Below are positions 1 to 64,000 of a stretch of 64,000 nt of DNA, in pieces. The notes beneath the pieces are model-generated. The model searched no databases and was not told the DNA's origin. It saw only the letters and a list, made by a program, of their open reading frames with translations. Position numbers and translations under genes: made by a program. Origin of the DNA: an uncultured Ignavibacteria bacterium. Lineage in GTDB: Bacteria > Bacteroidota > Ignavibacteria > Kapaibacteriales > UBA2268. Where the stretch lies: contig CAIOZA010000142.1 of the NCBI GenBank assembly GCA_903862655.1, forward strand, positions 1 through 64,000, given 5' to 3'. How positions within the stretch are numbered: the stretch's first letter is position 1; each line of letters begins with the position of its first letter.

Positions 1-172
1 TAATAATATAGTTAGATAGTATTTTAATAATTACTGTTGATTTATTAAATAATCCATTATGTTCTGAATAAAGACTCTGAAAATATTTACTAAAATAATT
101 TGAAAATATAAGATACTGTAGCAATCTAAATAAAATTATTAAGTTAAACTAATCTCAATTGGGAGTCTATTT

Positions 173-631
173 ATGTATAAAACAAAACTTTACAAATCTC
201 TATTAATACTTATTTCATTATTTGTATTTTCATTAGATATGAGTGCAAATATTAAAAATCCCACAAATCCAAATCCTTGCACTCCACCCTGTTGCGAAAA
301 AAGAAAGGAAGGGAATCAAGTTCATTTAATCTATCATTGTAAAAATGGTTGTGTAAAATTTCGTCAAGAATGTGAAGCAAGGTGCCATATTTATGGAGAT
401 GATTATGATAGGATAATTCCTTGTACAATTCTAGAATCTCCTTGGATTCCCTGCTGTGTTTACAAGCAATGGCATATTTCAGAAACCTATGAATGTGATA
501 ATCTTTATTGCAATGAAAACCTAGACTTTCCTGACTGTGAGTTTATCTGCTATCCGCTTTTACACAATATGCCTGGTTGTATATGGTCATATTCGACGTG
601 GAGATATCCAGTAGCTGGTTTTCAAAATTAA
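173..631 (+). CDS. Cysteine-rich secreted protein, unknown function
   Basis: Not recognised as a known family. The 152-residue product has a Sec-type signal peptide (residues 1 to about 25: basic start, then a LLILISLFVF core, cleavage probably after MSA). The rest of the chain holds 15 cysteines in about 125 residues, many in pairs or short spacings (PCTPPCC, CKNGC, CEARC, IPCC). That suggests a small disulfide-rich exported protein. The next gene begins 14 bases after the stop and also carries a signal peptide, so the two are probably co-transcribed. No sorting domain or lipobox is visible. The reading frame and signal peptide are clear; the function is not. Confidence 0.7.
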   Translation: MYKTKLYKSLLILISLFVFSLDMSANIKNPTNPNPCTPPCCEKRKEGNQVHLIYHCKNGCVKFRQECEARCHIYGDDYDRIIPCTILESPWIPCCVYKQWHISETYECDNLYCNENLDFPDCEFICYPLLHNMPGCIWSYSTWRYPVAGFQN

Positions 632-645
632 TAAAAGGATCTAAA

Positions 646-1989
646 ATGAAAAATTATAAAATAAAAATTTTGTTTCATCTAATACTTATTATTCTTTATT
701 CCAACTCAGCTTTGCAAGCTGGTTGTGATTTTAATAATGCATTTTTTGCATTAAGCGATAACAACTGGAAATTCCTTCATTATTTTAAATTTACTAATAA
801 CTTTGATACAGTTACTGTAAATTATGAAATCGGTGAATTTAAAATTAGCAATATCAATAATACTATAACACCTTTTATTAAAGATTTGAACATAAATTCA
901 AATTTTTGGATTATGGGGGATTCATTACAAGGGGAGGATTTAATACTACTTCCAAAATCGAGGACAGAAACGTTTAACTATTTTTCTGGCTCGCAAATAT
1001 CATTTTTCAGGATGATGAGTGTAATGGTTCCTTGTTGGGCTACTTTTGAAGGTGAAGGTGCTGGTGGTTCGGGTGGTGGATCGTATCAAGATGCTGTTTT
1101 TAATGTCGGTGGTGCAAATCGGATCATGGATGATAATGAATGGGTATTACAATTAGTAAGGGCTTCAAATAATCAGGTTTTATTTAGCATTGATAGTGTG
1201 GGGATTAATCAGAATCACAATTCAGTTATCGCTCAATATTATGGAACTCAACCTGATCATATAAATCGATCAGTAAATTTACCTGATAATTTTGCATCTA
1301 TTCCAGTCTATCTGAGAATATCAACAAGAAGAACAGGAGATACACCATATGGTATGGAACTTAAGTACACGCAATCAAATATTTCAAAATCTACATTCTT
1401 CGAATATTCTGATTCTAACCAATATTATCTCTATAAATGTTCACAGTTGGATATTAAACAGCTTGATAGTATTTATTTTAATAAATTAATTACATTTTGT
1501 GATTCTGTTTTTAATGTTAACGGTACATTATCATTTAATTATGCTAGAAGAATCGATATTTCTGATAGTGCAAATAGTAGAATTTTCTGGTATAAGTATT
1601 TTCAACCAATTGACACAAATAGTAATGGGTTAGTGTTTTTTAAAGAAACTATTCCAGAAGTGCCACACGCAAACGATGTAAAACATAATTTCAATGGTTT
1701 AATTTTTGGTAATGATTATGGATTAATTAAAATGACAGCTTCTCCGTTGCCAATTACTGATAGTCGTGTAGAATTAAAATTAATATCTAAAAAATACTTC
1801 GAAAATTGTTATCTTGATATTTACGGTCAAAATGGGGAAAAAATAACTTCATTGAAATTTATGAATATTGATGAAGGTGAAAGCAAAATAACTCTTGATT
1901 TAAATTTGTATCCAGGGTTTTATTTCATAGTAGCTCGAAGTCAAGATAAAAATTTGCTAGGTTATACTAAAATCATTGTGAGTAAATAA
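646..1989 (+). CDS. Secreted protein with a T9SS-like C-terminal sorting region
   Basis: I place the start at 646 (MKNYKIKIL) rather than the upstream in-frame ATG at 577, because AAAGGA lies at 634-639 with good spacing and the product then begins with a signal peptide (hydrophobic core LFHLILIILY, cleavage near LQAG). The longer form would overlap the preceding gene. The product is about 447 residues. A glycine-rich stretch (GEGAGGSGGGS) lies around residue 130. The last 80 residues look like a T9SS type-A sorting domain: a beta-rich segment with YGQNGEKI, then PGFYFIVARS and a basic end (TKIIVSK). That predicts outer-membrane export and surface anchoring by the type IX system. The main domain is not recognised. 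Confidence 0.7.
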   Translation: MKNYKIKILFHLILIILYSNSALQAGCDFNNAFFALSDNNWKFLHYFKFTNNFDTVTVNYEIGEFKISNINNTITPFIKDLNINSNFWIMGDSLQGEDLILLPKSRTETFNYFSGSQISFFRMMSVMVPCWATFEGEGAGGSGGGSYQDAVFNVGGANRIMDDNEWVLQLVRASNNQVLFSIDSVGINQNHNSVIAQYYGTQPDHINRSVNLPDNFASIPVYLRISTRRTGDTPYGMELKYTQSNISKSTFFEYSDSNQYYLYKCSQLDIKQLDSIYFNKLITFCDSVFNVNGTLSFNYARRIDISDSANSRIFWYKYFQPIDTNSNGLVFFKETIPEVPHANDVKHNFNGLIFGNDYGLIKMTASPLPITDSRVELKLISKKYFENCYLDIYGQNGEKITSLKFMNIDEGESKITLDLNLYPGFYFIVARSQDKNLLGYTKIIVSK

Positions 1990-2050
1990 AATTTTGGTAA
2001 AGAAGGATTGATGTAATTAAGGGTTGACAGATTAAAGCAGTTTAGGTAAA

Positions 2051-2084
2051 AAAAATCCCCTATCAATTAAGATAAGGGATTTTT
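2051..2084. terminator. Bidirectional intrinsic terminator
   Basis: A 14-bp stem with one mismatch (AAAAATCCCCTATC / GATAAGGGATTTTT) and a six-base loop, flanked by A and T runs. It sits between the convergent ends of the T9SS-like gene (plus) and rubrerythrin (minus) and can serve both. Confidence 0.8.
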
Positions 2085-2099
2085 TTTATTTTGTAAATT

Positions 2100-2675
2100 T
2101 TAATAATTATCTTCCTGCAATTCAAAGTAGGATTGATCGTGAAGGCAGGCAGGGCATTTGCCGGGTGCTGATGTACCTTCGTGGATGTAGCCACAGTTGC
2201 GGCATTTCCAATTGACTTTCTCATCTTTTTTGAATACTTTGCCTGCTTCAACGTTTGCCAGAAGTTTTCTGTATCTCTTTTCGTGCATTTCTTCAACTCT
2301 GGATATAAGTTTGAATGCATTCGCGATTTCGGGGAATCCTTCTTCGCGTGCGATGTCAGAAAATGCAGGATAAAGCAATGTCCATTCTTCATTCTCGCCA
2401 TTTGCAGCAGCTAACAGATTTTCTGCTGTTGTGCCCACTTTACCGGCAGGATAAGTAGCAGTGATTTCAAGTCCGTCACCTTCAAGGAAGCTGAAGAATC
2501 TTTTTGCATGTTCTTTTTCTTGAAGAGATGTTTCCATAAATATAGCAGCGATTTGTTCAAATCCTTCTTTTTGTGCCTGTGAAGCGAAGAATTCATAACG
2601 ATTGCGTGCTTGTGATTCACCTGCGAATGCTTTGAGCAGGTTCTGTTCTGTTTTTGTACCTTTAATACCAGCCAT
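2100..2675 (-). CDS. rbr: Rubrerythrin
   Basis: 191 residues, the usual length for rubrerythrin, a cytoplasmic diiron protein that reduces hydrogen peroxide using electrons from rubredoxin or NADH-linked donors. The N-terminal ferritin-like four-helix domain (about 1-140) shows the diiron ligands: E in AGESQARNRYEFF, EKEHAKRFF, and the second pair in REEGFPEIA and EEMHEKRY. The C-terminal rubredoxin-like domain has two Cys pairs, CRNCG and CPACL, spaced to bind one iron. The presence of this gene suggests exposure to peroxide in a microaerophilic or anaerobic life style. It has its own promoter and is followed by a bidirectional terminator, so it is probably monocistronic. Confidence 0.96.
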   Translation of the reverse strand: MAGIKGTKTEQNLLKAFAGESQARNRYEFFASQAQKEGFEQIAAIFMETSLQEKEHAKRFFSFLEGDGLEITATYPAGKVGTTAENLLAAANGENEEWTLLYPAFSDIAREEGFPEIANAFKLISRVEEMHEKRYRKLLANVEAGKVFKKDEKVNWKCRNCGYIHEGTSAPGKCPACLHDQSYFELQEDNY

Positions 2676-2743
2676 TGTTTTTCCTATCTATAATTTGGTT
2701 AAAATTACAATAAATGGTAATGAATTCATCAATTACCGTATTG

Positions 2744-2776
2744 CAAATTTACCGAATATTTTTACAACTTTACAAA
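2744..2776 (-). promoter_or_regulatory. Bacteroidota-type promoter of rbr
   Basis: Read on the minus strand: TTTG (-33 element, 2773-2776), 21 bases, then TAAATTTG (-7 element, 2744-2751), matching TTTG-N19/21-TAnnTTTG. It leaves a leader of about 60 bases before the rbr start at 2675. The -33 element lies inside the T9SS-domain remnant described next. Confidence 0.5.
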
Positions 2777-2857
2777 TTTGCTGACTTTATCTCCTATTCG
2801 CACAAAATACATCCCAGGTGCCAAATCAGAGACATCAATTCTAGTTTCGATTTGAAC
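2762..2857 (-). pseudogene. Orphan fragment of a T9SS type-A sorting domain
   Basis: The minus strand reads about 30 sense codons to a TAA at 2762-2764. They encode a typical end of a T9SS sorting domain: TRIDVSDLAPGMYFVRIGD followed by KVSKFVKL. Directly upstream in frame come a T-run and a TAA stop, and no start codon or protein body precedes it. It is therefore the tail of a lost secreted-protein gene, or a recombination leftover. The neighbouring lipoprotein gene ends 75 bases further up on the same strand without such a tail. Confidence 0.6.
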
Positions 2858-2931
2858 CCAAAAAAATTATAGTCAAAAAATATTCGAAAAATGAGAACAT
2901 CAGCATATTAATAACTTTTTGCATTTTAATC

Positions 2932-3426
2932 TTATTGCCCATTTATTAAATAAATTATTTCAAAAGTAGAACCTTCATTGATTTTGGGTATAGCCACAAA
3001 GTGCAAACCCGTAAGTCGAATCAATTTTTGCCAAACAGAATCTTTAGGTATCTCATTTATTATAAATTTGTATTTATTATCAATATTCTTTTTAAAAACC
3101 TGATAATTAAAAGAAGCAAAACCTGTAAATGTTTTTGAACCAATTAATGTTCTAGTGCCAAAATCAATGTAAGGCAGTACTGATCCTTCAGTATTTAACT
3201 GATTTTGGTAAGTTATGCTATCATCAATTATAGTGGGTACCAATTCAGAAAAATATGAATAATTTTTTGTCTTGATACGCACTATAATTGTATCAGTGAC
3301 CTCAGTCCAGTAACTGTCATTGAGAACTAATTGATATTTCTCAACATTGTTTTGTTGGGTTGGTTGTTCTTTTGAGCACGAATAAATAAACAATATTGAA
3401 ATCAATAAAAATATTAAAATTTTCAT
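2932..3426 (-). CDS. Putative lipoprotein, unknown function
   Basis: 164 residues beginning with a short basic N-terminus, a hydrophobic stretch (ILIFLLISILF) and a lipobox-like IYSC at about residues 14-17, followed by SKEQ. That predicts a lipid-anchored periplasmic or outer-membrane protein. The rest is hydrophilic and beta-rich with no motif I recognise. It stands alone between the rbr/remnant region and the divergent alaS gene. Confidence 0.65.
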   Translation of the reverse strand: MKILIFLLISILFIYSCSKEQPTQQNNVEKYQLVLNDSYWTEVTDTIIVRIKTKNYSYFSELVPTIIDDSITYQNQLNTEGSVLPYIDFGTRTLIGSKTFTGFASFNYQVFKKNIDNKYKFIINEIPKDSVWQKLIRLTGLHFVAIPKINEGSTFEIIYLINGQ

Positions 3427-3634
3427 TTCATCACCTTATATGCCATTTAAAAACTGATAATTAGTATCTATTTCACATTAGCCATTCGAGAAAGAACAAA
3501 ACATTAAATTCTAATATATTTTTAGGTTATTATTTTCACATTAAATTTTCAGAATAAAATAATAAAAAAATTTAGATCAGTCTTTGTTAATTTTGTAGTT
3601 TATATAAATTTAAATTTATCGTGAGGTTAACTGA

Positions 3635-6178
3635 ATGACATCCAAGGAAATTAGACAATCATTTTTAGATTTCTTTAGTACAAAATTACATAGAATAGTA
3701 CAAAGTGCTCCCGTAATACCTTATGGAGACCCAACACTCCTTTTCACAAATGCAGGAATGAACCAGTTCAAGGATGTATTCCTGGGACAAGGCAAACGCG
3801 ATTATACCCGTGCTGCCGACACTCAGAAATGTATCCGCGTCAGCGGAAAACACAATGACCTCGAAGAAGTAGGAGTTGATACTTATCATCATACATTCTT
3901 CGAAATGCTTGGTAACTGGAGTTTTGGTGATTATTATAAATCTGAAGCTATCGAATGGGCTTGGGAAATATTAACAAAGGTCTGGAATCTTCCAGTAGAG
4001 AGACTGCATGTTACTGTGTTCAGAACTGACGATGAAGCTTATGAGCTTTGGAAACACTATCTACCCGAATCAAGAATTCATAGATTTGATGAAAAAGATA
4101 ATTTCTGGGAAATGGGTGAAACAGGTCCCTGCGGGCCATGTTCGGAAATCCATTTCGACAGAACTCCTGATTTGTCTGGAGGAAAATTGGTTAATGCAGG
4201 TGTACCCGAAGTAATTGAAATCTGGAACCTCGTTTTCATTCAATACAATCGCAAAATGGATGGATCACTCGAAGAGCTATCAGCTAAGCACGTAGATACC
4301 GGCATGGGTTTTGAGAGAATCTGTTCAGTCATTCAGGGCAAGAATTCAAATTATGAAACTGATGTTTTCATGCCAATAATCAATGAATTGGAAAGATTGA
4401 GCAACAAGAAATACTTTGCAGATCTGACCAATCCCGATGGAATAGCAATGAGAGTGATTGCCGATCATGTTCGTACTTTGTCCTTTGCTATTGCTGACGG
4501 TGCATTGCCTAGTAATGAGGGTAGGGGATATGTTCTTCGCAGAATTCTTCGTCGTGGTTGCAGATTCGCAAGGAATTTGGGTTTCCGTGAACCGGTAATT
4601 TACAAATTGCTTCCAATATTAATTGAAATTATGGGAGAGACTTTCCCCGAGTTGGAAAAGAATAGATCCACAATCGAAAGAGTTATAAAATCAGAAGAAG
4701 ATAGCTTTTTACAGACATTAGAGCGTGGATTGGATATATTCGAAAATATCGTTTCAAAATTTGATGAAAATCAAAAAGCCGAAATATCAGGCAGCGATGC
4801 ATTCCAATTGTATGATACGTTTGGATTCCCGCTGGATTTGACTGAGTTAATTGCCCGTGAAAGAGGAATTGCAGTTGACAGAGCAGGTTTTGATAAGGAA
4901 ATGACCCTTCAGAGAGAACGTTCACGTTCAGCCCGAAAAGTACAACATCAGGATATTGAAATACCTGATATTGATGCTGAATCAGTATTCACCGGATATG
5001 ATGAGCTGACAACCGAAGGTAAAGTAATTTACGTAAATGAAAATCAGATTGTTCTTGACAAAACTCCATTCTACTCAGAAAGTGGTGGTCAGGTGTCCGA
5101 TATCGGTGAGATTATTCTTGGTGGAGAAAAATACATTGTTAATGATGTTCGTAAGGTCTCAAACGCTATTATTCACTTCTGCGACCGTGAAGTTGAGAAC
5201 TTAGTCGGTGATACTGCCATAGCCAAGGTTGACGCTAAGAGAAGAAAGAGCATAATGAGAAACCATTCTGCAACTCATTTGCTTCATGAAGCATTAAATC
5301 GTATCCTTGGCAATCACATCAAGCAAGCCGGATCATTGGTTGCACCTGCTTATTTACGCTTTGATTTCAACCATTTCGAGAAAGTCAGTTCCGATGATTT
5401 GAAGACAATTGAAGAAATCGTCAATGAAAAAATCCTGGATGCTATCACTATCCAGACAAATGTTCTTCCACTTGAAGAAGCTCAGAAAAATTCTAAGGCA
5501 AAAATGTTCTTTGGTGATAAATATGGAGATATTGTCAGAGTAGTAACAATGGATGAAAAGTATTCGTCTGAATTCTGTGGCGGTACGCATGTTAGGAATA
5601 CAAGCGAGATAGGATTTTTTAAAATTATAACCGAATCTTCAATTGCAGCAGGAGTTAGAAGAATCGAAGCTATTACAGGAAAAGCAGTTGAGCTATTTAT
5701 CGATAAACTTTATGAGCAAATTCATGTTAAGGCATTGGAAAATGAACAATTAAAGGAAAAAATAAGGCAATTTGACAAAGAGATAGCCGGTTTAAAGTCT
5801 AAGGAGATTGGATCTACTTTATCAGATCTTGTATCAAACGCAAAACTAATTGATGGAATAAAATTAGTTATTTCTAAGGTAGAAGCTGAAAATTTGGATC
5901 AACTCAGAACAGCTGGAGAATTGTTGAGAAATGAACTGAAAACCTCAGGGATTGGATTACTGGCTTCAATTATTGAAGATAAAGCTCAGCTGGTTTGTGT
6001 TGTGACAGATGATCTAACTAAGAAGTATCCTGCCGGAAAACTTGTAGGTGAAGCGGCTAAACGTCTTGGAGGAGGTGGTGGTGGAAAACCTCATCTGGCA
6101 ACTGCAGGTGGTAAGGAAATATTAGAGTTAGATGGATTACTTTCTAAATTTGATGAAATTGTTAAAATGTTCAACTAA
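3635..6178 (+). CDS. alaS: Alanyl-tRNA synthetase
   Basis: 847 residues, close to the usual bacterial length of 850-880. It charges tRNA-Ala with alanine and edits mischarged tRNA. In order: class II catalytic core (about 1-440, with FTNAGMNQFKDVFLG and GPCGPCSEIHFDR), the editing domain with zinc-binding HSATHLLHEA near residue 545 and CGGTHVRN near 648, and a C-terminal C-Ala region ending in GGGGGGKPHLATAGG, the tRNA-elbow/oligomerisation signature. A TAATTTTG box at 3588-3595 looks like a -7 promoter element, but I see no matching -33. The two membrane-protein genes that follow start 14 and 11 bases after the preceding stops, so they may be co-transcribed. Confidence 0.97.
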   Translation: MTSKEIRQSFLDFFSTKLHRIVQSAPVIPYGDPTLLFTNAGMNQFKDVFLGQGKRDYTRAADTQKCIRVSGKHNDLEEVGVDTYHHTFFEMLGNWSFGDYYKSEAIEWAWEILTKVWNLPVERLHVTVFRTDDEAYELWKHYLPESRIHRFDEKDNFWEMGETGPCGPCSEIHFDRTPDLSGGKLVNAGVPEVIEIWNLVFIQYNRKMDGSLEELSAKHVDTGMGFERICSVIQGKNSNYETDVFMPIINELERLSNKKYFADLTNPDGIAMRVIADHVRTLSFAIADGALPSNEGRGYVLRRILRRGCRFARNLGFREPVIYKLLPILIEIMGETFPELEKNRSTIERVIKSEEDSFLQTLERGLDIFENIVSKFDENQKAEISGSDAFQLYDTFGFPLDLTELIARERGIAVDRAGFDKEMTLQRERSRSARKVQHQDIEIPDIDAESVFTGYDELTTEGKVIYVNENQIVLDKTPFYSESGGQVSDIGEIILGGEKYIVNDVRKVSNAIIHFCDREVENLVGDTAIAKVDAKRRKSIMRNHSATHLLHEALNRILGNHIKQAGSLVAPAYLRFDFNHFEKVSSDDLKTIEEIVNEKILDAITIQTNVLPLEEAQKNSKAKMFFGDKYGDIVRVVTMDEKYSSEFCGGTHVRNTSEIGFFKIITESSIAAGVRRIEAITGKAVELFIDKLYEQIHVKALENEQLKEKIRQFDKEIAGLKSKEIGSTLSDLVSNAKLIDGIKLVISKVEAENLDQLRTAGELLRNELKTSGIGLLASIIEDKAQLVCVVTDDLTKKYPAGKLVGEAAKRLGGGGGGKPHLATAGGKEILELDGLLSKFDEIVKMFN

Positions 6179-6192
6179 TATGTTGATAAATT

Positions 6193-7257
6193 ATGGATAA
6201 TCTTCAAGCCATTAAGAACATTCTGCTGTTTCTCCTGTTTGTTCTTATTTTCTTTTTACTGAGTCAGCTTCAGACTTTGCTAATTCCTTTGGCAATGGCT
6301 CTGATGAGTGCATTGCTGGTAAACCCATTGATCATTTATTTGAAAAAAAGAAGGTTGCCTCAGTGGGCGTCAATTCCCCTACTTCTTATTATTTCATTAG
6401 TTTTGATGAATTTTCTGATTGTAATAGTCGTTAATACCGTTAATGAAATAGCAATTAATAAGGAATTTTTTCTTTCTAGGTTATTGAGCAGGATTGATAT
6501 TCTTCTGTCTTCTTTTAAAACATCAACAGGTTATAACGTTGACATAACAAATATCAATCAATTTATAAAGAGTATTGTTACTACTCAGTTTGTTTCGAAG
6601 TTGTTAGGCGATGTTGCCGGAGGCGTGAGTTCATTTGCCGGTTCATTCGTCATATTTCTTATATATTACATGATTTTTCTCTTTGGAATGAGTGATTCCA
6701 GAAATTTCATTTCATATGTATCCGGGGATATTAACGACAAGCCAGTCCTGAAAAGTTTTGACAGAATCCAATCGGCTTTAGTACATTACATTAAATACAA
6801 AAGTTTGATAAATCTAATAACCGCATTGTCTTACACAATAATTTTATTTTGCTTTGGCATTAAGTTCTTTTTATTCTGGGGTATTCTAGCCTTTTTCCTT
6901 AATTTTATCCCCAATTTTGGTTCGCTGATTGCTACAATGTTTGCTGTTGCAATGGGATTGATTCAGTTTGATAGCGGACAAACAACGCTGATTATGACTA
7001 TAATCGTATTTGTATCTAATTTCATATTTGGAAGTATCGTTGAACCTAAAATAATGGGTGACAGATTAAAACTGAATATGATAGCTGTTATTTTTGGATT
7101 ACTATTTTGGGGCTATATATGGGGACTACCTGGTATGTTCCTCTCAGTCCCTCTGATTGTGATTATGAAAATTATTTTTGAAAATTTTGAAAACCTTTCC
7201 GTATTCGGACGGCTAATGGGTTATCCTGAAAAAAATACTTTTACTGAAAAAACATAA
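6193..7257 (+). CDS. AI-2E family transporter (PerM/UPF0118-type permease)
   Basis: 354 residues with the layout of the AI-2E exporter family: two N-terminal membrane segments (about 8-50), a further one near 60-85, a soluble stretch, and a C-terminal group of four or five segments. Conserved family features include FLNFIPNFGSLIATM and the SIVEPKIMGDRLKLN region, then a LPGMFLSVPL motif. Members are homo-oligomeric inner-membrane proteins; substrates are mostly unproven (autoinducer 2 in the founding case, cations in others), so I do not assign one. It starts 14 bases after alaS. Confidence 0.88.
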   Translation: MDNLQAIKNILLFLLFVLIFFLLSQLQTLLIPLAMALMSALLVNPLIIYLKKRRLPQWASIPLLLIISLVLMNFLIVIVVNTVNEIAINKEFFLSRLLSRIDILLSSFKTSTGYNVDITNINQFIKSIVTTQFVSKLLGDVAGGVSSFAGSFVIFLIYYMIFLFGMSDSRNFISYVSGDINDKPVLKSFDRIQSALVHYIKYKSLINLITALSYTIILFCFGIKFFLFWGILAFFLNFIPNFGSLIATMFAVAMGLIQFDSGQTTLIMTIIVFVSNFIFGSIVEPKIMGDRLKLNMIAVIFGLLFWGYIWGLPGMFLSVPLIVIMKIIFENFENLSVFGRLMGYPEKNTFTEKT

Positions 7258-7268
7258 AAATAGAAATT

Positions 7269-8021
7269 ATGAAACTAAACTACACTGCACTTCTACTATC
7301 AATAATGATAGGATTAATTTTGGTTGTTGGGTTTGCTTTTACTACTGGTGATCAATTTGCCACGGCATTATTCCCAACAATGGCAATTCTCTCGGGATTT
7401 ATTATAACAGGATTTACAATTGGGTATCTATCCAGAGGTGTTACAATTATTGAGCCGGGGATTGGTGCAATAGCAATTTCAATTGCTTCATTCTTTGTTA
7501 TCCCTAGTCTCCAATTGAAAGGTTTTCATGGAATGTGGGATTCAGATTGGATTATAATCTACATGAACGCCATTATTTTAACACACTTAGGTGCATGGCT
7601 TGGAGAAAAATTTCAACACGGCGTTTTGCCGGAAGAAGCATTAAATACTTTGAAAATCGAATGGGAATGGATCTTTGCCGGTACTATTATGGGTGTAACA
7701 GTAAGTATGTTAATTATTAATCTCTTAGTTCTGTTGCTAGGCTACAATCCGAAGAATTATATTTTGCCATATTTCATTTCTCTTTTCATCACTGGTTTAG
7801 TCGTCGGCTGGAAATCTCCTGGAATAACTATCAAAGAAGCCGGTTTGGGTGGTTTTCTTACTATCACTCTTGTATTAAATATTGTTAGGCTTACTTTACA
7901 AACAGAATCTGAAATAGGTTTAGGTATTATTATTATTGGTTTTATTGTTGGTTACTTCGTGTCTTTGATAGGCGGATTCGTAGGGGAGAAAATTCAGATT
8001 GTTATACAAAAAGAAAATTAG
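7269..8021 (+). CDS. Internally duplicated integral membrane protein, unknown function
   Basis: 250 residues with six or more hydrophobic segments. The chain is a tandem duplication: GYLSRGVTIIEPG at residues 52-64 recurs as GWKSPGITIKEAG at 180-192, and GAWLGEKFQ near 108-116 recurs as GGFVGEKIQ near the C-terminus. The repeats are about 128 residues apart and each is followed by a hydrophobic stretch. I know no precise family; it resembles short uncharacterised membrane proteins with a glycine-rich loop between helices. It begins 11 bases after the AI-2E permease gene and is probably in the same transcript. Confidence 0.75.
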   Translation: MKLNYTALLLSIMIGLILVVGFAFTTGDQFATALFPTMAILSGFIITGFTIGYLSRGVTIIEPGIGAIAISIASFFVIPSLQLKGFHGMWDSDWIIIYMNAIILTHLGAWLGEKFQHGVLPEEALNTLKIEWEWIFAGTIMGVTVSMLIINLLVLLLGYNPKNYILPYFISLFITGLVVGWKSPGITIKEAGLGGFLTITLVLNIVRLTLQTESEIGLGIIIIGFIVGYFVSLIGGFVGEKIQIVIQKEN

Positions 8022-8169
8022 CAATGTGTAAGTATATTGTAAATTAAGTGATAAGTGCTTATGAATTAATACAAAATAGCATATGTATTTAATTATTTAC
8101 TGCAAAATAAGATGTTTAAGTGAAATATTGATGTTTTTTTAGATTGCATATAAATTGGGCTAATATAAA

Positions 8170-9135
8170 ATGAAAATTTTGGTTGTGCTGTTGGGTAGAA
8201 TTGGCGATATGATCTTGGCAACCCCAATGTTCTCTGAAATAAAGAAAAGATACCCTGATTCTGAAATCCATGTTCTTGCCGGAAGAAATAATTTCAATGT
8301 TTTAACAAACAACCCCAATGTAAACAAAATATTAGTTTATCATAAATCATTTTTCTCCATTCTTAAAACCTACTTTGAATTAACAAAACAGAAATACGAC
8401 TTCCTCATTGATCCTAAGGATCATTTTTCCAGAGAGAGCAAGCTAATTTCAATAATTGCTCATGCTAAGATAAAAATTGGATTCAACCGTATTGGGTCTA
8501 ATAGTTTTGATGTTTCAATTTCACCGCAGGAAGAAAATTCACAACTACATTATGCACAACGCTGCATTAAAGCATTGGAATACTTGCAAATAGATTTAAA
8601 TGAGCAAATACCCAGACCTGAACTCTTCTTAAGTCCAAAATCTGAAGAATATATTAATAAAGAGCTTTTGGGAGTATCTAATTATGTATTAATTAATGTC
8701 GCTGCAAACAGTGATTATAGGATGTGGGTTTTAGATTATTGGATTGAATTTATTGGAATAATAAGCGAATATGAAGAAAAAATTATTATACTTTACCAAT
8801 CCGATAATAAAGAATTGGTAAATCAAATTATTAAACATTCATCGAAGGTTATAGGAGTTCAGTCAGATAATATTCAAGATGCATTTTCAATTGTAAGAAG
8901 GGCAAAATTATTAGTAACACCTGATACTTCCTTAGTTCATATTGCATCGGCATTTAATCTACCTGTTCTAGGTCTTTATATTTGCAACGAAGTTAATTAT
9001 AATAAGTTCTTCCCTTTATCTGATATTTCAGAGGTAGTAAAGTCACCTGATGAAGTTGTTGGAATAAAAAGTATTTCCGTAAATCAGTTGTATCAAGGTT
9101 ATTTAAGAATTATTGAAAAAATTAGACCTGAATAA
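8170..9135 (+). CDS. Glycosyltransferase family 9 (heptosyltransferase-like)
   Basis: 321 residues, the normal length for ADP-heptose:LPS heptosyltransferases of GT9 (GT-B fold). The N-terminal Rossmann domain starts MKILVVLLGRIGDMILATP, the typical donor-fold opening with the GDM/GDxxL motif; the C-terminal domain has the signature VTPDTSLVHIASAF, in which the D and H contact the nucleotide sugar, followed by PVLGLY. The role would be adding a sugar to the LPS core or a related surface glycan at the cytoplasmic face. It converges on the next two glycosyltransferase genes, which supports a small surface-polysaccharide locus. The exact donor and acceptor cannot be read from the sequence. Confidence 0.9.
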   Translation: MKILVVLLGRIGDMILATPMFSEIKKRYPDSEIHVLAGRNNFNVLTNNPNVNKILVYHKSFFSILKTYFELTKQKYDFLIDPKDHFSRESKLISIIAHAKIKIGFNRIGSNSFDVSISPQEENSQLHYAQRCIKALEYLQIDLNEQIPRPELFLSPKSEEYINKELLGVSNYVLINVAANSDYRMWVLDYWIEFIGIISEYEEKIIILYQSDNKELVNQIIKHSSKVIGVQSDNIQDAFSIVRRAKLLVTPDTSLVHIASAFNLPVLGLYICNEVNYNKFFPLSDISEVVKSPDEVVGIKSISVNQLYQGYLRIIEKIRPE

Positions 9136-9149
9136 TGGAGTCTTTTGTA

Positions 9150-10286
9150 TTAAAGAACCTTTTTATATATCGCCAGAGTTTCTATTGCAGCTTTTGCCCA
9201 TGAGAACTGACTAACCTGCTTAAAGCCCTTTTCAATTAATGAAATTCTTAGTGAATTATCCTCTGCAATATTGTTCATGGCATTTGTTAATTGATTTCTA
9301 TCGAAAGGGTCAATAAGTATAGCAGCATCACCAGAAATTTCAGGAATTGATGTCACATTAGAAGAAATTACCGGACTGCCGCATTGAAAAGCTTCAAGCA
9401 CTGGCAACCCAAAGCCTTCAGCAAATGATGGCATCACGAAGCAATAACTGCTTGAAAAGAATTTTATCAAATCATCCTGTTGCACGCCGTTAATATGAAT
9501 GATTCTATTTTCTAATCCATATTCCTTTATTTTGGGAAAATTGTCCAAATATCGATGATCTCCACTGGCGATTAATACTAACTTGAATTCCTTTTGAGTA
9601 AAACTAGGTAAATCAATATAGCTCTGAATTAGACCGCCAATGTTCTTTCGGGCATCTATTCTACCTGCATACAGAAAGAATTTTTCACCCTTAACAAGTC
9701 CAAATTTTTTAAAAAACTCAATATCAGGCGGTGTAGGTTTAAATTCATTTGATGCTGCTTCGTGCACAACATAAGTTTTGGATGCAGCTAAGGAATTATA
9801 TTCTATCAGTTCCCTTTTTACAAATTCAGTAGGTACAATAATTGCCTTTGAATTCTTAAGAATCAGTTTTAACTTTTCGTGATATCTCTTTGTGAGGTAA
9901 GGTTTTACGTAATGTGTGTCATAAATAGGTATAAGGTCATGAACTGTAGTAACTAAGTTTGTTATATTCCCTAAAGTATTGAATGGGTTAGTTTGATGAA
10001 TAAGATCAAAATCTTTAGAATTTACATTTAAAATCTTTGACTTCTTTCTTTTCAACAATGATCGTCCTGGTTTACCAAAAAAAACCTTGTTAGGGAACAT
10101 TGGCAAAACTTCGACATTTGAATAATTCGAAAATCTATTTGACAGTAAATTTAATTGATTCTCCGATGTTATAAGTTTAATTGACACTTCCGGTGATGAA
10201 TTTACCAGAGCAGTAATTAGTTCACGGGAGTAGGTATCAATACCACTAAAATTGAAAAGTGTAGATGCATCAAAAGCGATTTTCAT
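9150..10286 (-). CDS. Glycosyltransferase family 4 (GT-B)
   Basis: 378 residues. The N-terminal domain begins MKIAFDASTLFNFSGIDTY, with the glycine/ serine acceptor-loop area typical of GT4 enzymes. The C-terminal GT1-like domain shows FLYAGRIDARKNI (donor-domain start), then the EX7E motif in FAEGFGLPVLEAFQCG and IPEISGDAAILIDP. Enzymes of this family transfer a sugar from a nucleotide donor with retention of configuration. Its start overlaps the stop of the GT2 gene by 4 bases (10283-10286), so the two are translationally coupled, GT2 first. Confidence 0.92.
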   Translation of the reverse strand: MKIAFDASTLFNFSGIDTYSRELITALVNSSPEVSIKLITSENQLNLLSNRFSNYSNVEVLPMFPNKVFFGKPGRSLLKRKKSKILNVNSKDFDLIHQTNPFNTLGNITNLVTTVHDLIPIYDTHYVKPYLTKRYHEKLKLILKNSKAIIVPTEFVKRELIEYNSLAASKTYVVHEAASNEFKPTPPDIEFFKKFGLVKGEKFFLYAGRIDARKNIGGLIQSYIDLPSFTQKEFKLVLIASGDHRYLDNFPKIKEYGLENRIIHINGVQQDDLIKFFSSSYCFVMPSFAEGFGLPVLEAFQCGSPVISSNVTSIPEISGDAAILIDPFDRNQLTNAMNNIAEDNSLRISLIEKGFKQVSQFSWAKAAIETLAIYKKVL

Positions 10287-11170
10287 TTCTTGACCTCAAT
10301 AAAATCTTTAAATTCCCCTATTCGATAATTAAAAGCATTTTCAATTTTATCTGCTAATTTCATAACTAATGGCTTTTTCTTTGTTTTTGAAGCATCAAAG
10401 TTCATTGTCCAATTCTTATCATCGGATATTTTTGATTTCATCACCAATGGATGACTTCCCAGATAAGGTAGTAGTTCATAAGCCGAATTATAATCAAAAG
10501 CATTTTCCTCAACTTCAGATAACTTATATTCGGCATCCTGATTATAATAAGTGTGAACAAGTTTTAATTTTTTTTGCTGTGCTGTTGGAGGTCTGACCCA
10601 ACCGTAGTGGAAAATTCTTGCTTCTGACTGATGTGCTGTTAATTTGTTAAGGCCACTTTCTGTAATCTTCCTGAATCCCTGAGCATCGCCCCAACTTTGA
10701 ACTGAACCAGTATTGCGAAATGCACGGATTTCTCTTCGGTACCACTGTCTGCCAGTACCAATGTAATCATAACTTCCGTAAAAATGAATATATTTAAAAA
10801 GGAGGGCATCAATTCCGACTGATTTTTCAGCAGTGTTAATATCTTTCAAAATTAAATCATAATCATTCTCGTGAATGACTTCGTCAGCTTGTATATACAG
10901 GCACCAATCTCCACTGGTTTTGCCAAGTGCCAAATTTGTTTGCTGTGAATATATCAAACCACCAGTTTTCATCTTGTCATCCCAAGTAGATTCAATGATC
11001 TTTATTTTGGGTTCATTTAAAGATTTAATCAAATCCAAAGTACCATCAACGGAATCACCAACTGCAACAATAATTTCATCGCATATCGGCAAAATTGAAC
11101 GTAAAGACTCCACTAAAGGATATCCTAATATTGTTGCATTTCGAATAAATGTGAAACCGGAAATCTTCAT
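10283..11170 (-). CDS. Glycosyltransferase family 2
   Basis: 295 residues. It opens MKISGFTFIRNATILGYP and continues with VAVGDSVDGTLDLI, the nucleotide-binding loop of GT2 (GT-A) enzymes. QADEVIHENDYD near residue 95 supplies the DXD-like metal-binding motif. A later part (RRIRAF-like arginine-rich segment, then FHYGWVRPP) fits the acceptor side of this group, which is often seen next to LPS-core genes. It is the first gene of a two-gene operon with the GT4 gene; the start codons overlap. No hydrophobic C-terminal segment is seen, so it is probably cytoplasmic and peripheral. Confidence 0.88.
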   Translation of the reverse strand: MKISGFTFIRNATILGYPLVESLRSILPICDEIIVAVGDSVDGTLDLIKSLNEPKIKIIESTWDDKMKTGGLIYSQQTNLALGKTSGDWCLYIQADEVIHENDYDLILKDINTAEKSVGIDALLFKYIHFYGSYDYIGTGRQWYRREIRAFRNTGSVQSWGDAQGFRKITESGLNKLTAHQSEARIFHYGWVRPPTAQQKKLKLVHTYYNQDAEYKLSEVEENAFDYNSAYELLPYLGSHPLVMKSKISDDKNWTMNFDASKTKKKPLVMKLADKIENAFNYRIGEFKDFIEVKK

Positions 11171-11288
11171 AAAAATATTGATAACTTGATTATTCTTACT
11201 TGAATAAAGCTAAGAAAAATATTATTCAATCTAATGTTGAGCTAATAATAAAATATAAATTAATCAAATTATGATAAATTTTATTAAC

Positions 11289-11322
11289 AAAAAAGGTTCA
11301 TCCTGTTTTGGGATGAACCTTT
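11289..11322 (-). terminator. Intrinsic terminator of the outer-membrane barrel gene
   Basis: A perfect 12-bp stem (AAAGGTTCATCC at 11292-11303 with GGATGAACCTTT at 11311-11322), 7-base loop, and a T-run on the minus strand. It lies 20 bases after the stop at 11343. Confidence 0.85.
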
Positions 11323-11342
11323 ATTAGAAGATTAAACGTATA

Positions 11343-11882
11343 TTAGAAAACATACCAGTTGATACCCATAAATACGCCACCTAAACCAACTTTGATCCTG
11401 ATTGGATCGAGAGCCATATTAAAAAAGTTAAATCCACCGTATAGAGAAACTTTTTTTGTTGCTTCCCATTCGCCACCAACATTGATATTAATATCCGTGC
11501 TTGTTCTGCTGGATGTTTCATATTGAGCTGTTTGAGGATTATAAAAGTTATAAGTTCCAGAATTAATTGAAAATTCAGCACCAATGAATGGTTTGAATGA
11601 ATTAATTTTTGCAAAATACATTTCAAAGTATGGTGCAAACAACAATGCAGTAGTTGAGCTTTCCTTCTTAGCTCCACCGTCAAAGACAAAACCAAAATGA
11701 AGACCAAGCCTCATATCCTCGGCTAAATTATAAAATGCATGTCCACCAATAGATGAACTTCCTCCCATTTGAACACCAATACCACCTTCGCCATCTTTGC
11801 TAGTCTTGCTGGCATCCTGCGAGAAAAGCGAGAAAGAACTGACTAATACCACTAAAAGAATTGTGAATAATTTAATTCTCAT
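11343..11882 (-). CDS. Small outer-membrane beta-barrel protein
   Basis: I choose the ATG at 11880-11882: it follows a G-run (GGGGG) and gives a product starting MRIKLFTILLVVLVSSFSLF, a clean signal peptide cut near FSQ. The longer form beginning at 11945 would add an unrelated hydrophobic leader. The mature ~160 residues show alternating hydrophobic strands (LRLGLHFGFVF, LLFAPYFEMYF, VSLYGGFNFF) and a C-terminal aromatic residue (NWYVF), as in OmpA/OmpW-like 8-stranded porin-family barrels. A TACTTTTG box at 11960-11967 with ATTG 19 bases further up may be its promoter. It ends at a strong terminator, so it is monocistronic. Confidence 0.8.
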   Translation of the reverse strand: MRIKLFTILLVVLVSSFSLFSQDASKTSKDGEGGIGVQMGGSSSIGGHAFYNLAEDMRLGLHFGFVFDGGAKKESSTTALLFAPYFEMYFAKINSFKPFIGAEFSINSGTYNFYNPQTAQYETSSRTSTDININVGGEWEATKKVSLYGGFNFFNMALDPIRIKVGLGGVFMGINWYVF

Positions 11883-12269
11883 GAAAAACCCCCAAAAATA
11901 AAAGAAAAAAATAATTAAAAACAGAGTGTCACTAATATAAGCCAAAAATCACACATTTTCAAAAGTAAATATGAAAAATGATGAGTCAATCAGTAATAAA
12001 TCGAAAAATAATTAAATTATTAATTAGTCTATTTTAATTTAAGAATGTTCGACATATTTAGTCTCATATTGGTTTTATATTATACAATATTATATGACTT
12101 TGTTCGTAAGTATATTTAAAAAAAAAATATGTCGTTATTTAAATTTAATTTTTTTATTTGTATCTTAAAATTCGTAATTTAGAATGTTCTTGAGCAATAA
12201 AAAAAATAATATTTCATTATACAAATATTAACTAACTGATTTTAACAATTCTCTAATAGGAGTTATCAA
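11883..12269. other. Divergent intergenic region between the barrel gene and arsR
   Basis: 387 bases, very A+T-rich, separating two divergent genes. It contains imperfect A+T dyads around 12070-12095 that could be ArsR operators, and the ribosome site TAGGAG just before 12270. I see no coding remnant and no RNA gene. Confidence 0.5.
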
Positions 12270-12572
12270 ATGGACAGCAAAAAAAAATCTAACTTTTCCG
12301 ACGAACAATTGAAAATGTTAGCCAAAAGATTCAAAATTCTTTCAGAAGTTTCAAGGTTAAAAATCCTTAGAACTTTATTTTTAGGAGAAAAATGCGTAAC
12401 AGATATAATTAACGCAACCGGACTTCTCCAGGCTAATGTTTCTAAGCAATTAAGAATTTTAGAAGGTGACGGAGTCGTTACATGCAGACCACAGGGTTTG
12501 TTAAGATTCTATAGTGTGACTGATTCATCAGTTCTAATTATTTGCACTCAGCTATGTGAACTGAAGAAATAA
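12270..12572 (+). CDS. ArsR/SmtB-family winged-helix repressor
   Basis: 100 residues, typical for the family. A helix-turn-helix covers about 25-75: LKILRTLFLGEKCVTDI then the recognition helix LLQANVSKQLRILEGDGVV, and a beta-wing CRPQGLLRFYSV. The usual metal-binding ELCVCDL box is GEKCVTDI here, with a single cysteine, and two more cysteines lie near the C-terminus (IICTQLC). Metal sensing is possible but not shown; another ligand or redox signal could fit. It has a good ribosome site (TAGGAG) and lies 19 bases before plsC, so it may control that gene and itself. Confidence 0.9.
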   Translation: MDSKKKSNFSDEQLKMLAKRFKILSEVSRLKILRTLFLGEKCVTDIINATGLLQANVSKQLRILEGDGVVTCRPQGLLRFYSVTDSSVLIICTQLCELKK

Positions 12573-12591
12573 TTATTACTGTTATCTAATA

Positions 12592-13323
12592 ATGCCACAG
12601 ATTGGCTTGATTAAAAAGATTACATATCTATTAAAAGTATTGGCAGTTGTTGTTATAACAATTGCCGATTCTTTTTTAGTTATATTAAACACTACTTTCA
12701 GACCTAAGAAGTATAAGTTCAGAAAACATTATAGGAATTGGGGAGGAAGAGCCCTTGCTGTTTGTGGTGTCAAATTGAAGGTAATTGGAGAAGAAAATAT
12801 AAAGGAAGATGAAACTTATATTTTTGTTGCCAACCATGCCTCTTGGCTCGATATTCCAATAGTTTTTCGGGGAATTCCAAGCGAGATCAGGATTATTTAT
12901 AAAAAAGAACTTGAGAAAGTACCTCTCTTCGGTTGGCAATTGAAAAAATCATCATTTATTGGCATTAACCGCAGTGACCCCCGTAAATCGATGGCAAGCC
13001 TTGAAGAAGCATTGAAATTGATTAGACAGAACATTAATCTGATTATTTTCCCGGAAGGCACACGATCGAAGGATGGCTTAGTTAAGGAATTCAAGCGTGG
13101 TGCTTTCATGCTAGCTTCAAAATCAGGGAAACCGATTATTCCTGTAACCATTACACACTCATTCGATGCTTCTCCATACGGGCAGTGGGTAATCAATCCG
13201 ATTGAAGTCAAATTAATTATCCATGAACCGGTTTACTATAAGTCGGATTTGAGCAAACCTGAAGAAAAGCAGTTAATGGACAAAGTTCGAAACACCATAA
13301 TTCATGGGTTTGAAGAAAATTGA
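12592..13323 (+). CDS. plsC: 1-acyl-sn-glycerol-3-phosphate acyltransferase
   Basis: 243 residues. It acylates lysophosphatidic acid to phosphatidic acid in phospholipid synthesis at the inner membrane. The PlsC/LPLAT motifs are in order: NHASWLDIP near residue 82 (catalytic HX4D), FIGINRSDPRKSM near 122, FPEGTRSKDG near 153, and PIIPVTIT near 180. One N-terminal membrane segment (about 10-35) precedes the catalytic domain. It follows an ArsR-type repressor by 19 bases, an unusual partner for plsC. No clear ribosome site is seen, so translation may depend on coupling. Confidence 0.93.
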   Translation: MPQIGLIKKITYLLKVLAVVVITIADSFLVILNTTFRPKKYKFRKHYRNWGGRALAVCGVKLKVIGEENIKEDETYIFVANHASWLDIPIVFRGIPSEIRIIYKKELEKVPLFGWQLKKSSFIGINRSDPRKSMASLEEALKLIRQNINLIIFPEGTRSKDGLVKEFKRGAFMLASKSGKPIIPVTITHSFDASPYGQWVINPIEVKLIIHEPVYYKSDLSKPEEKQLMDKVRNTIIHGFEEN

Positions 13324-13363
13324 TTCATTCAAATACTTCCTATCAGATCCAACATTTCTTATA

Positions 13364-16300
13364 TTAGTTAATAATCAGCATTTCTCTCTTAAAAATGCTA
13401 TCTTTTCTTACAGTTACAAAATAGGCTCCACTTGCCAGAGGGAGTTTTTCAAGTTTCAATTCGTTTGATCCTTTTTGTAACAAGTAAAAGTTATCAGTAT
13501 ATACACTTACTCCAAATATGTTTATAATATTTATTTCAGCTAATCCACTTTCAGGTGCAAAGATGTTTACTGAATATGAATTTCTGGCTGGATTTGGCGA
13601 AATCATTACTTCCATTTCTGGTTTTTTTGAATTAGTTAAGCTAACCTCCTCAATCGTCAGAATTGTGTCTGACTGAGGGCAGTAAGTCCAAGATATTAAG
13701 TCATGATTTTGATAAGAGGTACCTGTCGCAGAGGTAAAACCTATATAAGCCTTACCATTGGTTAAGGCTACATAATCTTCAATTCGGAAATCACTAACTT
13801 CAAACATTTTCTTATATGGCTTTTTGTTGTAATCTAAGTAAAACATTAGTTTTTTGTCAATTGAATTATAATCGATTCTGACTACGTAAATAGTACTGTC
13901 AGACCTCATCGTAAATAAAGTAGGCAATATATATAATTGAGCTTCGGATTGATGTCTGGCAGAATTAGGTTTCAATTTCCCAGATTGTATTGCAATATGA
14001 TTTCCATTTGGATCAATGTAATTTTCAATTTGCAGAGAATCGTTAGCAAACATATCAAATTCAATAGCCAGACTGTTCGGTATAGTTTCGTATCCGATTC
14101 CTCCACCAGTAGTGCCAAGCATCTCATTATTGTTGTTTTGGATAACTAAAGCTAATCCATCGGCACCTGGATAAGAATTTTCAGAATTATCTTTGTTCTT
14201 ACCTTGTGAAACAGAAAACTTGAATTCTGTAGTAAATCCTTTTGAAACCTTTATTGGATATTCAGACCAAACAGCTCCATGCATGTCCGCAACATTAGGT
14301 GTAAGGCGAATTATACTATCTTTGTTCGTGGCATCACCTACTAATTTTAAACCGAGAATTTTGAAGAAATTATCATAAGTAAATCCGGTAGGATCGCACT
14401 GATTAGTCCCTTCTCCAGTTAAGTTAACAAATAGTGGTGACGTTACACCATTGCAAACTAAATTGATAACAGTTGATGTGCGACCAATGTTTACAGGATT
14501 AAATCCAACAAGGAGAGAGTGTGTGCCACCATTGGGAGGCAGCCAAAATGAATCAGTTTTATTGATGATATTGAATTGGTCAATATCAGGACCTGAAATT
14601 ACGATATTTGTGAACAATACCGAATCAACGCCGGAATTGTTTACAACAACTTTTTGCAAAGTTTTGTGATTAAAAATTGGTACTTGTCCAAAATCAATAT
14701 TTTTTGTGATTAATTGAATATTTGGCTTAACTACATCACCTGTGATGCTATAAATTAAAGTATCATTTTGTGTGATGATCTGTATTTTAGATGTTCTCTG
14801 ACCAAGAGTATCACCTATAAACCTGAATTCCACATTGTGTGAATCAAGGGGTTGAATAAAATATGGTGGCAATCCTGATAGTGTAACAAAACTGGATCTG
14901 TTATTGTCAATCAATCTTATACTTTTAATCATTACTGGCACAGTCCCAATATTTTTTACAAAGCCAGAGATTACAGTATCTTTCGTACTACCCAAAGCAA
15001 CTCTGCCAATATTAACATCGGTTGCCATAGTAATAGGGCTTACAATTTTCCATAGTGAATCAGATATATCGGATATAAGGGAAATATTAGCATCCCAGAT
15101 GGCTACAGTACCGTCACTTGCACCTCCAGCGAGAAGATTGCTCAACGGATTGAAAGACACTGCCTTCCAATTGGTTGGAATATCTGAATAAGAGTAGTAT
15201 CTAGTTCCTGTCAGGTTACTTTCATAATCAAAATAAATGATAATAGGCCCAACACAAGAAAAGATGCCATTCTCAAAAGGATGAAAAGTAAAGCTTGACT
15301 CAGCAACAAAACTTGATAATAAATTATTAGTCAATCCATCAAATATATCAACTTTTTCATCTCCTTTATAGTAGTACATTCCGGCATATGTATTCTGGGA
15401 ACGGTTGTAACCTACTTTCATCACTCTATACTCAAACCCAATACCTGTAGCCTCCAAAGCTGTTGTGTTTAAATTCAGTATTTTAATACCATCCTGTATT
15501 GTCCCGCAATAAAGACTTCCATCTGAGTAATTCCAAGCCACATCATAGACAAGAGTAAGTTTTGTGTCATAAGACAGAATTAAAGAATCATTTGATGAAT
15601 TATAAATCGTTACAAAGGCATCTGAACTGCCTGTAGCGTATCTATCACCGGCATTAGACCATTTAATTGAATTTATTGATCCCCAGAGCTTTGTTTTCGA
15701 TTCTCTTGAAATTTTCCAAGTATCAGTATCGACAAAGAATATGCTATTGCTCATTCCGACTATTGCAAGATACTTACCATCTTTACTCCAATCAATTGCA
15801 TTAATTCGTTTAATGAAACCACTCAATGAATCGATGGCTTTCATTTGATCAACATCATATACGAATAATTGCCCTTTATCGGTTGCCGCTACCAGGATAT
15901 TTGGTGAATTCGGTTTCCAGGATAATGCTGTAATATTTTCATTGATATTTTGAAATGAGAAGTATGGTTCATCTTCATTTTTGATAACTGTTCCTTTTAT
16001 AATACAACTATCACTGGGAGTATTAGGGATCTTCCACTTGTACGATAAATCCGAAGCACCATGTGCAACCTGATCCCATGATTGTCCTGCATTTGTAGAA
16101 TACCTAAGATCGATCAGATCACCAGTTCCAATACCTTTCCAAGTAACATTTGTATCGCATCCCACCGCAAAAATTTCTCCTCCATTAGGTGAGACAATTT
16201 TAAATGGATTATTAACTAATTTTTTTCCTAATCCTGCACTGATCGAAAGTATAGTATTATTACAGGCCGATCCTATAATAGAGACAGTGGTTAAATGATA

Positions 16301-17428
16301 ATTGGAATCTGACTGAAGATAAGAAAAGGTCAAATCTCTGGATTGATTTTTGGTGAGAACAAAGGGAGGAGGAGTACCTCCATAATCGACAATTGAAAAA
16401 GCAGGATCACTGAGAATTATTTTATCAACCGTAATATCGTCTATATTTGCTGTGATTTTAACATTGGCGTTTTTTGAAGTATATAATTTAATTTTACCAA
16501 GGTTGATAGGTTTATTCGGTTGAGCAGATAAAGTAGGTAGTACATCAAGGAAAGGTACAGAAAATCTCAAAGTATCAAGGATTTGATAACGGGGAATACT
16601 TATCAGAATTTCTCTATTCAATAGACATTCTTTCTGTTCCCATTCTATGGAACATTCTGAAGTCTGATTAATTTTTTGAAATATTTGGAAATATACATCC
16701 ATTAGGTCTGCAGACTTGATGTTTGGATATAAAATTCCTCCAGTTGCGGAACAAATATGATACAAAACTTCAGCACCTGTGCCGTTAATAATGACAGCAA
16801 AAACAGTAATGTCATAGAATGATGCCATCTGAAGCATTAAATCATAATTTCCATCTCCACCACCATCAGTCAAAATAATAACAAACTTTTTGTATTTCCC
16901 ATTAGCCGCAATCTGCAAAGCACCTGCTGGATCCTCTATTAATGCAGCATTAAATGATGTACCATCTATTCCACTTTTTATCGAATTGATTTGGCTGTGT
17001 AGAATATTTTGATCATTAGTAAAGTCCTGCACAAGCTGATTCGAACCATGGAATGTGGTAACTGCACATTCAGAATATTCAGGTTTCATTAAGTCGACCC
17101 AGGTATTACCAAGTTTTTTTAAAAGCTCACCTGAATTAACCATTGATCCTGATATATCAAAGGTTAATACTACCGAAGCATAAGGTTGGGGAGATGGAGT
17201 TGTACAGCTAAGGTTAAGAATTGGAAGAATATTACCGCTATTTGAAGTAAGAACAAAATCATCCTTGTTTAAATCTGATATTTGTTTTCCATTATTGTCG
17301 GCAATGGAGAATTTGGAGGAGACAAATGGATATTTAGTACAATCGAGGTTAAAAAATTTAAGATTGTGGGCATCCGTTAAACCTAGATTAAACATAAGGA
17401 TAGGAATTACCAATAATAATAATCTCAT
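13364..17428 (-). CDS. Giant T9SS-secreted VWA / WD40 / ASH / lectin-like protein
   Basis: 1354 residues. Domains in order: signal peptide (1-20); von Willebrand A domain (about 85-270) with intact MIDAS start DISGS at 91-95 and a later ILTDGGGDG; an Ig-like linker (about 400-490, FKIVSPNGGEIFAVG); WD40-type blades (about 495-790; repeated W-K/D-x-x-G-x-Y/L and IWD motifs); two ASH/choice-of-anchor-D repeats (about 800-1030); an L-type-lectin-like domain (about 1050-1270, YPGADGLALVIQ and LAIEFDMF); and a T9SS type-A sorting domain (last ~80 residues, ISPNPARNSYSVNIF to the basic end). It should be exported and fixed to the cell surface. VWA plus lectin suggests metal-dependent adhesion, but the ligand is unknown. 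TAATTTTG on the minus strand (17493-17500) may be a -7 element. Confidence 0.85.
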   Translation of the reverse strand: MRLLLLVIPILMFNLGLTDAHNLKFFNLDCTKYPFVSSKFSIADNNGKQISDLNKDDFVLTSNSGNILPILNLSCTTPSPQPYASVVLTFDISGSMVNSGELLKKLGNTWVDLMKPEYSECAVTTFHGSNQLVQDFTNDQNILHSQINSIKSGIDGTSFNAALIEDPAGALQIAANGKYKKFVIILTDGGGDGNYDLMLQMASFYDITVFAVIINGTGAEVLYHICSATGGILYPNIKSADLMDVYFQIFQKINQTSECSIEWEQKECLLNREILISIPRYQILDTLRFSVPFLDVLPTLSAQPNKPINLGKIKLYTSKNANVKITANIDDITVDKIILSDPAFSIVDYGGTPPPFVLTKNQSRDLTFSYLQSDSNYHLTTVSIIGSACNNTILSISAGLGKKLVNNPFKIVSPNGGEIFAVGCDTNVTWKGIGTGDLIDLRYSTNAGQSWDQVAHGASDLSYKWKIPNTPSDSCIIKGTVIKNEDEPYFSFQNINENITALSWKPNSPNILVAATDKGQLFVYDVDQMKAIDSLSGFIKRINAIDWSKDGKYLAIVGMSNSIFFVDTDTWKISRESKTKLWGSINSIKWSNAGDRYATGSSDAFVTIYNSSNDSLILSYDTKLTLVYDVAWNYSDGSLYCGTIQDGIKILNLNTTALEATGIGFEYRVMKVGYNRSQNTYAGMYYYKGDEKVDIFDGLTNNLLSSFVAESSFTFHPFENGIFSCVGPIIIYFDYESNLTGTRYYSYSDIPTNWKAVSFNPLSNLLAGGASDGTVAIWDANISLISDISDSLWKIVSPITMATDVNIGRVALGSTKDTVISGFVKNIGTVPVMIKSIRLIDNNRSSFVTLSGLPPYFIQPLDSHNVEFRFIGDTLGQRTSKIQIITQNDTLIYSITGDVVKPNIQLITKNIDFGQVPIFNHKTLQKVVVNNSGVDSVLFTNIVISGPDIDQFNIINKTDSFWLPPNGGTHSLLVGFNPVNIGRTSTVINLVCNGVTSPLFVNLTGEGTNQCDPTGFTYDNFFKILGLKLVGDATNKDSIIRLTPNVADMHGAVWSEYPIKVSKGFTTEFKFSVSQGKNKDNSENSYPGADGLALVIQNNNNEMLGTTGGGIGYETIPNSLAIEFDMFANDSLQIENYIDPNGNHIAIQSGKLKPNSARHQSEAQLYILPTLFTMRSDSTIYVVRIDYNSIDKKLMFYLDYNKKPYKKMFEVSDFRIEDYVALTNGKAYIGFTSATGTSYQNHDLISWTYCPQSDTILTIEEVSLTNSKKPEMEVMISPNPARNSYSVNIFAPESGLAEINIINIFGVSVYTDNFYLLQKGSNELKLEKLPLASGAYFVTVRKDSIFKREMLIIN

Positions 17429-17575
17429 ATATACTCCATAATGGAAATAAAAATTTCTTCAGAATACTAGATTAAAGAAAACAGTTTTAACACAAAATTA
17501 AATAACAATATAATCCGATAAATGTTACAGCAATCACAATAAATAAATATAAATAGGTTAAATGGAATAAATAAA

Positions 17576-17607
17576 TTTGAAAAAAAGAAAAATTTTTGTT
17601 AATTTTG
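17576..17607 (+). promoter_or_regulatory. Promoter of tRNA-Phe
   Basis: TTTG at 17576-17579, exactly 20 bases, then TAATTTTG at 17600-17607: the Bacteroidota sigma-A form. The tRNA begins 15 bases after the -7 box, giving a very short 5' leader. Confidence 0.7.
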
Positions 17608-17621
17608 AAGTCCTAATAAAT

Positions 17622-17697
17622 GGTCGGGTAGCTCAGATGGTAGAGCAGTGGACTGAAAATCCACGTGTCGGCGGTTCAATTCCGTCCCCGACCACCA
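17622..17697 (+). tRNA. tRNA-Phe (GAA)
   Basis: 76 nt cloverleaf. Acceptor stem GGTCGGG pairs with CCCGACC; D-arm GCTC...GAGC; anticodon loop CTGAAAA with anticodon GAA at 17655-17657; T-arm GGCGG-TTCAATT-CCGTC with one G-U pair; discriminator A and an encoded CCA (17695-17697). It is flanked by its own promoter and terminator, so it is a single-gene unit. Confidence 0.97.
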
Positions 17698-17708
17698 ATT
17701 ATACTTAT

Positions 17709-17744
17709 AACCCTTGTAAAATCAACGACTTACAAGGGTTTTTT
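17709..17744 (+). terminator. Intrinsic terminator of tRNA-Phe
   Basis: A perfect 11-bp stem (AACCCTTGTAA / TTACAAGGGTT), 10-base loop and T-run at 17739-17744, 12 bases after the tRNA. Confidence 0.9.
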
Positions 17745-17942
17745 ATTTCTCGTCATACACTTATCATACAAAAGTTCAAAAATATTTCAATTTTCTATGA
17801 AATTATTGTTAATCAATTTAGTTGTGAAAAAGACAACAAACACTTGATTGCATTTATATTCGTTTAGCTAACTAATCCAAAAATTATTCCTTTGTTTTCT
17901 ATCTTATATTTGATTAATATTCTGTTATTAGGGTTGTACATT

Positions 17943-19973
17943 TTGAAAACAATTTGCTTTAGAATTTTGAAAAGATTATTGCCAATAATGATTGTATTGT
18001 GTTTAGCCTTATCACTTGGAGCATTAGCTGAGAATTTTAATTATGCTGATACATCAGATTACAGAATTGGCTTGAATTTGAGTGGTCTTTATTCATTCAA
18101 TAAATCCGATATTCCTACAATATGGAATGCATCGGATTGCGGTAAATATTATGAAGGGAACTCAATTGCATTTAGTGGAGGACTTGTTTTATCATATACA
18201 GTATTGATAAATATGATTTGGGCAGATCTTAGGCTAAATTACAGATATCTTCCAATTAATCTTTCAATATCAACTTCAGATTATCTTGTTTTTAATCCAC
18301 AAACACAAACTTATGATCCATTAGTTGTTAACCATGAATTCGTCTCAACATTTAATTATCTGACTATCGAACCTGGAATAATCTTTCAACCAATACAATC
18401 AATCCCAATTAAATTGAGATTAGCTTTTGATGCAGGTAACCCATTATTTGGTTCAAAATATGAAACAACTGATGAAATTTCATCTCCAAGAGTATTTTCT
18501 TTTCCGGATTCTACACTGAAACATACTACACAAAGTGGTTCTCTGCAAACCGCAGGAACTTCGTTAGGAATTATTGGTGGTGTAATATATGAAAAAATTC
18601 TTTCCAATAATTTTTTTCTAATTGCTGAGATTAATTATAGATATCCATTAAATTCAGCACTTTCAGATTATCAATTGACTTCATCAATGATTGGTCTCAA
18701 TTTAGGGATTCAGTATGGATTCAACTTCGATAAATCACAACCCAAGCCAAAATTTGAAGTAATAGATACTCCACAGGTGATTAAACCAATACCTGTAATT
18801 GTGCAGGATACTACTAAAACATTAATTCCTACTCCGGAATTCACACTCTCATCAGCACCAATCGAAGTCTTGGAAACAGTAGTAACGCATACTTATCCAT
18901 TATTACCTTACGTATTCTTCAATAGCTCTTCTTACTATTTAAAAGATAAATACAAACAAAGAACTAACGGAAAAATTACTGAGAATGATCTTCCAAATAA
19001 TGCTTTGAATATCTATAGCACAATGCTGGATATTATAGGTTCAAGAATGAACGAGAATCAAGGATCTACATTAGTTATTACAGGGATGAGCGACGGCAGG
19101 GAAGAAATATCATCCGAGCAAACGTTGAAACTTGCTGAGAATAGGGCTGAATCCGTTGCTGATTATTTAATAGCTAACTGGTCTATTGATAAAAAGCGTT
19201 TAATAATCAAAACCAGAGAAACACCAGAATTAGCGACAAGTACGATATATCAGGAAGGATACGAAGAAAACAGAAGAGTTGAGATAAGCACTTTGAATTA
19301 TGATCTACTCAAACCTGTTGTTTATTCAAAGTTTAAAGAATATAATGTTCGGTCTGATAATTTAATTTTTAATACAAGATTTAGTAACTTTGGGAATATT
19401 TCTGAATATGAGTTAAATATTCTAGCCGGGAGCAATAAAATATACAATAGCACTTTTAAAGTAAATGACACATCAATAGTACTTAAACTAACTACAGATC
19501 AGAAAGAAATGTTATCTAAGGCACTAAACGAAAAAAAGAATATCAGTATAAATTTAAGTTATATCTCTGACAACCATAAAGTTGAAAAAAACCATTTGGC
19601 AAATATTCAAAAGATACAGAATCAGTTCGAGCTAGGCAGACTAAATCTAATTGTATTTGATTTCGATAAATTCGAAATCAATGACATTAACAAAAAGATG
19701 ATAAATGATTTTGTTGCAAACACCATTCTGGATAACTCAAAGGTAAGTATAACAGGCTCAACCGATAAATTAGGTGAGAAGAATTATAATTTAAATTTAT
19801 CTCTATCTCGGGCAGAAAGCACTTACAAAGTAATCAAAAAAATTAAACCTAAAGCTGATTACAAGGAAGTCACCGGAATTGGTGACACAAAGTTATTGTA
19901 TGACAACTCACTCCCAGAGGGGAGATTCTATTGCAGAACAGTTTTAATTGAGGTAACTACTCCCATTAATTAA
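17943..19973 (+). CDS. Outer-membrane protein with C-terminal OmpA-like domains
   Basis: About 676 residues from the chosen TTG at 17943 (KTICFRILKRLL then a hydrophobic signal core ending LGALA). That start has AGGG upstream and follows a TATATTTG box at 17905-17912 (possible -7 element); a farther TTG at 17892 would precede this box. The N-terminal third looks like a beta-barrel (alternating strands, YSFNKSDIPTIWN...). The C-terminal part carries two OmpA-type modules: FNSSSYYLKDKYKQR...NRAESVADYLI (about 325-455) and LIVFDFDKFEINDINK...LSRAESTYKVIKKI (about 565-670), the latter with the NX2LSXXRA peptidoglycan-binding pattern. It likely tethers the outer membrane to the wall. It leads a cluster with the DUF1800 gene 18 bases on. 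Confidence 0.82.
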   Translation: MKTICFRILKRLLPIMIVLCLALSLGALAENFNYADTSDYRIGLNLSGLYSFNKSDIPTIWNASDCGKYYEGNSIAFSGGLVLSYTVLINMIWADLRLNYRYLPINLSISTSDYLVFNPQTQTYDPLVVNHEFVSTFNYLTIEPGIIFQPIQSIPIKLRLAFDAGNPLFGSKYETTDEISSPRVFSFPDSTLKHTTQSGSLQTAGTSLGIIGGVIYEKILSNNFFLIAEINYRYPLNSALSDYQLTSSMIGLNLGIQYGFNFDKSQPKPKFEVIDTPQVIKPIPVIVQDTTKTLIPTPEFTLSSAPIEVLETVVTHTYPLLPYVFFNSSSYYLKDKYKQRTNGKITENDLPNNALNIYSTMLDIIGSRMNENQGSTLVITGMSDGREEISSEQTLKLAENRAESVADYLIANWSIDKKRLIIKTRETPELATSTIYQEGYEENRRVEISTLNYDLLKPVVYSKFKEYNVRSDNLIFNTRFSNFGNISEYELNILAGSNKIYNSTFKVNDTSIVLKLTTDQKEMLSKALNEKKNISINLSYISDNHKVEKNHLANIQKIQNQFELGRLNLIVFDFDKFEINDINKKMINDFVANTILDNSKVSITGSTDKLGEKNYNLNLSLSRAESTYKVIKKIKPKADYKEVTGIGDTKLLYDNSLPEGRFYCRTVLIEVTTPIN

Positions 19974-19991
19974 CTAATATGAGGAAATATC

Positions 19992-21590
19992 ATGAAACGA
20001 AGAGATTTACTCAATCTCACCGGAAATGATGAAAAGCTTCTCGGGACCTTGGATGAATATACCACGCCACTTGACTATGCTAAGTCTTTGCATTTGCTGA
20101 GAAGGCTCTCTTTCCATCCTGCTCCGGATCAGGTTGCTCAATTTGTTGGTAAAACAGCAGCTGAAGCCTTTGAAATCATTGTTGGAAATGGCACTGAATC
20201 AGTACCTGAGCCGACATCATCCATGAAATCATGGCTTGATGTACTTGAAGAGGATCCATTAGACAATTTACCCAATGACGTTCGTGCTGAAATTGAAGGC
20301 AGGCACAAAGAGCATTTCAATGAGTTCACAGCCTGGTGGCTGGATAATATGAGTTCAGAAACTTTTCCTTGCCAAGAGAAATTAACTTTATTTCTCCACT
20401 CTATCTGGTGTATCGAGTTTGCTTATGATACTCTTGCATTTCTACCTCCTCCTCTGTTGTACAGAAATAATGTAACATTACGCAAGAACAGGCTAGCAGA
20501 TTACAAAACGGTTGCTAGAGACGTTACTCTGGACGGCGCGATGATTATGTATCAGAGTTTGTTCTATAGCGGTAAAGCAGCACCAAATGAAAATTATATG
20601 CGGGAGCTGATGGAACTCTTCACTATGGGTATAGGTGACTTGTCTACCGGAGCCGCAAATTATACTGAAGGTGATATTCGCGAAGGAGCTAGAGCTCTGA
20701 CCGGTTGGAGAACTGTAGCATATCTTGGTCAGAATGGTGCTCCTTCAAATCGTCCGTTTGAAACATTCTTCATGAAATCACAGCACGACACAAACGCTAA
20801 GAAGATAATGCAGTTCGGTCAGATCCCTGCCATAACAGATGATGAAAATACTGAAGATTTAGTTAAAAATACTGAAGTTTACAAGGTTATCGATATCCTT
20901 TTCAATGAAAAAGGTATGTCAATTGCCAGATTTATATCTGAGAAAATCTTCAGATTCTTTATCTATAGCGATCCAGGTGCAGTAAATTTGACATTCGTCG
21001 AAGATTTGGCTCAGTATATGTTCGATAATACCTTCAATCTCAAAAAAGTATTTAAAAAGCTATTTACAAGCCAGTTCTTCTTTAGTGATCCTATTCGTGG
21101 TTCTCAGATTAAAACACCAGTCGAATTTATGATTGGTCTTGAGAAAATGCTCGGAGTTGACTATGATTCATTGGGTTCTGTTGGAACAAGACCGGCTGTC
21201 TCTTCTCTTGAACAGATATTATATACTCCACCCAACGTTGCCGGATGGAAAGCATACAGGACTTGGATAAGTACATCAACATATCCGCTCAGAGCTAAGT
21301 ATGCAAAGGATATGATTACCAAAATAACCAATGAACAAATCATAGCATTTGTTAAGAAATTTCCGGACTATACAACCACTACAGCAAAACTTGTCTCAGC
21401 TATGGTTGATTATCTATTACCATTGAAAGTATCACAGGCCAGATTGGACAAATTCCAAACCATTATTCTTAATGGATTGAGTGAAACACAATGGATCGGC
21501 GGAGTAGGGACTAATAATGCAAAGGTTATAGAAGGAATCAGAGCGTTTCTTACGAGTGCAGTTTTATCACCTGATTTTCAATTATGTTAA
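19992..21590 (+). CDS. DUF1800 domain protein
   Basis: 532 residues. Matches the DUF1800 pattern: LHLLRRLSFHPAPDQV near the start, ENYMRELMELFTMGIGD near residue 200, REGARALTGWRT, and TPVEFMIGLEKMLG followed by YTPPNVAGWKAYRTWISTS near 415. DUF1800 genes are usually paired with DUF1501 genes and encode exported proteins of unknown activity. The N-terminus MKRRDLLNL has a twin-arginine-like start but no hydrophobic core behind it, so export is unclear. Good ribosome site (GAGGAAATATC). The DUF1501 gene starts 10 bases after this stop. Confidence 0.92.
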   Translation: MKRRDLLNLTGNDEKLLGTLDEYTTPLDYAKSLHLLRRLSFHPAPDQVAQFVGKTAAEAFEIIVGNGTESVPEPTSSMKSWLDVLEEDPLDNLPNDVRAEIEGRHKEHFNEFTAWWLDNMSSETFPCQEKLTLFLHSIWCIEFAYDTLAFLPPPLLYRNNVTLRKNRLADYKTVARDVTLDGAMIMYQSLFYSGKAAPNENYMRELMELFTMGIGDLSTGAANYTEGDIREGARALTGWRTVAYLGQNGAPSNRPFETFFMKSQHDTNAKKIMQFGQIPAITDDENTEDLVKNTEVYKVIDILFNEKGMSIARFISEKIFRFFIYSDPGAVNLTFVEDLAQYMFDNTFNLKKVFKKLFTSQFFFSDPIRGSQIKTPVEFMIGLEKMLGVDYDSLGSVGTRPAVSSLEQILYTPPNVAGWKAYRTWISTSTYPLRAKYAKDMITKITNEQIIAFVKKFPDYTTTTAKLVSAMVDYLLPLKVSQARLDKFQTIILNGLSETQWIGGVGTNNAKVIEGIRAFLTSAVLSPDFQLC

Positions 21591-21600
21591 GGAGTCCGAA

Positions 21601-23190
21601 ATGAGAAGAAGAAAATTTATCGGCATGACAGCAACGACAACTGCTGGTTTGGTATTGGCTCCAAGTATATTGAAAGCCAGGAAGAGTTTTGGTATTATTC
21701 CAAATGAGAAAATTACATCATTGGATAACGATAATATCATTATCATTATAGAATTATTCGGAGGTAATGATGGTCTTAATACAATCATTCCCGCTGACGA
21801 TGATGAATATTATAAACTCAGACCGACAATCGGAATGCCTAAAACGATTGCCATAAAAGTGAATGATATTTATATGAATCCGGGCTTAGTTCAGGGTGTT
21901 CAGAATAATGGTCTGCAACGTATGTTTGAAGACGGCAGGCTGGCTATAATCGAAGGTATTGGATATGATCAGCCCACATTATCGCACTTTCGTTCTGAAG
22001 ATATCTGGTTAAGTGGTATTAACCCCAAAAACAATAACAATGTCAAACTTTTAGAAGGATGGCTGGGTAGATACTTTGCGGCAAAGTTACCTAATTTCCC
22101 TGTCGAAATTCCCGAACATCCACTGACAATAGCTATAGATGGCTCAATACCTTTACTAAGCAAAAGCGATAAAGGTCACATGGGAATTGCGCTTACTGAT
22201 CCTGATGAATTTTATAAATTAGGAGTTGGCCTAACACCCGTTGATCCTTTGTTGACAGGAACTGAATACTATGATAAGGAATTCAATTTTGTTCATGCGA
22301 TAGCAAGACAATCTGAGTACTATTCTACAGTTGTAAAAAATGCTTATGATACTGGCAAGACCAAGATCAATGCTAATCTCTACAGTACAGGAGGTTTATC
22401 ACAAAAGATGAAACTGATATCATCATTGATTGCAGGTGGGCTAAAAACAAATGTGTACTTTATGAAACTCAGCAATTTTGATTCTCATGCTCAGCAAGCT
22501 GATGCTTCCTTTACAGGAGGTCATTTTACTCTTCTTAATCAGGTTGCTAAAGCGATTTCAGAATTTATGGAAGATGCAGCTATTGGAGGTTACTCCGAGA
22601 GAATCACTGGTATGACAACTTCTGAATTCGGAAGAAGAGCCTATGATAATGGTAGTCGTGGAACCGATCATGGTGCGGCATCGATGCAATTCATCTTCGG
22701 TAGCGATAAATTTGTTAATGGCGGGTATTGGAATAACAGACCAAAGTTAACTGATCTCGATGTGAATGGAAACGTGAAATATCAGACTGATTATCGTGTA
22801 ATTTATACAGAATTACTCGAAAAGAGGCTGGGAGCTACACCATCGGAAATCACGTCAGTTTTTGGTGAGTCATTCTTGCCGCTGAATGTTCTGAAAGATA
22901 GAACTGTAAGCGTTGAGGAATATCTCAAACCAAACTTCAATGAATACCTAAGAATTAGTCCTAATCCGGGAACAGGCAATCAGGTTCTGTCATTTGAACT
23001 GTATAATCCCGGCGTAGTTAATATTACGATATTCAATATTAATGGTAAGGAGGAATTAATACTTCAGAATAATTATCTTGGAGCTGGCGTTTATGAGATA
23101 CCTTTCTCAATAAACAGATCGGGAACATTCATTTGTTCTGTTGCAATCAACAAAAAGAGATATGTTTCAAAATTCATTATTCTAAAGTAA
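21601..23190 (+). CDS. DUF1501 domain protein with Tat-like leader and T9SS tail
   Basis: I take the ATG at 21601, behind AAGGAG, not the in-frame upstream codon at 21556. The 529-residue product starts MRRRKFIGMTATTTAGLVLA, a twin-arginine-type leader. The body is DUF1501 (sulfatase-like fold): VIIELFGGNDGLNTIIP-type motif near 40, DQPTLSHFRSEDIW, MKLSNFDSHAQQ, and TSEFGRRAYDNGSRGTDHGA. The last ~80 residues are a T9SS type-A sorting domain (LRISPNPGTGNQVLSFEL, then YEIPFS and a basic VSKFIILK). It follows DUF1800, its usual partner. A folded substrate passed from Tat to T9SS is a reasonable inference. Confidence 0.92.
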   Translation: MRRRKFIGMTATTTAGLVLAPSILKARKSFGIIPNEKITSLDNDNIIIIIELFGGNDGLNTIIPADDDEYYKLRPTIGMPKTIAIKVNDIYMNPGLVQGVQNNGLQRMFEDGRLAIIEGIGYDQPTLSHFRSEDIWLSGINPKNNNNVKLLEGWLGRYFAAKLPNFPVEIPEHPLTIAIDGSIPLLSKSDKGHMGIALTDPDEFYKLGVGLTPVDPLLTGTEYYDKEFNFVHAIARQSEYYSTVVKNAYDTGKTKINANLYSTGGLSQKMKLISSLIAGGLKTNVYFMKLSNFDSHAQQADASFTGGHFTLLNQVAKAISEFMEDAAIGGYSERITGMTTSEFGRRAYDNGSRGTDHGAASMQFIFGSDKFVNGGYWNNRPKLTDLDVNGNVKYQTDYRVIYTELLEKRLGATPSEITSVFGESFLPLNVLKDRTVSVEEYLKPNFNEYLRISPNPGTGNQVLSFELYNPGVVNITIFNINGKEELILQNNYLGAGVYEIPFSINRSGTFICSVAINKKRYVSKFIILK

Positions 23191-23217
23191 TTTTTAGATT
23201 TCAAGGGTCCTGTACAA

Positions 23218-26200
23218 ATGAAAAAAAATATATTAATATTATCGATCGTATTGATAATATTCTTGATCCAAACTTTTGAGAGTAAATCAGCTGAAGTCTG
23301 TGATTCTCTCCGTTGGTGTATCGGCAGGACCCTTCAATTTACAGTTTCTTCGGGCAAAGGTGCTCAATACGCGGACATAACAAACAATAACCTCCTCAAG
23401 AAGCTTGATGAGACCATGACCGTTGAAATGTGGCTTAAACCACAAAAACAAGCAGGACATCTTCAGTACATTTGTGGTTTATGGGGACCAGGAGTTCATA
23501 AAAATGACAGCTGGGTTGTATATATTTCAGCAAATGATTCACTCACATTCGAACTTAACGGATTGAATGATTTCGGTATTGATGACAATACTATTGTCAA
23601 AGTACCTGCTTCGGGTCTTTATAATTCATGGAATCATTATGCTTTCGTGTTCAATGGGAAAACAGGTTATGCTTATATTTTAATTAATGCTACTCCTGTT
23701 GATTCTGCCAGAAATAATGTGTTTCCATTAAATCATTTGAAGAAGCTTACAAATAATGAGCTTTCAATTCAACTTGGGAGTACCAATGCCATATCGAATA
23801 ACCCAGATATGAACAGAACCTTTCTTGGATCGATGGATGAAATCCGAATTTGGGGAAAAGCTCTATCTCCTATGGAATTATACTGTCTGAAGGATTTAGC
23901 TCTCGGGGGCAAGGAAGATAGTCTGCTTTGCTACTACCGTTGCAATGATCCAGGTTATGTCTATACTCTTTGCGATGCAACCGGACACGGTAATACCGGT
24001 TATATCCGAAGCGGAATTACTACTAATTGGTCGGACAGAGCAGATCGGATAAAAGTTCAGATTACTCCTGCGGTTATTTTGGATACAGTGTATTGTGATA
24101 ATGAAAAGATTTATAATTTTACGATAACTGATACTTCAGCCTGTGCAACCGGAGCCTATTTAAGAACCAACACAGGTTATCCCGATAAGTTCAGATTGAT
24201 ATACAACGGCAAAGAGACGGCACTTACTAACTGGAATTACATCCCTTTAGCTCCATATACCCCTGTGACCATACAGGTTAAGGCTAAATGTGACTTCATA
24301 GGAACTGTTACTTCAAAGATCGAAGTAAGAAGCTCTAATTCCTGTGGTTATGGCATTAAAGATATACCTATATCGATTACAAGATTGACAGAACTAAGTA
24401 TGTCAAAATTAATTGTTGATTTTGACTCACTAAAAGCAGGTTGTATTGAAAGACCATTTGTCGATTCTGTAGTAAAAATATGTAATAATACAGGAGGTTC
24501 TGGTGTTCCCAGAAATGTTACAATATCTGCATTGAGTGTTAATCAACCTTCAGTTTTTGTCCTGAATTATCCTGTACTTCCAAAAATTCTTAAACCAGGT
24601 GATTGTCTTGATGTAAACATCAGATTTTATTCATCTACCAGAACTGCGAATTATTTCGACTCTCTTAAGATTACATCCGATGACAAATGTGCTCCAGTAT
24701 CAAGAATTCCTTTGAACGGCAAAGTAAGGGAAGTAATCGGTATCTACAAATCAGGAACTAAGACCAGACTAGATTCGATTAACTTTGGAAAGACATGTAT
24801 TAACTTTCCTTCTGATGCAGTAGAATACAACTGGGAAGATCTGATCAGAAGGGACATTGTTGTTACAAATATAATAATGCCAGCTAATTTCATAGGTAAG
24901 AGATTTAATTTTCCTGTTATTTTGAAAGCTGTAACAGGCTATATGCCTAATTATTTCAGATTTCTTCCAAAAGTAAAAGGGAATTTTGTTGATTCAATTG
25001 TTTTTGTTATCAATTCAGATGGATGTACAATTCATCGTCCAATTTACATTACAGGGAAAGGTTATGATGCGGCAATCAGTTTTGCAGCTAAATCAGTCAA
25101 TTTTCCAAATGTTTTGGTAGGGCAGGATCAGACATTAAATGTTCAACTAAAAAACGATAGTGAAGAACCATTGAATGTATCTATTTATCTAAAGCAAGGA
25201 GATCCTTTTTTCTTGACAGGTGCGAAATCTCTTTCTGTTGCACCATTTTCTACAAGTACTTTTCCTTTAACTTTCAGACCATCAAGGCAAGGAACATATT
25301 CTGATGAGATCTGTATTTATGAGAATTCATGCTTTCAGTCATTTTGTATTCCTGTTAATGGTACAGCAATTGTCAAAAGATTTGCATATCAGCCAGAGGT
25401 GATGGAGATATTCAATGTGATTGGCTGTCAGAGCAAAGACACTCTTCTGGAGATAAAAAATATATCAGGTCAGCAACAGTTGCTGACTAATTTCTCTCTT
25501 ACTCCTGGAGCGACACCATTTACTCTTTTGGATCCGTTAAATCTACCTGTTTCAGTTGCTTTGAATGATCAGGAGAAAGTTACATTCAAATTCAGATATA
25601 CACCCAATGATATTAATATTGACCGTGCCGACAGAGCTTTTCTCAATTATCAGACTTCTGACGGTGAGAAATGGTCTGCCAAGTTGTACGGAACTTCGGT
25701 AACACCAAAGTTGTTCTTAACAGATGAAGTTCTGTACAATACGATAGAAGTTGGTGCTACCCAAAGGGATACTCTAACATTAGAGAATATTTCAGCATTC
25801 GATATTTATGTTGATAGCCTGAATGTCGGTAATGGTTTTACCATTATTTATCCGGCAGGATTCACCGGACGACTTTTTAAACCTCGAGATTCAATGCAGA
25901 TAATAGTGGACTTTGTTCCAACCCAAGATAAGTTCTATAGTTCAGATTTGGTTTTATACTCTTCTCAGCCATGCAGTTCGTTAAAGAAGTCTAAATTAGA
26001 GGGTAGGGGGATAATCATTCCTCTTGATGCTCCATTGAAGGTAATAAGCTATGGTTTTGTTAGACCATGCGAATGTGAAGTCAGGACGATTCCATTGATA
26101 AACAATTCATTTACTTTCGGGATGACTATTGATAGTATCTGGATTGATACTAATGCAGTGGCTAATCCCGGTATGGAATTCTATTCATGGTACACATTTT

Positions 26201-28245
26201 ATTCGCCAAACTCTACTGTTCCTTATGCGATACCGCCCCGATCTACTGATACTTTATCAATCAAATATTGTCCAAGAAGACCTTTCTTGTATAAATTCGT
26301 AGATAATGATGCCCGTCTGCATATTAAAGCGAGTGGCAGCGGTTGGGCAAATGAATTCACTACTTATCTTGCCGGAAAGCAGACATTATTAATGGTTGCT
26401 GATACACAGAGAGTGAGTTTTACACCAACCAGAGTGGATACCTTTGCTAAATCTCAGTATTTTCATCTGCTGATACCTGGTTTAGGATTCAATCCTCAGA
26501 GATCAACTGTGCAAATTTCTAAACTTGGCTTCAATCCTGATGAGAGAGTTTTCTTTGCTAGCGATTCATTGCCGAAAGCTTTTCCATTGATATTGGATAC
26601 AAGCGGGAAGATAACAATTAAAATTGATTTCAAACCCAGAGCCGTTCGATATTATGAGGAGAAATTCAGAGTAGATATTGAGACACCCTGTGCACACTTT
26701 GATACAGCTGTTACCGTGATGGGCAGCGGATTCGCTCCGGCATTTGGATTCAATCTGGGATTTGGAAAATCAGTGACAAAGAAGGATACTTTCCGGATTG
26801 TTCCTTGCGATACATTGCGGATACCTGTATATTCTTCCAGACAAATTCCGGCTAATGTGTTGGATATAAATTGCAGATTGGGTTATGATACTAATAAAGT
26901 AAAATATGTCGGTTTTGAATCGGAATATTTGAGTAATCCTTGTCCTGGTTATACACCTTCTGTTACACATAAATATTCGATGTTTGGTGGAAGTGAATTC
27001 CTCCTGAAAAACTTCTGTAAACCTGATTCAATAAAACCTTTATACACAGCTAAGTTCCTGGCTAGGTCAGCCTTGAGAGATACTTTCAATATCACAGTAG
27101 ATAGTATAAGCTTTGATACTGAAGATGTTATCTTATTTCATTTAATTGTTGAAACTGATGAAGCTACTGTTATCATACTGCAACCGGAATTAAAAGCAGT
27201 CAACTCAGTAAATTTTGATAGTGTGAAAGTTCTGGATTGTGCTCAAAGAATTATTCAATTGAAGAATACAGGCGATGTTCCGCTGAATATTTTTACTTTC
27301 CTCAATTTGCCAAAAGAAGTGAAAGTAGTATCCTCAATTCCACCGACAAATGGAATTCTGCAAGTTGGGGATACTATCAATATCACACTTGAATTCTGTC
27401 CGAGAATAAAAGGAAATCTTGCAGACTTGGTCAGTACGATTGCAAATCTGCCATGTGCTGTTAATGATTCAAATCAAATCTCAGGTACTGCTTACGCTCC
27501 TGAATTGAAGGTTGTTTTCGACGTTTCGAGTAATTTCTATGTTGTTGATACTTTGAATGTTCAACTGGGAGATACTCTGACGATCCCGGTATTCAGTGAA
27601 AAAGATTTTAATGGAGTAGTTCAGGGTAATAAAATCAAATGGTTAGAAAAACTGAATTTAAAAAATGATATAATTTATAATCCATTCTCATTAAAGTTTC
27701 TTGATGCCAGAAACTTTACAAACTCGGTTTTTGCTTTCAAGGATTCTGTTGGTAAAGTTACACTAGAATTTAAGAATACTGATTCTCTAAAAGCCGGTAA
27801 AATCGCTGAACTAGACTTCTTATCGCTAGTCCCGGATAGTTCTGTTACATCTTTATTTATTAATCCTTATGATTTTACAACAGATTCTGTGATGTTTCTC
27901 GATATAATCCCATTACCAACAAAGAGTATTCTCGTTTCTCTAGGAAAGTGCAATTTAACAAAATTGAATTATACAGGAATTGGAGCATTACTAAGTCAGA
28001 ACACACCAAATCCTTGGGATAAAACAACTGAAATAAATTTCAGTATTGCAGAAAAAACACCTGTTTATCTTAGTATTTATTCTTTGAATGGGTTAATCGA
28101 AAAGAAAATGATTGACGGAACTGTTATGAATCCTGGGAACTATATGCTTTTACTTAATGCTGAAGACTTTCATTCGGGAATTTATTTTTATACTCTTAAA
28201 ACAAGAACGAATGTTTTCACTAAAAGCATGATTATTGCAAAGTAG
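23218..28245 (+). CDS. Giant T9SS-secreted LamG and ASH-repeat protein
   Basis: 1675 residues. A signal peptide (1-25) is followed by a LamG/concanavalin-like domain (about 35-225: MTVEMWLKPQ, WNHYAFVFNGKTGYAYI, MDEIRIWGKALSPMELYCL). From there to about 1560 come many immunoglobulin-like ASH/choice-of-anchor-D repeats, each with the V-x-F-x-x-V-x-V-G/ L-x-x-x-G-x-x motif and a central cysteine, then a cohesin-like stretch (FVVDTLNVQLGDTLTIPVFS). The last ~80 residues form a T9SS type-A domain (LSQNTPNPWDKTTEINFSI to MIIAK). It is a surface protein that could bind glycans through LamG. It starts 27 bases after the DUF1501 gene and completes the four-gene cluster. Confidence 0.85.
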   Translation: MKKNILILSIVLIIFLIQTFESKSAEVCDSLRWCIGRTLQFTVSSGKGAQYADITNNNLLKKLDETMTVEMWLKPQKQAGHLQYICGLWGPGVHKNDSWVVYISANDSLTFELNGLNDFGIDDNTIVKVPASGLYNSWNHYAFVFNGKTGYAYILINATPVDSARNNVFPLNHLKKLTNNELSIQLGSTNAISNNPDMNRTFLGSMDEIRIWGKALSPMELYCLKDLALGGKEDSLLCYYRCNDPGYVYTLCDATGHGNTGYIRSGITTNWSDRADRIKVQITPAVILDTVYCDNEKIYNFTITDTSACATGAYLRTNTGYPDKFRLIYNGKETALTNWNYIPLAPYTPVTIQVKAKCDFIGTVTSKIEVRSSNSCGYGIKDIPISITRLTELSMSKLIVDFDSLKAGCIERPFVDSVVKICNNTGGSGVPRNVTISALSVNQPSVFVLNYPVLPKILKPGDCLDVNIRFYSSTRTANYFDSLKITSDDKCAPVSRIPLNGKVREVIGIYKSGTKTRLDSINFGKTCINFPSDAVEYNWEDLIRRDIVVTNIIMPANFIGKRFNFPVILKAVTGYMPNYFRFLPKVKGNFVDSIVFVINSDGCTIHRPIYITGKGYDAAISFAAKSVNFPNVLVGQDQTLNVQLKNDSEEPLNVSIYLKQGDPFFLTGAKSLSVAPFSTSTFPLTFRPSRQGTYSDEICIYENSCFQSFCIPVNGTAIVKRFAYQPEVMEIFNVIGCQSKDTLLEIKNISGQQQLLTNFSLTPGATPFTLLDPLNLPVSVALNDQEKVTFKFRYTPNDINIDRADRAFLNYQTSDGEKWSAKLYGTSVTPKLFLTDEVLYNTIEVGATQRDTLTLENISAFDIYVDSLNVGNGFTIIYPAGFTGRLFKPRDSMQIIVDFVPTQDKFYSSDLVLYSSQPCSSLKKSKLEGRGIIIPLDAPLKVISYGFVRPCECEVRTIPLINNSFTFGMTIDSIWIDTNAVANPGMEFYSWYTFYSPNSTVPYAIPPRSTDTLSIKYCPRRPFLYKFVDNDARLHIKASGSGWANEFTTYLAGKQTLLMVADTQRVSFTPTRVDTFAKSQYFHLLIPGLGFNPQRSTVQISKLGFNPDERVFFASDSLPKAFPLILDTSGKITIKIDFKPRAVRYYEEKFRVDIETPCAHFDTAVTVMGSGFAPAFGFNLGFGKSVTKKDTFRIVPCDTLRIPVYSSRQIPANVLDINCRLGYDTNKVKYVGFESEYLSNPCPGYTPSVTHKYSMFGGSEFLLKNFCKPDSIKPLYTAKFLARSALRDTFNITVDSISFDTEDVILFHLIVETDEATVIILQPELKAVNSVNFDSVKVLDCAQRIIQLKNTGDVPLNIFTFLNLPKEVKVVSSIPPTNGILQVGDTINITLEFCPRIKGNLADLVSTIANLPCAVNDSNQISGTAYAPELKVVFDVSSNFYVVDTLNVQLGDTLTIPVFSEKDFNGVVQGNKIKWLEKLNLKNDIIYNPFSLKFLDARNFTNSVFAFKDSVGKVTLEFKNTDSLKAGKIAELDFLSLVPDSSVTSLFINPYDFTTDSVMFLDIIPLPTKSILVSLGKCNLTKLNYTGIGALLSQNTPNPWDKTTEINFSIAEKTPVYLSIYSLNGLIEKKMIDGTVMNPGNYMLLLNAEDFHSGIYFYTLKTRTNVFTKSMIIAK

Positions 28246-28307
28246 GTTAGGGCCTAATGTGATTATTCTAAAATTTGGAGTAATGGGCATTCTTAATGTA
28301 AATTTTA

Positions 28308-28532
28308 ATGAGAGAATTACAGTTGTACTTTAATTTAATTATTTGTCCTGGATCAGATGAAGAAGAAATAGACTCTGCAGAAGAGCAACTTATCGGGAAT
28401 AATCTTACTGGCTGGAATAGTTAAGTGGTTGGTATTTCTCCAAACTCTTTTTATCAAAATATTCAGGTCAACTATTCCCCAAAAAACTCACGTGTTAGAT
28501 CGATTGTTGATAATTACAATTTAAATAGTTAA
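28308..28532 (+). pseudogene. Broken short reading frame, unidentified
   Basis: An ATG at 28308 opens a frame of 38 codons (MRELQLYFNLIICPGSDEEE...) ending at TAA 28422-28424, and the same frame continues open to a second TAA at 28530-28532 with ordinary-looking composition (VVGISPNSFYQNIQVNYSP). This reads like one small gene broken by a stop, lying in a 290-base gap after the LamG gene. I do not recognise it; it may also be chance. Confidence 0.3.
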
Positions 28533-28536
28533 ACAT

Positions 28537-28950
28537 TCATTCTTCTGTGGAAGCAAGGTTCGAATAAACTGCATAATAGCTTCCGATTTTCTTGTCTTCG
28601 TTAATAATATGATCGTTTAACCATTTTTGTAAAAATGTAATAAGTTCCTTACTCGTTATCTCTTTACCTTCTTTGAGATTTAGTAAAATATTAATCACAT
28701 CCTGAATTAATACTTCATGCATTTTTTTTTGATTATCAAATTCAGGATAATTAATTTGTTTCATAATGCTTTCTTCAGAAGCAAAATGATGCTTTGTATA
28801 ATTAACTAAATCTTTAATGACTAAACCCAGGTGATAGGCTTCCATACCCTTATTTAGACTATTCTCAAGTTTGGTAATCATTTTTATTAATTCACGGTGC
28901 TCGATATCAATACTTTTTATGCCAACTTCAAAACTATTATCCCACTGCAT
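28537..28950 (-). CDS. Bacteriohemerythrin with one altered iron ligand
   Basis: 137 residues, the usual length for single-domain bacteriohemerythrins, which bind O2 at a diiron site. Visible ligands are H18 (DIEHREL), H55 and E59 (HHFASEE), H78 (KMHEVL), H114 and D119 (HIINED). The usual HxxxH pair at 74/78 reads QKKMH, so the first His is replaced by Gln. W3 and the DNSFEVGI start are typical. The site may be altered in iron binding or O2 affinity. It has no signal peptide and stands alone. With rubrerythrin in the same window it fits low-oxygen life. Confidence 0.88.
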   Translation of the reverse strand: MQWDNSFEVGIKSIDIEHRELIKMITKLENSLNKGMEAYHLGLVIKDLVNYTKHHFASEESIMKQINYPEFDNQKKMHEVLIQDVINILLNLKEGKEITSKELITFLQKWLNDHIINEDKKIGSYYAVYSNLASTEE

Positions 28951-29100
28951 ACGTTTCTCCCACTTTTTACTTTAGCAAAATTTGTTCATTTTAGATTAAT
29001 TGTATAAATATTATCGGATAATTCCAATATAAATACAGTAAATTTACTTCAGAACCAAGAAATATGATATAAAAGCCATTATGGGTTTTTAAGGAACAAT

Positions 29101-30006
29101 CTAGTTAGTGAGCGGCATATTCAGATATTTATTAAGCATCTCCCTGAATTCAGGCACTTTCGGTGCTAAAGCTATGGCTTTTTGATAGTACTCAACTGCT
29201 TTATACATCACCTTCTTTTCTTCGAAATAAAGAGCCAGCAATACATTGTCCGAAGCAGTTTTCATATCACTTTTTGAAGAAATTTCCTGCCACCCATTTC
29301 TTATGGTTTCAATCTCTTTTTTATAAATCGACAACAAGCAGTATTGTTTTGAAGTCACACCAGCACTAGCAACCTGCCAGTATATACATGATCCTATCTC
29401 CGGATTGAGACCTTCAATATCTACTTCTAATACTGTGTCAGCTAATTTTTTCTCAAATAATTTTTTTCCAAGTTTATCATAAATTGATAATACATACTGT
29501 GAGCCAGGTTTCACCGAAGACCAGCAGAAAGTGATGAACTTGTCGATTACCTTTGTGTTTTGCGGATAATAGCATGTAATTTCATTAGGATTCTTTGTCT
29601 CAAGTATACCACGCTCAATACCTCCTACAATATCATTTGATTGAACATTATTTTGTTTTAAACTCAACTTATTGAAAATATATTCAGCAATTTGTTTCTT
29701 CAAATCAGATTTAACTGATTGAATGATTTTTAGAAATGACTTCAATTCAAAAACACCACCTGTCTTGAATTCTATTGTTTTACCGGATTTGTGAACCAAT
29801 GCGAGATAACCATTTTCAATTTTAACTTTAGTATTTTTAGCAATCTGTTGTCCAACAATGATCTTCTGCCAATCTTTCTGATTTTGTTTCTGAAAGAAGA
29901 CCTCACCACTTTTAATCATAACTATAAAGTCAGAAGTTTGCTGTGAATAACAACTTATTGTAATGATAAATTGCAGTAAAATCAAATATATTAAATGTTT
30001 TCTCAT
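29101..30006 (-). CDS. Exported FecR-like protein with C-terminal TPR
   Basis: 301 residues. A signal peptide (LIYLILLQFIITISC) contains a possible lipobox cysteine near residue 19. Residues about 25-90 resemble a FecR/iron-dicitrate-sensor beta domain (IVMIKSGEVFFQK, NTKVKIENGYLALVHKSGK). The C-terminal 45 residues are a tetratricopeptide unit (AVEYYQKAIALAPKVPEFREML). FecR-type domains are often sensors, but no sigma factor or receptor lies nearby, so this may be a structural or scaffold protein. It reads from its own transcript and ends 93 bases before the HAD gene's upstream side. Confidence 0.65.
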   Translation of the reverse strand: MRKHLIYLILLQFIITISCYSQQTSDFIVMIKSGEVFFQKQNQKDWQKIIVGQQIAKNTKVKIENGYLALVHKSGKTIEFKTGGVFELKSFLKIIQSVKSDLKKQIAEYIFNKLSLKQNNVQSNDIVGGIERGILETKNPNEITCYYPQNTKVIDKFITFCWSSVKPGSQYVLSIYDKLGKKLFEKKLADTVLEVDIEGLNPEIGSCIYWQVASAGVTSKQYCLLSIYKKEIETIRNGWQEISSKSDMKTASDNVLLALYFEEKKVMYKAVEYYQKAIALAPKVPEFREMLNKYLNMPLTN

Positions 30007-30072
30007 GCTCTACCTCAAGTAACTAAATTTATTTTCTAAATTATTGAAATATTTTTAAAAATCAAATTATAT

Positions 30073-30870
30073 CTAAATTAAAATGATACTCTTATTCATT
30101 AAATCAATTTTATTAATGATTTCAAAATCTCCCAACCAGAAGATAATTCCACCGTTAGCAATAGTATTTGCGATTGGTATATCATAGATACTATCACCAC
30201 CAAATATTATTGGTTCAGTCGATCCCACAAACTCTCTATAAACATCAACCTTCCCGGCATCGATGGGTGTTGGTTCAATGATGGAGTCAGTAAGAATATC
30301 AATCCCCATAAATTCGCTGATTTTATGATTGATTCCGTGAACATAATCATTTTCAATGCAAAAGTATAGCTTTGCAAGTTGGCTGACAAGATATTGATTA
30401 CTGGATGAAATAATATGTATTTCAAATTTTAATTTCTTTAATAGTTGGACCAATTCGATCATTATCGGATTGGGGCGTGGTACCATTACTCTGAAGACAG
30501 TATCATTCTCAAAAAAAACAATTTCCTTGTTTTCTATATTTACAACTGCATTTGCAAATCGTTTGATGCAATCAATTTCGAAGCCATTGAAAATATTCGA
30601 AGCCATTTTGAAAGCTTTTTGAACATCAAATATTTTCTGTAATTCGAGATATTCACTCCATGAAAAAGCTAGCTCAATTTCATTTTCAAGCATAAATGCA
30701 ATTGAAGCATCACCAATATCTCCCAGAATCATTGTGTTATCAAAATCGAAAACTGCAATTTTATCTGATTGGGTTGAATGTTTGGTTGCAGATTTAATTA
30801 GATGGGTCAGTTCCTTCTTAGGAAATGAAATTTCATTACGAAAATTAATGACTTTTGAATCAGACTTCAT
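30073..30870 (-). CDS. HAD-superfamily (IB-type) phosphatase
   Basis: 265 residues. The haloacid dehalogenase motifs are in order: DFDNT at about 42-46 (nucleophile D and acid/base D), HIISSSN (motif II, about 152), DAGKVDVY (motif III Lys, about 208), and FGGDSIYDIPI (motif IV acids, about 224). The length and cap arrangement fit phosphoserine-phosphatase-like IB enzymes. The natural substrate is unknown. A TAAATTTG box at 30911-30918 on the minus strand could be a -7 element. No operon partner is evident: FecR-like gene is 66 bases downstream on the same strand. Confidence 0.85.
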   Translation of the reverse strand: MKSDSKVINFRNEISFPKKELTHLIKSATKHSTQSDKIAVFDFDNTMILGDIGDASIAFMLENEIELAFSWSEYLELQKIFDVQKAFKMASNIFNGFEIDCIKRFANAVVNIENKEIVFFENDTVFRVMVPRPNPIMIELVQLLKKLKFEIHIISSSNQYLVSQLAKLYFCIENDYVHGINHKISEFMGIDILTDSIIEPTPIDAGKVDVYREFVGSTEPIIFGGDSIYDIPIANTIANGGIIFWLGDFEIINKIDLMNKSIILI

Positions 30871-30983
30871 CTATCAAATGGTTAATAATTAATTTTAGAA
30901 ATAATCAATACAAATTTACGAGAAAAATCAATCCATTATGCAGAAAATTTATTTATAGAAAATGGGGAAGAGTGATTAGAACA

Positions 30984-31009
30984 TAAAAAAAGCTCCAAAA
31001 ATGGAGCTT
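30984..31009 (-). terminator. Intrinsic terminator after tRNA-Val
   Basis: An 8-bp stem (AAGCTCCA at 30990-30997 with TGGAGCTT at 31002-31009) and a T-run on the minus strand (A at 30985-30990). It lies 9 bases after the 3' end of the tRNA. Confidence 0.85.
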
Positions 31010-31017
31010 AATCATTG

Positions 31018-31092
31018 TGGGCCCTACAGAATTTGAATCTGTGACCTCTTCCGTGTCAGGGAAGCGCTCTAGACCAGCTGAGCTAAGAGCCC
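31018..31092 (-). tRNA. tRNA-Val (GAC)
   Basis: 75 nt cloverleaf on the minus strand: acceptor GGGCTCT with AGGGCCC (one G-U), D-arm GCTC...GAGC, anticodon stem CTTCC/GGAAG around loop CTGACAC with anticodon GAC, T-arm ACAGA-TTCAAAT-TCTGT, discriminator A. The 3' CCA is not encoded (the next bases are CAA), unlike tRNA-Phe in this window, so a CCA-adding enzyme is needed. It has its own promoter and terminator. Confidence 0.96.
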
Positions 31093-31105
31093 TTTTAAAG
31101 GATTA

Positions 31106-31137
31106 CAAAAATAGGAAGTTTCAGCGAATTTGTCAAA
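31106..31137 (-). promoter_or_regulatory. Promoter of tRNA-Val
   Basis: Minus strand: TTTG (31134-31137), exactly 20 bases, then TATTTTTG (31106-31113). The tRNA starts 14 bases on. It has the same geometry as the tRNA-Phe promoter. Confidence 0.7.
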
Positions 31138-31168
31138 CATATTCTTGAATATGTAGAAAATATCCTCT

Positions 31169-31729
31169 TTAATCTTCGAGCAATTCTTTTTCCTTGGCTG
31201 AAAATGCAAGGTCAATCTGTCTTATAAAGTCATCAGTAAATTTTTGAATTTCTTCTTCACCAAACTTTTTATCATCTTCAGTAATGTGTTTATCCTTCTC
31301 CGATTTACGGACATCTTCAATCATATCACGTCTTACGTTGCGTATTGCAATTTTACCTTCCTCAGCATACTTCTTTGTCATTTTAACGAATTCTTTGCGC
31401 CTTTCCTCAGTAAGAGGTGGTACTGGGATTCTGATGACGCTACCGTCATTCTGAGGGTTAAATCCGAGATCGGCTGCCTGGATGGCTTTTTCAATAACAC
31501 CGATTGTCGTTCTGTCCCATGGTTGAATAATGATAGTTCGTGCATCAGGAGCAGAGATATTTGCCATTTGAGAAATAGCTGTCGGAGCACCGTAATAATC
31601 TGCTTTGACGCCATCAATCAATGATGACGAAGCTCTTCCTGTTCTTACTTTTGAAATTGATTGCTTAATAAAATCTAAAGAGGAATTCATCTTTGACTTA
31701 GTGTTATCAAGGATTTCCGGTAAGGTCAT
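31169..31729 (-). CDS. frr: Ribosome recycling factor
   Basis: 186 residues from the ATG at 31727-31729, which has GGGAG 8 bases upstream; the farther frame start at 31744 is a TTG overlapping that ribosome site. With EF-G, RRF splits post-termination ribosomes. The three-helix/beta signature is present: SISKVRTGRASSSLIDGVK near residue 30, MANISAPDARTIIIQPWD, and KKYAEEGKIAIRNVRRDMI. It sits downstream of pyrH in the common pyrH-frr arrangement, 107 bases away, with no clear terminator between. Confidence 0.96.
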   Translation of the reverse strand: MTLPEILDNTKSKMNSSLDFIKQSISKVRTGRASSSLIDGVKADYYGAPTAISQMANISAPDARTIIIQPWDRTTIGVIEKAIQAADLGFNPQNDGSVIRIPVPPLTEERRKEFVKMTKKYAEEGKIAIRNVRRDMIEDVRKSEKDKHITEDDKKFGEEEIQKFTDDFIRQIDLAFSAKEKELLED

Positions 31730-31836
31730 TGCAAGGTCTCCCAAATTATTTATTATTCAAATTTTGAGTATAAAGATTACTATTGATAAGATTAATAGAA
31801 AAATATTGTAATTCTTATTATTTAAATATATGAGTA

Positions 31837-32547
31837 TCAGGATACTAAAGTTCCGATATGCTCTCCCATAACTATTCTTTTGAGGTTTCCGCGTACATTA
31901 ATATTGAAAACAATTATTGGTAATTTGTTTTCCCTGCATAAGGTTATAGCAGTGTGATCCATTACTCTAAGATTTTTCTCAATAACTTCTGCGAAAGAAA
32001 TAGTATCGTACTTCACAGCATCAATGAATTTTTCAGGATCACTATTATAGACTCCATCTACTTTAGTACCTTTTAGAACAACATTAGCTTCAATTTCATT
32101 GGCTCTTAATGCAGCCGCTGTATCAGTTGTAAAATATGGATTTCCAGTTCCTGATCCAAAAAGTACAACACGTCCCTTTTCCAAGTGCCTTACTGCTCTC
32201 CGGCGAATGAATGGCTCTGCAATCTGTTCCATTTTAATTGCAGTTTGCAGACGCGTTTGTACACCAAGTGATTCAAGTGAATTCTGGAAAGCAATGCAAT
32301 TAATAACTGTGGCTAACATACCCATGTGGTCACCCGAAACTTTGTGGATTCCGTGAGCTGCGGCTTGGACACCACGGAATATATTACCACCGCCTATAAC
32401 CACCGCAATATCTACACCGAGATTATGAACTTCAGCTATCTCCATAGCAAAAGCTTTAATGGTTGGAGCGTCAATCCCAAATTCCTGTGAACCCATGAGG
32501 GCTTCACCGCTTAATTTAAGCAATATTCTTTTGTAAACTGGTTCCAT
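31837..32547 (-). CDS. pyrH: Uridylate kinase
   Basis: 236 residues. Phosphorylates UMP to UDP in pyrimidine synthesis; hexameric and allosterically controlled in bacteria. Signature motifs: [11 protein letters not shown] at the N-terminus, [11 protein letters not shown] near 50, [17 protein letters not shown] near 135, and [12 protein letters not shown]. It lies between tsf and frr, a conserved order in many bacteria. A hairpin terminator separates it from tsf. The minus strand has TATTTTTG at 32605-32612, a possible -7 element without a good -33. Confidence 0.97.
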
Positions 32548-32649
32548 TGTGTCTTTCTATAATTACTATTTATTGTTTTTCAATTTTTAGTCTTTGGAAA
32601 TATGCAAAAATAATGATTATGAAAATAAAAAGAAATAAATATTAATTAA

Positions 32650-32684
32650 AAAAAATCCCAACCGGTTAACAGATGGGATTTTTT
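32650..32684 (-). terminator. Terminator between tsf and pyrH
   Basis: An 11-bp stem AAAAAATCCCA (32650-32660) / TGGGATTTTTT (32674-32684) with T-runs on both strands. It follows the tsf stop by 25 bases and would end the rplM-rpsI-rpsB-tsf transcript. Confidence 0.8.
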
Positions 32685-32709
32685 ATATCATTTGAATAAA
32701 TGACAATGA

Positions 32710-33567
32710 TTATGCTTCTCCAAGAAAAAATCTTGTGAATGAATTTATCTTAACCTCACTGCCAAAGTCTTTCGAAATATCTTTCATAATATCAGATATT
32801 GTTTTGGTTCCATCTTTTACGTAAGCTTGTTCAAGAAGACATTGTTCCTGATAGAATTTTTCTAATCTACCGGTCGCAACTCTTTCGGCTATTTCAGGTT
32901 TTTTGCCTTCCTGTATTGCCGCTTCTTTGTATATTTCAATTTCTTTTGCAATTGTCTCCTGATCTACTTCTGTTCTGTCGACAAACTGAGGATTCATAGC
33001 TGCAATTTGCATAGCAATGTCTCTTATATTTGCACGGATCGCTTCAGAAGGATTGGATGCAGTTGTATCAACAAGCACTGCTAATTTACTTCCGGCATGT
33101 ACATAAACGGCTACAAAGCCTTTTGTGTCAATTTTAATAAATCTGTGAATCTGAATTTTTTCACTAAATTTTGCTAAAATCTCATTGTGTAGCCCCAGAA
33201 TAGTATCGGTTCCAACTTTGAGAGCAAATATTTCATCTAGTGTTTTCGCTTCATTATTCATGTAAGCATCAGTAACTGTTTCAACATATTTTTCGAATTC
33301 AGCATTACGTGCAACGAAGTCAGTTTCGCAATTAATTTCTACCATTACTGCTTTTGTACCATCTGCAGAAACTATCGTACCTACAATACCTTCGTTAGCT
33401 GATCTGTCTGATCTTTTTGATGCTGAAGCTGCACCTTTCTTGCGAAGGGTTTCAATAGCTGCGTTCATATCTCCATCAGAATCTGTTAAAGCCTGCTTAC
33501 AGTCACCCATTCCGGCACCTGTTTTCTCACGTAATTCTTTAACCATTTGAGGTGTTATTTGTGACAT
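32710..33567 (-). CDS. tsf: Translation elongation factor Ts
   Basis: 285 residues. EF-Ts is the nucleotide exchange factor of EF-Tu. The N-terminal UBA-like part has VKELREKTGAGMGDCKQAL, the TDFVARN motif contacts EF-Tu (residue about 80), and the core repeats follow. It lies 45 bases downstream of rpsB in the standard rpsB-tsf pair and is last in the ribosomal-protein unit, before a terminator. Two core dimerisation-type repeats fit the bacterial length. Confidence 0.97.
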   Translation of the reverse strand: MSQITPQMVKELREKTGAGMGDCKQALTDSDGDMNAAIETLRKKGAASASKRSDRSANEGIVGTIVSADGTKAVMVEINCETDFVARNAEFEKYVETVTDAYMNNEAKTLDEIFALKVGTDTILGLHNEILAKFSEKIQIHRFIKIDTKGFVAVYVHAGSKLAVLVDTTASNPSEAIRANIRDIAMQIAAMNPQFVDRTEVDQETIAKEIEIYKEAAIQEGKKPEIAERVATGRLEKFYQEQCLLEQAYVKDGTKTISDIMKDISKDFGSEVKINSFTRFFLGEA

Positions 33568-33612
33568 TTGAATATCTCTCTTAATTTTTATAATATTATT
33601 AACGATTAGGAT

Positions 33613-34500
33613 TTATGCTTCAGGAGTTGCCTCTGGAGCAACTTCGGTGTCAGATTTTTCAATTCTGATTCCATCACCGCCGTGACCTTTACTTACATCT
33701 TTTCTGATTTTTCTTTCTCTCATCTTACGTTTAATTGCTGTTCCGTCTTCAGTTGAATCTGATTCTTTAGCTAATCTTTCAGAGTCAGCACTGAATTCGG
33801 CTTGACGAGCGCGAGAGATTTCAGTTCCTTCGAGAATTGTATCTGCAAACAATTTTGCAATTAATTCAACAGTTTTTGCTGAGTCATCATTAGCTGGAAT
33901 TGGAATATCAACTGTTTCAGGATCAGTATTTGTATCAACAATAGCGATCACCGGAATACCAAGAATCTTAGCTTCTTTGACAGCCAAATGTTCCTTTTTA
34001 ATGTCAACTATAAAAAGAGCACCGGGAAGTCTTGTCATATCTTCGATTCCACCGAAAACTTTACGAAGTCTTTCGCGTTCTCTTGATAAGAGTAATCTTT
34101 CTTTCTTGGTGATTTTTTCGAATGTTCCGTCAACTTCCATTTTGTCAATAGCGTTGAGTCTTTTGATGCTCTTTCTGATTGTCGAGAAGTTAGTTAACAT
34201 ACCACCAAGCCATCTTTCAGAAACATAATGCTGATGGCAATTTTTTGCTTGTTCTTCGACAATTGGTTTGATCTGTGATTTTGTGCCAATAAACAGAATA
34301 GATCTACCGGAAGTAGCAATACGATGAATTGCGTCTTTTGCTATATCAATTAGAACTTGAGTTTTGCGAAGGTCGATGATGTGGATTCCATTTTTTTGAG
34401 TAAAGATGTACTTGGCCATCTTTGGATTCCATCTACGGGTAAGGTGACCAAAATGAGCACCTGCTTCGAGCAATTGCTCGAGTTGGATAGAGTGGGACAT
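33613..34500 (-). CDS. rpsB: 30S ribosomal protein S2 with C-terminal extension
   Basis: 295 residues; most bacterial S2 proteins have 235-260. The conserved body has [58 protein letters not shown] and [14 protein letters not shown]. The last 50 or so residues are an extra charged tail ([14 protein letters not shown], then an acidic/alanine-rich end), which is not part of the core fold. Such tails occur in Bacteroidota relatives. It lies 134 bases after rpsI. Confidence 0.97.
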
Positions 34501-34634
34501 AAATCTCCTATGTATTTGTGTTATACTTCTGCTTTCTTCAACTCATCTGCTCAGGTAATCCACACACAGACGATCCGAAAAGCATGCTTTTTAAAATAAG
34601 TTTGCATTTAAAATAGTACCAATTCAACAAACGA

Positions 34635-35021
34635 TTAACGTTTGGAGAACTGAAAGCGTTTACGTGCTTTTTTCTGACCATATTTCTTACGTTCAACCAT
34701 TCTTGGGTCGCGAGTGAGCATACCAGCTTCACGTAGCATGCCGTGGAATGATTCATCGATTTCTGTAAGAGCTCTTGCAATAGCTAGCTGAACAGCACCA
34801 GTTTGACCGCTTTTGCCGCCGCCTTTGACTCTTACTGCGAGATCAAATTTACCTTCTGTTTTGGTTAAATTGAAAGGTCTGAGAGCATTTAAGCGATAAA
34901 TCTCAACCGGGAAGTATACTTCTGCAGGTAGCTTGTTGATAACAACTTTACCTGAACCCGGTATAAGACGCACTTGTGCCACTGCGGTTTTTCTTCTTCC
35001 GGTAGCCAAGGTAGCCTTCAT
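34635..35021 (-). CDS. rpsI: 30S ribosomal protein S9
   Basis: 128 residues. Shows [39 protein letters not shown] and the basic C-terminal tail ending FSKR that reaches the P-site tRNA. It is 41 bases downstream of rplM in the universally conserved rplM-rpsI pair. Confidence 0.97.
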
Positions 35022-35062
35022 TTATTACTCCGTTGTTTATTTTAATAAAATTAATTTTTTAA

Positions 35063-35512
35063 TTAATATGGCAAATCATATAATTTTGGCGACTGTGCCG
35101 CATGAGGATGATTTGAGCCTGCACACACTTTTAACTTGTGTACCATTTTATTGCCGAGTTTGGTTTTAGGTAACATACCTCTAACGGCATGTTGAATTGC
35201 AAACTCTGGTTTTTGGCTGATTACATTTTTGAAAGATTGGAAACGACCGCCGCCCGGGTATCCTGTGTAATGAAAGTACTCTTTCTGATCAGCTCTTTTT
35301 CCGTGCAGAACGATTTTCTCAGCATTGATTACAATTACAAAATCGCCACAATCAACATGAGGTGTAAACCAAGGTTTATGCTTTCCTCTGATTAATCTTG
35401 CGACTTGTGTTGCTAAACGGCCTAATGTTTTGCCTTCAGCATCTATGATCCACCAATCACTGGTTGCGTCCTCTTTACGTAAAGATTTCGTTATTTTGGC
35501 AGTAATTTCCAC
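35063..35512 (-). CDS. rplM: 50S ribosomal protein L13
   Basis: 149 residues starting at a GTG (35510-35512) with CAGGAG 6-8 bases upstream. Conserved blocks: WWIIDAEGKTLGRLATQVA, RGKHKPWFTPHVDCGDFV, YFHYTGYPGG, AVRGMLPKTKLG. It is the first gene of the rplM-rpsI-rpsB-tsf unit. The promoter lies about 45 bases upstream. In many bacteria L13 autoregulates or coordinates S9; nothing in this leader shows that directly. Confidence 0.97.
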   Translation of the reverse strand: MEITAKITKSLRKEDATSDWWIIDAEGKTLGRLATQVARLIRGKHKPWFTPHVDCGDFVIVINAEKIVLHGKRADQKEYFHYTGYPGGGRFQSFKNVISQKPEFAIQHAVRGMLPKTKLGNKMVHKLKVCAGSNHPHAAQSPKLYDLPY

Positions 35513-35554
35513 CGTAAACTCCTGTATATGAGAATTTTACATTAAAAAAGAATA

Positions 35555-35586
35555 CAAAGATATCGCATTTTTGGGAGATAGCCAAA
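35555..35586 (-). promoter_or_regulatory. Promoter of the rplM-rpsI-rpsB-tsf operon
   Basis: Minus strand: TTTG (35583-35586), exactly 20 bases, TATCTTTG (35555-35562). The rplM start is 43 bases downstream. Confidence 0.7.
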
Positions 35587-35609
35587 AATAAATTATAATT
35601 TTTTTAATT

Positions 35610-36215
35610 TCATTTACTTAACCACTCAACATCTTTCAATTTTAACTCTTCCTCTGACATTTGTGGATGACTATATAAGCCACTTTTTATCCGTTGGCGA
35701 CATGCTTCAAAAAGAGTTACAGCACAGGCTACGGATATGTTTAGACTTTGGATTACTCCGAACTGAGGGATAAGAAAATTACCATCAGCGAGCTCGGTTG
35801 CTTCCATACTAACACCAGAGTGTTCATTTCCAAAAACTAGGGCAATTGGTTGCGTTAAATCTAAATCGTAGAGAGAAACGGCTTCATTTGTCATATTTGT
35901 GGTGTATATTTTCTTTCCTTCGGAGCGTAAACTTGCATAACAATCTTTAACTGAATCATGTTTTTTTAGATCGACCCATTTTCTTGCACTTGCTGAGCTT
36001 CTTTCATGTAGTTCCGGAAATTCCTGTCCACCATAGTATATCAGATTAGCTTCCAGTATGCCTACAGCATCGCATGATCGAATCACGGCGGATACATTAT
36101 GAGGATCGTGAATGTTTTCTAGGACAATTGTTAATGTAGGCTGGCGCATGGATAACACATTTCTCATCTTAAGCTTGCGTTCGTCTGTTCTGAATTCCGG
36201 TACAAATCTTTTCAT
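35610..36215 (-). CDS. TrmH-type tRNA/rRNA 2'-O-methyltransferase (SpoU family)
   Basis: 201 residues with the SPOUT-fold signatures: LENIHDPHNVSAVIRSCDAVG (motif 1), IALVFGNEHSGVS (motif 2, SAM-binding knot) and IPQFGVIQSLNISVACAVTL (motif 3, Asn-Ser in the knot). The whole chain matches TrmH, which methylates the ribose of G18 in tRNA, and the 'MKRF...R' N-terminal extension also fits. I call TrmH-type rather than a definite enzyme because rRNA relatives are similar. It converges on nothing and stands between rplM and nuoD, both on the same strand. Confidence 0.9.
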   Translation of the reverse strand: MKRFVPEFRTDERKLKMRNVLSMRQPTLTIVLENIHDPHNVSAVIRSCDAVGILEANLIYYGGQEFPELHERSSASARKWVDLKKHDSVKDCYASLRSEGKKIYTTNMTNEAVSLYDLDLTQPIALVFGNEHSGVSMEATELADGNFLIPQFGVIQSLNISVACAVTLFEACRQRIKSGLYSHPQMSEEELKLKDVEWLSK

Positions 36216-36285
36216 TTGATTTAAAAGAAAAAAGGATTACACAGATATAGTTCCGGTAATCCTTTAGAATAAATTTTGTTAAATA

Positions 36286-37566
36286 TTATTTATCAGCTTC
36301 ACCCATAATTGGATCGATTGAGCCTATTATGGCTACAACATCAGCAATCATTGAACCTTCTGCCATATACGAAAGTCCCTGCAAATTCGCTGTAGAAGAT
36401 GAACGAATTTTCATTTTCCATGGATGTCCGGTGCCATCGCTCACTATAAAGAAACCAAGCTCCCCTTTTGAGCCTTCAACGGCTGTATAAGTTTCACCGG
36501 GCTCTGGTGAAGCACCAAAATTGATTAACATGAAATCGTTAATCAGATCTTCCATTTTTGTGTAAACTTCCTGCTTTTTGGGAAGAACCATTTGTGGTTT
36601 GTTTAACCTGACTTCACCCTGAGGCATTTTATCGAGTATCTGGTGAACCATTTTCAGGCTTTCATTGATTTCTTTATACCTGACCATATATCTGGACCAA
36701 ACATCACCATAAGGTTCGGTAATAACATCGAAATCAAGTTGGTCATATATGAGATAAGGATTGTCACGCCTTAAGTCTCTTGCTATGCCACTACCCCTTA
36801 TTACTGGTCCAGTTAAACCTAGCTTTATGCACGTATCACCATCAATAACGCCTACTCCGGCTAATCTATCAATAAAAATTCGATTACGGGCAACCAGTTT
36901 ATCAAATTTTATCATTTTGGCAGGGAATTCAGATAACCATTTCTTGAGTTTAGCAAATGTGGCTTCATCGATGTCATTAGCTACTCCACCGATTCGTGAA
37001 TAACTTGTAGTGAATCTTGCACCGCAAATCAATTCGAATATATCATATAGATTCTCTCTTTCAGTGAATGTCCAGAGAAATAGAGTCAATGCTCCAATAT
37101 CCAAAGCTGTTGAACCCAAAGCCATAAGATGAGATGAAATTCTTGCTAATTCACAAACTAATGTTCTGATCCACTGAGCTCTGGGTGGAGCTTCAATCCC
37201 CAAAGAATTATCGACTGCCAGTGTGTAAGCAACATTGTTAGCTAATGGAGATAGGTAATCCATTCTATCTGTATGAGGTATGAACTCATGAAAAGTCATA
37301 TTTTCTGCCAACTTTTCATAGCCTCTATGTAGATATCCTAATTCAGGTACACATTTAATAACGGTTTCGCCGTCAAGCCTGAGTAGAACTCTCAAAACAC
37401 CATGTGTTGCAGGGTGCTGAGGTCCCATATTAAGAACCATATCATTTTCAAGTGGATCTTCTAAAAGAAGCGATACGTCTTTATCGGTCAATTCCTTGAT
37501 GATTTTATTCTGACGAATTCTGTTGACCTGGTCAACACTTGAAAATGTACTTACATTCGTTGTCAT
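36286..37566 (-). CDS. nuoD: NADH-quinone oxidoreductase subunit D (49 kDa)
   Basis: 426 residues. Part of the complex I peripheral arm near the quinone site. The signature NMGPQHPATHGVLR appears near residue 47, ELGYLHRGYEKLAE near 75, and the C-terminal FGASPEPGETYTAVEGSKGE and GLSYMAEGSMIADVVAIIGS. The N-terminal 40 residues are a family-like extension. No other nuo gene is in the window: trmH is downstream and a PrsW-like gene diverges upstream. Either the rest of the nuo genes are elsewhere or the operon is broken up. Confidence 0.97.
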   Translation of the reverse strand: MTTNVSTFSSVDQVNRIRQNKIIKELTDKDVSLLLEDPLENDMVLNMGPQHPATHGVLRVLLRLDGETVIKCVPELGYLHRGYEKLAENMTFHEFIPHTDRMDYLSPLANNVAYTLAVDNSLGIEAPPRAQWIRTLVCELARISSHLMALGSTALDIGALTLFLWTFTERENLYDIFELICGARFTTSYSRIGGVANDIDEATFAKLKKWLSEFPAKMIKFDKLVARNRIFIDRLAGVGVIDGDTCIKLGLTGPVIRGSGIARDLRRDNPYLIYDQLDFDVITEPYGDVWSRYMVRYKEINESLKMVHQILDKMPQGEVRLNKPQMVLPKKQEVYTKMEDLINDFMLINFGASPEPGETYTAVEGSKGELGFFIVSDGTGHPWKMKIRSSSTANLQGLSYMAEGSMIADVVAIIGSIDPIMGEADK

Positions 37567-37674
37567 AAATGCTCCGTTCGGGATTTGCTTTTTTTAAACT
37601 TTAAGAATACAATCTAATAGAAACTTTGCAAATTACATAAAAAAAGAAAAATTATTTTTATAAATTTATATTAT

Positions 37675-38325
37675 ATGAGAATACTGATATCAATATTGCC
37701 AATTTTAATCTTTCTTGCGATGCTTGTGATAGTAGATGTTCAGAAGCTGATAAGATTCAGAATTTTGATTTATTGCTTTCTTTATGGGATATTTATTTCC
37801 GCTCTATCCTATGTCCTAGGTGGATTTATTTACAATCAAATTATATTAATTCAGGGATTAAATTCAGCATATTTCAGTCTTTTGGTTGTCCCAATAATGG
37901 AAGAATCTCTTAAAATTTTTTTAATAATAATATTAATTAGAAAACAGGTTCTTCACAATCCATTAACAGCTTTATTTTCCGGAATAGCGATAGGTTTAGG
38001 GTTTTCGATTGTGGGGAATATCTTTATGCTTAAATCTATGCAGAATATTGGGACTGTTTTCTTAATTCTAAGGGGAATTAGTACAGCATTCAATCAGGGG
38101 TTGCTAACTGGTATTACTTCCTTATTGATTATTCAGTTCTCACAAAAATTTGGATTTAAACTACTTCGATCGTTTGTCTCTGCGGTCTTAGTTGCCTCAC
38201 TCTTGCATTCCATTTCAAACTATTTATTCGCGAATATTATCTTAAGTCTGTTTGTTAATATTCTATTCTTGCTGATTACAATCTTTTTAATAATGAAAAT
38301 TGAAACAAAAAAAATCGGTGAATAG
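37675..38325 (+). CDS. PrsW-like intramembrane protein with degenerate active site
   Basis: 216 residues, mostly hydrophobic with about seven membrane segments. EESLK at 76-80 matches the first catalytic motif of the PrsW/M82 intramembrane metalloproteases. The second motif is GFSIVGN (109-115), with G114 where a Glu is normally found, and the later RxxxxPxxH motif reads RGISTAFNQG, with Gln replacing the His. H178 in LLHSISNY matches the third. The fold is probably PrsW-like but the catalytic site may be dead. It diverges from nuoD. Confidence 0.6.
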   Translation: MRILISILPILIFLAMLVIVDVQKLIRFRILIYCFLYGIFISALSYVLGGFIYNQIILIQGLNSAYFSLLVVPIMEESLKIFLIIILIRKQVLHNPLTALFSGIAIGLGFSIVGNIFMLKSMQNIGTVFLILRGISTAFNQGLLTGITSLLIIQFSQKFGFKLLRSFVSAVLVASLLHSISNYLFANIILSLFVNILFLLITIFLIMKIETKKIGE

Positions 38326-38356
38326 GACTAATAACTATTCACCGACAGATTTTTTT
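38315..38356 (+). terminator. Terminator overlapping the end of the PrsW-like gene
   Basis: A perfect 11-bp stem TCGGTGAATAG (38315-38325) / CTATTCACCGA (38335-38345) with a T-run at 38350-38356. The stop codon TAG is the last part of the left arm. Confidence 0.8.
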
Positions 38357-38394
38357 ATGATTTTATTAAGTGGGAGTTATGTAAATCCACATTC

Positions 38395-38465
38395 TGTCAT
38401 TCCTGCGAATGCAGGAATCTTGTATTGATGCTGGTTTATAGATACCTGCATACGCAGGTATGACA
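38395..38465. repeat. Two-hairpin palindromic element
   Basis: Two 8-bp hairpins with 4-base loops: ATTCCTGC-GAAT-GCAGGAAT (38399-38418) and ATACCTGC-ATAC-GCAGGTAT (38442-38461). The ends, TGTCATTCCTGC and GCAGGTATGACA, are inverted repeats of each other with one mismatch. The layout is like a small REP/BIME or MITE-type element. It lies between a terminator and an outer-membrane gene. Confidence 0.6.
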
Positions 38466-38504
38466 ACAAAAATTGAATTTTTAGAACCCACCTTAAGTCA
38501 ACTC

Positions 38505-39113
38505 TTAGAATCCGTAGGTAATGCTTGCTCCAACACCGAAGCCCATCCAGATTGGGAAGTTCTCATAGTAAGAGTAAACAGTTCGATTCTGAATATAGGT
38601 ATTATTAAATCCGGAGTTGCTCGAAAATCTGGCTAAATAACCACCTTCGAAGCTAAATCCAAGTCGGTTCCAAGCCAATAATTCCAATGCGAATCCTAGC
38701 CCCACCTGAGTGGTTCTTTTTATGTTTTCTATATTGAAATAAGTAGGTGGTGAATTGTTATAATCATAAGGATACTCTGATGATTCATCATACCAATGGC
38801 TAACCGCAGCAAAAACACTAAATCTTGAATATCTGGATCTCATTATGTTATACTGAAATTCCAATCCGATTGTTGTTAGAAGAGCTTGAGGGTTAGGTGG
38901 AAGATTATTCATTTCTCCAAAACCATAAATGTTAACCTTTGTCATGAAATCATCAGACCAATGGTAACCATAGACAAGCCCATAACCTGTAAACATCGAA
39001 GCAGTAAAACCCACTTGGTTGTTGGGCCATTTAACACTTACACTTTCCTGTGAGAATAAAAAACTCAAGGAAAAGAAGAGAGATGTAAAAAAGACAACGA
39101 TAATTTTCTTCAT
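38505..39113 (-). CDS. Outer-membrane beta-barrel protein
   Basis: About 202 residues from ATG 39111-39113 (MKKIIVVFFTSLFFSLSFLFS, signal peptide cut near FSQES); the earlier ATG at 39125 would add four residues. Alternating strands ending in aromatic residues run through the chain (GFTASMFTGYGLVYGYHW, FSVFAAVSHWY, LGFSFEGGYLARF) and it ends VGASITYGF, the usual C-terminal Phe of outer-membrane barrels. The size suggests an 8- to 10-stranded porin-family protein; function unknown. It is transcribed alone. Confidence 0.78.
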   Translation of the reverse strand: MKKIIVVFFTSLFFSLSFLFSQESVSVKWPNNQVGFTASMFTGYGLVYGYHWSDDFMTKVNIYGFGEMNNLPPNPQALLTTIGLEFQYNIMRSRYSRFSVFAAVSHWYDESSEYPYDYNNSPPTYFNIENIKRTTQVGLGFALELLAWNRLGFSFEGGYLARFSSNSGFNNTYIQNRTVYSYYENFPIWMGFGVGASITYGF

Positions 39114-39260
39114 ATTGCTACCCATATTAATGATTATTAAGCAAATTAATAAAAATATTATTGAATTGCTATTGTTTTATTTTAAAACGTATAAAATAAA
39201 ATCTAATTAAAATTGTGAATAGCTCTAATATTATTTCATTTTTTTTAGTTGTGATGATTT

Positions 39261-40184
39261 ATGAATACAATTTCCAAAGATAGGTCAAAAGCTAGTTTAT
39301 ACTTCCAGGCTATCAGACCATTTTCGTTTACAGCATCGGTAACAACTGTACTTGTCGCAGCAGTATCGGCCTATGCATATAATTCCTATCATATTGATTG
39401 GTTCTTGCTTCCTGTAGTTCTGTTTGGAGCCGTATTGTTCCACACTTCAAGCAATTTAATATCAGAATATAATGATTATATACAAAAAGTTGATCGTGAA
39501 GATACTTTTGGATCTAGTAGAATTCTTGTAGATAATCTTATGAAACCCAAACAAGTGCTTTATCTTGGATATATTGCATTAGCTTTTGGCTTTCTTCTTG
39601 GTGGGATCCTGATATATTATCGTGGAGTAGAAATCCTTTATTATGGTCTTGCCGGGATGATTGGAGCAGTCTTCTATACTGCTAAACCTTTCAGATTCAA
39701 ATATAATGCTCTTGGTGATCTGATGGTTTTCTTAATGTTTGGTCCTATCCTTATCTTAGGCTCATTTTTGGGTTTGACAGGATCTGTCAGAACTGATTTA
39801 ATCTGGATTTCAGTGCCAGTGGCGTTACTTGTAGTCGGTATACTTCATGCTAATAACACAAGAGATATTAAGCATGACTCTGAAGCTAATGTCAATACAG
39901 TTGCGAGTGTAATCGGACTTAAAAATTCAAGGCTTGAATATAAGTTTCTTGTTTATGGTGCTTATATTTCAGCAGTTCTACTTGTTGTTTTCAGGGTTTT
40001 AGATTGGTATATTTTGGTTGTATTTCTGTCTTTGCCGGGAGCTATAAAGAATATCAAAGAAATTGAAAAAGCAGATATTGATAATCCTCAGGAAATTGCA
40101 ATGCTCGATGTTAAGACTGCCCAGCATCATACTCAATTCGGTTTACTATATATTATTGGAATACTATTATCGGCATTCTTATGA
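39261..40184 (+). CDS. menA: 1,4-dihydroxy-2-naphthoate prenyltransferase-like UbiA enzyme
   Basis: 307 residues with eight or nine membrane segments. The UbiA Asp-rich motif is SEYNDYIQKVDRED near residue 70 (NDxxxxxxDxxD), with the second near 195 (NNTRDIKHDSEAN). This class transfers a polyprenyl chain to an aromatic ring; the sequence is closest to MenA, which makes demethylmenaquinone. The N-terminus has the MenA-like RPFSFTASVTTVLVA. MenA fits an electron chain with nuoD. The CPBP gene overlaps its stop by 4 bases. UbiA-family paralogues are the main alternative. Confidence 0.85.
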   Translation: MNTISKDRSKASLYFQAIRPFSFTASVTTVLVAAVSAYAYNSYHIDWFLLPVVLFGAVLFHTSSNLISEYNDYIQKVDREDTFGSSRILVDNLMKPKQVLYLGYIALAFGFLLGGILIYYRGVEILYYGLAGMIGAVFYTAKPFRFKYNALGDLMVFLMFGPILILGSFLGLTGSVRTDLIWISVPVALLVVGILHANNTRDIKHDSEANVNTVASVIGLKNSRLEYKFLVYGAYISAVLLVVFRVLDWYILVVFLSLPGAIKNIKEIEKADIDNPQEIAMLDVKTAQHHTQFGLLYIIGILLSAFL

Positions 40185-40801
40185 AAAATGTAATTGTTGG
40201 ATTCGCTATAGCTCTGGTGTTCTGGTTTTTTATGTTTGCGCCATGGACAGCACATTTGTTTAACTTTTGGGTTGTGATGCTTATTGCAACAACTTTGCTA
40301 ACTGCACTTAGTCTGGTATCAGGAAAAGATGACCTGAAAAGAGTTTACAATTTTAAACCTTCTCATATTCTTGTTGGTTTAGTATCAGCCGCAGTACTAT
40401 ATCTCGTATTTTTTACAGGGAATTATTTCTCACATTTACTCTTTGATTTTTCTAAACAGCAAATTACTAATATATATGCTACCAAGCAGCAGGCAGACAA
40501 AATTCTGATCGGGCTGGCATTACTCCTTTGGATTGGTCCATCAGAAGAAATTTTTTGGCGAGGATTCGCGCAGGATAGATTGATGAAGAAATACGGTGAT
40601 ATGAACGGTTTCATAATCACTACCGCTATTTATGCTTTTGTTCATATCTGGGCATTTAACTTTATGCTATTTATGGCAGCATTGATTTGCGGTATTTTCT
40701 GGGGTTGGATGTATATGAAATATAAATCAGTTGTTCCTGGAATAATCTCTCATGCTGTCTGGGATGCCGTAATTTTTGTGATATTGCCAATCACTCAATG
40801 A
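40181..40801 (+). CDS. CPBP-family intramembrane glutamic endopeptidase
   Basis: 206 residues with about six membrane segments. The Abi/CAAX-protease motifs are present: GPSEEIFWRGFAQDRL (EExxxR, about residue 125), FVHIWAFNF (H in the second motif, about 155) and SHAVWDAVIF (HxxxD, about 190). The family cleaves within or near membranes; the substrate is unknown. It overlaps menA by 4 bases (ATGA), so they are translationally coupled. Confidence 0.88.
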   Translation: MKNVIVGFAIALVFWFFMFAPWTAHLFNFWVVMLIATTLLTALSLVSGKDDLKRVYNFKPSHILVGLVSAAVLYLVFFTGNYFSHLLFDFSKQQITNIYATKQQADKILIGLALLLWIGPSEEIFWRGFAQDRLMKKYGDMNGFIITTAIYAFVHIWAFNFMLFMAALICGIFWGWMYMKYKSVVPGIISHAVWDAVIFVILPITQ

Positions 40802-40813
40802 CAATGATTTAAT

Positions 40814-41182
40814 TTATTTTCTTTTGGGTTTTGCATTTCCACTAGTCTTATTGACAGTGTACAAAAGTAATACTCCGATTAATGGGAATATAAAAAATAA
40901 CCAATGAAACCAAAAGCTTGCAGAATAAATTGTATTAATCAGCCAAAATGCTGCAGATGAACCTAATATGGTATAAGCTGCAGCTTTTTCTTTCCACCAT
41001 ATCATGAACATGCCCATTACAAGAATAAACATACAAATCAATAAAATCAATTCACGTGGAGATTTTTCTCCTATTTGAGGAATTCCTTCTCCAAACATGA
41101 ACATTAATAATAAAATCAACATAATTAAAGAGATGGATTTTGCAATCCAGTTCAAAGATTTAATAAATATATCAATTTTCAT
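40814..41182 (-). CDS. Small membrane protein, unknown
   Basis: 122 residues with four predicted membrane segments (around 14-33, 45-62, 66-85, 88-113) and a basic C-terminal tail (KPKRK). I do not recognise it. Its start overlaps the stop of the PEBP gene by 4 bases, so it is last in a three-gene overlapping operon. Confidence 0.7.
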   Translation of the reverse strand: MKIDIFIKSLNWIAKSISLIMLILLLMFMFGEGIPQIGEKSPRELILLICMFILVMGMFMIWWKEKAAAYTILGSSAAFWLINTIYSASFWFHWLFFIFPLIGVLLLYTVNKTSGNAKPKRK

Positions 41183-41706
41183 TTTTTCCTCATATATGTG
41201 CCGAAAAAGGATGACTCACCAACAACATGTCCTTTGATAGAATCGAGAATGTTTTGTTTTGTCAATCCATTTCGATAATTAGTAGGTATGTTGACTGCAT
41301 AAAGTTTGAAGAAATATCTATGTATGCCATTCGGAGGACATGGCCCGCCCCAGCCAGGTTTCTTGAAATCTGTCATTCCTTCGATTATCCCTTTAATCGG
41401 ATGTTTTGCATAATTTTCGGCAAGTTTATTTATTTTGGTTGGGATATTGTAAACTACCCAATGAATCCACATGCCCATTGGAGCATCAGGATCATCGCAT
41501 ATTAGAACCAAACTTTTAGTTGTAATCGGAACTCCTTTCCATCTGATTTCGGGTGATACGTTTTCATTGTCGCAGGAGTACTTTGCCGGGATTTCACCAC
41601 CGGCTGAAAACGCAGGCGATTCAACTGTTAATATGTCAACAGCTGATATATTGAATGGGATCATTCCTCCCAACAAAATGCAGAAAGTTAGTATTACATT
41701 TTTCAT
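41179..41706 (-). CDS. YbhB/YbcL family PEBP-like exported protein
   Basis: 175 residues. The PEBP fold signatures appear in order: SPAFSAGGEIPAKYSCDNEN, VSPEIRWKGVP, LVLICDDPDAPMGMWIHW, and GWGGPCPPNGIHRYFFKLY. The N-terminal hydrophobic stretch (LTFCILLGGMIPFNISAV) is a signal peptide, so it is probably periplasmic. Bacterial YbhB-type proteins have no proven activity; binding of small anions or phospholipid headgroups has been suggested for the fold. It overlaps both neighbours by 4 bases. Confidence 0.92.
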   Translation of the reverse strand: MKNVILTFCILLGGMIPFNISAVDILTVESPAFSAGGEIPAKYSCDNENVSPEIRWKGVPITTKSLVLICDDPDAPMGMWIHWVVYNIPTKINKLAENYAKHPIKGIIEGMTDFKKPGWGGPCPPNGIHRYFFKLYAVNIPTNYRNGLTKQNILDSIKGHVVGESSFFGTYMRKK

Positions 41707-43007
41707 CGCTTCACCTCAATATCTTGTGGAAGAGTTGGATTATATAACAATTGATGGTATAGTTTCCATTTTGATTCAGAATCATCAGCATTATTCGCAG
41801 CAAAATAGTTTTTTGCCTTCTCGTATCCGACAGAATAAGTAATGATATAGCTTCTATACTTTTCAATGAATCTAAGAGAATTTTCGGCCTCCTGGTCGGA
41901 TCTAAATTCATAATATTTTATCCAGTCCAAAGCGAAATCCTTTTTTAAATTACCATCTAGGTAACGTTTGGCAATTGTAGAGCCCATAAATTTAAGCTTT
42001 CTTCTGAGCTCAAGTATCCTATTATATTTTTCCAGGTTTGAAGGATCAATACCTGCAATTTTACAGATTACATTCTTTTCGAATTCCAATTTATCAGATT
42101 CGCTAAAACAAATTTCAATTCCATAGTTTGCCAGTCCTTCAGAAATAACTGCTTTTGGCGAGAAAAGAGGAATTATTGAAAATTCGATCCATCCTTTCTT
42201 TCGATAAAATTCACGGTCATTTATTGAATGATAAAGATGGTGACCGGGATAGCCTTCGTGGCAAACATAGCCAAGTATCTTCTCGATTGTTATCGGTATA
42301 TCTGTGTTCACCTGAATCACACTAACAGCATTGCCCTTGTACCAATTGTAGGCACCCCAAGGCTGACCTCTAACATATTCGATCTTGAAAGAATCATTCG
42401 AGGGCAGTTCAAAGTGTCTGGATGTTCTTTGTTTGCATTCGATAATCGCTAGCTTAAATACTATGTCTAATTTATTTTCAGGTATTACAAATTTCTGACG
42501 GAAACTCAGCCATCTTTTGGTTAGACTTCCATTTCCGGGAATCATAGTCTCAAGCTCATCAATTATGTCTTTGTAGTACTCAGGAGAATAAGTAGGGCTG
42601 ATGCAATTATATATTAACCAAGATTCTTTATCGAAATTCATTTTTTTTCCACTAACAAGATCAGTTCTTGATATCATAGAAAGAAGAAGATACTTCAAAT
42701 TATTTGATCTTATTTTATCCTCACCAGATTTTGAATCAATTGATTTGGCTAATATTTGAGCGTAATCCTTGATTTTCTCTAAGCTTAAAGTGTCTTTTAG
42801 AGCAATTTTTTTTAAACTATCAGGACCAAAATAACCATCAACGAAATCTTTATCATATCTTCCTAAAGCAAAGCATAGCTTCACATAAGATGCTCCGATA
42901 GTGCTTAAGTTGGTGGAATCAATAAAATCGGGTTCTCTTGAGCATGACATTAGAGCCACCAGCAAGAGAACAAAGAAGTAATAATATATTCTGTTGAAAT
43001 AATTCAT
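41703..43007 (-). CDS. DUF885 family lipoprotein
   Basis: 434 residues. A lipobox ALMSC at about 19-23 follows a hydrophobic leader, giving a lipid-anchored protein. The DUF885 signature CHEGYPGHHLYH (about residue 250) has the HExxxxHH pattern of this putative metallo-hydrolase family, and a further glutamate appears in SEGLANYGIE. The family is often called peptidase-like but the activity is unproven. It is the first gene of the three-gene unit. A TAAATTTG box at 43035-43042 on the minus strand may be a -7 element, but no -33 is seen. Confidence 0.88.
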   Translation of the reverse strand: MNYFNRIYYYFFVLLLVALMSCSREPDFIDSTNLSTIGASYVKLCFALGRYDKDFVDGYFGPDSLKKIALKDTLSLEKIKDYAQILAKSIDSKSGEDKIRSNNLKYLLLSMISRTDLVSGKKMNFDKESWLIYNCISPTYSPEYYKDIIDELETMIPGNGSLTKRWLSFRQKFVIPENKLDIVFKLAIIECKQRTSRHFELPSNDSFKIEYVRGQPWGAYNWYKGNAVSVIQVNTDIPITIEKILGYVCHEGYPGHHLYHSINDREFYRKKGWIEFSIIPLFSPKAVISEGLANYGIEICFSESDKLEFEKNVICKIAGIDPSNLEKYNRILELRRKLKFMGSTIAKRYLDGNLKKDFALDWIKYYEFRSDQEAENSLRFIEKYRSYIITYSVGYEKAKNYFAANNADDSESKWKLYHQLLYNPTLPQDIEVKR

Positions 43008-43152
43008 ATTCGTTTTATCAAAATATCAAAAGTTCAAATTTAGGAATAATTTCAAGAAATTTTTAATTCATGTTTAAGGTGTTCAAAAAAATCGGAAAAA
43101 TTTTCGTAATTTTGAAATCATTTTTAATATTAAAATAAGAAAAACCTTATTA

Positions 43153-44034
43153 ATGGCTATAGAAATACAATTTAAAGATAAAAATTTTGAAAACAGAAGT
43201 CGCACAGCTGATGAATTTGCCGAGATCGCTCTCGAAGTTCGCAGAGACGTAATAAAAAGTCTCTATCTGGCAAAATCAGGTCACAGCGGTGGATCACTTG
43301 GAATGGCCGATATATTCTCAGTCCTTTATTTCGGTGGTTATCTCCGCTATAATCCAACTGAAGGTGATTGGCAGGGTAGAGATAGATTTGTTCTTAGTGC
43401 TGGGCACATTTGTCCGGTTTTATATTCGGTGCTTTCACGTGCCGGGTTCTTCCCAACAGCAGAATTATCAACACTTAGGAAATGGGGCAGTAGACTGCAG
43501 GGACATCCTGGATTAGATGTTAATCTTCCAGGAATAGAATCTGCGGCAGGTTCACTTGGCCAAGGTGTTTCAATTGCTGTTGGTATGGCTCTTAATCATA
43601 AATATCTGGAAAAAGATGATAAGCTTGTGTTTACTGTAAGTGGCGACGGTGAGCTTCAGGAAGGCTCATGCTGGGAAGCTGCTATGTCAGCTGGGAATTA
43701 TGGCTTAGATAATCTTTGCTGGATCGTTGATAACAATGATTGTCAGATCGATGGCAGAGTTGCAGATGTTATGAGTATCTATCCTTTGGATAAGAAGTTT
43801 GAAGCCTTCAACTTCAATGTGATAACCATAGATGGTCATGATTATCAACAGATTATGACTGCTTTAGATACATTCCGAGAAAATTTTAAGAATAACTCCG
43901 GCAAGCCTACAGTTATTATCGCTAAAACTTTGATGGGTAAGGGCGTTTCATTCATGGAAGATAATTATGAATGGCATGGCAATCCGCCCAACGAACAACA
44001 AACAATTGATGCTTTAAAAGAAATGGATTCATAA
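43153..44034 (+). CDS. Transketolase, N-terminal (TPP-binding) subunit
   Basis: 293 residues, the expected size of the N half of split transketolases. The thiamine-diphosphate fold has the GDGELQEGSCWEAAMSAG motif ending in DNNDCQIDG, where Mg2+ binds. KSGHSGGSLGMADIFSVLY near residue 40 and SLGQGVSIAVGMALNHKYL are family-typical. It works with the C half (44756-45772) to move two-carbon units in the pentose-phosphate pathway. A TAATTTTG box at 43107-43114 may be its -7 element. Confidence 0.95.
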   Translation: MAIEIQFKDKNFENRSRTADEFAEIALEVRRDVIKSLYLAKSGHSGGSLGMADIFSVLYFGGYLRYNPTEGDWQGRDRFVLSAGHICPVLYSVLSRAGFFPTAELSTLRKWGSRLQGHPGLDVNLPGIESAAGSLGQGVSIAVGMALNHKYLEKDDKLVFTVSGDGELQEGSCWEAAMSAGNYGLDNLCWIVDNNDCQIDGRVADVMSIYPLDKKFEAFNFNVITIDGHDYQQIMTALDTFRENFKNNSGKPTVIIAKTLMGKGVSFMEDNYEWHGNPPNEQQTIDALKEMDS

Positions 44035-44046
44035 TTGAGATGATAT

Positions 44047-44721
44047 ATGAAGTTTAATCTATTTATTATATGCCTGTTCTGTGGTTTTCTGGCTTTATCA
44101 TGCAATAAAAGCGCAGACCAAAAGCCGGCAATCGTTGATTCTGCTAAAACTACACAGAATAACCGTTCTGCCAACTCTGCTCCAATAGAAAATCAGGGTG
44201 TTGCCTCTGAGGTAAATGAAAGGATTAACACCGACTATAATTCAGCTGTTATTTCTCTGAATATGCCCGGATCTCCTCTTGATCCCAACAAACTTAAAGT
44301 TTTCATTCCTGACAAAATACCCGGAGCTAATCGCTCACCGATCAGTACTGGTTCAATGATGGGGGACAATGATAAACTTTTCACTACAGCTTCATGTAAC
44401 TATTCATTGATCAAAGGCGGGTTGGTGGTAAATATCCAGGATTATGGCAAATATGAGAATCTTCCTTCTCAGGACAAAAAGTTTTTTTCTACAATGCCTA
44501 ATGAACCAGGTTATGAAACAGAAACTGTTGTTACAAAAGAAGGCAAAGGATTCATATTTTGGGATAGTGAAATAAGAAACGGAAGAATGTATTATCTTTT
44601 AGCTAACAGATTTGTTATTAAAATAGAAGCTTACACTCTGCCTCCAAAAGCAGGAGATATCATCTTCTATTTCAATATGATAAATCAAAAAGGCATACTC
44701 AACGCAGCCTCAGGAAAATAA
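44047..44721 (+). CDS. Putative lipoprotein between the transketolase halves
   Basis: 224 residues. A signal sequence with lipobox ALSC (about residues 16-19) is followed by NKSAD and a low-complexity linker to about residue 60. The rest (about 70-224) is a globular beta-rich part I cannot assign (FTTASCNYSLIKGG, FIFWDSEIRNGRMYYL). It lies 12 bases after the first transketolase half and 34 bases before the second. All three genes are probably co-transcribed. No link to transketolase chemistry is visible. Confidence 0.75.
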   Translation: MKFNLFIICLFCGFLALSCNKSADQKPAIVDSAKTTQNNRSANSAPIENQGVASEVNERINTDYNSAVISLNMPGSPLDPNKLKVFIPDKIPGANRSPISTGSMMGDNDKLFTTASCNYSLIKGGLVVNIQDYGKYENLPSQDKKFFSTMPNEPGYETETVVTKEGKGFIFWDSEIRNGRMYYLLANRFVIKIEAYTLPPKAGDIIFYFNMINQKGILNAASGK

Positions 44722-44755
44722 GAAATCATAAGAGTTAAAATTTTTAAAAGAGAAA

Positions 44756-45772
44756 ATGTCAGAATTAAAAAAATACGGGTATAAACCTACCAGATTCGGC
44801 TTTGGACACGCTTTAGTCGAATTAGGTGAACTACATGACAATGTTGTCGTTCTCGGTGCTGATATCACTGGTTCGGTATTAACTTCATTTTTCAAAGAGA
44901 AATTTCCAGAAAGATTCTTCTCAATTGGTATTGCCGAGCAGAATGCAACAACTATTGCCGCAGGATTGGCTTTGTCCGGTAAAATCGCTTTCTTCTCGAG
45001 CTATAGTGCATTTGCTGCTTTTCGCAATGCAGATCAGCTTAGACTTTCTGTTTGTTACAATAATGTTAACGTCAAAATCGGTGGTGGACATTCCGGAGTC
45101 ACAGTCGGGCCAGACGGTGCTACCCATCAGTCTCTGGAAGAAGTGTCTTTCCTCAGAGCATTACCAAATCTTACTTTAATTGTGCCATGTGATTACGAAG
45201 AAGCTAGAAAAGCAACTTTGGCTGTTGGTATCAATCCTGGTCCAGCTTACATCCGCTTTGGCCGATCTGCTGTCCCGATGTTTACTACTAAAGCAACTCC
45301 TTTTGAAATTGGTAAAGCACAAGTGTTTAACGAAGGAACCGATGTTGCGATTGTCGCTTGTGGTATTGTTGTATGGGAAGCTATGCTTGCAGCTGAAGAA
45401 CTGAAGAAAAAGCATGGCATCTCCGCCAGAGTTATCAATTCTCCGTCAATTAAACCGATGGATGTTAAAACCATTACCGATGCTGCTTTGGAATGTGGTT
45501 GCGTAGTTACTGTTGAGGAACATCAGGTGCATGGTGGTCTTGGAGCCGCAGTTGCAGAAGTTCTTGTTAAGAATTTTCCAGTTCCCATGGAATTTGTCGG
45601 AATTCCCGATACTTTTGGTACTAGTGGTGAACCAGATGAGCTGTTGGAAAAATTCGGACTGACCTGGCCTACAATCTATGCTTCAGCTTTGAAGGCAATC
45701 GAACGCAAGGATAAGGGCTTTATCGGCTACAGATTAGTTAAGGACATACCTCAATACAAAGAAAATATGTAG
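44756..45772 (+). CDS. Transketolase, C-terminal subunit
   Basis: 338 residues. Contains the pyrimidine-binding domain (GADITGSVLTSFFKEKFP, then IGIAEQNATTIAAGLALSG with the catalytic Glu in the IGIAEQ motif) and the C-terminal domain of transketolases (VTVEEHQVHGGLGAAVAEV). It completes the active site with the N subunit across 730 bases that hold a lipoprotein gene. A hairpin terminator follows at 45793. Loss of the lipoprotein would restore the usual split-gene spacing. Confidence 0.95.
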   Translation: MSELKKYGYKPTRFGFGHALVELGELHDNVVVLGADITGSVLTSFFKEKFPERFFSIGIAEQNATTIAAGLALSGKIAFFSSYSAFAAFRNADQLRLSVCYNNVNVKIGGGHSGVTVGPDGATHQSLEEVSFLRALPNLTLIVPCDYEEARKATLAVGINPGPAYIRFGRSAVPMFTTKATPFEIGKAQVFNEGTDVAIVACGIVVWEAMLAAEELKKKHGISARVINSPSIKPMDVKTITDAALECGCVVTVEEHQVHGGLGAAVAEVLVKNFPVPMEFVGIPDTFGTSGEPDELLEKFGLTWPTIYASALKAIERKDKGFIGYRLVKDIPQYKENM

Positions 45773-45792
45773 ATTATCTCATCCAAAATAAC

Positions 45793-45829
45793 ATCCCTTC
45801 GTTTTTTTCAAAGTGAAGGGATTTTTTTT
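45793..45829 (+). terminator. Terminator after the transketolase operon
   Basis: An 8-bp perfect stem ATCCCTTC (45793-45800) / GAAGGGAT (45815-45822), 14-base loop and a T-run to 45829, 21 bases after the stop. Confidence 0.85.
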
Positions 45830-45905
45830 ATTTCTTACATTTATTTAAGTTTATTTCGTTAATATTATTTTATTTGATTTTCTCAGATTTAGGTTTAATT
45901 TCGAA

Positions 45906-47411
45906 ATGAAATTATTATTCTTATTTTTAATGGTGGCAACTATGAAACTATTTTCACAAGATGCTTTACCCGATGACAAGATAACATATAGACCTCCTAC
46001 CGTTGCCGGATCTTTTTACCCAGCTGATCCAGCATCTCTAAGATCAATGGTTGATAATTTCATGACTGAGCTAAAAGGACAGGATGTGCCATCCAGGGAG
46101 ATTATTGGCATGATAGCTCCTCACGCCGGATACGTTTACAGCGGAGAGGTGGCAGCTAAAGCTTATTGTAAATTAATTGGTCATAAGTATGATGTTGTTA
46201 TTATCATAGCTCCCAGCCATCAGATCGGTTTTAAAGGTGCTTCAGTATTCAGTGGTGATGCTTATGTTACTCCTCTCGGTGTTGTTAATGTTGATAAGGA
46301 ACTTGCTTCCGATATTGCATCTGTCAATCCATTAGTTAAACTTTCCATGGATGGTCACAGATGGAAAGGGGATACACCCGAACATTCAATCGAAGTGCAA
46401 CTCCCATTTCTACAGATCTCAATTCCTGGTACTCCAATTGTTCCGATTATCATGGGAACTCAGGATGCCTCGACTCAGGATGCACTCATGCGAGCTATTG
46501 TGTATTCAATAAAAAATTCTGGTAAAAAAGTTCTACTGCTCGCAAGTTCCGATTTATCTCATTATCATGATGATGATAGTGCTGTTGCTATCGATAGTGC
46601 CGGTTTGAATACTCTATACCGTTATGATTATTTTTCTTATCAGATTCAAAACCTCTCAGGGAAATATGAGGCATGCGGCGGAGGACCAATCGTTGTTGTT
46701 ATGACTGCTGCTGAGCAACTGGGGGCAACTTCTGTTGTTCCGGTTAATTATTCTCATTCCGGCAAAACTGAAGCAGGAAAGAATCAATCTAAAGTTGTTG
46801 GATATTTCTCAGCTCTAATGATTAAAGCCACAGAAGAAGAGGTAGATGAGACTCCATTCTTAGATGATTCTGATAAAGAAATCATTATTACCATTGCTAG
46901 AAAAACTGTTGAAAATATTGCCAATAAAAAGGAGAATCTTATTAGCAAAATTGAATCGTTACCTCTCAGTCTTTCAGTCCAAAAGGCAGCATTTGTTACC
47001 ATTGAGAAGCATGGTGCTCTTAGATCATGTATGGGGCATACCTATCCGACAGAATCACTGTTCAATGAAGTTAAATATGCAGCTAAATTGGCAGCAACAA
47101 GTGACTACCGTTTCGGTCAGATTCGTGCATCCGAACTGGATAGTCTTGAATATGAGGTTACCATTCTCTCACGTATGAAGCGCGTTCTGGATATTCGCAA
47201 AATAGAAGTCGGCAAAGATGGACTTCTGATTCGAATGGGGAACTATCAGGGACTATTCTTGCCTCAGGTCGCATCAGAAAGAAGCTGGGACATCGCAACC
47301 TATCTCGAAAATCTTTGCTACAAGGCAGGCTTGCCTAAAGACGCTTACTTTCAACCGGAAGCCCAGCTGTTTTCATTTAGGGCATTGGTAATAAAAGAGG
47401 AAAAGAAATAG
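45906..47411 (+). CDS. Exported Memo-AMMECR1 fusion (AmmeMemoRadiSam B+A)
   Basis: 501 residues. A signal peptide-like start (LLFLFLMVATMKLFS) precedes a Memo-family domain (about 30-305) with the proposed metal ligands H73 (APHAGYVYSG), H105 (APSHQ) and C256 (EACGGGP), and the WKGDTPEHSIEVQLPF block. An AMMECR1 domain (about 320-495) follows: AAFVTIEKHGALRSCMGH and SELDSLEYEVTILSRM. Both modules are normally cytosolic or encoded with a radical-SAM enzyme; none is near. Domain identity is certain; the export signal is an inference. Confidence 0.9.
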   Translation: MKLLFLFLMVATMKLFSQDALPDDKITYRPPTVAGSFYPADPASLRSMVDNFMTELKGQDVPSREIIGMIAPHAGYVYSGEVAAKAYCKLIGHKYDVVIIIAPSHQIGFKGASVFSGDAYVTPLGVVNVDKELASDIASVNPLVKLSMDGHRWKGDTPEHSIEVQLPFLQISIPGTPIVPIIMGTQDASTQDALMRAIVYSIKNSGKKVLLLASSDLSHYHDDDSAVAIDSAGLNTLYRYDYFSYQIQNLSGKYEACGGGPIVVVMTAAEQLGATSVVPVNYSHSGKTEAGKNQSKVVGYFSALMIKATEEEVDETPFLDDSDKEIIITIARKTVENIANKKENLISKIESLPLSLSVQKAAFVTIEKHGALRSCMGHTYPTESLFNEVKYAAKLAATSDYRFGQIRASELDSLEYEVTILSRMKRVLDIRKIEVGKDGLLIRMGNYQGLFLPQVASERSWDIATYLENLCYKAGLPKDAYFQPEAQLFSFRALVIKEEKK

Positions 47412-47488
47412 AAAATCCGAATATCTATAATTTAAATACCGTGTCTTTGATACATTCACTACATTTCGCAAATTGTATTAGTATTTCT

Positions 47489-47506
47489 CCCTTCCTCGAG
47501 GAAGGG
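47489..47506. repeat. 18-bp perfect palindrome
   Basis: CCCTTCCTCGAGGAAGGG, a self-complementary stem with no long loop, followed by a GGTCGGGTAGGTG tail. Confidence 0.6.
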
Positions 47507-47594
47507 TCGGGTAGGTGTTGTATTAATATTAGTAAATTGGGATTAAAAAAGGAAAATATAAATACCCGATGCAAAACGATGCAATTTGTATTCA

Positions 47595-47607
47595 GCTACG
47601 TAGTAGC
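47595..47607. repeat. Short palindrome GCTAC-GTA-GTAGC
   Basis: Five-base arms around GTA, followed by GAAATCTTAATAG. Same frame as the next element. Confidence 0.5.
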
Positions 47608-47646
47608 GAAATCTTAATAGAAAATAAATCAACAAAACATATCAAA

Positions 47647-47659
47647 GCTCCGTAGGAGC
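47647..47659. repeat. Short palindrome GCTCC-GTA-GGAGC
   Basis: Five-base arms around GTA, followed by GACAT. This resembles a palindrome word (CTCCGTAGGAGCGACAT) that I recall as repeated in unrelated genomes; I cannot count its copies here. Confidence 0.5.
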
Positions 47660-47817
47660 GACATAAAAATATAAAAACTCGTTGCAAATAATGCAAAAAG
47701 TGCAAACCCAAAATTGATATTATAGATAAATCAGGTGGTTAGAGGAATTTTAAATAAATCAACATTCATTAAAATAGCGAAAAAGATGCAACTTTTGCTG
47801 CAAAACAAAAAAAAATC

Positions 47818-50256
47818 TTAAATATGCAAACTTAATTGAAAAACCACATTCCGTCTTTCTCCCCAGCTGGCTGAACTGAAGTATGCACCTTTAAGTATGT
47901 AGTTATTATCCAGCAGATTATTGATATAGATAGAGGGCTCTACAAAAGCTTCATTCTGCAGATGGAATTTATAACCTATTGATACATTGACCAGATGGTA
48001 TGGACTAACGTGAGCTTGAGTATTAAAGTCAAATAACCCTGTTCCATATTCACTGATATTCTCGTTCCCATTAGTTAATCCAGAACCAAACACATAGGAA
48101 GCGTTTAAATACCAGTTTTTGGGCTGGTAGTTGATTTCTGCAGAAATAGATAACCTTTGGTCGTGGTCAAGATCGGTCGCCTTCCCAGCGTCTGTTATGG
48201 GCATAAAACCACCGGTTATAGCTCCGCTTCCATAGGCATGAATAATCGATGTATTTAGAAAAGCTGTTAACGGAATGGTTGGATGAGAGTAGGATAAACC
48301 TAGTTCGATACCGGTAGTCTGAATTCGTGATATGTTTACCTGGGTTTTTATTGAACTTGATCCAATAACCTGATCATCAACTCCAGGTGTCGCATTCTTT
48401 AAAAAAAATGCGGTTTTGAGTATAATACCGTTACTAAATGTATGAAGGAATGTTCCTTCGTAAAAATCATCGTTTTCAGGTAGTGTTGGAACAGCATTAG
48501 AAGTACCAGTGATCAGTCTTAAACCCTCAGTGCTGGTCGGCATGAAGAGCTTACCATAATAAATGTAGATTGTGTTTTGAATATCCAAGAAGAAATTCAT
48601 TTTTATTCTTGGACTGAATTGATTCAGTAAATTGACATTTGGTGCGATATGCTGATCATATCTGCATCCCAGATCAACTCTATACCAATCAAATGGTTGA
48701 TATTCACACTGAGAAAATAAACCAAAATCTGATCCTGAATATTGAGATTGAATCTCCGGACCGGACTTGAGTAATGAATCTCTTGTTATAAATAGCTCAT
48801 TACCTGATGTTGAGTTATAGGTTAATCCTGTAACAATTTTTAATTCCTTCGATAACCTATCCTCGAATTTACTTCTGATCCCAAATGTATTAAAATCTCT
48901 TTTTTCTGAAAGTGCATATCTGTTGGTATCATCCGGTATCTGGAAAGAAGTCGGGCTGGAATTACCCACATTGTATTTCAGTCCCCCCTGACGGGTGTAA
49001 AATCCAATAAATAAATTCTTTTCTCTGTTTTGATCGGAAGTTATGGTATGAAAGTATGAAATTGTCTGAAAAGCATTGTAACTTGATTGGTTATCTGCAG
49101 CAAATCCCTGAGTTCTAAAATCAAATGGAACCTGATTTTGAGTAGTTCCATAATTTAAATTCACAGTAACATAGTCATTATTTGATATTGGGTAGTCAAG
49201 TTTACTATATAGAAAATAATCAGTTCCATGGTCATTGAACAGAACTGGAGTCGGTTGATCGACTCTTCTGTCTGTCTCTTGTCTGGCAAAAGAAACGAAA
49301 TATCCTAACAAACCAACGTGATTGCTTAATGATAGTGATTGACCATTGGAATTAATTGCCCTAAACGGTCCAACTCTTCCACCGAGAGTATCACCTCTGA
49401 TCTCAGATGAAGATCCAAAAGGTAGATCAATACCTGGTTTAAAAGGAGAAGTGCCATTCATAACCAGATAACTGCCCAAATAACTTTTAAAATCCAAATG
49501 GAAATGTCCGGTAGGAACGATAGTCTGAATATCCATTATTGCTGCGGTTTGTCCTCCATATTCTGCTGGGAATCCTCCAGTCAGTATAGTCATTTTTTCT
49601 ATAGCTTTCATGTCAACTATTTCGTTCAATCCACCAAAAATTCCCAAAGGAATCTGAACATCATCAATATAATATGAATATTCACCGTGCTGTCCTCGTA
49701 TATGAATTTCACCAGTCGGTGCTTTGACGGCTCCTATAACATTCTGTTGAATCAAATCAGATATTCTGAGAGTAGGGGAGGAGTGAAAGGTCTCTGTATT
49801 AAAAAGCAGATTGCCAGTACTAACCTGAATTTTCTGCATTTCTAATAATTTGTAGGCTGAAACTGTTACTGACTCTGATGTGACAATATGATTAGGTTTT
49901 AGGAAAATTTTAATATGATTGAAGTTGGAATCAATATTTATAGAATCATTAAATTCTGAATACTCTTTTATTGAAACGGACAGATTATACTTACCCGGAT
50001 TTAGATTAGAAATTCGCACTTGACCTGAAGAATTTGTAAATAAAAAAGCACCGGTTATATTGTTCAGCTTAAGAGCAACTGTAGCTGAAATGATAGGAGA
50101 AGAATCAACAGAATCATAGACAATGACAGTGAAATCGATCATCTTGTTCGCTGCCTCACTGATGTTATCACTAAATAAATTTTCAGTTGAAAAAAATAAT
50201 AAAATGATTATAAGAAATATGAATAGTTTAATTTGAATTTTAGACTCTTGATTCAT
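47818..50256 (-). CDS. TonB-dependent receptor with carboxypeptidase-regulatory-like N-terminus
   Basis: 812 residues. Signal peptide (1-30), then a CarboxypepD_reg-like beta-sandwich (about 40-120: TVIVYDSVDSSPIISATVALKLN...PGKYNLSVSIKEY), a plug domain (about 150-240: IQQNVIGAVKAPTGEIHIRG, LTGGFPAEYGGQTAAIMDI), and a C-terminal beta-barrel (about 280-812) ending RRNVVFQLSLHI. Such receptors move large substrates across the outer membrane with TonB/ExbBD energy. No SusD-like partner or TonB box partner is adjacent, so the substrate is open. It is read toward the palindrome-rich spacer. Confidence 0.9.
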   Translation of the reverse strand: MNQESKIQIKLFIFLIIILLFFSTENLFSDNISEAANKMIDFTVIVYDSVDSSPIISATVALKLNNITGAFLFTNSSGQVRISNLNPGKYNLSVSIKEYSEFNDSINIDSNFNHIKIFLKPNHIVTSESVTVSAYKLLEMQKIQVSTGNLLFNTETFHSSPTLRISDLIQQNVIGAVKAPTGEIHIRGQHGEYSYYIDDVQIPLGIFGGLNEIVDMKAIEKMTILTGGFPAEYGGQTAAIMDIQTIVPTGHFHLDFKSYLGSYLVMNGTSPFKPGIDLPFGSSSEIRGDTLGGRVGPFRAINSNGQSLSLSNHVGLLGYFVSFARQETDRRVDQPTPVLFNDHGTDYFLYSKLDYPISNNDYVTVNLNYGTTQNQVPFDFRTQGFAADNQSSYNAFQTISYFHTITSDQNREKNLFIGFYTRQGGLKYNVGNSSPTSFQIPDDTNRYALSEKRDFNTFGIRSKFEDRLSKELKIVTGLTYNSTSGNELFITRDSLLKSGPEIQSQYSGSDFGLFSQCEYQPFDWYRVDLGCRYDQHIAPNVNLLNQFSPRIKMNFFLDIQNTIYIYYGKLFMPTSTEGLRLITGTSNAVPTLPENDDFYEGTFLHTFSNGIILKTAFFLKNATPGVDDQVIGSSSIKTQVNISRIQTTGIELGLSYSHPTIPLTAFLNTSIIHAYGSGAITGGFMPITDAGKATDLDHDQRLSISAEINYQPKNWYLNASYVFGSGLTNGNENISEYGTGLFDFNTQAHVSPYHLVNVSIGYKFHLQNEAFVEPSIYINNLLDNNYILKGAYFSSASWGERRNVVFQLSLHI

Positions 50257-50348
50257 TTATTTTATTGATGATAAAGTACTATGATAACTTATTTGTCGGT
50301 ATGAGACTAGAAAAAATGATAAATATTTTGAAAAAAGTCAAATTCTTA

Positions 50349-50388
50349 ATAAAAAAACAGCCTGGATCAAGGTTGGTTCAGACTGTTT
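50349..50388 (-). terminator. Terminator of the WD40 T9SS gene
   Basis: An imperfect 14-bp stem AAACAGCCTGGATC (50355-50368) / GGTTCAGACTGTTT (50375-50388), two G-U pairs and one mismatch, with a T-run on the minus strand. It is 23 bases after the stop at 50411. Confidence 0.6.
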
Positions 50389-50410
50389 AAAAAGGTATTG
50401 TGGGCTTATT

Positions 50411-52636
50411 TTAGTATTTCACAAACTTCTGGGTTTGATGCAATTTTCCCTGAGAAATTTGCAGAAAATATACTCCAGCTGATAAACCTGAAATATCATA
50501 AGTGAAATTATTATGGATCTGCTCATTTGCCTTGAGAGTGAATGATTCAATGAGTCTTAAGTTATTACTATAAATATTACAATCAACTTCATCCGAAAAC
50601 ATAGAAGAAATATTTATTGTGATCTGTGTGTTAGCAGGATTAGGCAATATAGATACAAGATTAGTTGCTAAAGAATTATCTTTAACATCTGTACCAAGAT
50701 CAGGCATAAGCCATTTAATAACGTCACCATTTGCAGATGAACCAGAAACAAAAAACTCAGCATTGTTATGTACTGCCATGCATGACATAGTGCTTGTATT
50801 TTCAGGGTCGTTTTTCAAATCTTCATAAATGAACACATCCTTTACGGTAGCAATATTCCAGATTTTTGCGAAATATCCGAAAGTACCCAACATATATTTG
50901 TTACCATTAATAAATGAGATTTTGATATCATCAGCCTGTTCTGATTCACTACCATCACTAAATTTTGTTAAACCTGGTAGTACTTTGATGAATTTCCAAT
51001 CGGGAACACTATAGAGTCTGACATTATTATCTCCGCAAGCAACAGCCAAAATATCATTATTTTTGGAAAATGAAATATCTGTCACACCATTTGTCCAATC
51101 AGGGTTGAAAATATCGCCGTTAGCTTCTTTTTGCCAATTTTTGATGTTATAAATATTGATTTTGTCAATGTAGCGGTTTGATACAGCCATGAATTTGTCA
51201 TCAGTTGAAAATCGAATTGCATTTATTTCTTGTCCCATATCGATTTTTCTGACTACTTTCCAATCATTTGTACTCAGTATTACTGAAGAATCCTGGCCAC
51301 TGCCTAGAACAAGCAAATTCCCATCAGGTGAAAAAACAACAAGTGAATTAGAAGAAGCAAAACCAGATTTGGTAAAGACAATAGTGTTAGTAACTAAATC
51401 CCAAATGTTCAGCTTTGCTTCTGGAAACCCAGAAACAGAAGCAAGAAATTTACTGTCAGGTGAAACATCAAGGCTTTTGATTGGATTCAAATGGCCTACT
51501 AAAGTATTTAATAGTTTTCCGGAATCGATGTTCCAAAGCTTTATAATCCCATCTTCGCCACCGGTTGCAATGAATTTATTATTTGGACTAATCTTGACAT
51601 CATTAATTGGACTGGTGGACATATCGCCGATATAGTCTTTGTAAACTAGATTTGGGATTGGGTTATCCAAATCGAGTTCGTAAACCTTATCGAATTTCTG
51701 TCCTAAAACTTTGTTATCACCAAATGGGCTGAAAAATGGATATTGTCCAAGGAAATTAACTTTTTTATCAATAGTTTTAGTAGCAAGATCCAAAGATTTC
51801 ACATAAAAATTCTCATAGAAAATGAAGAATTTCTTTCCATCTTTTGATTGGAACATCTTATTAGGTCTAAACTCTGTGGTTTTAACGGAGAATGTCTTTG
51901 AATAATCAGTAGTACTCAAGATACAAATTTCGTTTTCAGTTTCGATTGTAGGATCTATGTCACCAGTTGTGACAACAATGGAGTTACCATCAGAAGTATA
52001 GTCGCAATTAATTAAGCCATTTGTAAAATTTGTCAGATAAATTTTTGAAGTATCTTGGAAATTGCAGACATACATGGTGCTTTGAGTAGACACAATGAAG
52101 TTTTTATTGTCAGGGGAAACGGAAAAATCATAATTAAAATAAGTATCTAATGCTGATTCTATAATAACTGAATCTTTCTTAAAGGAATACAGGTCAAAAT
52201 AATTGAGACTAAAGAATTGTGGTTGAATTTCAGCAACAAATAGTTTTGAACCATCCAGAGAAAACTTGATGTTTGTAGGATATATACCTAGGATATCTGT
52301 AAATATCTTTTTATTTTCGGAAATATTCCACACATCTAATTGCTTTGCATTTGAGGAGAATACAGCTAGTAGTTTAGAATCAGGAGAAAAAGCAATTGGG
52401 TAAATATTTTCAGCAGGCTGTTCAAATATTATTTTTTTGCTAATTAAATCAAGCACTTTGATTTTTTGGGGTTGCTGGGTAAAGAATCCTCCCAGATATT
52501 TGAATTCTGATGAAATGCTAGCGGCAGAAATATTTGCTCTAACACCTTTATTATTCCAAATTATATCAAAAGGATATAATTGTGATGTAAATGCATATAT
52601 ACAAATGATCAAAGTCAAATTAAGTTTAGATTTCAT
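50411..52636 (-). CDS. T9SS-secreted WD40-repeat protein
   Basis: 741 residues. A signal peptide (1-20) is followed by two WD40-type blade sets (about 25-340 and 340-640) with repeated motifs such as ISPNNKFIATGGEDGIIKLW, DVSPDSKFLASVSG and VFSPDGNLLVLGSG. The last ~85 residues are a T9SS type-A sorting domain (LPNPANTQITINISSM, then GVYFLQISQGKLHQTQKF). It is therefore likely a cell-surface beta-propeller. It has the same type of WD40 blade and tail as the 13364 gene, which adds VWA and lectin-like parts. Its target is not known. Confidence 0.88.
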   Translation of the reverse strand: MKSKLNLTLIICIYAFTSQLYPFDIIWNNKGVRANISAASISSEFKYLGGFFTQQPQKIKVLDLISKKIIFEQPAENIYPIAFSPDSKLLAVFSSNAKQLDVWNISENKKIFTDILGIYPTNIKFSLDGSKLFVAEIQPQFFSLNYFDLYSFKKDSVIIESALDTYFNYDFSVSPDNKNFIVSTQSTMYVCNFQDTSKIYLTNFTNGLINCDYTSDGNSIVVTTGDIDPTIETENEICILSTTDYSKTFSVKTTEFRPNKMFQSKDGKKFFIFYENFYVKSLDLATKTIDKKVNFLGQYPFFSPFGDNKVLGQKFDKVYELDLDNPIPNLVYKDYIGDMSTSPINDVKISPNNKFIATGGEDGIIKLWNIDSGKLLNTLVGHLNPIKSLDVSPDSKFLASVSGFPEAKLNIWDLVTNTIVFTKSGFASSNSLVVFSPDGNLLVLGSGQDSSVILSTNDWKVVRKIDMGQEINAIRFSTDDKFMAVSNRYIDKINIYNIKNWQKEANGDIFNPDWTNGVTDISFSKNNDILAVACGDNNVRLYSVPDWKFIKVLPGLTKFSDGSESEQADDIKISFINGNKYMLGTFGYFAKIWNIATVKDVFIYEDLKNDPENTSTMSCMAVHNNAEFFVSGSSANGDVIKWLMPDLGTDVKDNSLATNLVSILPNPANTQITINISSMFSDEVDCNIYSNNLRLIESFTLKANEQIHNNFTYDISGLSAGVYFLQISQGKLHQTQKFVKY

Positions 52637-52745
52637 ATTGTACTCGAAAATTGGTTAGTAAACATTTGCAATTTAATTGATTTTTAGAAAAATAATAAAT
52701 TAATCTAGTATTAATCTGAATGAAAGCCTAGTTTTTATAACAAAA

Positions 52746-54128
52746 TCAACTAGATGACTGTTGTTTTCTTATTTCATTGAGTAAATATTTCTCATTTTTA
52801 TTTATTACTTCAAAGAATATTCTAAGTGTTTCATCGATAAGGATTTTCTGTTCAAGGATTTTGGTGTGATAAGTTCCTTGAATGTCCTGTAACTCAGAAT
52901 ACATAGCCTTCAGCTCATCTAGAGTATTAATCCTATTAATTTTTAACTGAATATCAAGAACTTTCTGAAAATCTGTTTTTATACCCTTTCTCTTTCTTCT
53001 CTTCCGCCATAACATTAATCCTATGATAACAGTATATAAACCTCCTGCACCAGTACCTATTTTAGCTAACAACTCAGCATACTTTTCGTAGAACTTTGGG
53101 GCATTTTTGTCTAAATATCTCTTTGTACCTTCATGTAAAGGGAAGGCAAAATTGATATTATTAAAACTTTTCCCATAGGTTTCCAGGTCAATTAGGTCAG
53201 TTTCTTCAACAGCTGTTTTTACAAATTCGTATATAAACTCATCATCAACCTCCTCTCTGCAAGCGAGAATAAAATCCTGTCGTATTGTTAAAACAGGACT
53301 CTCAGGAAATTCACCATAAGTTCCCTTGGGTAAAAGATACGGAGTAAAAAACTTGTTGCGTAAACAAAAGCCTTCAACTGATGATCCATTCTTGTACATT
53401 CTGTAGTCATCAAGACTGAATAATTTGAATTCTTTCCTTGAATTAAAGAATTTGTTAAGTCGATTATTTGATGAGAAACTTACGGGGATGATTCCAATCT
53501 CGACATCATAAGGCAATGCTTGATCTTTTTTGTATGCACCGTAAAAATCAAGTTTCATGATGCTGTCACGAGCTGTTTGGTCGAGTTTTAAAAAGTCAGG
53601 ATCCTCACGGTTGAATTTACTCATCAAGAAGTTGACATTTTTTAAATTAACCCCCAGATCTATAAGAATATTTTGAATGAAATCTTTCTCATTGCTTAAA
53701 ATTAACACCTTTGAATTGACAAATAAATCTTCGATAGAAACAGGATTTAATTTTTCTTTGTTATAAGCAATGTATAATATTCGAGAACTTAATGGAAATA
53801 CAACTCTGATCTGGTTATGATTATTATTGATTGTGTCTTTATTTATATAATTATTATTTGTTATAACTGCCATGTCATACTTCGAACTATCCATAAGATG
53901 TCTGACATTATTTGTAAACTGAAAAGTCGTGTTAGTATCGAGCTTAGCTTTGAATTTTTTGCCAACTCTTTCATAATTTTTTTTGATGATTTTATCTAAC
54001 TTAGAATATTCAGATATTCTTTTCGATGAGGATACAGCAATATCATAATTGTTTTTATTACTACATGAGAGTAATGAAATCAATACCAGTAATGACACAA
54101 TCAGTTTTAGCTTTTTCATAATCGTCAT
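52746..54128 (-). CDS. TAXI-type binding protein tethered by a C-terminal membrane helix
   Basis: 460 residues (ATG at 54128; an internal ATG at 54119 is also possible, neither has a strong ribosome site). A lipobox LLSC ends the leader at residues 19-22. The body (about 30-345) matches the TAXI family of TRAP solute receptors (IRVVFPLSSRILYIAYN, DFILACREEVDDEFIYEF, INFAFPLHEGTKRYLDKNAP). A hydrophobic segment at about 357-374 is followed by the basic cluster RKRRKRK and an 80-residue likely cytoplasmic tail. There are no TRAP permease genes (DctQ/DctM types) nearby. Lipobox and C-terminal helix would tether it at both ends. Confidence 0.75.
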   Translation of the reverse strand: MTIMKKLKLIVSLLVLISLLSCSNKNNYDIAVSSSKRISEYSKLDKIIKKNYERVGKKFKAKLDTNTTFQFTNNVRHLMDSSKYDMAVITNNNYINKDTINNNHNQIRVVFPLSSRILYIAYNKEKLNPVSIEDLFVNSKVLILSNEKDFIQNILIDLGVNLKNVNFLMSKFNREDPDFLKLDQTARDSIMKLDFYGAYKKDQALPYDVEIGIIPVSFSSNNRLNKFFNSRKEFKLFSLDDYRMYKNGSSVEGFCLRNKFFTPYLLPKGTYGEFPESPVLTIRQDFILACREEVDDEFIYEFVKTAVEETDLIDLETYGKSFNNINFAFPLHEGTKRYLDKNAPKFYEKYAELLAKIGTGAGGLYTVIIGLMLWRKRRKRKGIKTDFQKVLDIQLKINRINTLDELKAMYSELQDIQGTYHTKILEQKILIDETLRIFFEVINKNEKYLLNEIRKQQSSS

Positions 54129-54202
54129 GGATCAATTTATGATTAAAGAATATTTTATTATCATTGATTTAGATTGTCCGATTTAATTGTTTTATAATCT
54201 AC

Positions 54203-56068
54203 TTATTTCTTATAAATTTTGAACAAATAACCGTGAGTATAAATAATGTTCTCGATTCTATCTTTTTCTGAAGGATTTACATTGTCCCAAATATTATTAT
54301 TCTGATTTTTGTCATTTGAAATATCGAAATATTTTTGTTTTTCAAGATCCGTGTAAACAAAACGTCTGTCCTTTAAGAATATTCCAAATCCTTCAAGTTC
54401 CCATTTCCTGATGTCATTTGTATTAAGAGATATTGCAAAACGGTCTTCGGGTATTGGCTTTAGTAATGAGTATCCTTTTAGGCTATTGTATAACTCCAAA
54501 TTTTTAGGGGTTGAGTTTCCGCCAAGCAAATCAATAATGGTCGGATAAATGTCAAGATTGGCAACTGTTCTTTGCTTATTAATTCTAAGATTTGCAATTA
54601 ACTCTGGAAATTTATCCGATAATGCTTTTGGGATATAGATTAACATAGGTATATTCTGGATCTCATCATAAAATGAATATAAACGGTGAGTAGAAACATG
54701 ATTGGGACTATCAGTTTCACCATGGTCTGCAGTTATTATAATTAAGGTATTCTCAAGAAGCTTTTTACTCTTAAGAAGATTGAACAATTTCTCATAACCG
54801 CAATCCAAAACAGCAGCCGCATTACGATATTTAGAATCATAATTAGGCTTATTTGGCATCAACTGGCTTTCCTGCTGAAACGGGAAATGCAAAGAGTTGG
54901 AATTGTACATAGCTCCGAATGGTTGTTTGTTAGATAGCTCACTAATAATCTCGCAAAATTTATTCATTGCGGCTAATTCATCAATGCCATCATTGGCAGT
55001 TTTCCCACTAATATTCTCACCGGTAAAGAAGTAATCAGGTCTGGGAGAAAAAAATAATGGAAAGTTTGCCCATTGATAGAACTGGGCAGAAACAACAGCA
55101 GTCGTCATCCCGGCTTTCTTCTCCCAATCCCAGATCAGTGGCATCGAATGAAGTTTGGTTTCTGATTCATAAGGAGCAACTCCCGTTTGAATGGATGTTA
55201 CAGAAACATCAGTTGCACTTGAATTAGTAAAAGCATTTTCAAAATATACACACTGATCTCCATTTTCTTCAACCCATGATTTTAGTATGGGCATAGGGCA
55301 ATTTTTATCTGCTAAATCGAATGCTTTTTTTCCGAAGGATTCGTTCAATAAAAAAATAATATTGAATTTATATCTTGGAGTAAAATATTCAACAGCTGTC
55401 CGATTTGGCTGATGCAGACCTGATGGCGGGATCAATCGCATTTTGTTAATTGATGAAATAAATGAAGTAGTAATATCTAATCTCTTATTATTAGATTTTA
55501 GGGTTACATTTGTTAGAACAAATAAATAAATGACTAATCCAACTAGAAGAACTATAAGATTGTTCTTCTTGGATGTTTCGCGATATTTTACTGTTTTGAT
55601 GTTAAATATAAAATATACAATTGCCCAAAGGGCGAAGAATACTAGTATATCCCAGTTTAGCAGATACTCTCTAAGATATGCCTTTTGATAATTGGGATTA
55701 TTAACAAAGAAGAGAATTTTTGATAAAGAAAGAAAATCCCCAAATTCGAAAAATACTGCTACACTCGCAATCAAAAGGAAAGATAATAAAAAAGTAACTA
55801 TTATAGAAAAAATTATTTCATCACGTCTTTTTAATATTCTTTTAATTTGATAGATTGATAAAAAGAAAATTAAACTTAATAATATTCCTTTCGCATAAAT
55901 ATATAAATTGAGTTCATAGATTGGATCACGTTTGAAGGTGCATACAAATTCGATTGAAGTAAAGAATATAAAAAGGAAAAACCAACCTCTCAAAATATAA
56001 GAAAATAAAATAAGTTTGATTATATCTTTCGAAAAAATATTCGTGAAAAGTTGCTTAATCTTATTCAT
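54203..56068 (-). CDS. LtaS/EptA-type sulfatase-fold phosphotransferase
   Basis: 621 residues. Five membrane segments lie in the first ~200 residues. The extracytoplasmic sulfatase-type domain follows: NIIFLLNESFGKKAF (metal-binding), the nucleophile region ENAFTNSSATDVSVTSIQTG near residue 285 (Thr/Ser), and a metal site in IITADHGETDSP. This is the fold of lipoteichoic-acid synthase and phosphoethanolamine transferases such as EptA, which modify surface lipids or glycans. In a Gram-negative setting an EptA-like transfer of phosphoethanolamine or phosphoglycerol is more likely. The TAXI gene lies 75 bases downstream, on the same strand; co-transcription is possible. Confidence 0.82.
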   Translation of the reverse strand: MNKIKQLFTNIFSKDIIKLILFSYILRGWFFLFIFFTSIEFVCTFKRDPIYELNLYIYAKGILLSLIFFLSIYQIKRILKRRDEIIFSIIVTFLLSFLLIASVAVFFEFGDFLSLSKILFFVNNPNYQKAYLREYLLNWDILVFFALWAIVYFIFNIKTVKYRETSKKNNLIVLLVGLVIYLFVLTNVTLKSNNKRLDITTSFISSINKMRLIPPSGLHQPNRTAVEYFTPRYKFNIIFLLNESFGKKAFDLADKNCPMPILKSWVEENGDQCVYFENAFTNSSATDVSVTSIQTGVAPYESETKLHSMPLIWDWEKKAGMTTAVVSAQFYQWANFPLFFSPRPDYFFTGENISGKTANDGIDELAAMNKFCEIISELSNKQPFGAMYNSNSLHFPFQQESQLMPNKPNYDSKYRNAAAVLDCGYEKLFNLLKSKKLLENTLIIITADHGETDSPNHVSTHRLYSFYDEIQNIPMLIYIPKALSDKFPELIANLRINKQRTVANLDIYPTIIDLLGGNSTPKNLELYNSLKGYSLLKPIPEDRFAISLNTNDIRKWELEGFGIFLKDRRFVYTDLEKQKYFDISNDKNQNNNIWDNVNPSEKDRIENIIYTHGYLFKIYKK

Positions 56069-56228
56069 AGTATCCTTTGGAAAAAAATTATGATTTGAAC
56101 AAGTTGTCCGACAATTATTTTTTTAATTTAATAAATATAATTCAAAAAGAAAACTAAAATTACATTGTGATTTCAGATTAGTTTACCATATTTTAGCTTA
56201 TTCGTATTTAGGAAAGATAGAAAATTCT

Positions 56229-56462
56229 ATGAGTAATAATGATATATTAAAAAAATTACGAGTCGCTCTCCAACTTAGAAATGATGAAATAATAAGAATC
56301 CTAGAACTTGTAGATTTCAAGATTTCGAATAGTGAGTTAGGTGCTTTATTTAGAAATGAGGACCATCCTCATTTTAAAAAATGTGGAGACCAGATTCTCA
56401 GAAACTTTTTAAATGGACTGGTAATCCATCTCAGAGGTCCCAAGTCTGAATCTCAAGAGTGA
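56229..56462 (+). CDS. DUF1456 family protein, half-length
   Basis: 77 residues. The body matches one DUF1456 (YehS-type) unit: NNDILKKLRVALQLRNDEI, then a conserved helix, ISNSELGALFRNEDHP and FLNGLVIHLRGP. Typical members are about 150 residues with two such units; only one is here, and there is no second frame after the stop. Function is unknown for the family. Transcribed with its own start 160 bases away from the LtaS-like gene on the other strand. Confidence 0.82.
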   Translation: MSNNDILKKLRVALQLRNDEIIRILELVDFKISNSELGALFRNEDHPHFKKCGDQILRNFLNGLVIHLRGPKSESQE

Positions 56463-56604
56463 TTTCTTTCAATTCGATCAATAAAGTCAATGAAGAATTG
56501 GAACTTAATTCTTCATTCAGATATTTATTAGTTAATTTTGCGTATGGATGAGGTATTCAAAATGGATTTTATATTTAATTTCAAATCATTTTAATTTAGT
56601 AATT

Positions 56605-57516
56605 ATGCGCCAAACTGACAAAACCAAAAGAAAGAAACCATCAAGAAAAAGTATAGTAAGCTACGAAGTTAAAGAAGCTAAAGAGTTGATGACCTTTTTG
56701 TCCGATATAATGCCAGGAAAGAGCAGAACGGCTATTAAGTCCCTCTTATCCAATAGACAAATCATAGTTGAGGGAAAAATAGTCACGAAATTTAATTTCC
56801 TCCTTTCGGTCGGTCAGGAAGTTTTAATCAATCCAAATAGACCCGCTAAAGAAGTCAAATTAAAGCATTTATCAATCATCTTTGAGGATGACTATCTTAT
56901 AGTTATCAGAAAGGAACCCGGATTACTTTCCATTGCTACTGACCGAGGAAATGATGTTACAGCTTATAGTATTCTTAGCGAACATGTCAAACAAGAAGAT
57001 CCTTTTAATAAAATTTATGTGCTTCATAGATTAGATCGTGAGACGTCTGGCATAATGATGTTTGCAAAGAATCAACAGGTAAAGCAAGCACTCCAATCAG
57101 ATTGGCAGGAATCGGTTGCTGACAGATGCTATATGGTTGTTGTTGAAGGTCACGTGGAAAGAGAACAAGGAACTATTACTTCATGGCTAACAGAAAATAA
57201 GATATTCAAAGTGTTTTCAAGTCCAACTCCAAACAATGGACAAAGAGCGGTTACACATTTTAAAGTCCTAAAAACCAATCCAAAATATTCGCTGGTAGAA
57301 ATTAGACTGGAAACCGGGAGAAAAAATCAGATTCGTGTTCACATGCAGGATATTGGTCATCCTGTTGTCGGAGATAAAAAGTATGGAGCAACTCATAATC
57401 CAATCAATAGATTAGGGCTGCATGCTTATCTGCTATCATTCAAACATCCAATCACTAACGAAAATATGCGGTTCGAAACTGGAGTCCCTCCAGAGTTTGA
57501 TGCAATGTTTAAATAA
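56605..57516 (+). CDS. RluA-family pseudouridine synthase with S4 domain
   Basis: I prefer ATG 56605 (MRQTDKTKRKKPSR) to the upstream in-frame ATG at 56548, whose leader is hydrophobic and unlike the family. The 303-residue product has a lysine-rich start, an S4 RNA-binding segment (about 30-80, PGKSRTAIKSLLSNRQIIV) and the RluA catalytic domain with HRLDRETSGIMMFAK near 155 (the catalytic Asp in this motif), LVEIRLETGRKNQIRVHMQ and GLHAYLLSFKHPIT. It converts uridines to pseudouridine in rRNA (RluA/C/D type; the precise site is unknown). Confidence 0.92.
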   Translation: MRQTDKTKRKKPSRKSIVSYEVKEAKELMTFLSDIMPGKSRTAIKSLLSNRQIIVEGKIVTKFNFLLSVGQEVLINPNRPAKEVKLKHLSIIFEDDYLIVIRKEPGLLSIATDRGNDVTAYSILSEHVKQEDPFNKIYVLHRLDRETSGIMMFAKNQQVKQALQSDWQESVADRCYMVVVEGHVEREQGTITSWLTENKIFKVFSSPTPNNGQRAVTHFKVLKTNPKYSLVEIRLETGRKNQIRVHMQDIGHPVVGDKKYGATHNPINRLGLHAYLLSFKHPITNENMRFETGVPPEFDAMFK

Positions 57517-57549
57517 AGAATCTGCACTTAATTTATCTGGAGTTTTTAA

Positions 57550-58770
57550 TTGAAGAATTATGATGTTGTTATTATTGGTGCTGGTCCTTCTGGTCTGTTT
57601 ACTGCCATTAACATCAATCCCAATAAATCAGTTATGATTTTAGAGAAAATGGAAAAACCAGCAAAGAAATTATTGATTTCCGGTTCAGGAAGATGTAATG
57701 TTACAAATACTGGATCAATCAAGGATTTCTTCAAACATTATGGAGATAATTCGAATTTCCTGAAACATTCTTTGAATACTTTTACAAATCAGGATCTGAT
57801 TGACTTTCTTTATTCTCAGGGGATGAAAGTAGTTATCGATAAGAATGGTAAAGCATTTCCTGAAACACAAAAGGCATCAGACATACTAAATATCCTATTA
57901 AATCAATGCGAAACAAAAAAAATAGACCTTTACATAAATCAGGAAATTTCAAGAATCAAGAGATCTTCCAATAAATTCATTCTCAAGACTCAGGATGAGG
58001 AGTATCTCTGCGATTATTTAGTCATCGCTACCGGAGGCAAATCCTATCCGAAAACCGGATCCACAGGGGATGGATATCAGTTTGCAGAGTCTCTGGGTCA
58101 CACAATAGTTGAACCCAAGCCTGCATTGAGCCATGTTAAAATCAAGAATTATAAATTTATTGATTTAGCTGGTGTTTCACTGACAGATATTGAGATTTCA
58201 TTATATAGGAACAATAAAAAGCTCAGATCTCATGTCGGTGATATTGGATTTACTCACAGAGGACTTACCGGACCAGGGATAATTGATTTTTCTAGATTCC
58301 TTGATTCAGGAGATATACTCAAAATTAATTTTGCTTCAAGAAATTCTGAGGAATTGAATAAGCAATTTATAGAAGCCTGTCAAAAAGAGGGAAAACAGTC
58401 GATTAAGAAATTTCTTAAAAATTTATTTTTACCAGAAAGACTTATTCTTTCAATAGTTAATGAATTGAAAATCCAACCTGAAGATCAACTCGCAACAATA
58501 ACAAAACAATTAAGAAACAAACTTATGACCTCATTTTGCGAATTTTCTTTTGAAATTGAATCTATTGGTAGTTTCGATGTGGCAATGGTTACCAGCGGTG
58601 GAGTGTCATTAAAGGAAATATCTTCAAAAACTATAGAATCTAAAATAGTTCCACATTTATACTTTGTAGGTGAAGTATTGGATATTGACGGAGACACAGG
58701 TGGATACAATATACAAGCGGCATTCTCTACCGGTTACTCTGCAGCTAAAAGCATATCATCTGATAATTGA
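57550..58770 (+). CDS. HI0933/YhiN-family FAD-dependent oxidoreductase
   Basis: 406 residues starting at TTG 57550, with a TGGAG ribosome site 7 bases upstream. The N-terminal FAD fold starts VVIIGAGPSGLF; the family signature SGSGRCNVTN follows at about 45, and VIATGGKSYPKTGSTGDGY and the C-terminal GEVLDIDGDTGGYNIQAAFSTGY are typical. The family is close to the aminoacetone-oxidase and NAD(P)/FAD oxidoreductase group; its substrate is unproven. It begins 33 bases after the pseudouridine synthase stop, possibly one transcript. Confidence 0.92.
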   Translation: MKNYDVVIIGAGPSGLFTAININPNKSVMILEKMEKPAKKLLISGSGRCNVTNTGSIKDFFKHYGDNSNFLKHSLNTFTNQDLIDFLYSQGMKVVIDKNGKAFPETQKASDILNILLNQCETKKIDLYINQEISRIKRSSNKFILKTQDEEYLCDYLVIATGGKSYPKTGSTGDGYQFAESLGHTIVEPKPALSHVKIKNYKFIDLAGVSLTDIEISLYRNNKKLRSHVGDIGFTHRGLTGPGIIDFSRFLDSGDILKINFASRNSEELNKQFIEACQKEGKQSIKKFLKNLFLPERLILSIVNELKIQPEDQLATITKQLRNKLMTSFCEFSFEIESIGSFDVAMVTSGGVSLKEISSKTIESKIVPHLYFVGEVLDIDGDTGGYNIQAAFSTGYSAAKSISSDN

Positions 58771-58771
58771 A

Positions 58772-60271
58772 TTATTTCTCAGGTGATGCCTCTGATGCAT
58801 ATCTAAGCAATTCTTTCATGTCCCAGCTAGGAGCATCATATCTGAACCATTTTTTTTCAACAAAGAAATTATAATATTTCTGACAAGCCATGGCTATTGC
58901 TGAACCAAGATTTAAATGATCCCTCCAGTTGACCCATTCTTCGAAGCATCCATTGATTCCTGATGTTGTTTCAATTGTTCCGTGAACTACTTTATCCTTA
59001 AAATTCACCCACCACCAGCTTTCCGGAAATATTTTTTTGTCCATCGTAACTCCGGGTTCATAGCTGGTTTTAAGATAAAGAGTATCTCCACAATATTCTT
59101 TGGATACCTCTCGTACAAAGTTCAGTTGTCGAATCAGCATTGTGTCACCTTCCGCACCATGCTCCGGTAAAGATCGTCTGAAGTTAGAGAAAAGAAATGG
59201 TCTTTCATTTGGAAGAGCATTTGTAGAATGGAAATTAAAGGCTGCGATGAAATCTGAACCAACCGATGCCAGTTCAAGTATTTTTGAACTGATTAGTTTG
59301 ACTTCTGGAGCTACCGTGTCAATCAAGCTTTTATTATCAGATCCACTTTTTCTTAGCCATTGCCGCTCCAGATCAACTCCAGTTGGAGCAAGTCTGGCAT
59401 TACCTTCGACAACACCATCAACATTTACAATTGGGATAATATTGAAAATTAATTTTCCCAAATCTACTTTCTTACAGCAACTATTACAATCAGTAAGAAG
59501 ATAATCTATCAAACCTTCAAGTACAAATGAACTTCCTGTCTCAGAGGGATGTGTCCTTGACTGTATCCAAATTCGTTTTTTGTTTTTGTCGTCAACTTTA
59601 GGGTCAGTAATTGTAATTAGATTCAGTGGACGATTATGACTGGTTTTACCAATAAGATCGACTTTAAAAAATGGATTCTTTATGTGCTTTTTAATGAAGT
59701 TGTTCAACCTTCCTAACGAATAAGGATAATACCTTGCAAGCCAAACAACAGAAGAATCGAATCTTTTTTGGATTGAATAATTGAAATATCCTTCGCTTCC
59801 TTTTTCAGGTATGACTTCTTCGGGTCGTAAACGTTGCCATGTTTTGCGATCGTATGAATATACAGGTAAAACATAGTCTCTTCCTTTCCAGCCGTCACCG
59901 ACAATTATGACTCTGGAAACAGCTTTTGTGCTAACACCTTCTAACTTAGTGTACCACCAATTTCTAAACTTGGGATTCAAATTATGATTATTGTTATCAT
60001 CCTTGACCTGAACGTGCCATTCAAGAATGCCACTCATGGAGGAATCCTCAGTTGAATCAGAAGGAAATAAACTATTTAGATCAACAGGGAGACCTGCTTC
60101 AGCATTATTTGAAGGTTCAACTTCTTCGACTACTTCCTTCTTACTTTTCTTCTTTTTATCCTTTTCCTTTTTCTCTTTTTCGGCAAATCCGATATTTGTC
60201 AATAATGACATTGAGATAAAAATTAATACAGTAAGAGATAAAATTCTTCGAATGAGTTTGATCATATCCAT
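58772..60271 (-). CDS. Exported M14-type zinc carboxypeptidase
   Basis: 499 residues (ATG at 60271; a second ATG at 60265 is also possible). A signal peptide (1-30) and a Lys/Glu-rich low-complexity stretch (about 31-55, KEKDKKKKSKK) precede the peptidase. Zinc and catalytic motifs fit M14: SRTHPSETGSSFVLEGLI (HxxE), IPIVNVDGVVEGNARLAPTG, FNFHSTN, and the late W-KELLRYA. The order is like that of the M14B/CCP-type group, which remove C-terminal residues. It converges on the HI0933 gene with 1 base between the stops. Confidence 0.88.
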   Translation of the reverse strand: MDMIKLIRRILSLTVLIFISMSLLTNIGFAEKEKKEKDKKKKSKKEVVEEVEPSNNAEAGLPVDLNSLFPSDSTEDSSMSGILEWHVQVKDDNNNHNLNPKFRNWWYTKLEGVSTKAVSRVIIVGDGWKGRDYVLPVYSYDRKTWQRLRPEEVIPEKGSEGYFNYSIQKRFDSSVVWLARYYPYSLGRLNNFIKKHIKNPFFKVDLIGKTSHNRPLNLITITDPKVDDKNKKRIWIQSRTHPSETGSSFVLEGLIDYLLTDCNSCCKKVDLGKLIFNIIPIVNVDGVVEGNARLAPTGVDLERQWLRKSGSDNKSLIDTVAPEVKLISSKILELASVGSDFIAAFNFHSTNALPNERPFLFSNFRRSLPEHGAEGDTMLIRQLNFVREVSKEYCGDTLYLKTSYEPGVTMDKKIFPESWWWVNFKDKVVHGTIETTSGINGCFEEWVNWRDHLNLGSAIAMACQKYYNFFVEKKWFRYDAPSWDMKELLRYASEASPEK

Positions 60272-60302
60272 AATTTTGCTGTTTTTTGAAAGAAGAAAAT
60301 GT

Positions 60303-61862
60303 TTAGGAAATAATTAACTTGCTTAAAATAGCTTTAGCTGTGTTTTGTCCGTCTATAGCCGAAGAAACGATACCCCCTGCATAACCGGCTCCCTCACCGC
60401 AAGGATATAGATTATCTATTCCGACATGGACGAAAGTTTCCCGATCACGAGGTATTCTAACCGGAGAACTTGTCCGCGATTCGAGTCCAATAACGTTTGC
60501 TTCAGATGTAAGAAACCCTCGCATTTTTGATCCAAAGCTTAGCAAACCAGCTAGTAAAGCACCATTTATGTCCTTAGGAAATAGCCTGTTTAAATTTGAG
60601 TTCACTAATCCTGGAATATAGGAGGACTCCATCAAACTTGATGAGGATCTGTTAGACAGGTAATCAACTAAACGCTGAGCAGGAGCTTTCAAAGGGTTCT
60701 CTTTGTTGTCGGTAAAGAATTTGTGTTCCAGTTCCTCCTGAAATTTTAGTCCTGCCAAAGCTCCGAATTCTGAATATTTGGTAAAATCGCTACTGTCAAC
60801 TGTTGCTACTATGCCCGAGTTTGCAAATTTTGAATTACGTTTGGACATAGACATCCCATTGACGACAAGTTCTTTGTTAGCCGTAGCTGCTGGAACAATG
60901 ATACCACCGGGACACATACAGAAAGAAAATACTCCACGACCATTTGACTGTGTAGCCAATCTGTAGCTTGCAGGGGGGAGATCATACTCATTGGATCCAT
61001 ATTGAATTTTATCAATCAGATCCTGAAAGTGTTCAATTCTGAAACCTACCGCAAAAGGTTTTACTTCAATAGTTACATTTTTTTCGTGTAATAAATAATA
61101 AATATCCCTAGCCGAATGGCCAGTTGCTAAAATAATTGAATCTCCGAAATATTTATCAGTATTGTTCACGACAACACCTGAAGCAGAATTATTATTAATG
61201 ATAATGTCAGTTACTTTTGATTCGAAATGTACTTCGCCACCATGTTGGATAATGGTATCTCTAATGCTTGCAACAATTTTATGGAGTTTATTTGAACCAA
61301 TGTGGGGGTGGGCATCAACCAATATATCTGGATTTGCACCATGTTCGACGAGAATATTCAGAACTTTCTTTGTATTGCCACGTTTATCAGACCTTGTGTA
61401 AAGTTTACCATCAGAATAAGTACCAGCACCACCTTCGCCGAAACAATAATTAGAATCTGGATTAATAATACCATTCTGCATTATATCCCGAAGATCTCTT
61501 CTTCTGGATTGAACATCTTTGCCGCGTTCAAAGACAATAGGCTTTATCCCCATCTCAAGAAGTTCAAGTGCGGCGAAATAGCCAGCTGGACCTGAGCCTA
61601 CAATAAGAATTTTTAACTTGTCTGAGACATTGCGATATTTACTTTTAATTGACTCTTTTATAGGGGGATCCTCATTACAATACACATCTGCCAAAAGTTG
61701 ATATCTTGGTTTCCTATTTCTTGAGTCGAGTGATCTTTTTAAGTAATCGATATGGGATATTTCATCTGGATTAATTAAGCCCTCACGGGCTATTATCTTT
61801 CTAATAAGCAGATCATCATATATCTGTTCTGGTTTTAATTCAATGGTTACAGTTTTAATCAA
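60303..61862 (-). CDS. FAD-dependent oxidoreductase, COG2509 type
   Basis: 519 residues. FAD-binding KILIVGSGPAGYFAALELLE near residue 90, NYCFGEGGAGTYSDGKLY, ATGHSARDIYYLL and the C-terminal CGEGAGYAGGIVSSAIDG are features of this uncharacterised FAD-dependent dehydrogenase group. An N-terminal ~80-residue region precedes the FAD fold. It has its own start; the M14 gene starts 31 bases downstream on the same strand, so the two may be co-transcribed. No close catalytic assignment is possible. Confidence 0.9.
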   Translation of the reverse strand: MIKTVTIELKPEQIYDDLLIRKIIAREGLINPDEISHIDYLKRSLDSRNRKPRYQLLADVYCNEDPPIKESIKSKYRNVSDKLKILIVGSGPAGYFAALELLEMGIKPIVFERGKDVQSRRRDLRDIMQNGIINPDSNYCFGEGGAGTYSDGKLYTRSDKRGNTKKVLNILVEHGANPDILVDAHPHIGSNKLHKIVASIRDTIIQHGGEVHFESKVTDIIINNNSASGVVVNNTDKYFGDSIILATGHSARDIYYLLHEKNVTIEVKPFAVGFRIEHFQDLIDKIQYGSNEYDLPPASYRLATQSNGRGVFSFCMCPGGIIVPAATANKELVVNGMSMSKRNSKFANSGIVATVDSSDFTKYSEFGALAGLKFQEELEHKFFTDNKENPLKAPAQRLVDYLSNRSSSSLMESSYIPGLVNSNLNRLFPKDINGALLAGLLSFGSKMRGFLTSEANVIGLESRTSSPVRIPRDRETFVHVGIDNLYPCGEGAGYAGGIVSSAIDGQNTAKAILSKLIIS

Positions 61863-62338
61863 TCTTATTCTCTATTTAAATATTAAAAATTTTTAGTAAA
61901 TATTGGCTCGTTGTTGTCACTGATAAATTTTCATCAACGAATCTCATTTTTTTATTCAATTACCTTCAGAGCGAAGATCTATCAAATCTTCATTTTGAGT
62001 TTGAAGCAATATCAATCTGAAATAAAAAGGCTATTGGTAAAGGATTAATCATATACACAAATGATAGAGTAGGTTCAATCTTCTTAGGAGAACGAACCAA
62101 ATTGTTCAGTCATTATGTAACGAAAAAAATCATAGTCATTCTGTTTGAGCTGAAAGTGCTGTTGATAATTATTATAAATACTAAATACAACTTAACAAAA
62201 AATTTGGAGAAAATAAATGAAAAGTATAAGCGAATTCATGTCCATTTTCTAAATCAGTAAAATTTTACGTAAATACTAAACGTTATATAAAATTAACTCA
62301 ATAGTTTAGTCACTATAAAAAAAATAGAAATAATTATT
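61863..62338. other. Intergenic region with a possible decayed reading frame
   Basis: 476 bases between two genes that face away from each other. On the plus strand the frame of 61958 stays open except for one TGA (62018-62020) until TAA 62258-62260. Its product after the stop contains YTNDRVGSIFLGERTKLF, which faintly recalls the C-terminal part of universal stress proteins. A separate short frame at 62217-62252 has a good ribosome site (GGAGAAAATAA) but encodes only 11 residues. I take this as a likely decayed gene, not an active one. Confidence 0.35.
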
Positions 62339-62713
62339 ATGAGAATATCTGCACTAACTCCCATGCTTTGGACTATTGAGCTTAATGAAACAATTGAATT
62401 CTATGTGAAATTACTGGGATTTTCATGTATTGAATATAATGAAGAATGGGGTTGGGCTGCTATTACCAAAGATGATATAGGTTTAATGATAGCTAAGCCA
62501 AATGCAAATACTAATTTCATAAAACCTTTCTTTACTGGATCATTTTATTTTAACGTTGAAGATGTTAATGAGTTATGGCTTGTATTAAAAGATAAGGTAC
62601 AAATTTGCTACAATCTTGATGATTTTGAATATGGTATGAGAGATTTTGCCATTTATGACAATAACGGCTATATCCTCCAATTCGGTCAAAGTTCTACTGT
62701 TGATAGTGATTAA
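62339..62713 (+). CDS. VOC-family (glyoxalase-fold) protein
   Basis: 124 residues with one glyoxalase/bleomycin-resistance-type unit: MRISALTPMLWTIELNETIEFYVKLLGF-type start, a metal/ligand strand GSFYFNVEDVNELWLVLKD, and the YDNNGYILQFGQ end. Members bind a divalent metal and act on small molecules, or provide drug resistance; the substrate is not readable. There is no good ribosome site. The methyltransferase start follows its stop by 2 bases, so the two are coupled. Confidence 0.88.
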   Translation: MRISALTPMLWTIELNETIEFYVKLLGFSCIEYNEEWGWAAITKDDIGLMIAKPNANTNFIKPFFTGSFYFNVEDVNELWLVLKDKVQICYNLDDFEYGMRDFAIYDNNGYILQFGQSSTVDSD

Positions 62714-62715
62714 AT

Positions 62716-63258
62716 ATGAAAAAATTCAGAATTTTTTATAATTCACCGATAGGAAATCTAGAAATTGTATTTACTGATAATGGGTTAGAGAATATCATTT
62801 TTGTACACATGATGACCGATTTGAGATCTTGTTGTCCTGGCTTGAATAGCTTTACAACTATTGCCTCAAATGCAATTGATAAAAACCTAGATAAATATCC
62901 TGAAAGTGTTAAAGAATGTATTATTCAGTTAGATGAGTACTTTAATGGATCAAGAAAGGAATTTCAAATTAAATTAAATCCCAAAGGTACAGAATTCCAG
63001 CATAAGATATGGGATATAGTATCTAAGGTGTCCTATGGAAAAACAAGTACATATCTTGATGTAGCAATTGAATTCGGTGATTCAAAGTCTGTAAGGGCTG
63101 TAGGAAATGCTAATGGAAAGAATCCAATACCGATCATAATTCCTTGTCATAGAATAATTGGCACAAAAGGAAATCTAACTGGGTATTCTGGTGGTTTACT
63201 GCGCAAACAATGGCTTCTAGCGCATGAATCAAAACATGAAGCAAATCTTTTCATGTAG
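62716..63258 (+). CDS. ogt: Methylated-DNA-protein-cysteine methyltransferase
   Basis: 180 residues, a normal length. The C-terminal active site reads IPIIIPCHRIIG (C accepts the methyl group, PCHR) and then GKTSTYLDVAI, RAVGNANGKNPI, and GYSGGLLRKQWLL. It takes the alkyl group of O6-methylguanine in a suicide reaction. The N-terminal domain (MKKFRIFYNSPIGNLEIVF) is family-typical. It is coupled to the VOC gene. Confidence 0.95.
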   Translation: MKKFRIFYNSPIGNLEIVFTDNGLENIIFVHMMTDLRSCCPGLNSFTTIASNAIDKNLDKYPESVKECIIQLDEYFNGSRKEFQIKLNPKGTEFQHKIWDIVSKVSYGKTSTYLDVAIEFGDSKSVRAVGNANGKNPIPIIIPCHRIIGTKGNLTGYSGGLLRKQWLLAHESKHEANLFM

Positions 63259-63311
63259 CGTTTTTTGCTTTGTAGTCCCACTAGTAATCAAATTTGTCTG
63301 AATGTATATTT

Positions 63312-64000
63312 ATGGCAAAAGATTTGATATGTCTAAACGTGTTTTTATATTTAATTAATACAGGATATTATTTGTTTTCAGACGATTTATATAATGATGG
63401 ACATTATCTTGGTCAAAACCTAACTTCTGATCTGGAAAAGCTATTATCGAACTGCCGAAAAAATTTCCAGGGTGTATTCGATGAAGATATGGTGCGAAAA
63501 GCATTTCTATGGTGTACAAACACTCATAAAAACCAAGTACGTAAGTCTGGAGACCCATACTATACCCACCCATTAAACGTAGCTCAGATAATTGCAAAGG
63601 AAATGCCTTTAGATGATATCTCAGTAGCAGCAGCTTTATTGCATGAAATTACTCGTCATGGCGGTCCATATACATTAAGAGATCTTCATTCTGAATTTGG
63701 ATCTACAGTAGCCGAAATAGTGGATGGTGTTCAAAAAATTCATCATGTTGAAACATACAATATTGAAGAACTCGATAATTATCGCAGGCTTCTATTGTCA
63801 TTATTCAAGGATGTAAGAATAATATTGATCAAACTTGCCGATCGACTACATAACATGAGAACTCTGGATTATCTTGATCCGGAAAGACAGAGAAAGATGA
63901 GTAACGAAACACTAGAAATTTATTCTCCCTTTGCTCATCGGTTCGGTCTTGGAAATATAAAATGGGAACTTGAAGACTTAGCTTTCAAACATCTAAATTA
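63312..64000 (+). CDS. RelA/SpoT (p)ppGpp enzyme, 5' part, degenerate hydrolase site
   Basis: The open frame starts at ATG 63312 (no clear ribosome site) and runs off the window end, giving 229 codons. From about residue 80 it is the HD domain of RelA/SpoT: GDPYYTHPLNVAQIIAKEMP, then LLHEITRHGGPYTL, EFGSTVAEIVDGVQKI and LIKLADRLHNMRTLDYL. In bifunctional SpoT the fold has HD and a following ED pair; here LLHE and TRHG carry E, R and H at those places, while the later ADRLHN is intact. It may be a synthetase-only (RelA-like) enzyme. The synthetase domain lies beyond 64000. Confidence 0.9.
   Translation, partial: MAKDLICLNVFLYLINTGYYLFSDDLYNDGHYLGQNLTSDLEKLLSNCRKNFQGVFDEDMVRKAFLWCTNTHKNQVRKSGDPYYTHPLNVAQIIAKEMPLDDISVAAALLHEITRHGGPYTLRDLHSEFGSTVAEIVDGVQKIHHVETYNIEELDNYRRLLLSLFKDVRIILIKLADRLHNMRTLDYLDPERQRKMSNETLEIYSPFAHRFGLGNIKWELEDLAFKHLN

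Follow-up and report, generated by a model that had tools for sequence, protein, structure and literature searches.

A Memo-AMMECR1 fusion with a predicted export signal in an Ignavibacteria genome and a candidate exported branch of the AmmeMemoRadiSam system

We describe a gene for a Memo-AMMECR1 fusion in a window of 64,000 nucleotides (the whole stretch of DNA that was analysed) from an uncultured Ignavibacteria bacterium, and propose, with moderate confidence, that its product, which falls in the AmmeMemoRadiSam family, is exported by Sec to the periplasm, where it is either free or anchored, and belongs to a dispersed system, the radical-SAM enzyme (rSAM) of which carries no signal and is encoded elsewhere in the genome. 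Comparison with related loci raises the further possibility, for and against which we find the case evenly balanced, that the complete AmmeMemoRadiSam system is extracytoplasmic in many phyla and that the organism of the window has a reduced version of it.

Results

The preliminary description of this DNA had placed the Memo (B) and AMMECR1 (A) modules of the system in one chain, and Pfam, NCBIfam and an AlphaFold model all bear this out (Table 1). In particular, the fusion scored 241 bits with TIGR04336 (AmmeMemoSam_B; cut-off 26) and 149.4 bits with TIGR04335 (AmmeMemoSam_A; cut-off 99), and the model, computed from a 30-member alignment, contains two confident domains (pLDDT 90.8); in Foldseek searches, the Memo half matches human MEMO1 and the AMMECR1 half matches structures of archaeal AMMECR1. 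The Pfam scores and the structure matches rule out chance as the source of either domain assignment. Of the metal ligands proposed earlier, namely H73, H105 and C256, the two histidines stand, but residue 256 is an alanine and the cysteine ligand is its neighbour C257. Human MEMO1 binds iron through the equivalent residues H49, H81 and C244 (PMC11081632).

Table 1 Features of the fusion gene and its conserved upstream neighbours, in window coordinates
Feature	Position	Strand	Basis
Transketolase N-terminal subunit, conserved upstream neighbour	43153..44034	+	Pfam; synteny
Transketolase C-terminal subunit, conserved upstream neighbour	44756..45772	+	Pfam; synteny
Memo-AMMECR1 fusion gene (501 aa)	45906..47411	+	Open reading frame; Pfam and NCBIfam; orthologues
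Predicted Sec signal peptide, residues 1-17, inferred cleavage between S17 and Q18	45906..45956	+	Hydrophobicity; orthologues; codon pattern; model
Memo domain (AmmeMemoRadiSam protein B), residues 31-303	45996..46814	+	PF01875 5.7e-56; Foldseek to MEMO1 1.8e-21
H73, predicted metal ligand (MEMO1 H49)	46122..46124	+	Invariant in 30 fusions; aligned
H105, predicted metal ligand (MEMO1 H81)	46218..46220	+	Invariant in 30 fusions; aligned
C257, predicted metal ligand (MEMO1 C244)	46674..46676	+	Invariant in 30 fusions; residue identity checked
AMMECR1 domain (protein A), residues 329-494	46890..47387	+	PF01871 8.5e-44
C375 of the AMMECR1 LRxCxG motif	47028..47030	+	Nearly invariant; Leu in L024 (G060)

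A signal peptide had also been suspected on the fusion, and we assessed it with simple sequence rules, combining several weaker lines of evidence. The N-terminus, MKLLFLFLMVATMKLFSQDALP, has a hydrophobicity of 2.80, which matches that of exported and membrane proteins encoded in the window (clearly cytosolic window genes score 1.6 or less), and in the AlphaFold model a low-confidence linker follows the leader. A hydrophobic leader is kept in 20 of the 22 family orthologues, L022 and L023 being the two without a visible signal. Gln occupies the predicted +1 position in 16 of 22 family members, the Q-rule pattern of the Bacteroidetes (PMC5837995, PMC10653852), and is found at the predicted +1 position of two exported-looking window genes (at 38508 and 29104) as well. 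Among sister species, the second codon positions of the leader vary least or tie for least and synonymous changes are present, a pattern that fits a translated hydrophobic segment. The leader score, the orthologues, the codon pattern and the +1 Gln thus agree with the suspected signal, and export of the fusion can be regarded as well supported but not proven. Another window gene (21556-23187, plus strand) encodes a protein with a Tat-like leader (MRRRKFIGMTATTTAGL), which suggests that the organism may possess a Tat pathway.

Split transketolase genes precede the fusion in many members of the family, and in many of them (L202, L199 and other family loci) a gene for a CCA-adding-type polymerase (identified by Pfam in one example) lies directly 3' of it; in one genus the gene at this position is LpxK-like by motif. 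The preliminary description had listed a palindrome region and a TonB receptor as the next genes in the window. The latter is a minus-strand gene that resembles TonB receptors, with matches that fall under the Pfam cut-offs, whereas the former proved weak, being made up of an imperfect inverted repeat of 16 nt and a single CCTTCCTCGAGGAAGG element. That sequence occurs once in the genome, which rules out a repeated element, and an Rfam search near the fusion gene gave no RNA match. Also encoded in the window, both on the minus strand, are a WD40 protein with a type IX secretion C-terminal sorting domain (50411-52636) and a lipoprotein-like protein of 434 aa with the motif HEGYPGHH and no Pfam match (41706-43007).

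The observation that no rSAM gene adjoins the fusion is true locally. A search of the rest of the genome, as had been recommended, located one on another contig (C27:64393-65397, L003), with a TIGR04337 score of 260.5 bits against a cut-off of 220; absence of the enzyme from the genome is thereby ruled out. The L003 protein has no export signal. Genome searches also identified the fusion gene as the sole AMMECR1 gene of the genome, and a second Memo gene (on contig C20) that has an extra N-terminal region; we rejected the latter as the missing partner because many genomes of the order lack both fusion and rSAM and yet contain similar Memo-like matches. The synteny of related genomes agrees with the window: members of the window's family have no rSAM close to the fusion, the one exception being a triple fusion in G054. 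This is a single open frame of 848 aa (L134:6488-8989) that comprises a signal-like leader, Memo, AMMECR1 and rSAM.

We counted fusions (at more than 200 bits) and rSAMs (above the TIGR04337 cut-off) in 123 genomes of the order. The fusion is present in 23 and the rSAM in 21 (both in 20, the fusion alone in 3, the rSAM alone in 1 and neither in 99). The co-occurrence gives a Fisher value of 7e-19 that is inflated by relatedness, and the safer figure is the genus count, by which the presence of the two agrees in 14 of 15 genera. One genome with no rSAM found, G060, keeps the fusion (L024), and there the cysteine of the LRxCxG motif is replaced by Leu. Clustering of the three genes is common but is not taken as required; in many other genomes of the phylum, A is encoded away from the rSAM.

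Export of such a fusion had been thought unusual, a view that the survey of other lineages contradicts. Elsewhere in the phylum, outside the window's family, fusions that carry a lipoprotein or Sec leader have as their neighbour a Tat-leader rSAM and, in the majority of cases, also a membrane protein of ~710 aa with a spermidine-synthase-like domain (together, the exported triad). A search with an alignment as the query gave named relatives (the window protein alone as the query gave none), and we surveyed 80 named loci, which came from Acidobacteria, Zixibacteria, Omnitrophota, Chloroflexi, KSB1, Deltaproteobacteria, Bacteroidota and others. An rSAM was encoded within 9 kb in 43 of these loci, and 36 of these rSAMs had a Tat or hydrophobic leader; the membrane protein was present in 26 of the 80. 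As controls, the leader rule flagged none of 67 other rSAMs and none of 31 solo AMMECR1 proteins. Signal-bearing fusions are therefore found in many phyla, often beside a signalled rSAM, and lipoprotein-type leaders are present on the fusion in independent lineages. A literature search, mainly of papers outside subscription journals, found no report of exported members; the key earlier genomic work is that of Burroughs et al. 2019 (J Biol Chem).

The match in compartment between fusion and rSAM is strong but not complete. In a tree, the signal-bearing rSAMs form one clade with a few unsignalled members. The exceptions to the match are recurring genomes with one exported fusion or AMMECR1 and two rSAMs, one signalled and one not, and the opposite mismatch in G484 (L209, L292, L309), where a signal-less fusion is accompanied by two rSAMs, one with a Tat signal and one unsignalled. 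Exported fusions paired with unsignalled rSAMs are found at L265, L278 and L282.

Eleven of the Tat-signal rSAMs (L124, L127, L225, L230, L233, L235, L247, L248, L263, L294 and L297) contain a c-haem-type CxxCH motif immediately ahead of the first cysteine cluster or rSAM domain. Attachment of c-type haem takes place outside the cytoplasm, so that this motif, if it is used, supports an extracytoplasmic location. Within the order, six genomes have a Tat rSAM, and full-length relatives of the membrane protein are found in all six of these and in no others. The protein (L129:5790-7934 and relatives) is modelled with 14 helices, seven on either side of the domain, and the positive-inside charge pattern of its loops predicts that the domain faces the periplasm.

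The genome of the window contains the first member of the exported triad, its signal being predicted. The 98% complete assembly contains no signal-bearing rSAM, L003 being the only rSAM, and no match to the membrane protein was found in it (G000). In the trees, the window's fusion belongs to a family clade near both exported acidobacterial fusions and signal-less ones (L209, L211, L212, L223), and the organism's rSAM groups with unsignalled rSAMs. Given these two absences and placements, the exported triad may not apply to this organism.

Discussion

In our proposal, the full branch would consist of a signal-bearing fusion, as a lipoprotein or periplasmic protein, acting as partner of an rSAM with a Tat or Sec signal, together with the 14-helix membrane protein and its periplasm-facing domain. 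The rSAM would generate a radical on its substrate, either a protein or a small molecule, and a subsequent redox step might be carried out by the cysteine of AMMECR1 together with the metal site of Memo; SAM or a product could be handled by the membrane protein, and in some lineages electrons could arrive via c-type haem. In the organism of the window, the rSAM step would be cytoplasmic, either preceding the periplasmic step or separate from it. One survey places AMMECR1 at the top of anaerobe-linked families (PMC13386939), which fits an oxygen-sensitive rSAM. The preliminary description had suggested that an extracytoplasmic fusion could have a role different from that of the cytosolic system; this is plausible, and an exported branch of the same system is the better framing of it.

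Several features of the window's fusion could be read differently. If translation began at an internal Met and the leader were untranslated or non-functional, the protein would be cytoplasmic and would form an ordinary pair with its distant rSAM gene. In-frame internal ATGs do lie just before Memo in many orthologues (M13 here), L022 and L023 lack a visible leader, the organism's own rSAM has no signal and signal-less fusions are among the neighbours in the tree. We nevertheless consider a purely cytoplasmic protein unlikely, because the leader stays hydrophobic in nearly all orthologues despite residue changes, with synonymous changes and the lowest or joint-lowest variation at second codon positions, because its score is like that of exported window proteins and +1 Gln is frequent, and because the same fusion has lipoprotein-type leaders in independent lineages. 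The use of both starts, which would yield one form that is exported and another that stays in the cytoplasm and works with the rSAM there, would accommodate the Met that recurs near the end of the leader in most orthologues and the many genomes that combine one AMMECR1 with a signalled and an unsignalled rSAM. Met is, however, common in hydrophobic stretches, and this one is unfixed in position and absent from L016 and L020, so that we think dual localisation distinctly improbable.

A different departure from export within the system is that the exported fusion has left the rSAM behind for another periplasmic role, metal binding for example, and that the rSAM has been inherited by chance. The separation of the two genes throughout the family, G054 excepted, would be in keeping with this, as would G060, with its fusion, its lost AMMECR1 cysteine and no rSAM found. 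Against it are the matching presence of fusion and rSAM in all but one of the genera and the invariant metal ligands, and we give this explanation the lowest probability of those considered. An exported member of a dispersed AmmeMemoRadiSam system is accordingly the reading that we prefer.

For Memo and AMMECR1, which are poorly understood from bacteria to humans, an exported branch would narrow the candidate substrates and cofactors and would offer separable genes for knock-out. It would be surprising, if confirmed, for the whole system, rSAM included, to lie across the inner membrane, the system being usually thought of as cytoplasmic. To our knowledge, an extracytoplasmic rSAM enzyme is not established and would be unprecedented, and the question arises how an iron-sulphur enzyme that depends on SAM and electrons would function in the periplasm. 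The CxxCH motif and the adjoining membrane protein are concrete, testable leads.

Comparison with known systems

The domain of the triad's membrane protein matches spermidine synthases, and the protein shares this domain fold with the fused MFS/spermidine synthases (NF037959) and SpeE. It differs from these in its length, in having seven helices on each side of the domain and in that its catalytic Asp, which we presume from E. coli SpeE, is not conserved. The Memo domain of the window shares its fold and its His-His-Cys metal ligands with iron-bound human MEMO1 (7kq8; PMC11081632), from which the fusion differs in sequence (~23% identity), in its predicted export and in being joined to AMMECR1. 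LigB-type extradiol dioxygenases (for example, 3vsg and 3wr8) likewise have the fold, but with a glutamate at the position of the Memo cysteine, and no dioxygenase activity was found for MEMO1 (PMC11081632).

The window genome resembles the exported triad in its signal-bearing fusion and differs from it in lacking the Tat rSAM and the membrane protein. Compared with the usual AmmeMemoRadiSam system (TIGR04335 for A, TIGR04336 for B and TIGR04337 for the rSAM), its genes are distinguished by the fusion of A and B, the predicted export signal and the dispersed arrangement, whereas A and B above their cut-offs and a TIGR04337 rSAM in the same genome are what the two have in common. We would therefore place the fusion gene in the AmmeMemoRadiSam family but outside the full triad, and regard it as a variant that is apparently new by its predicted location.
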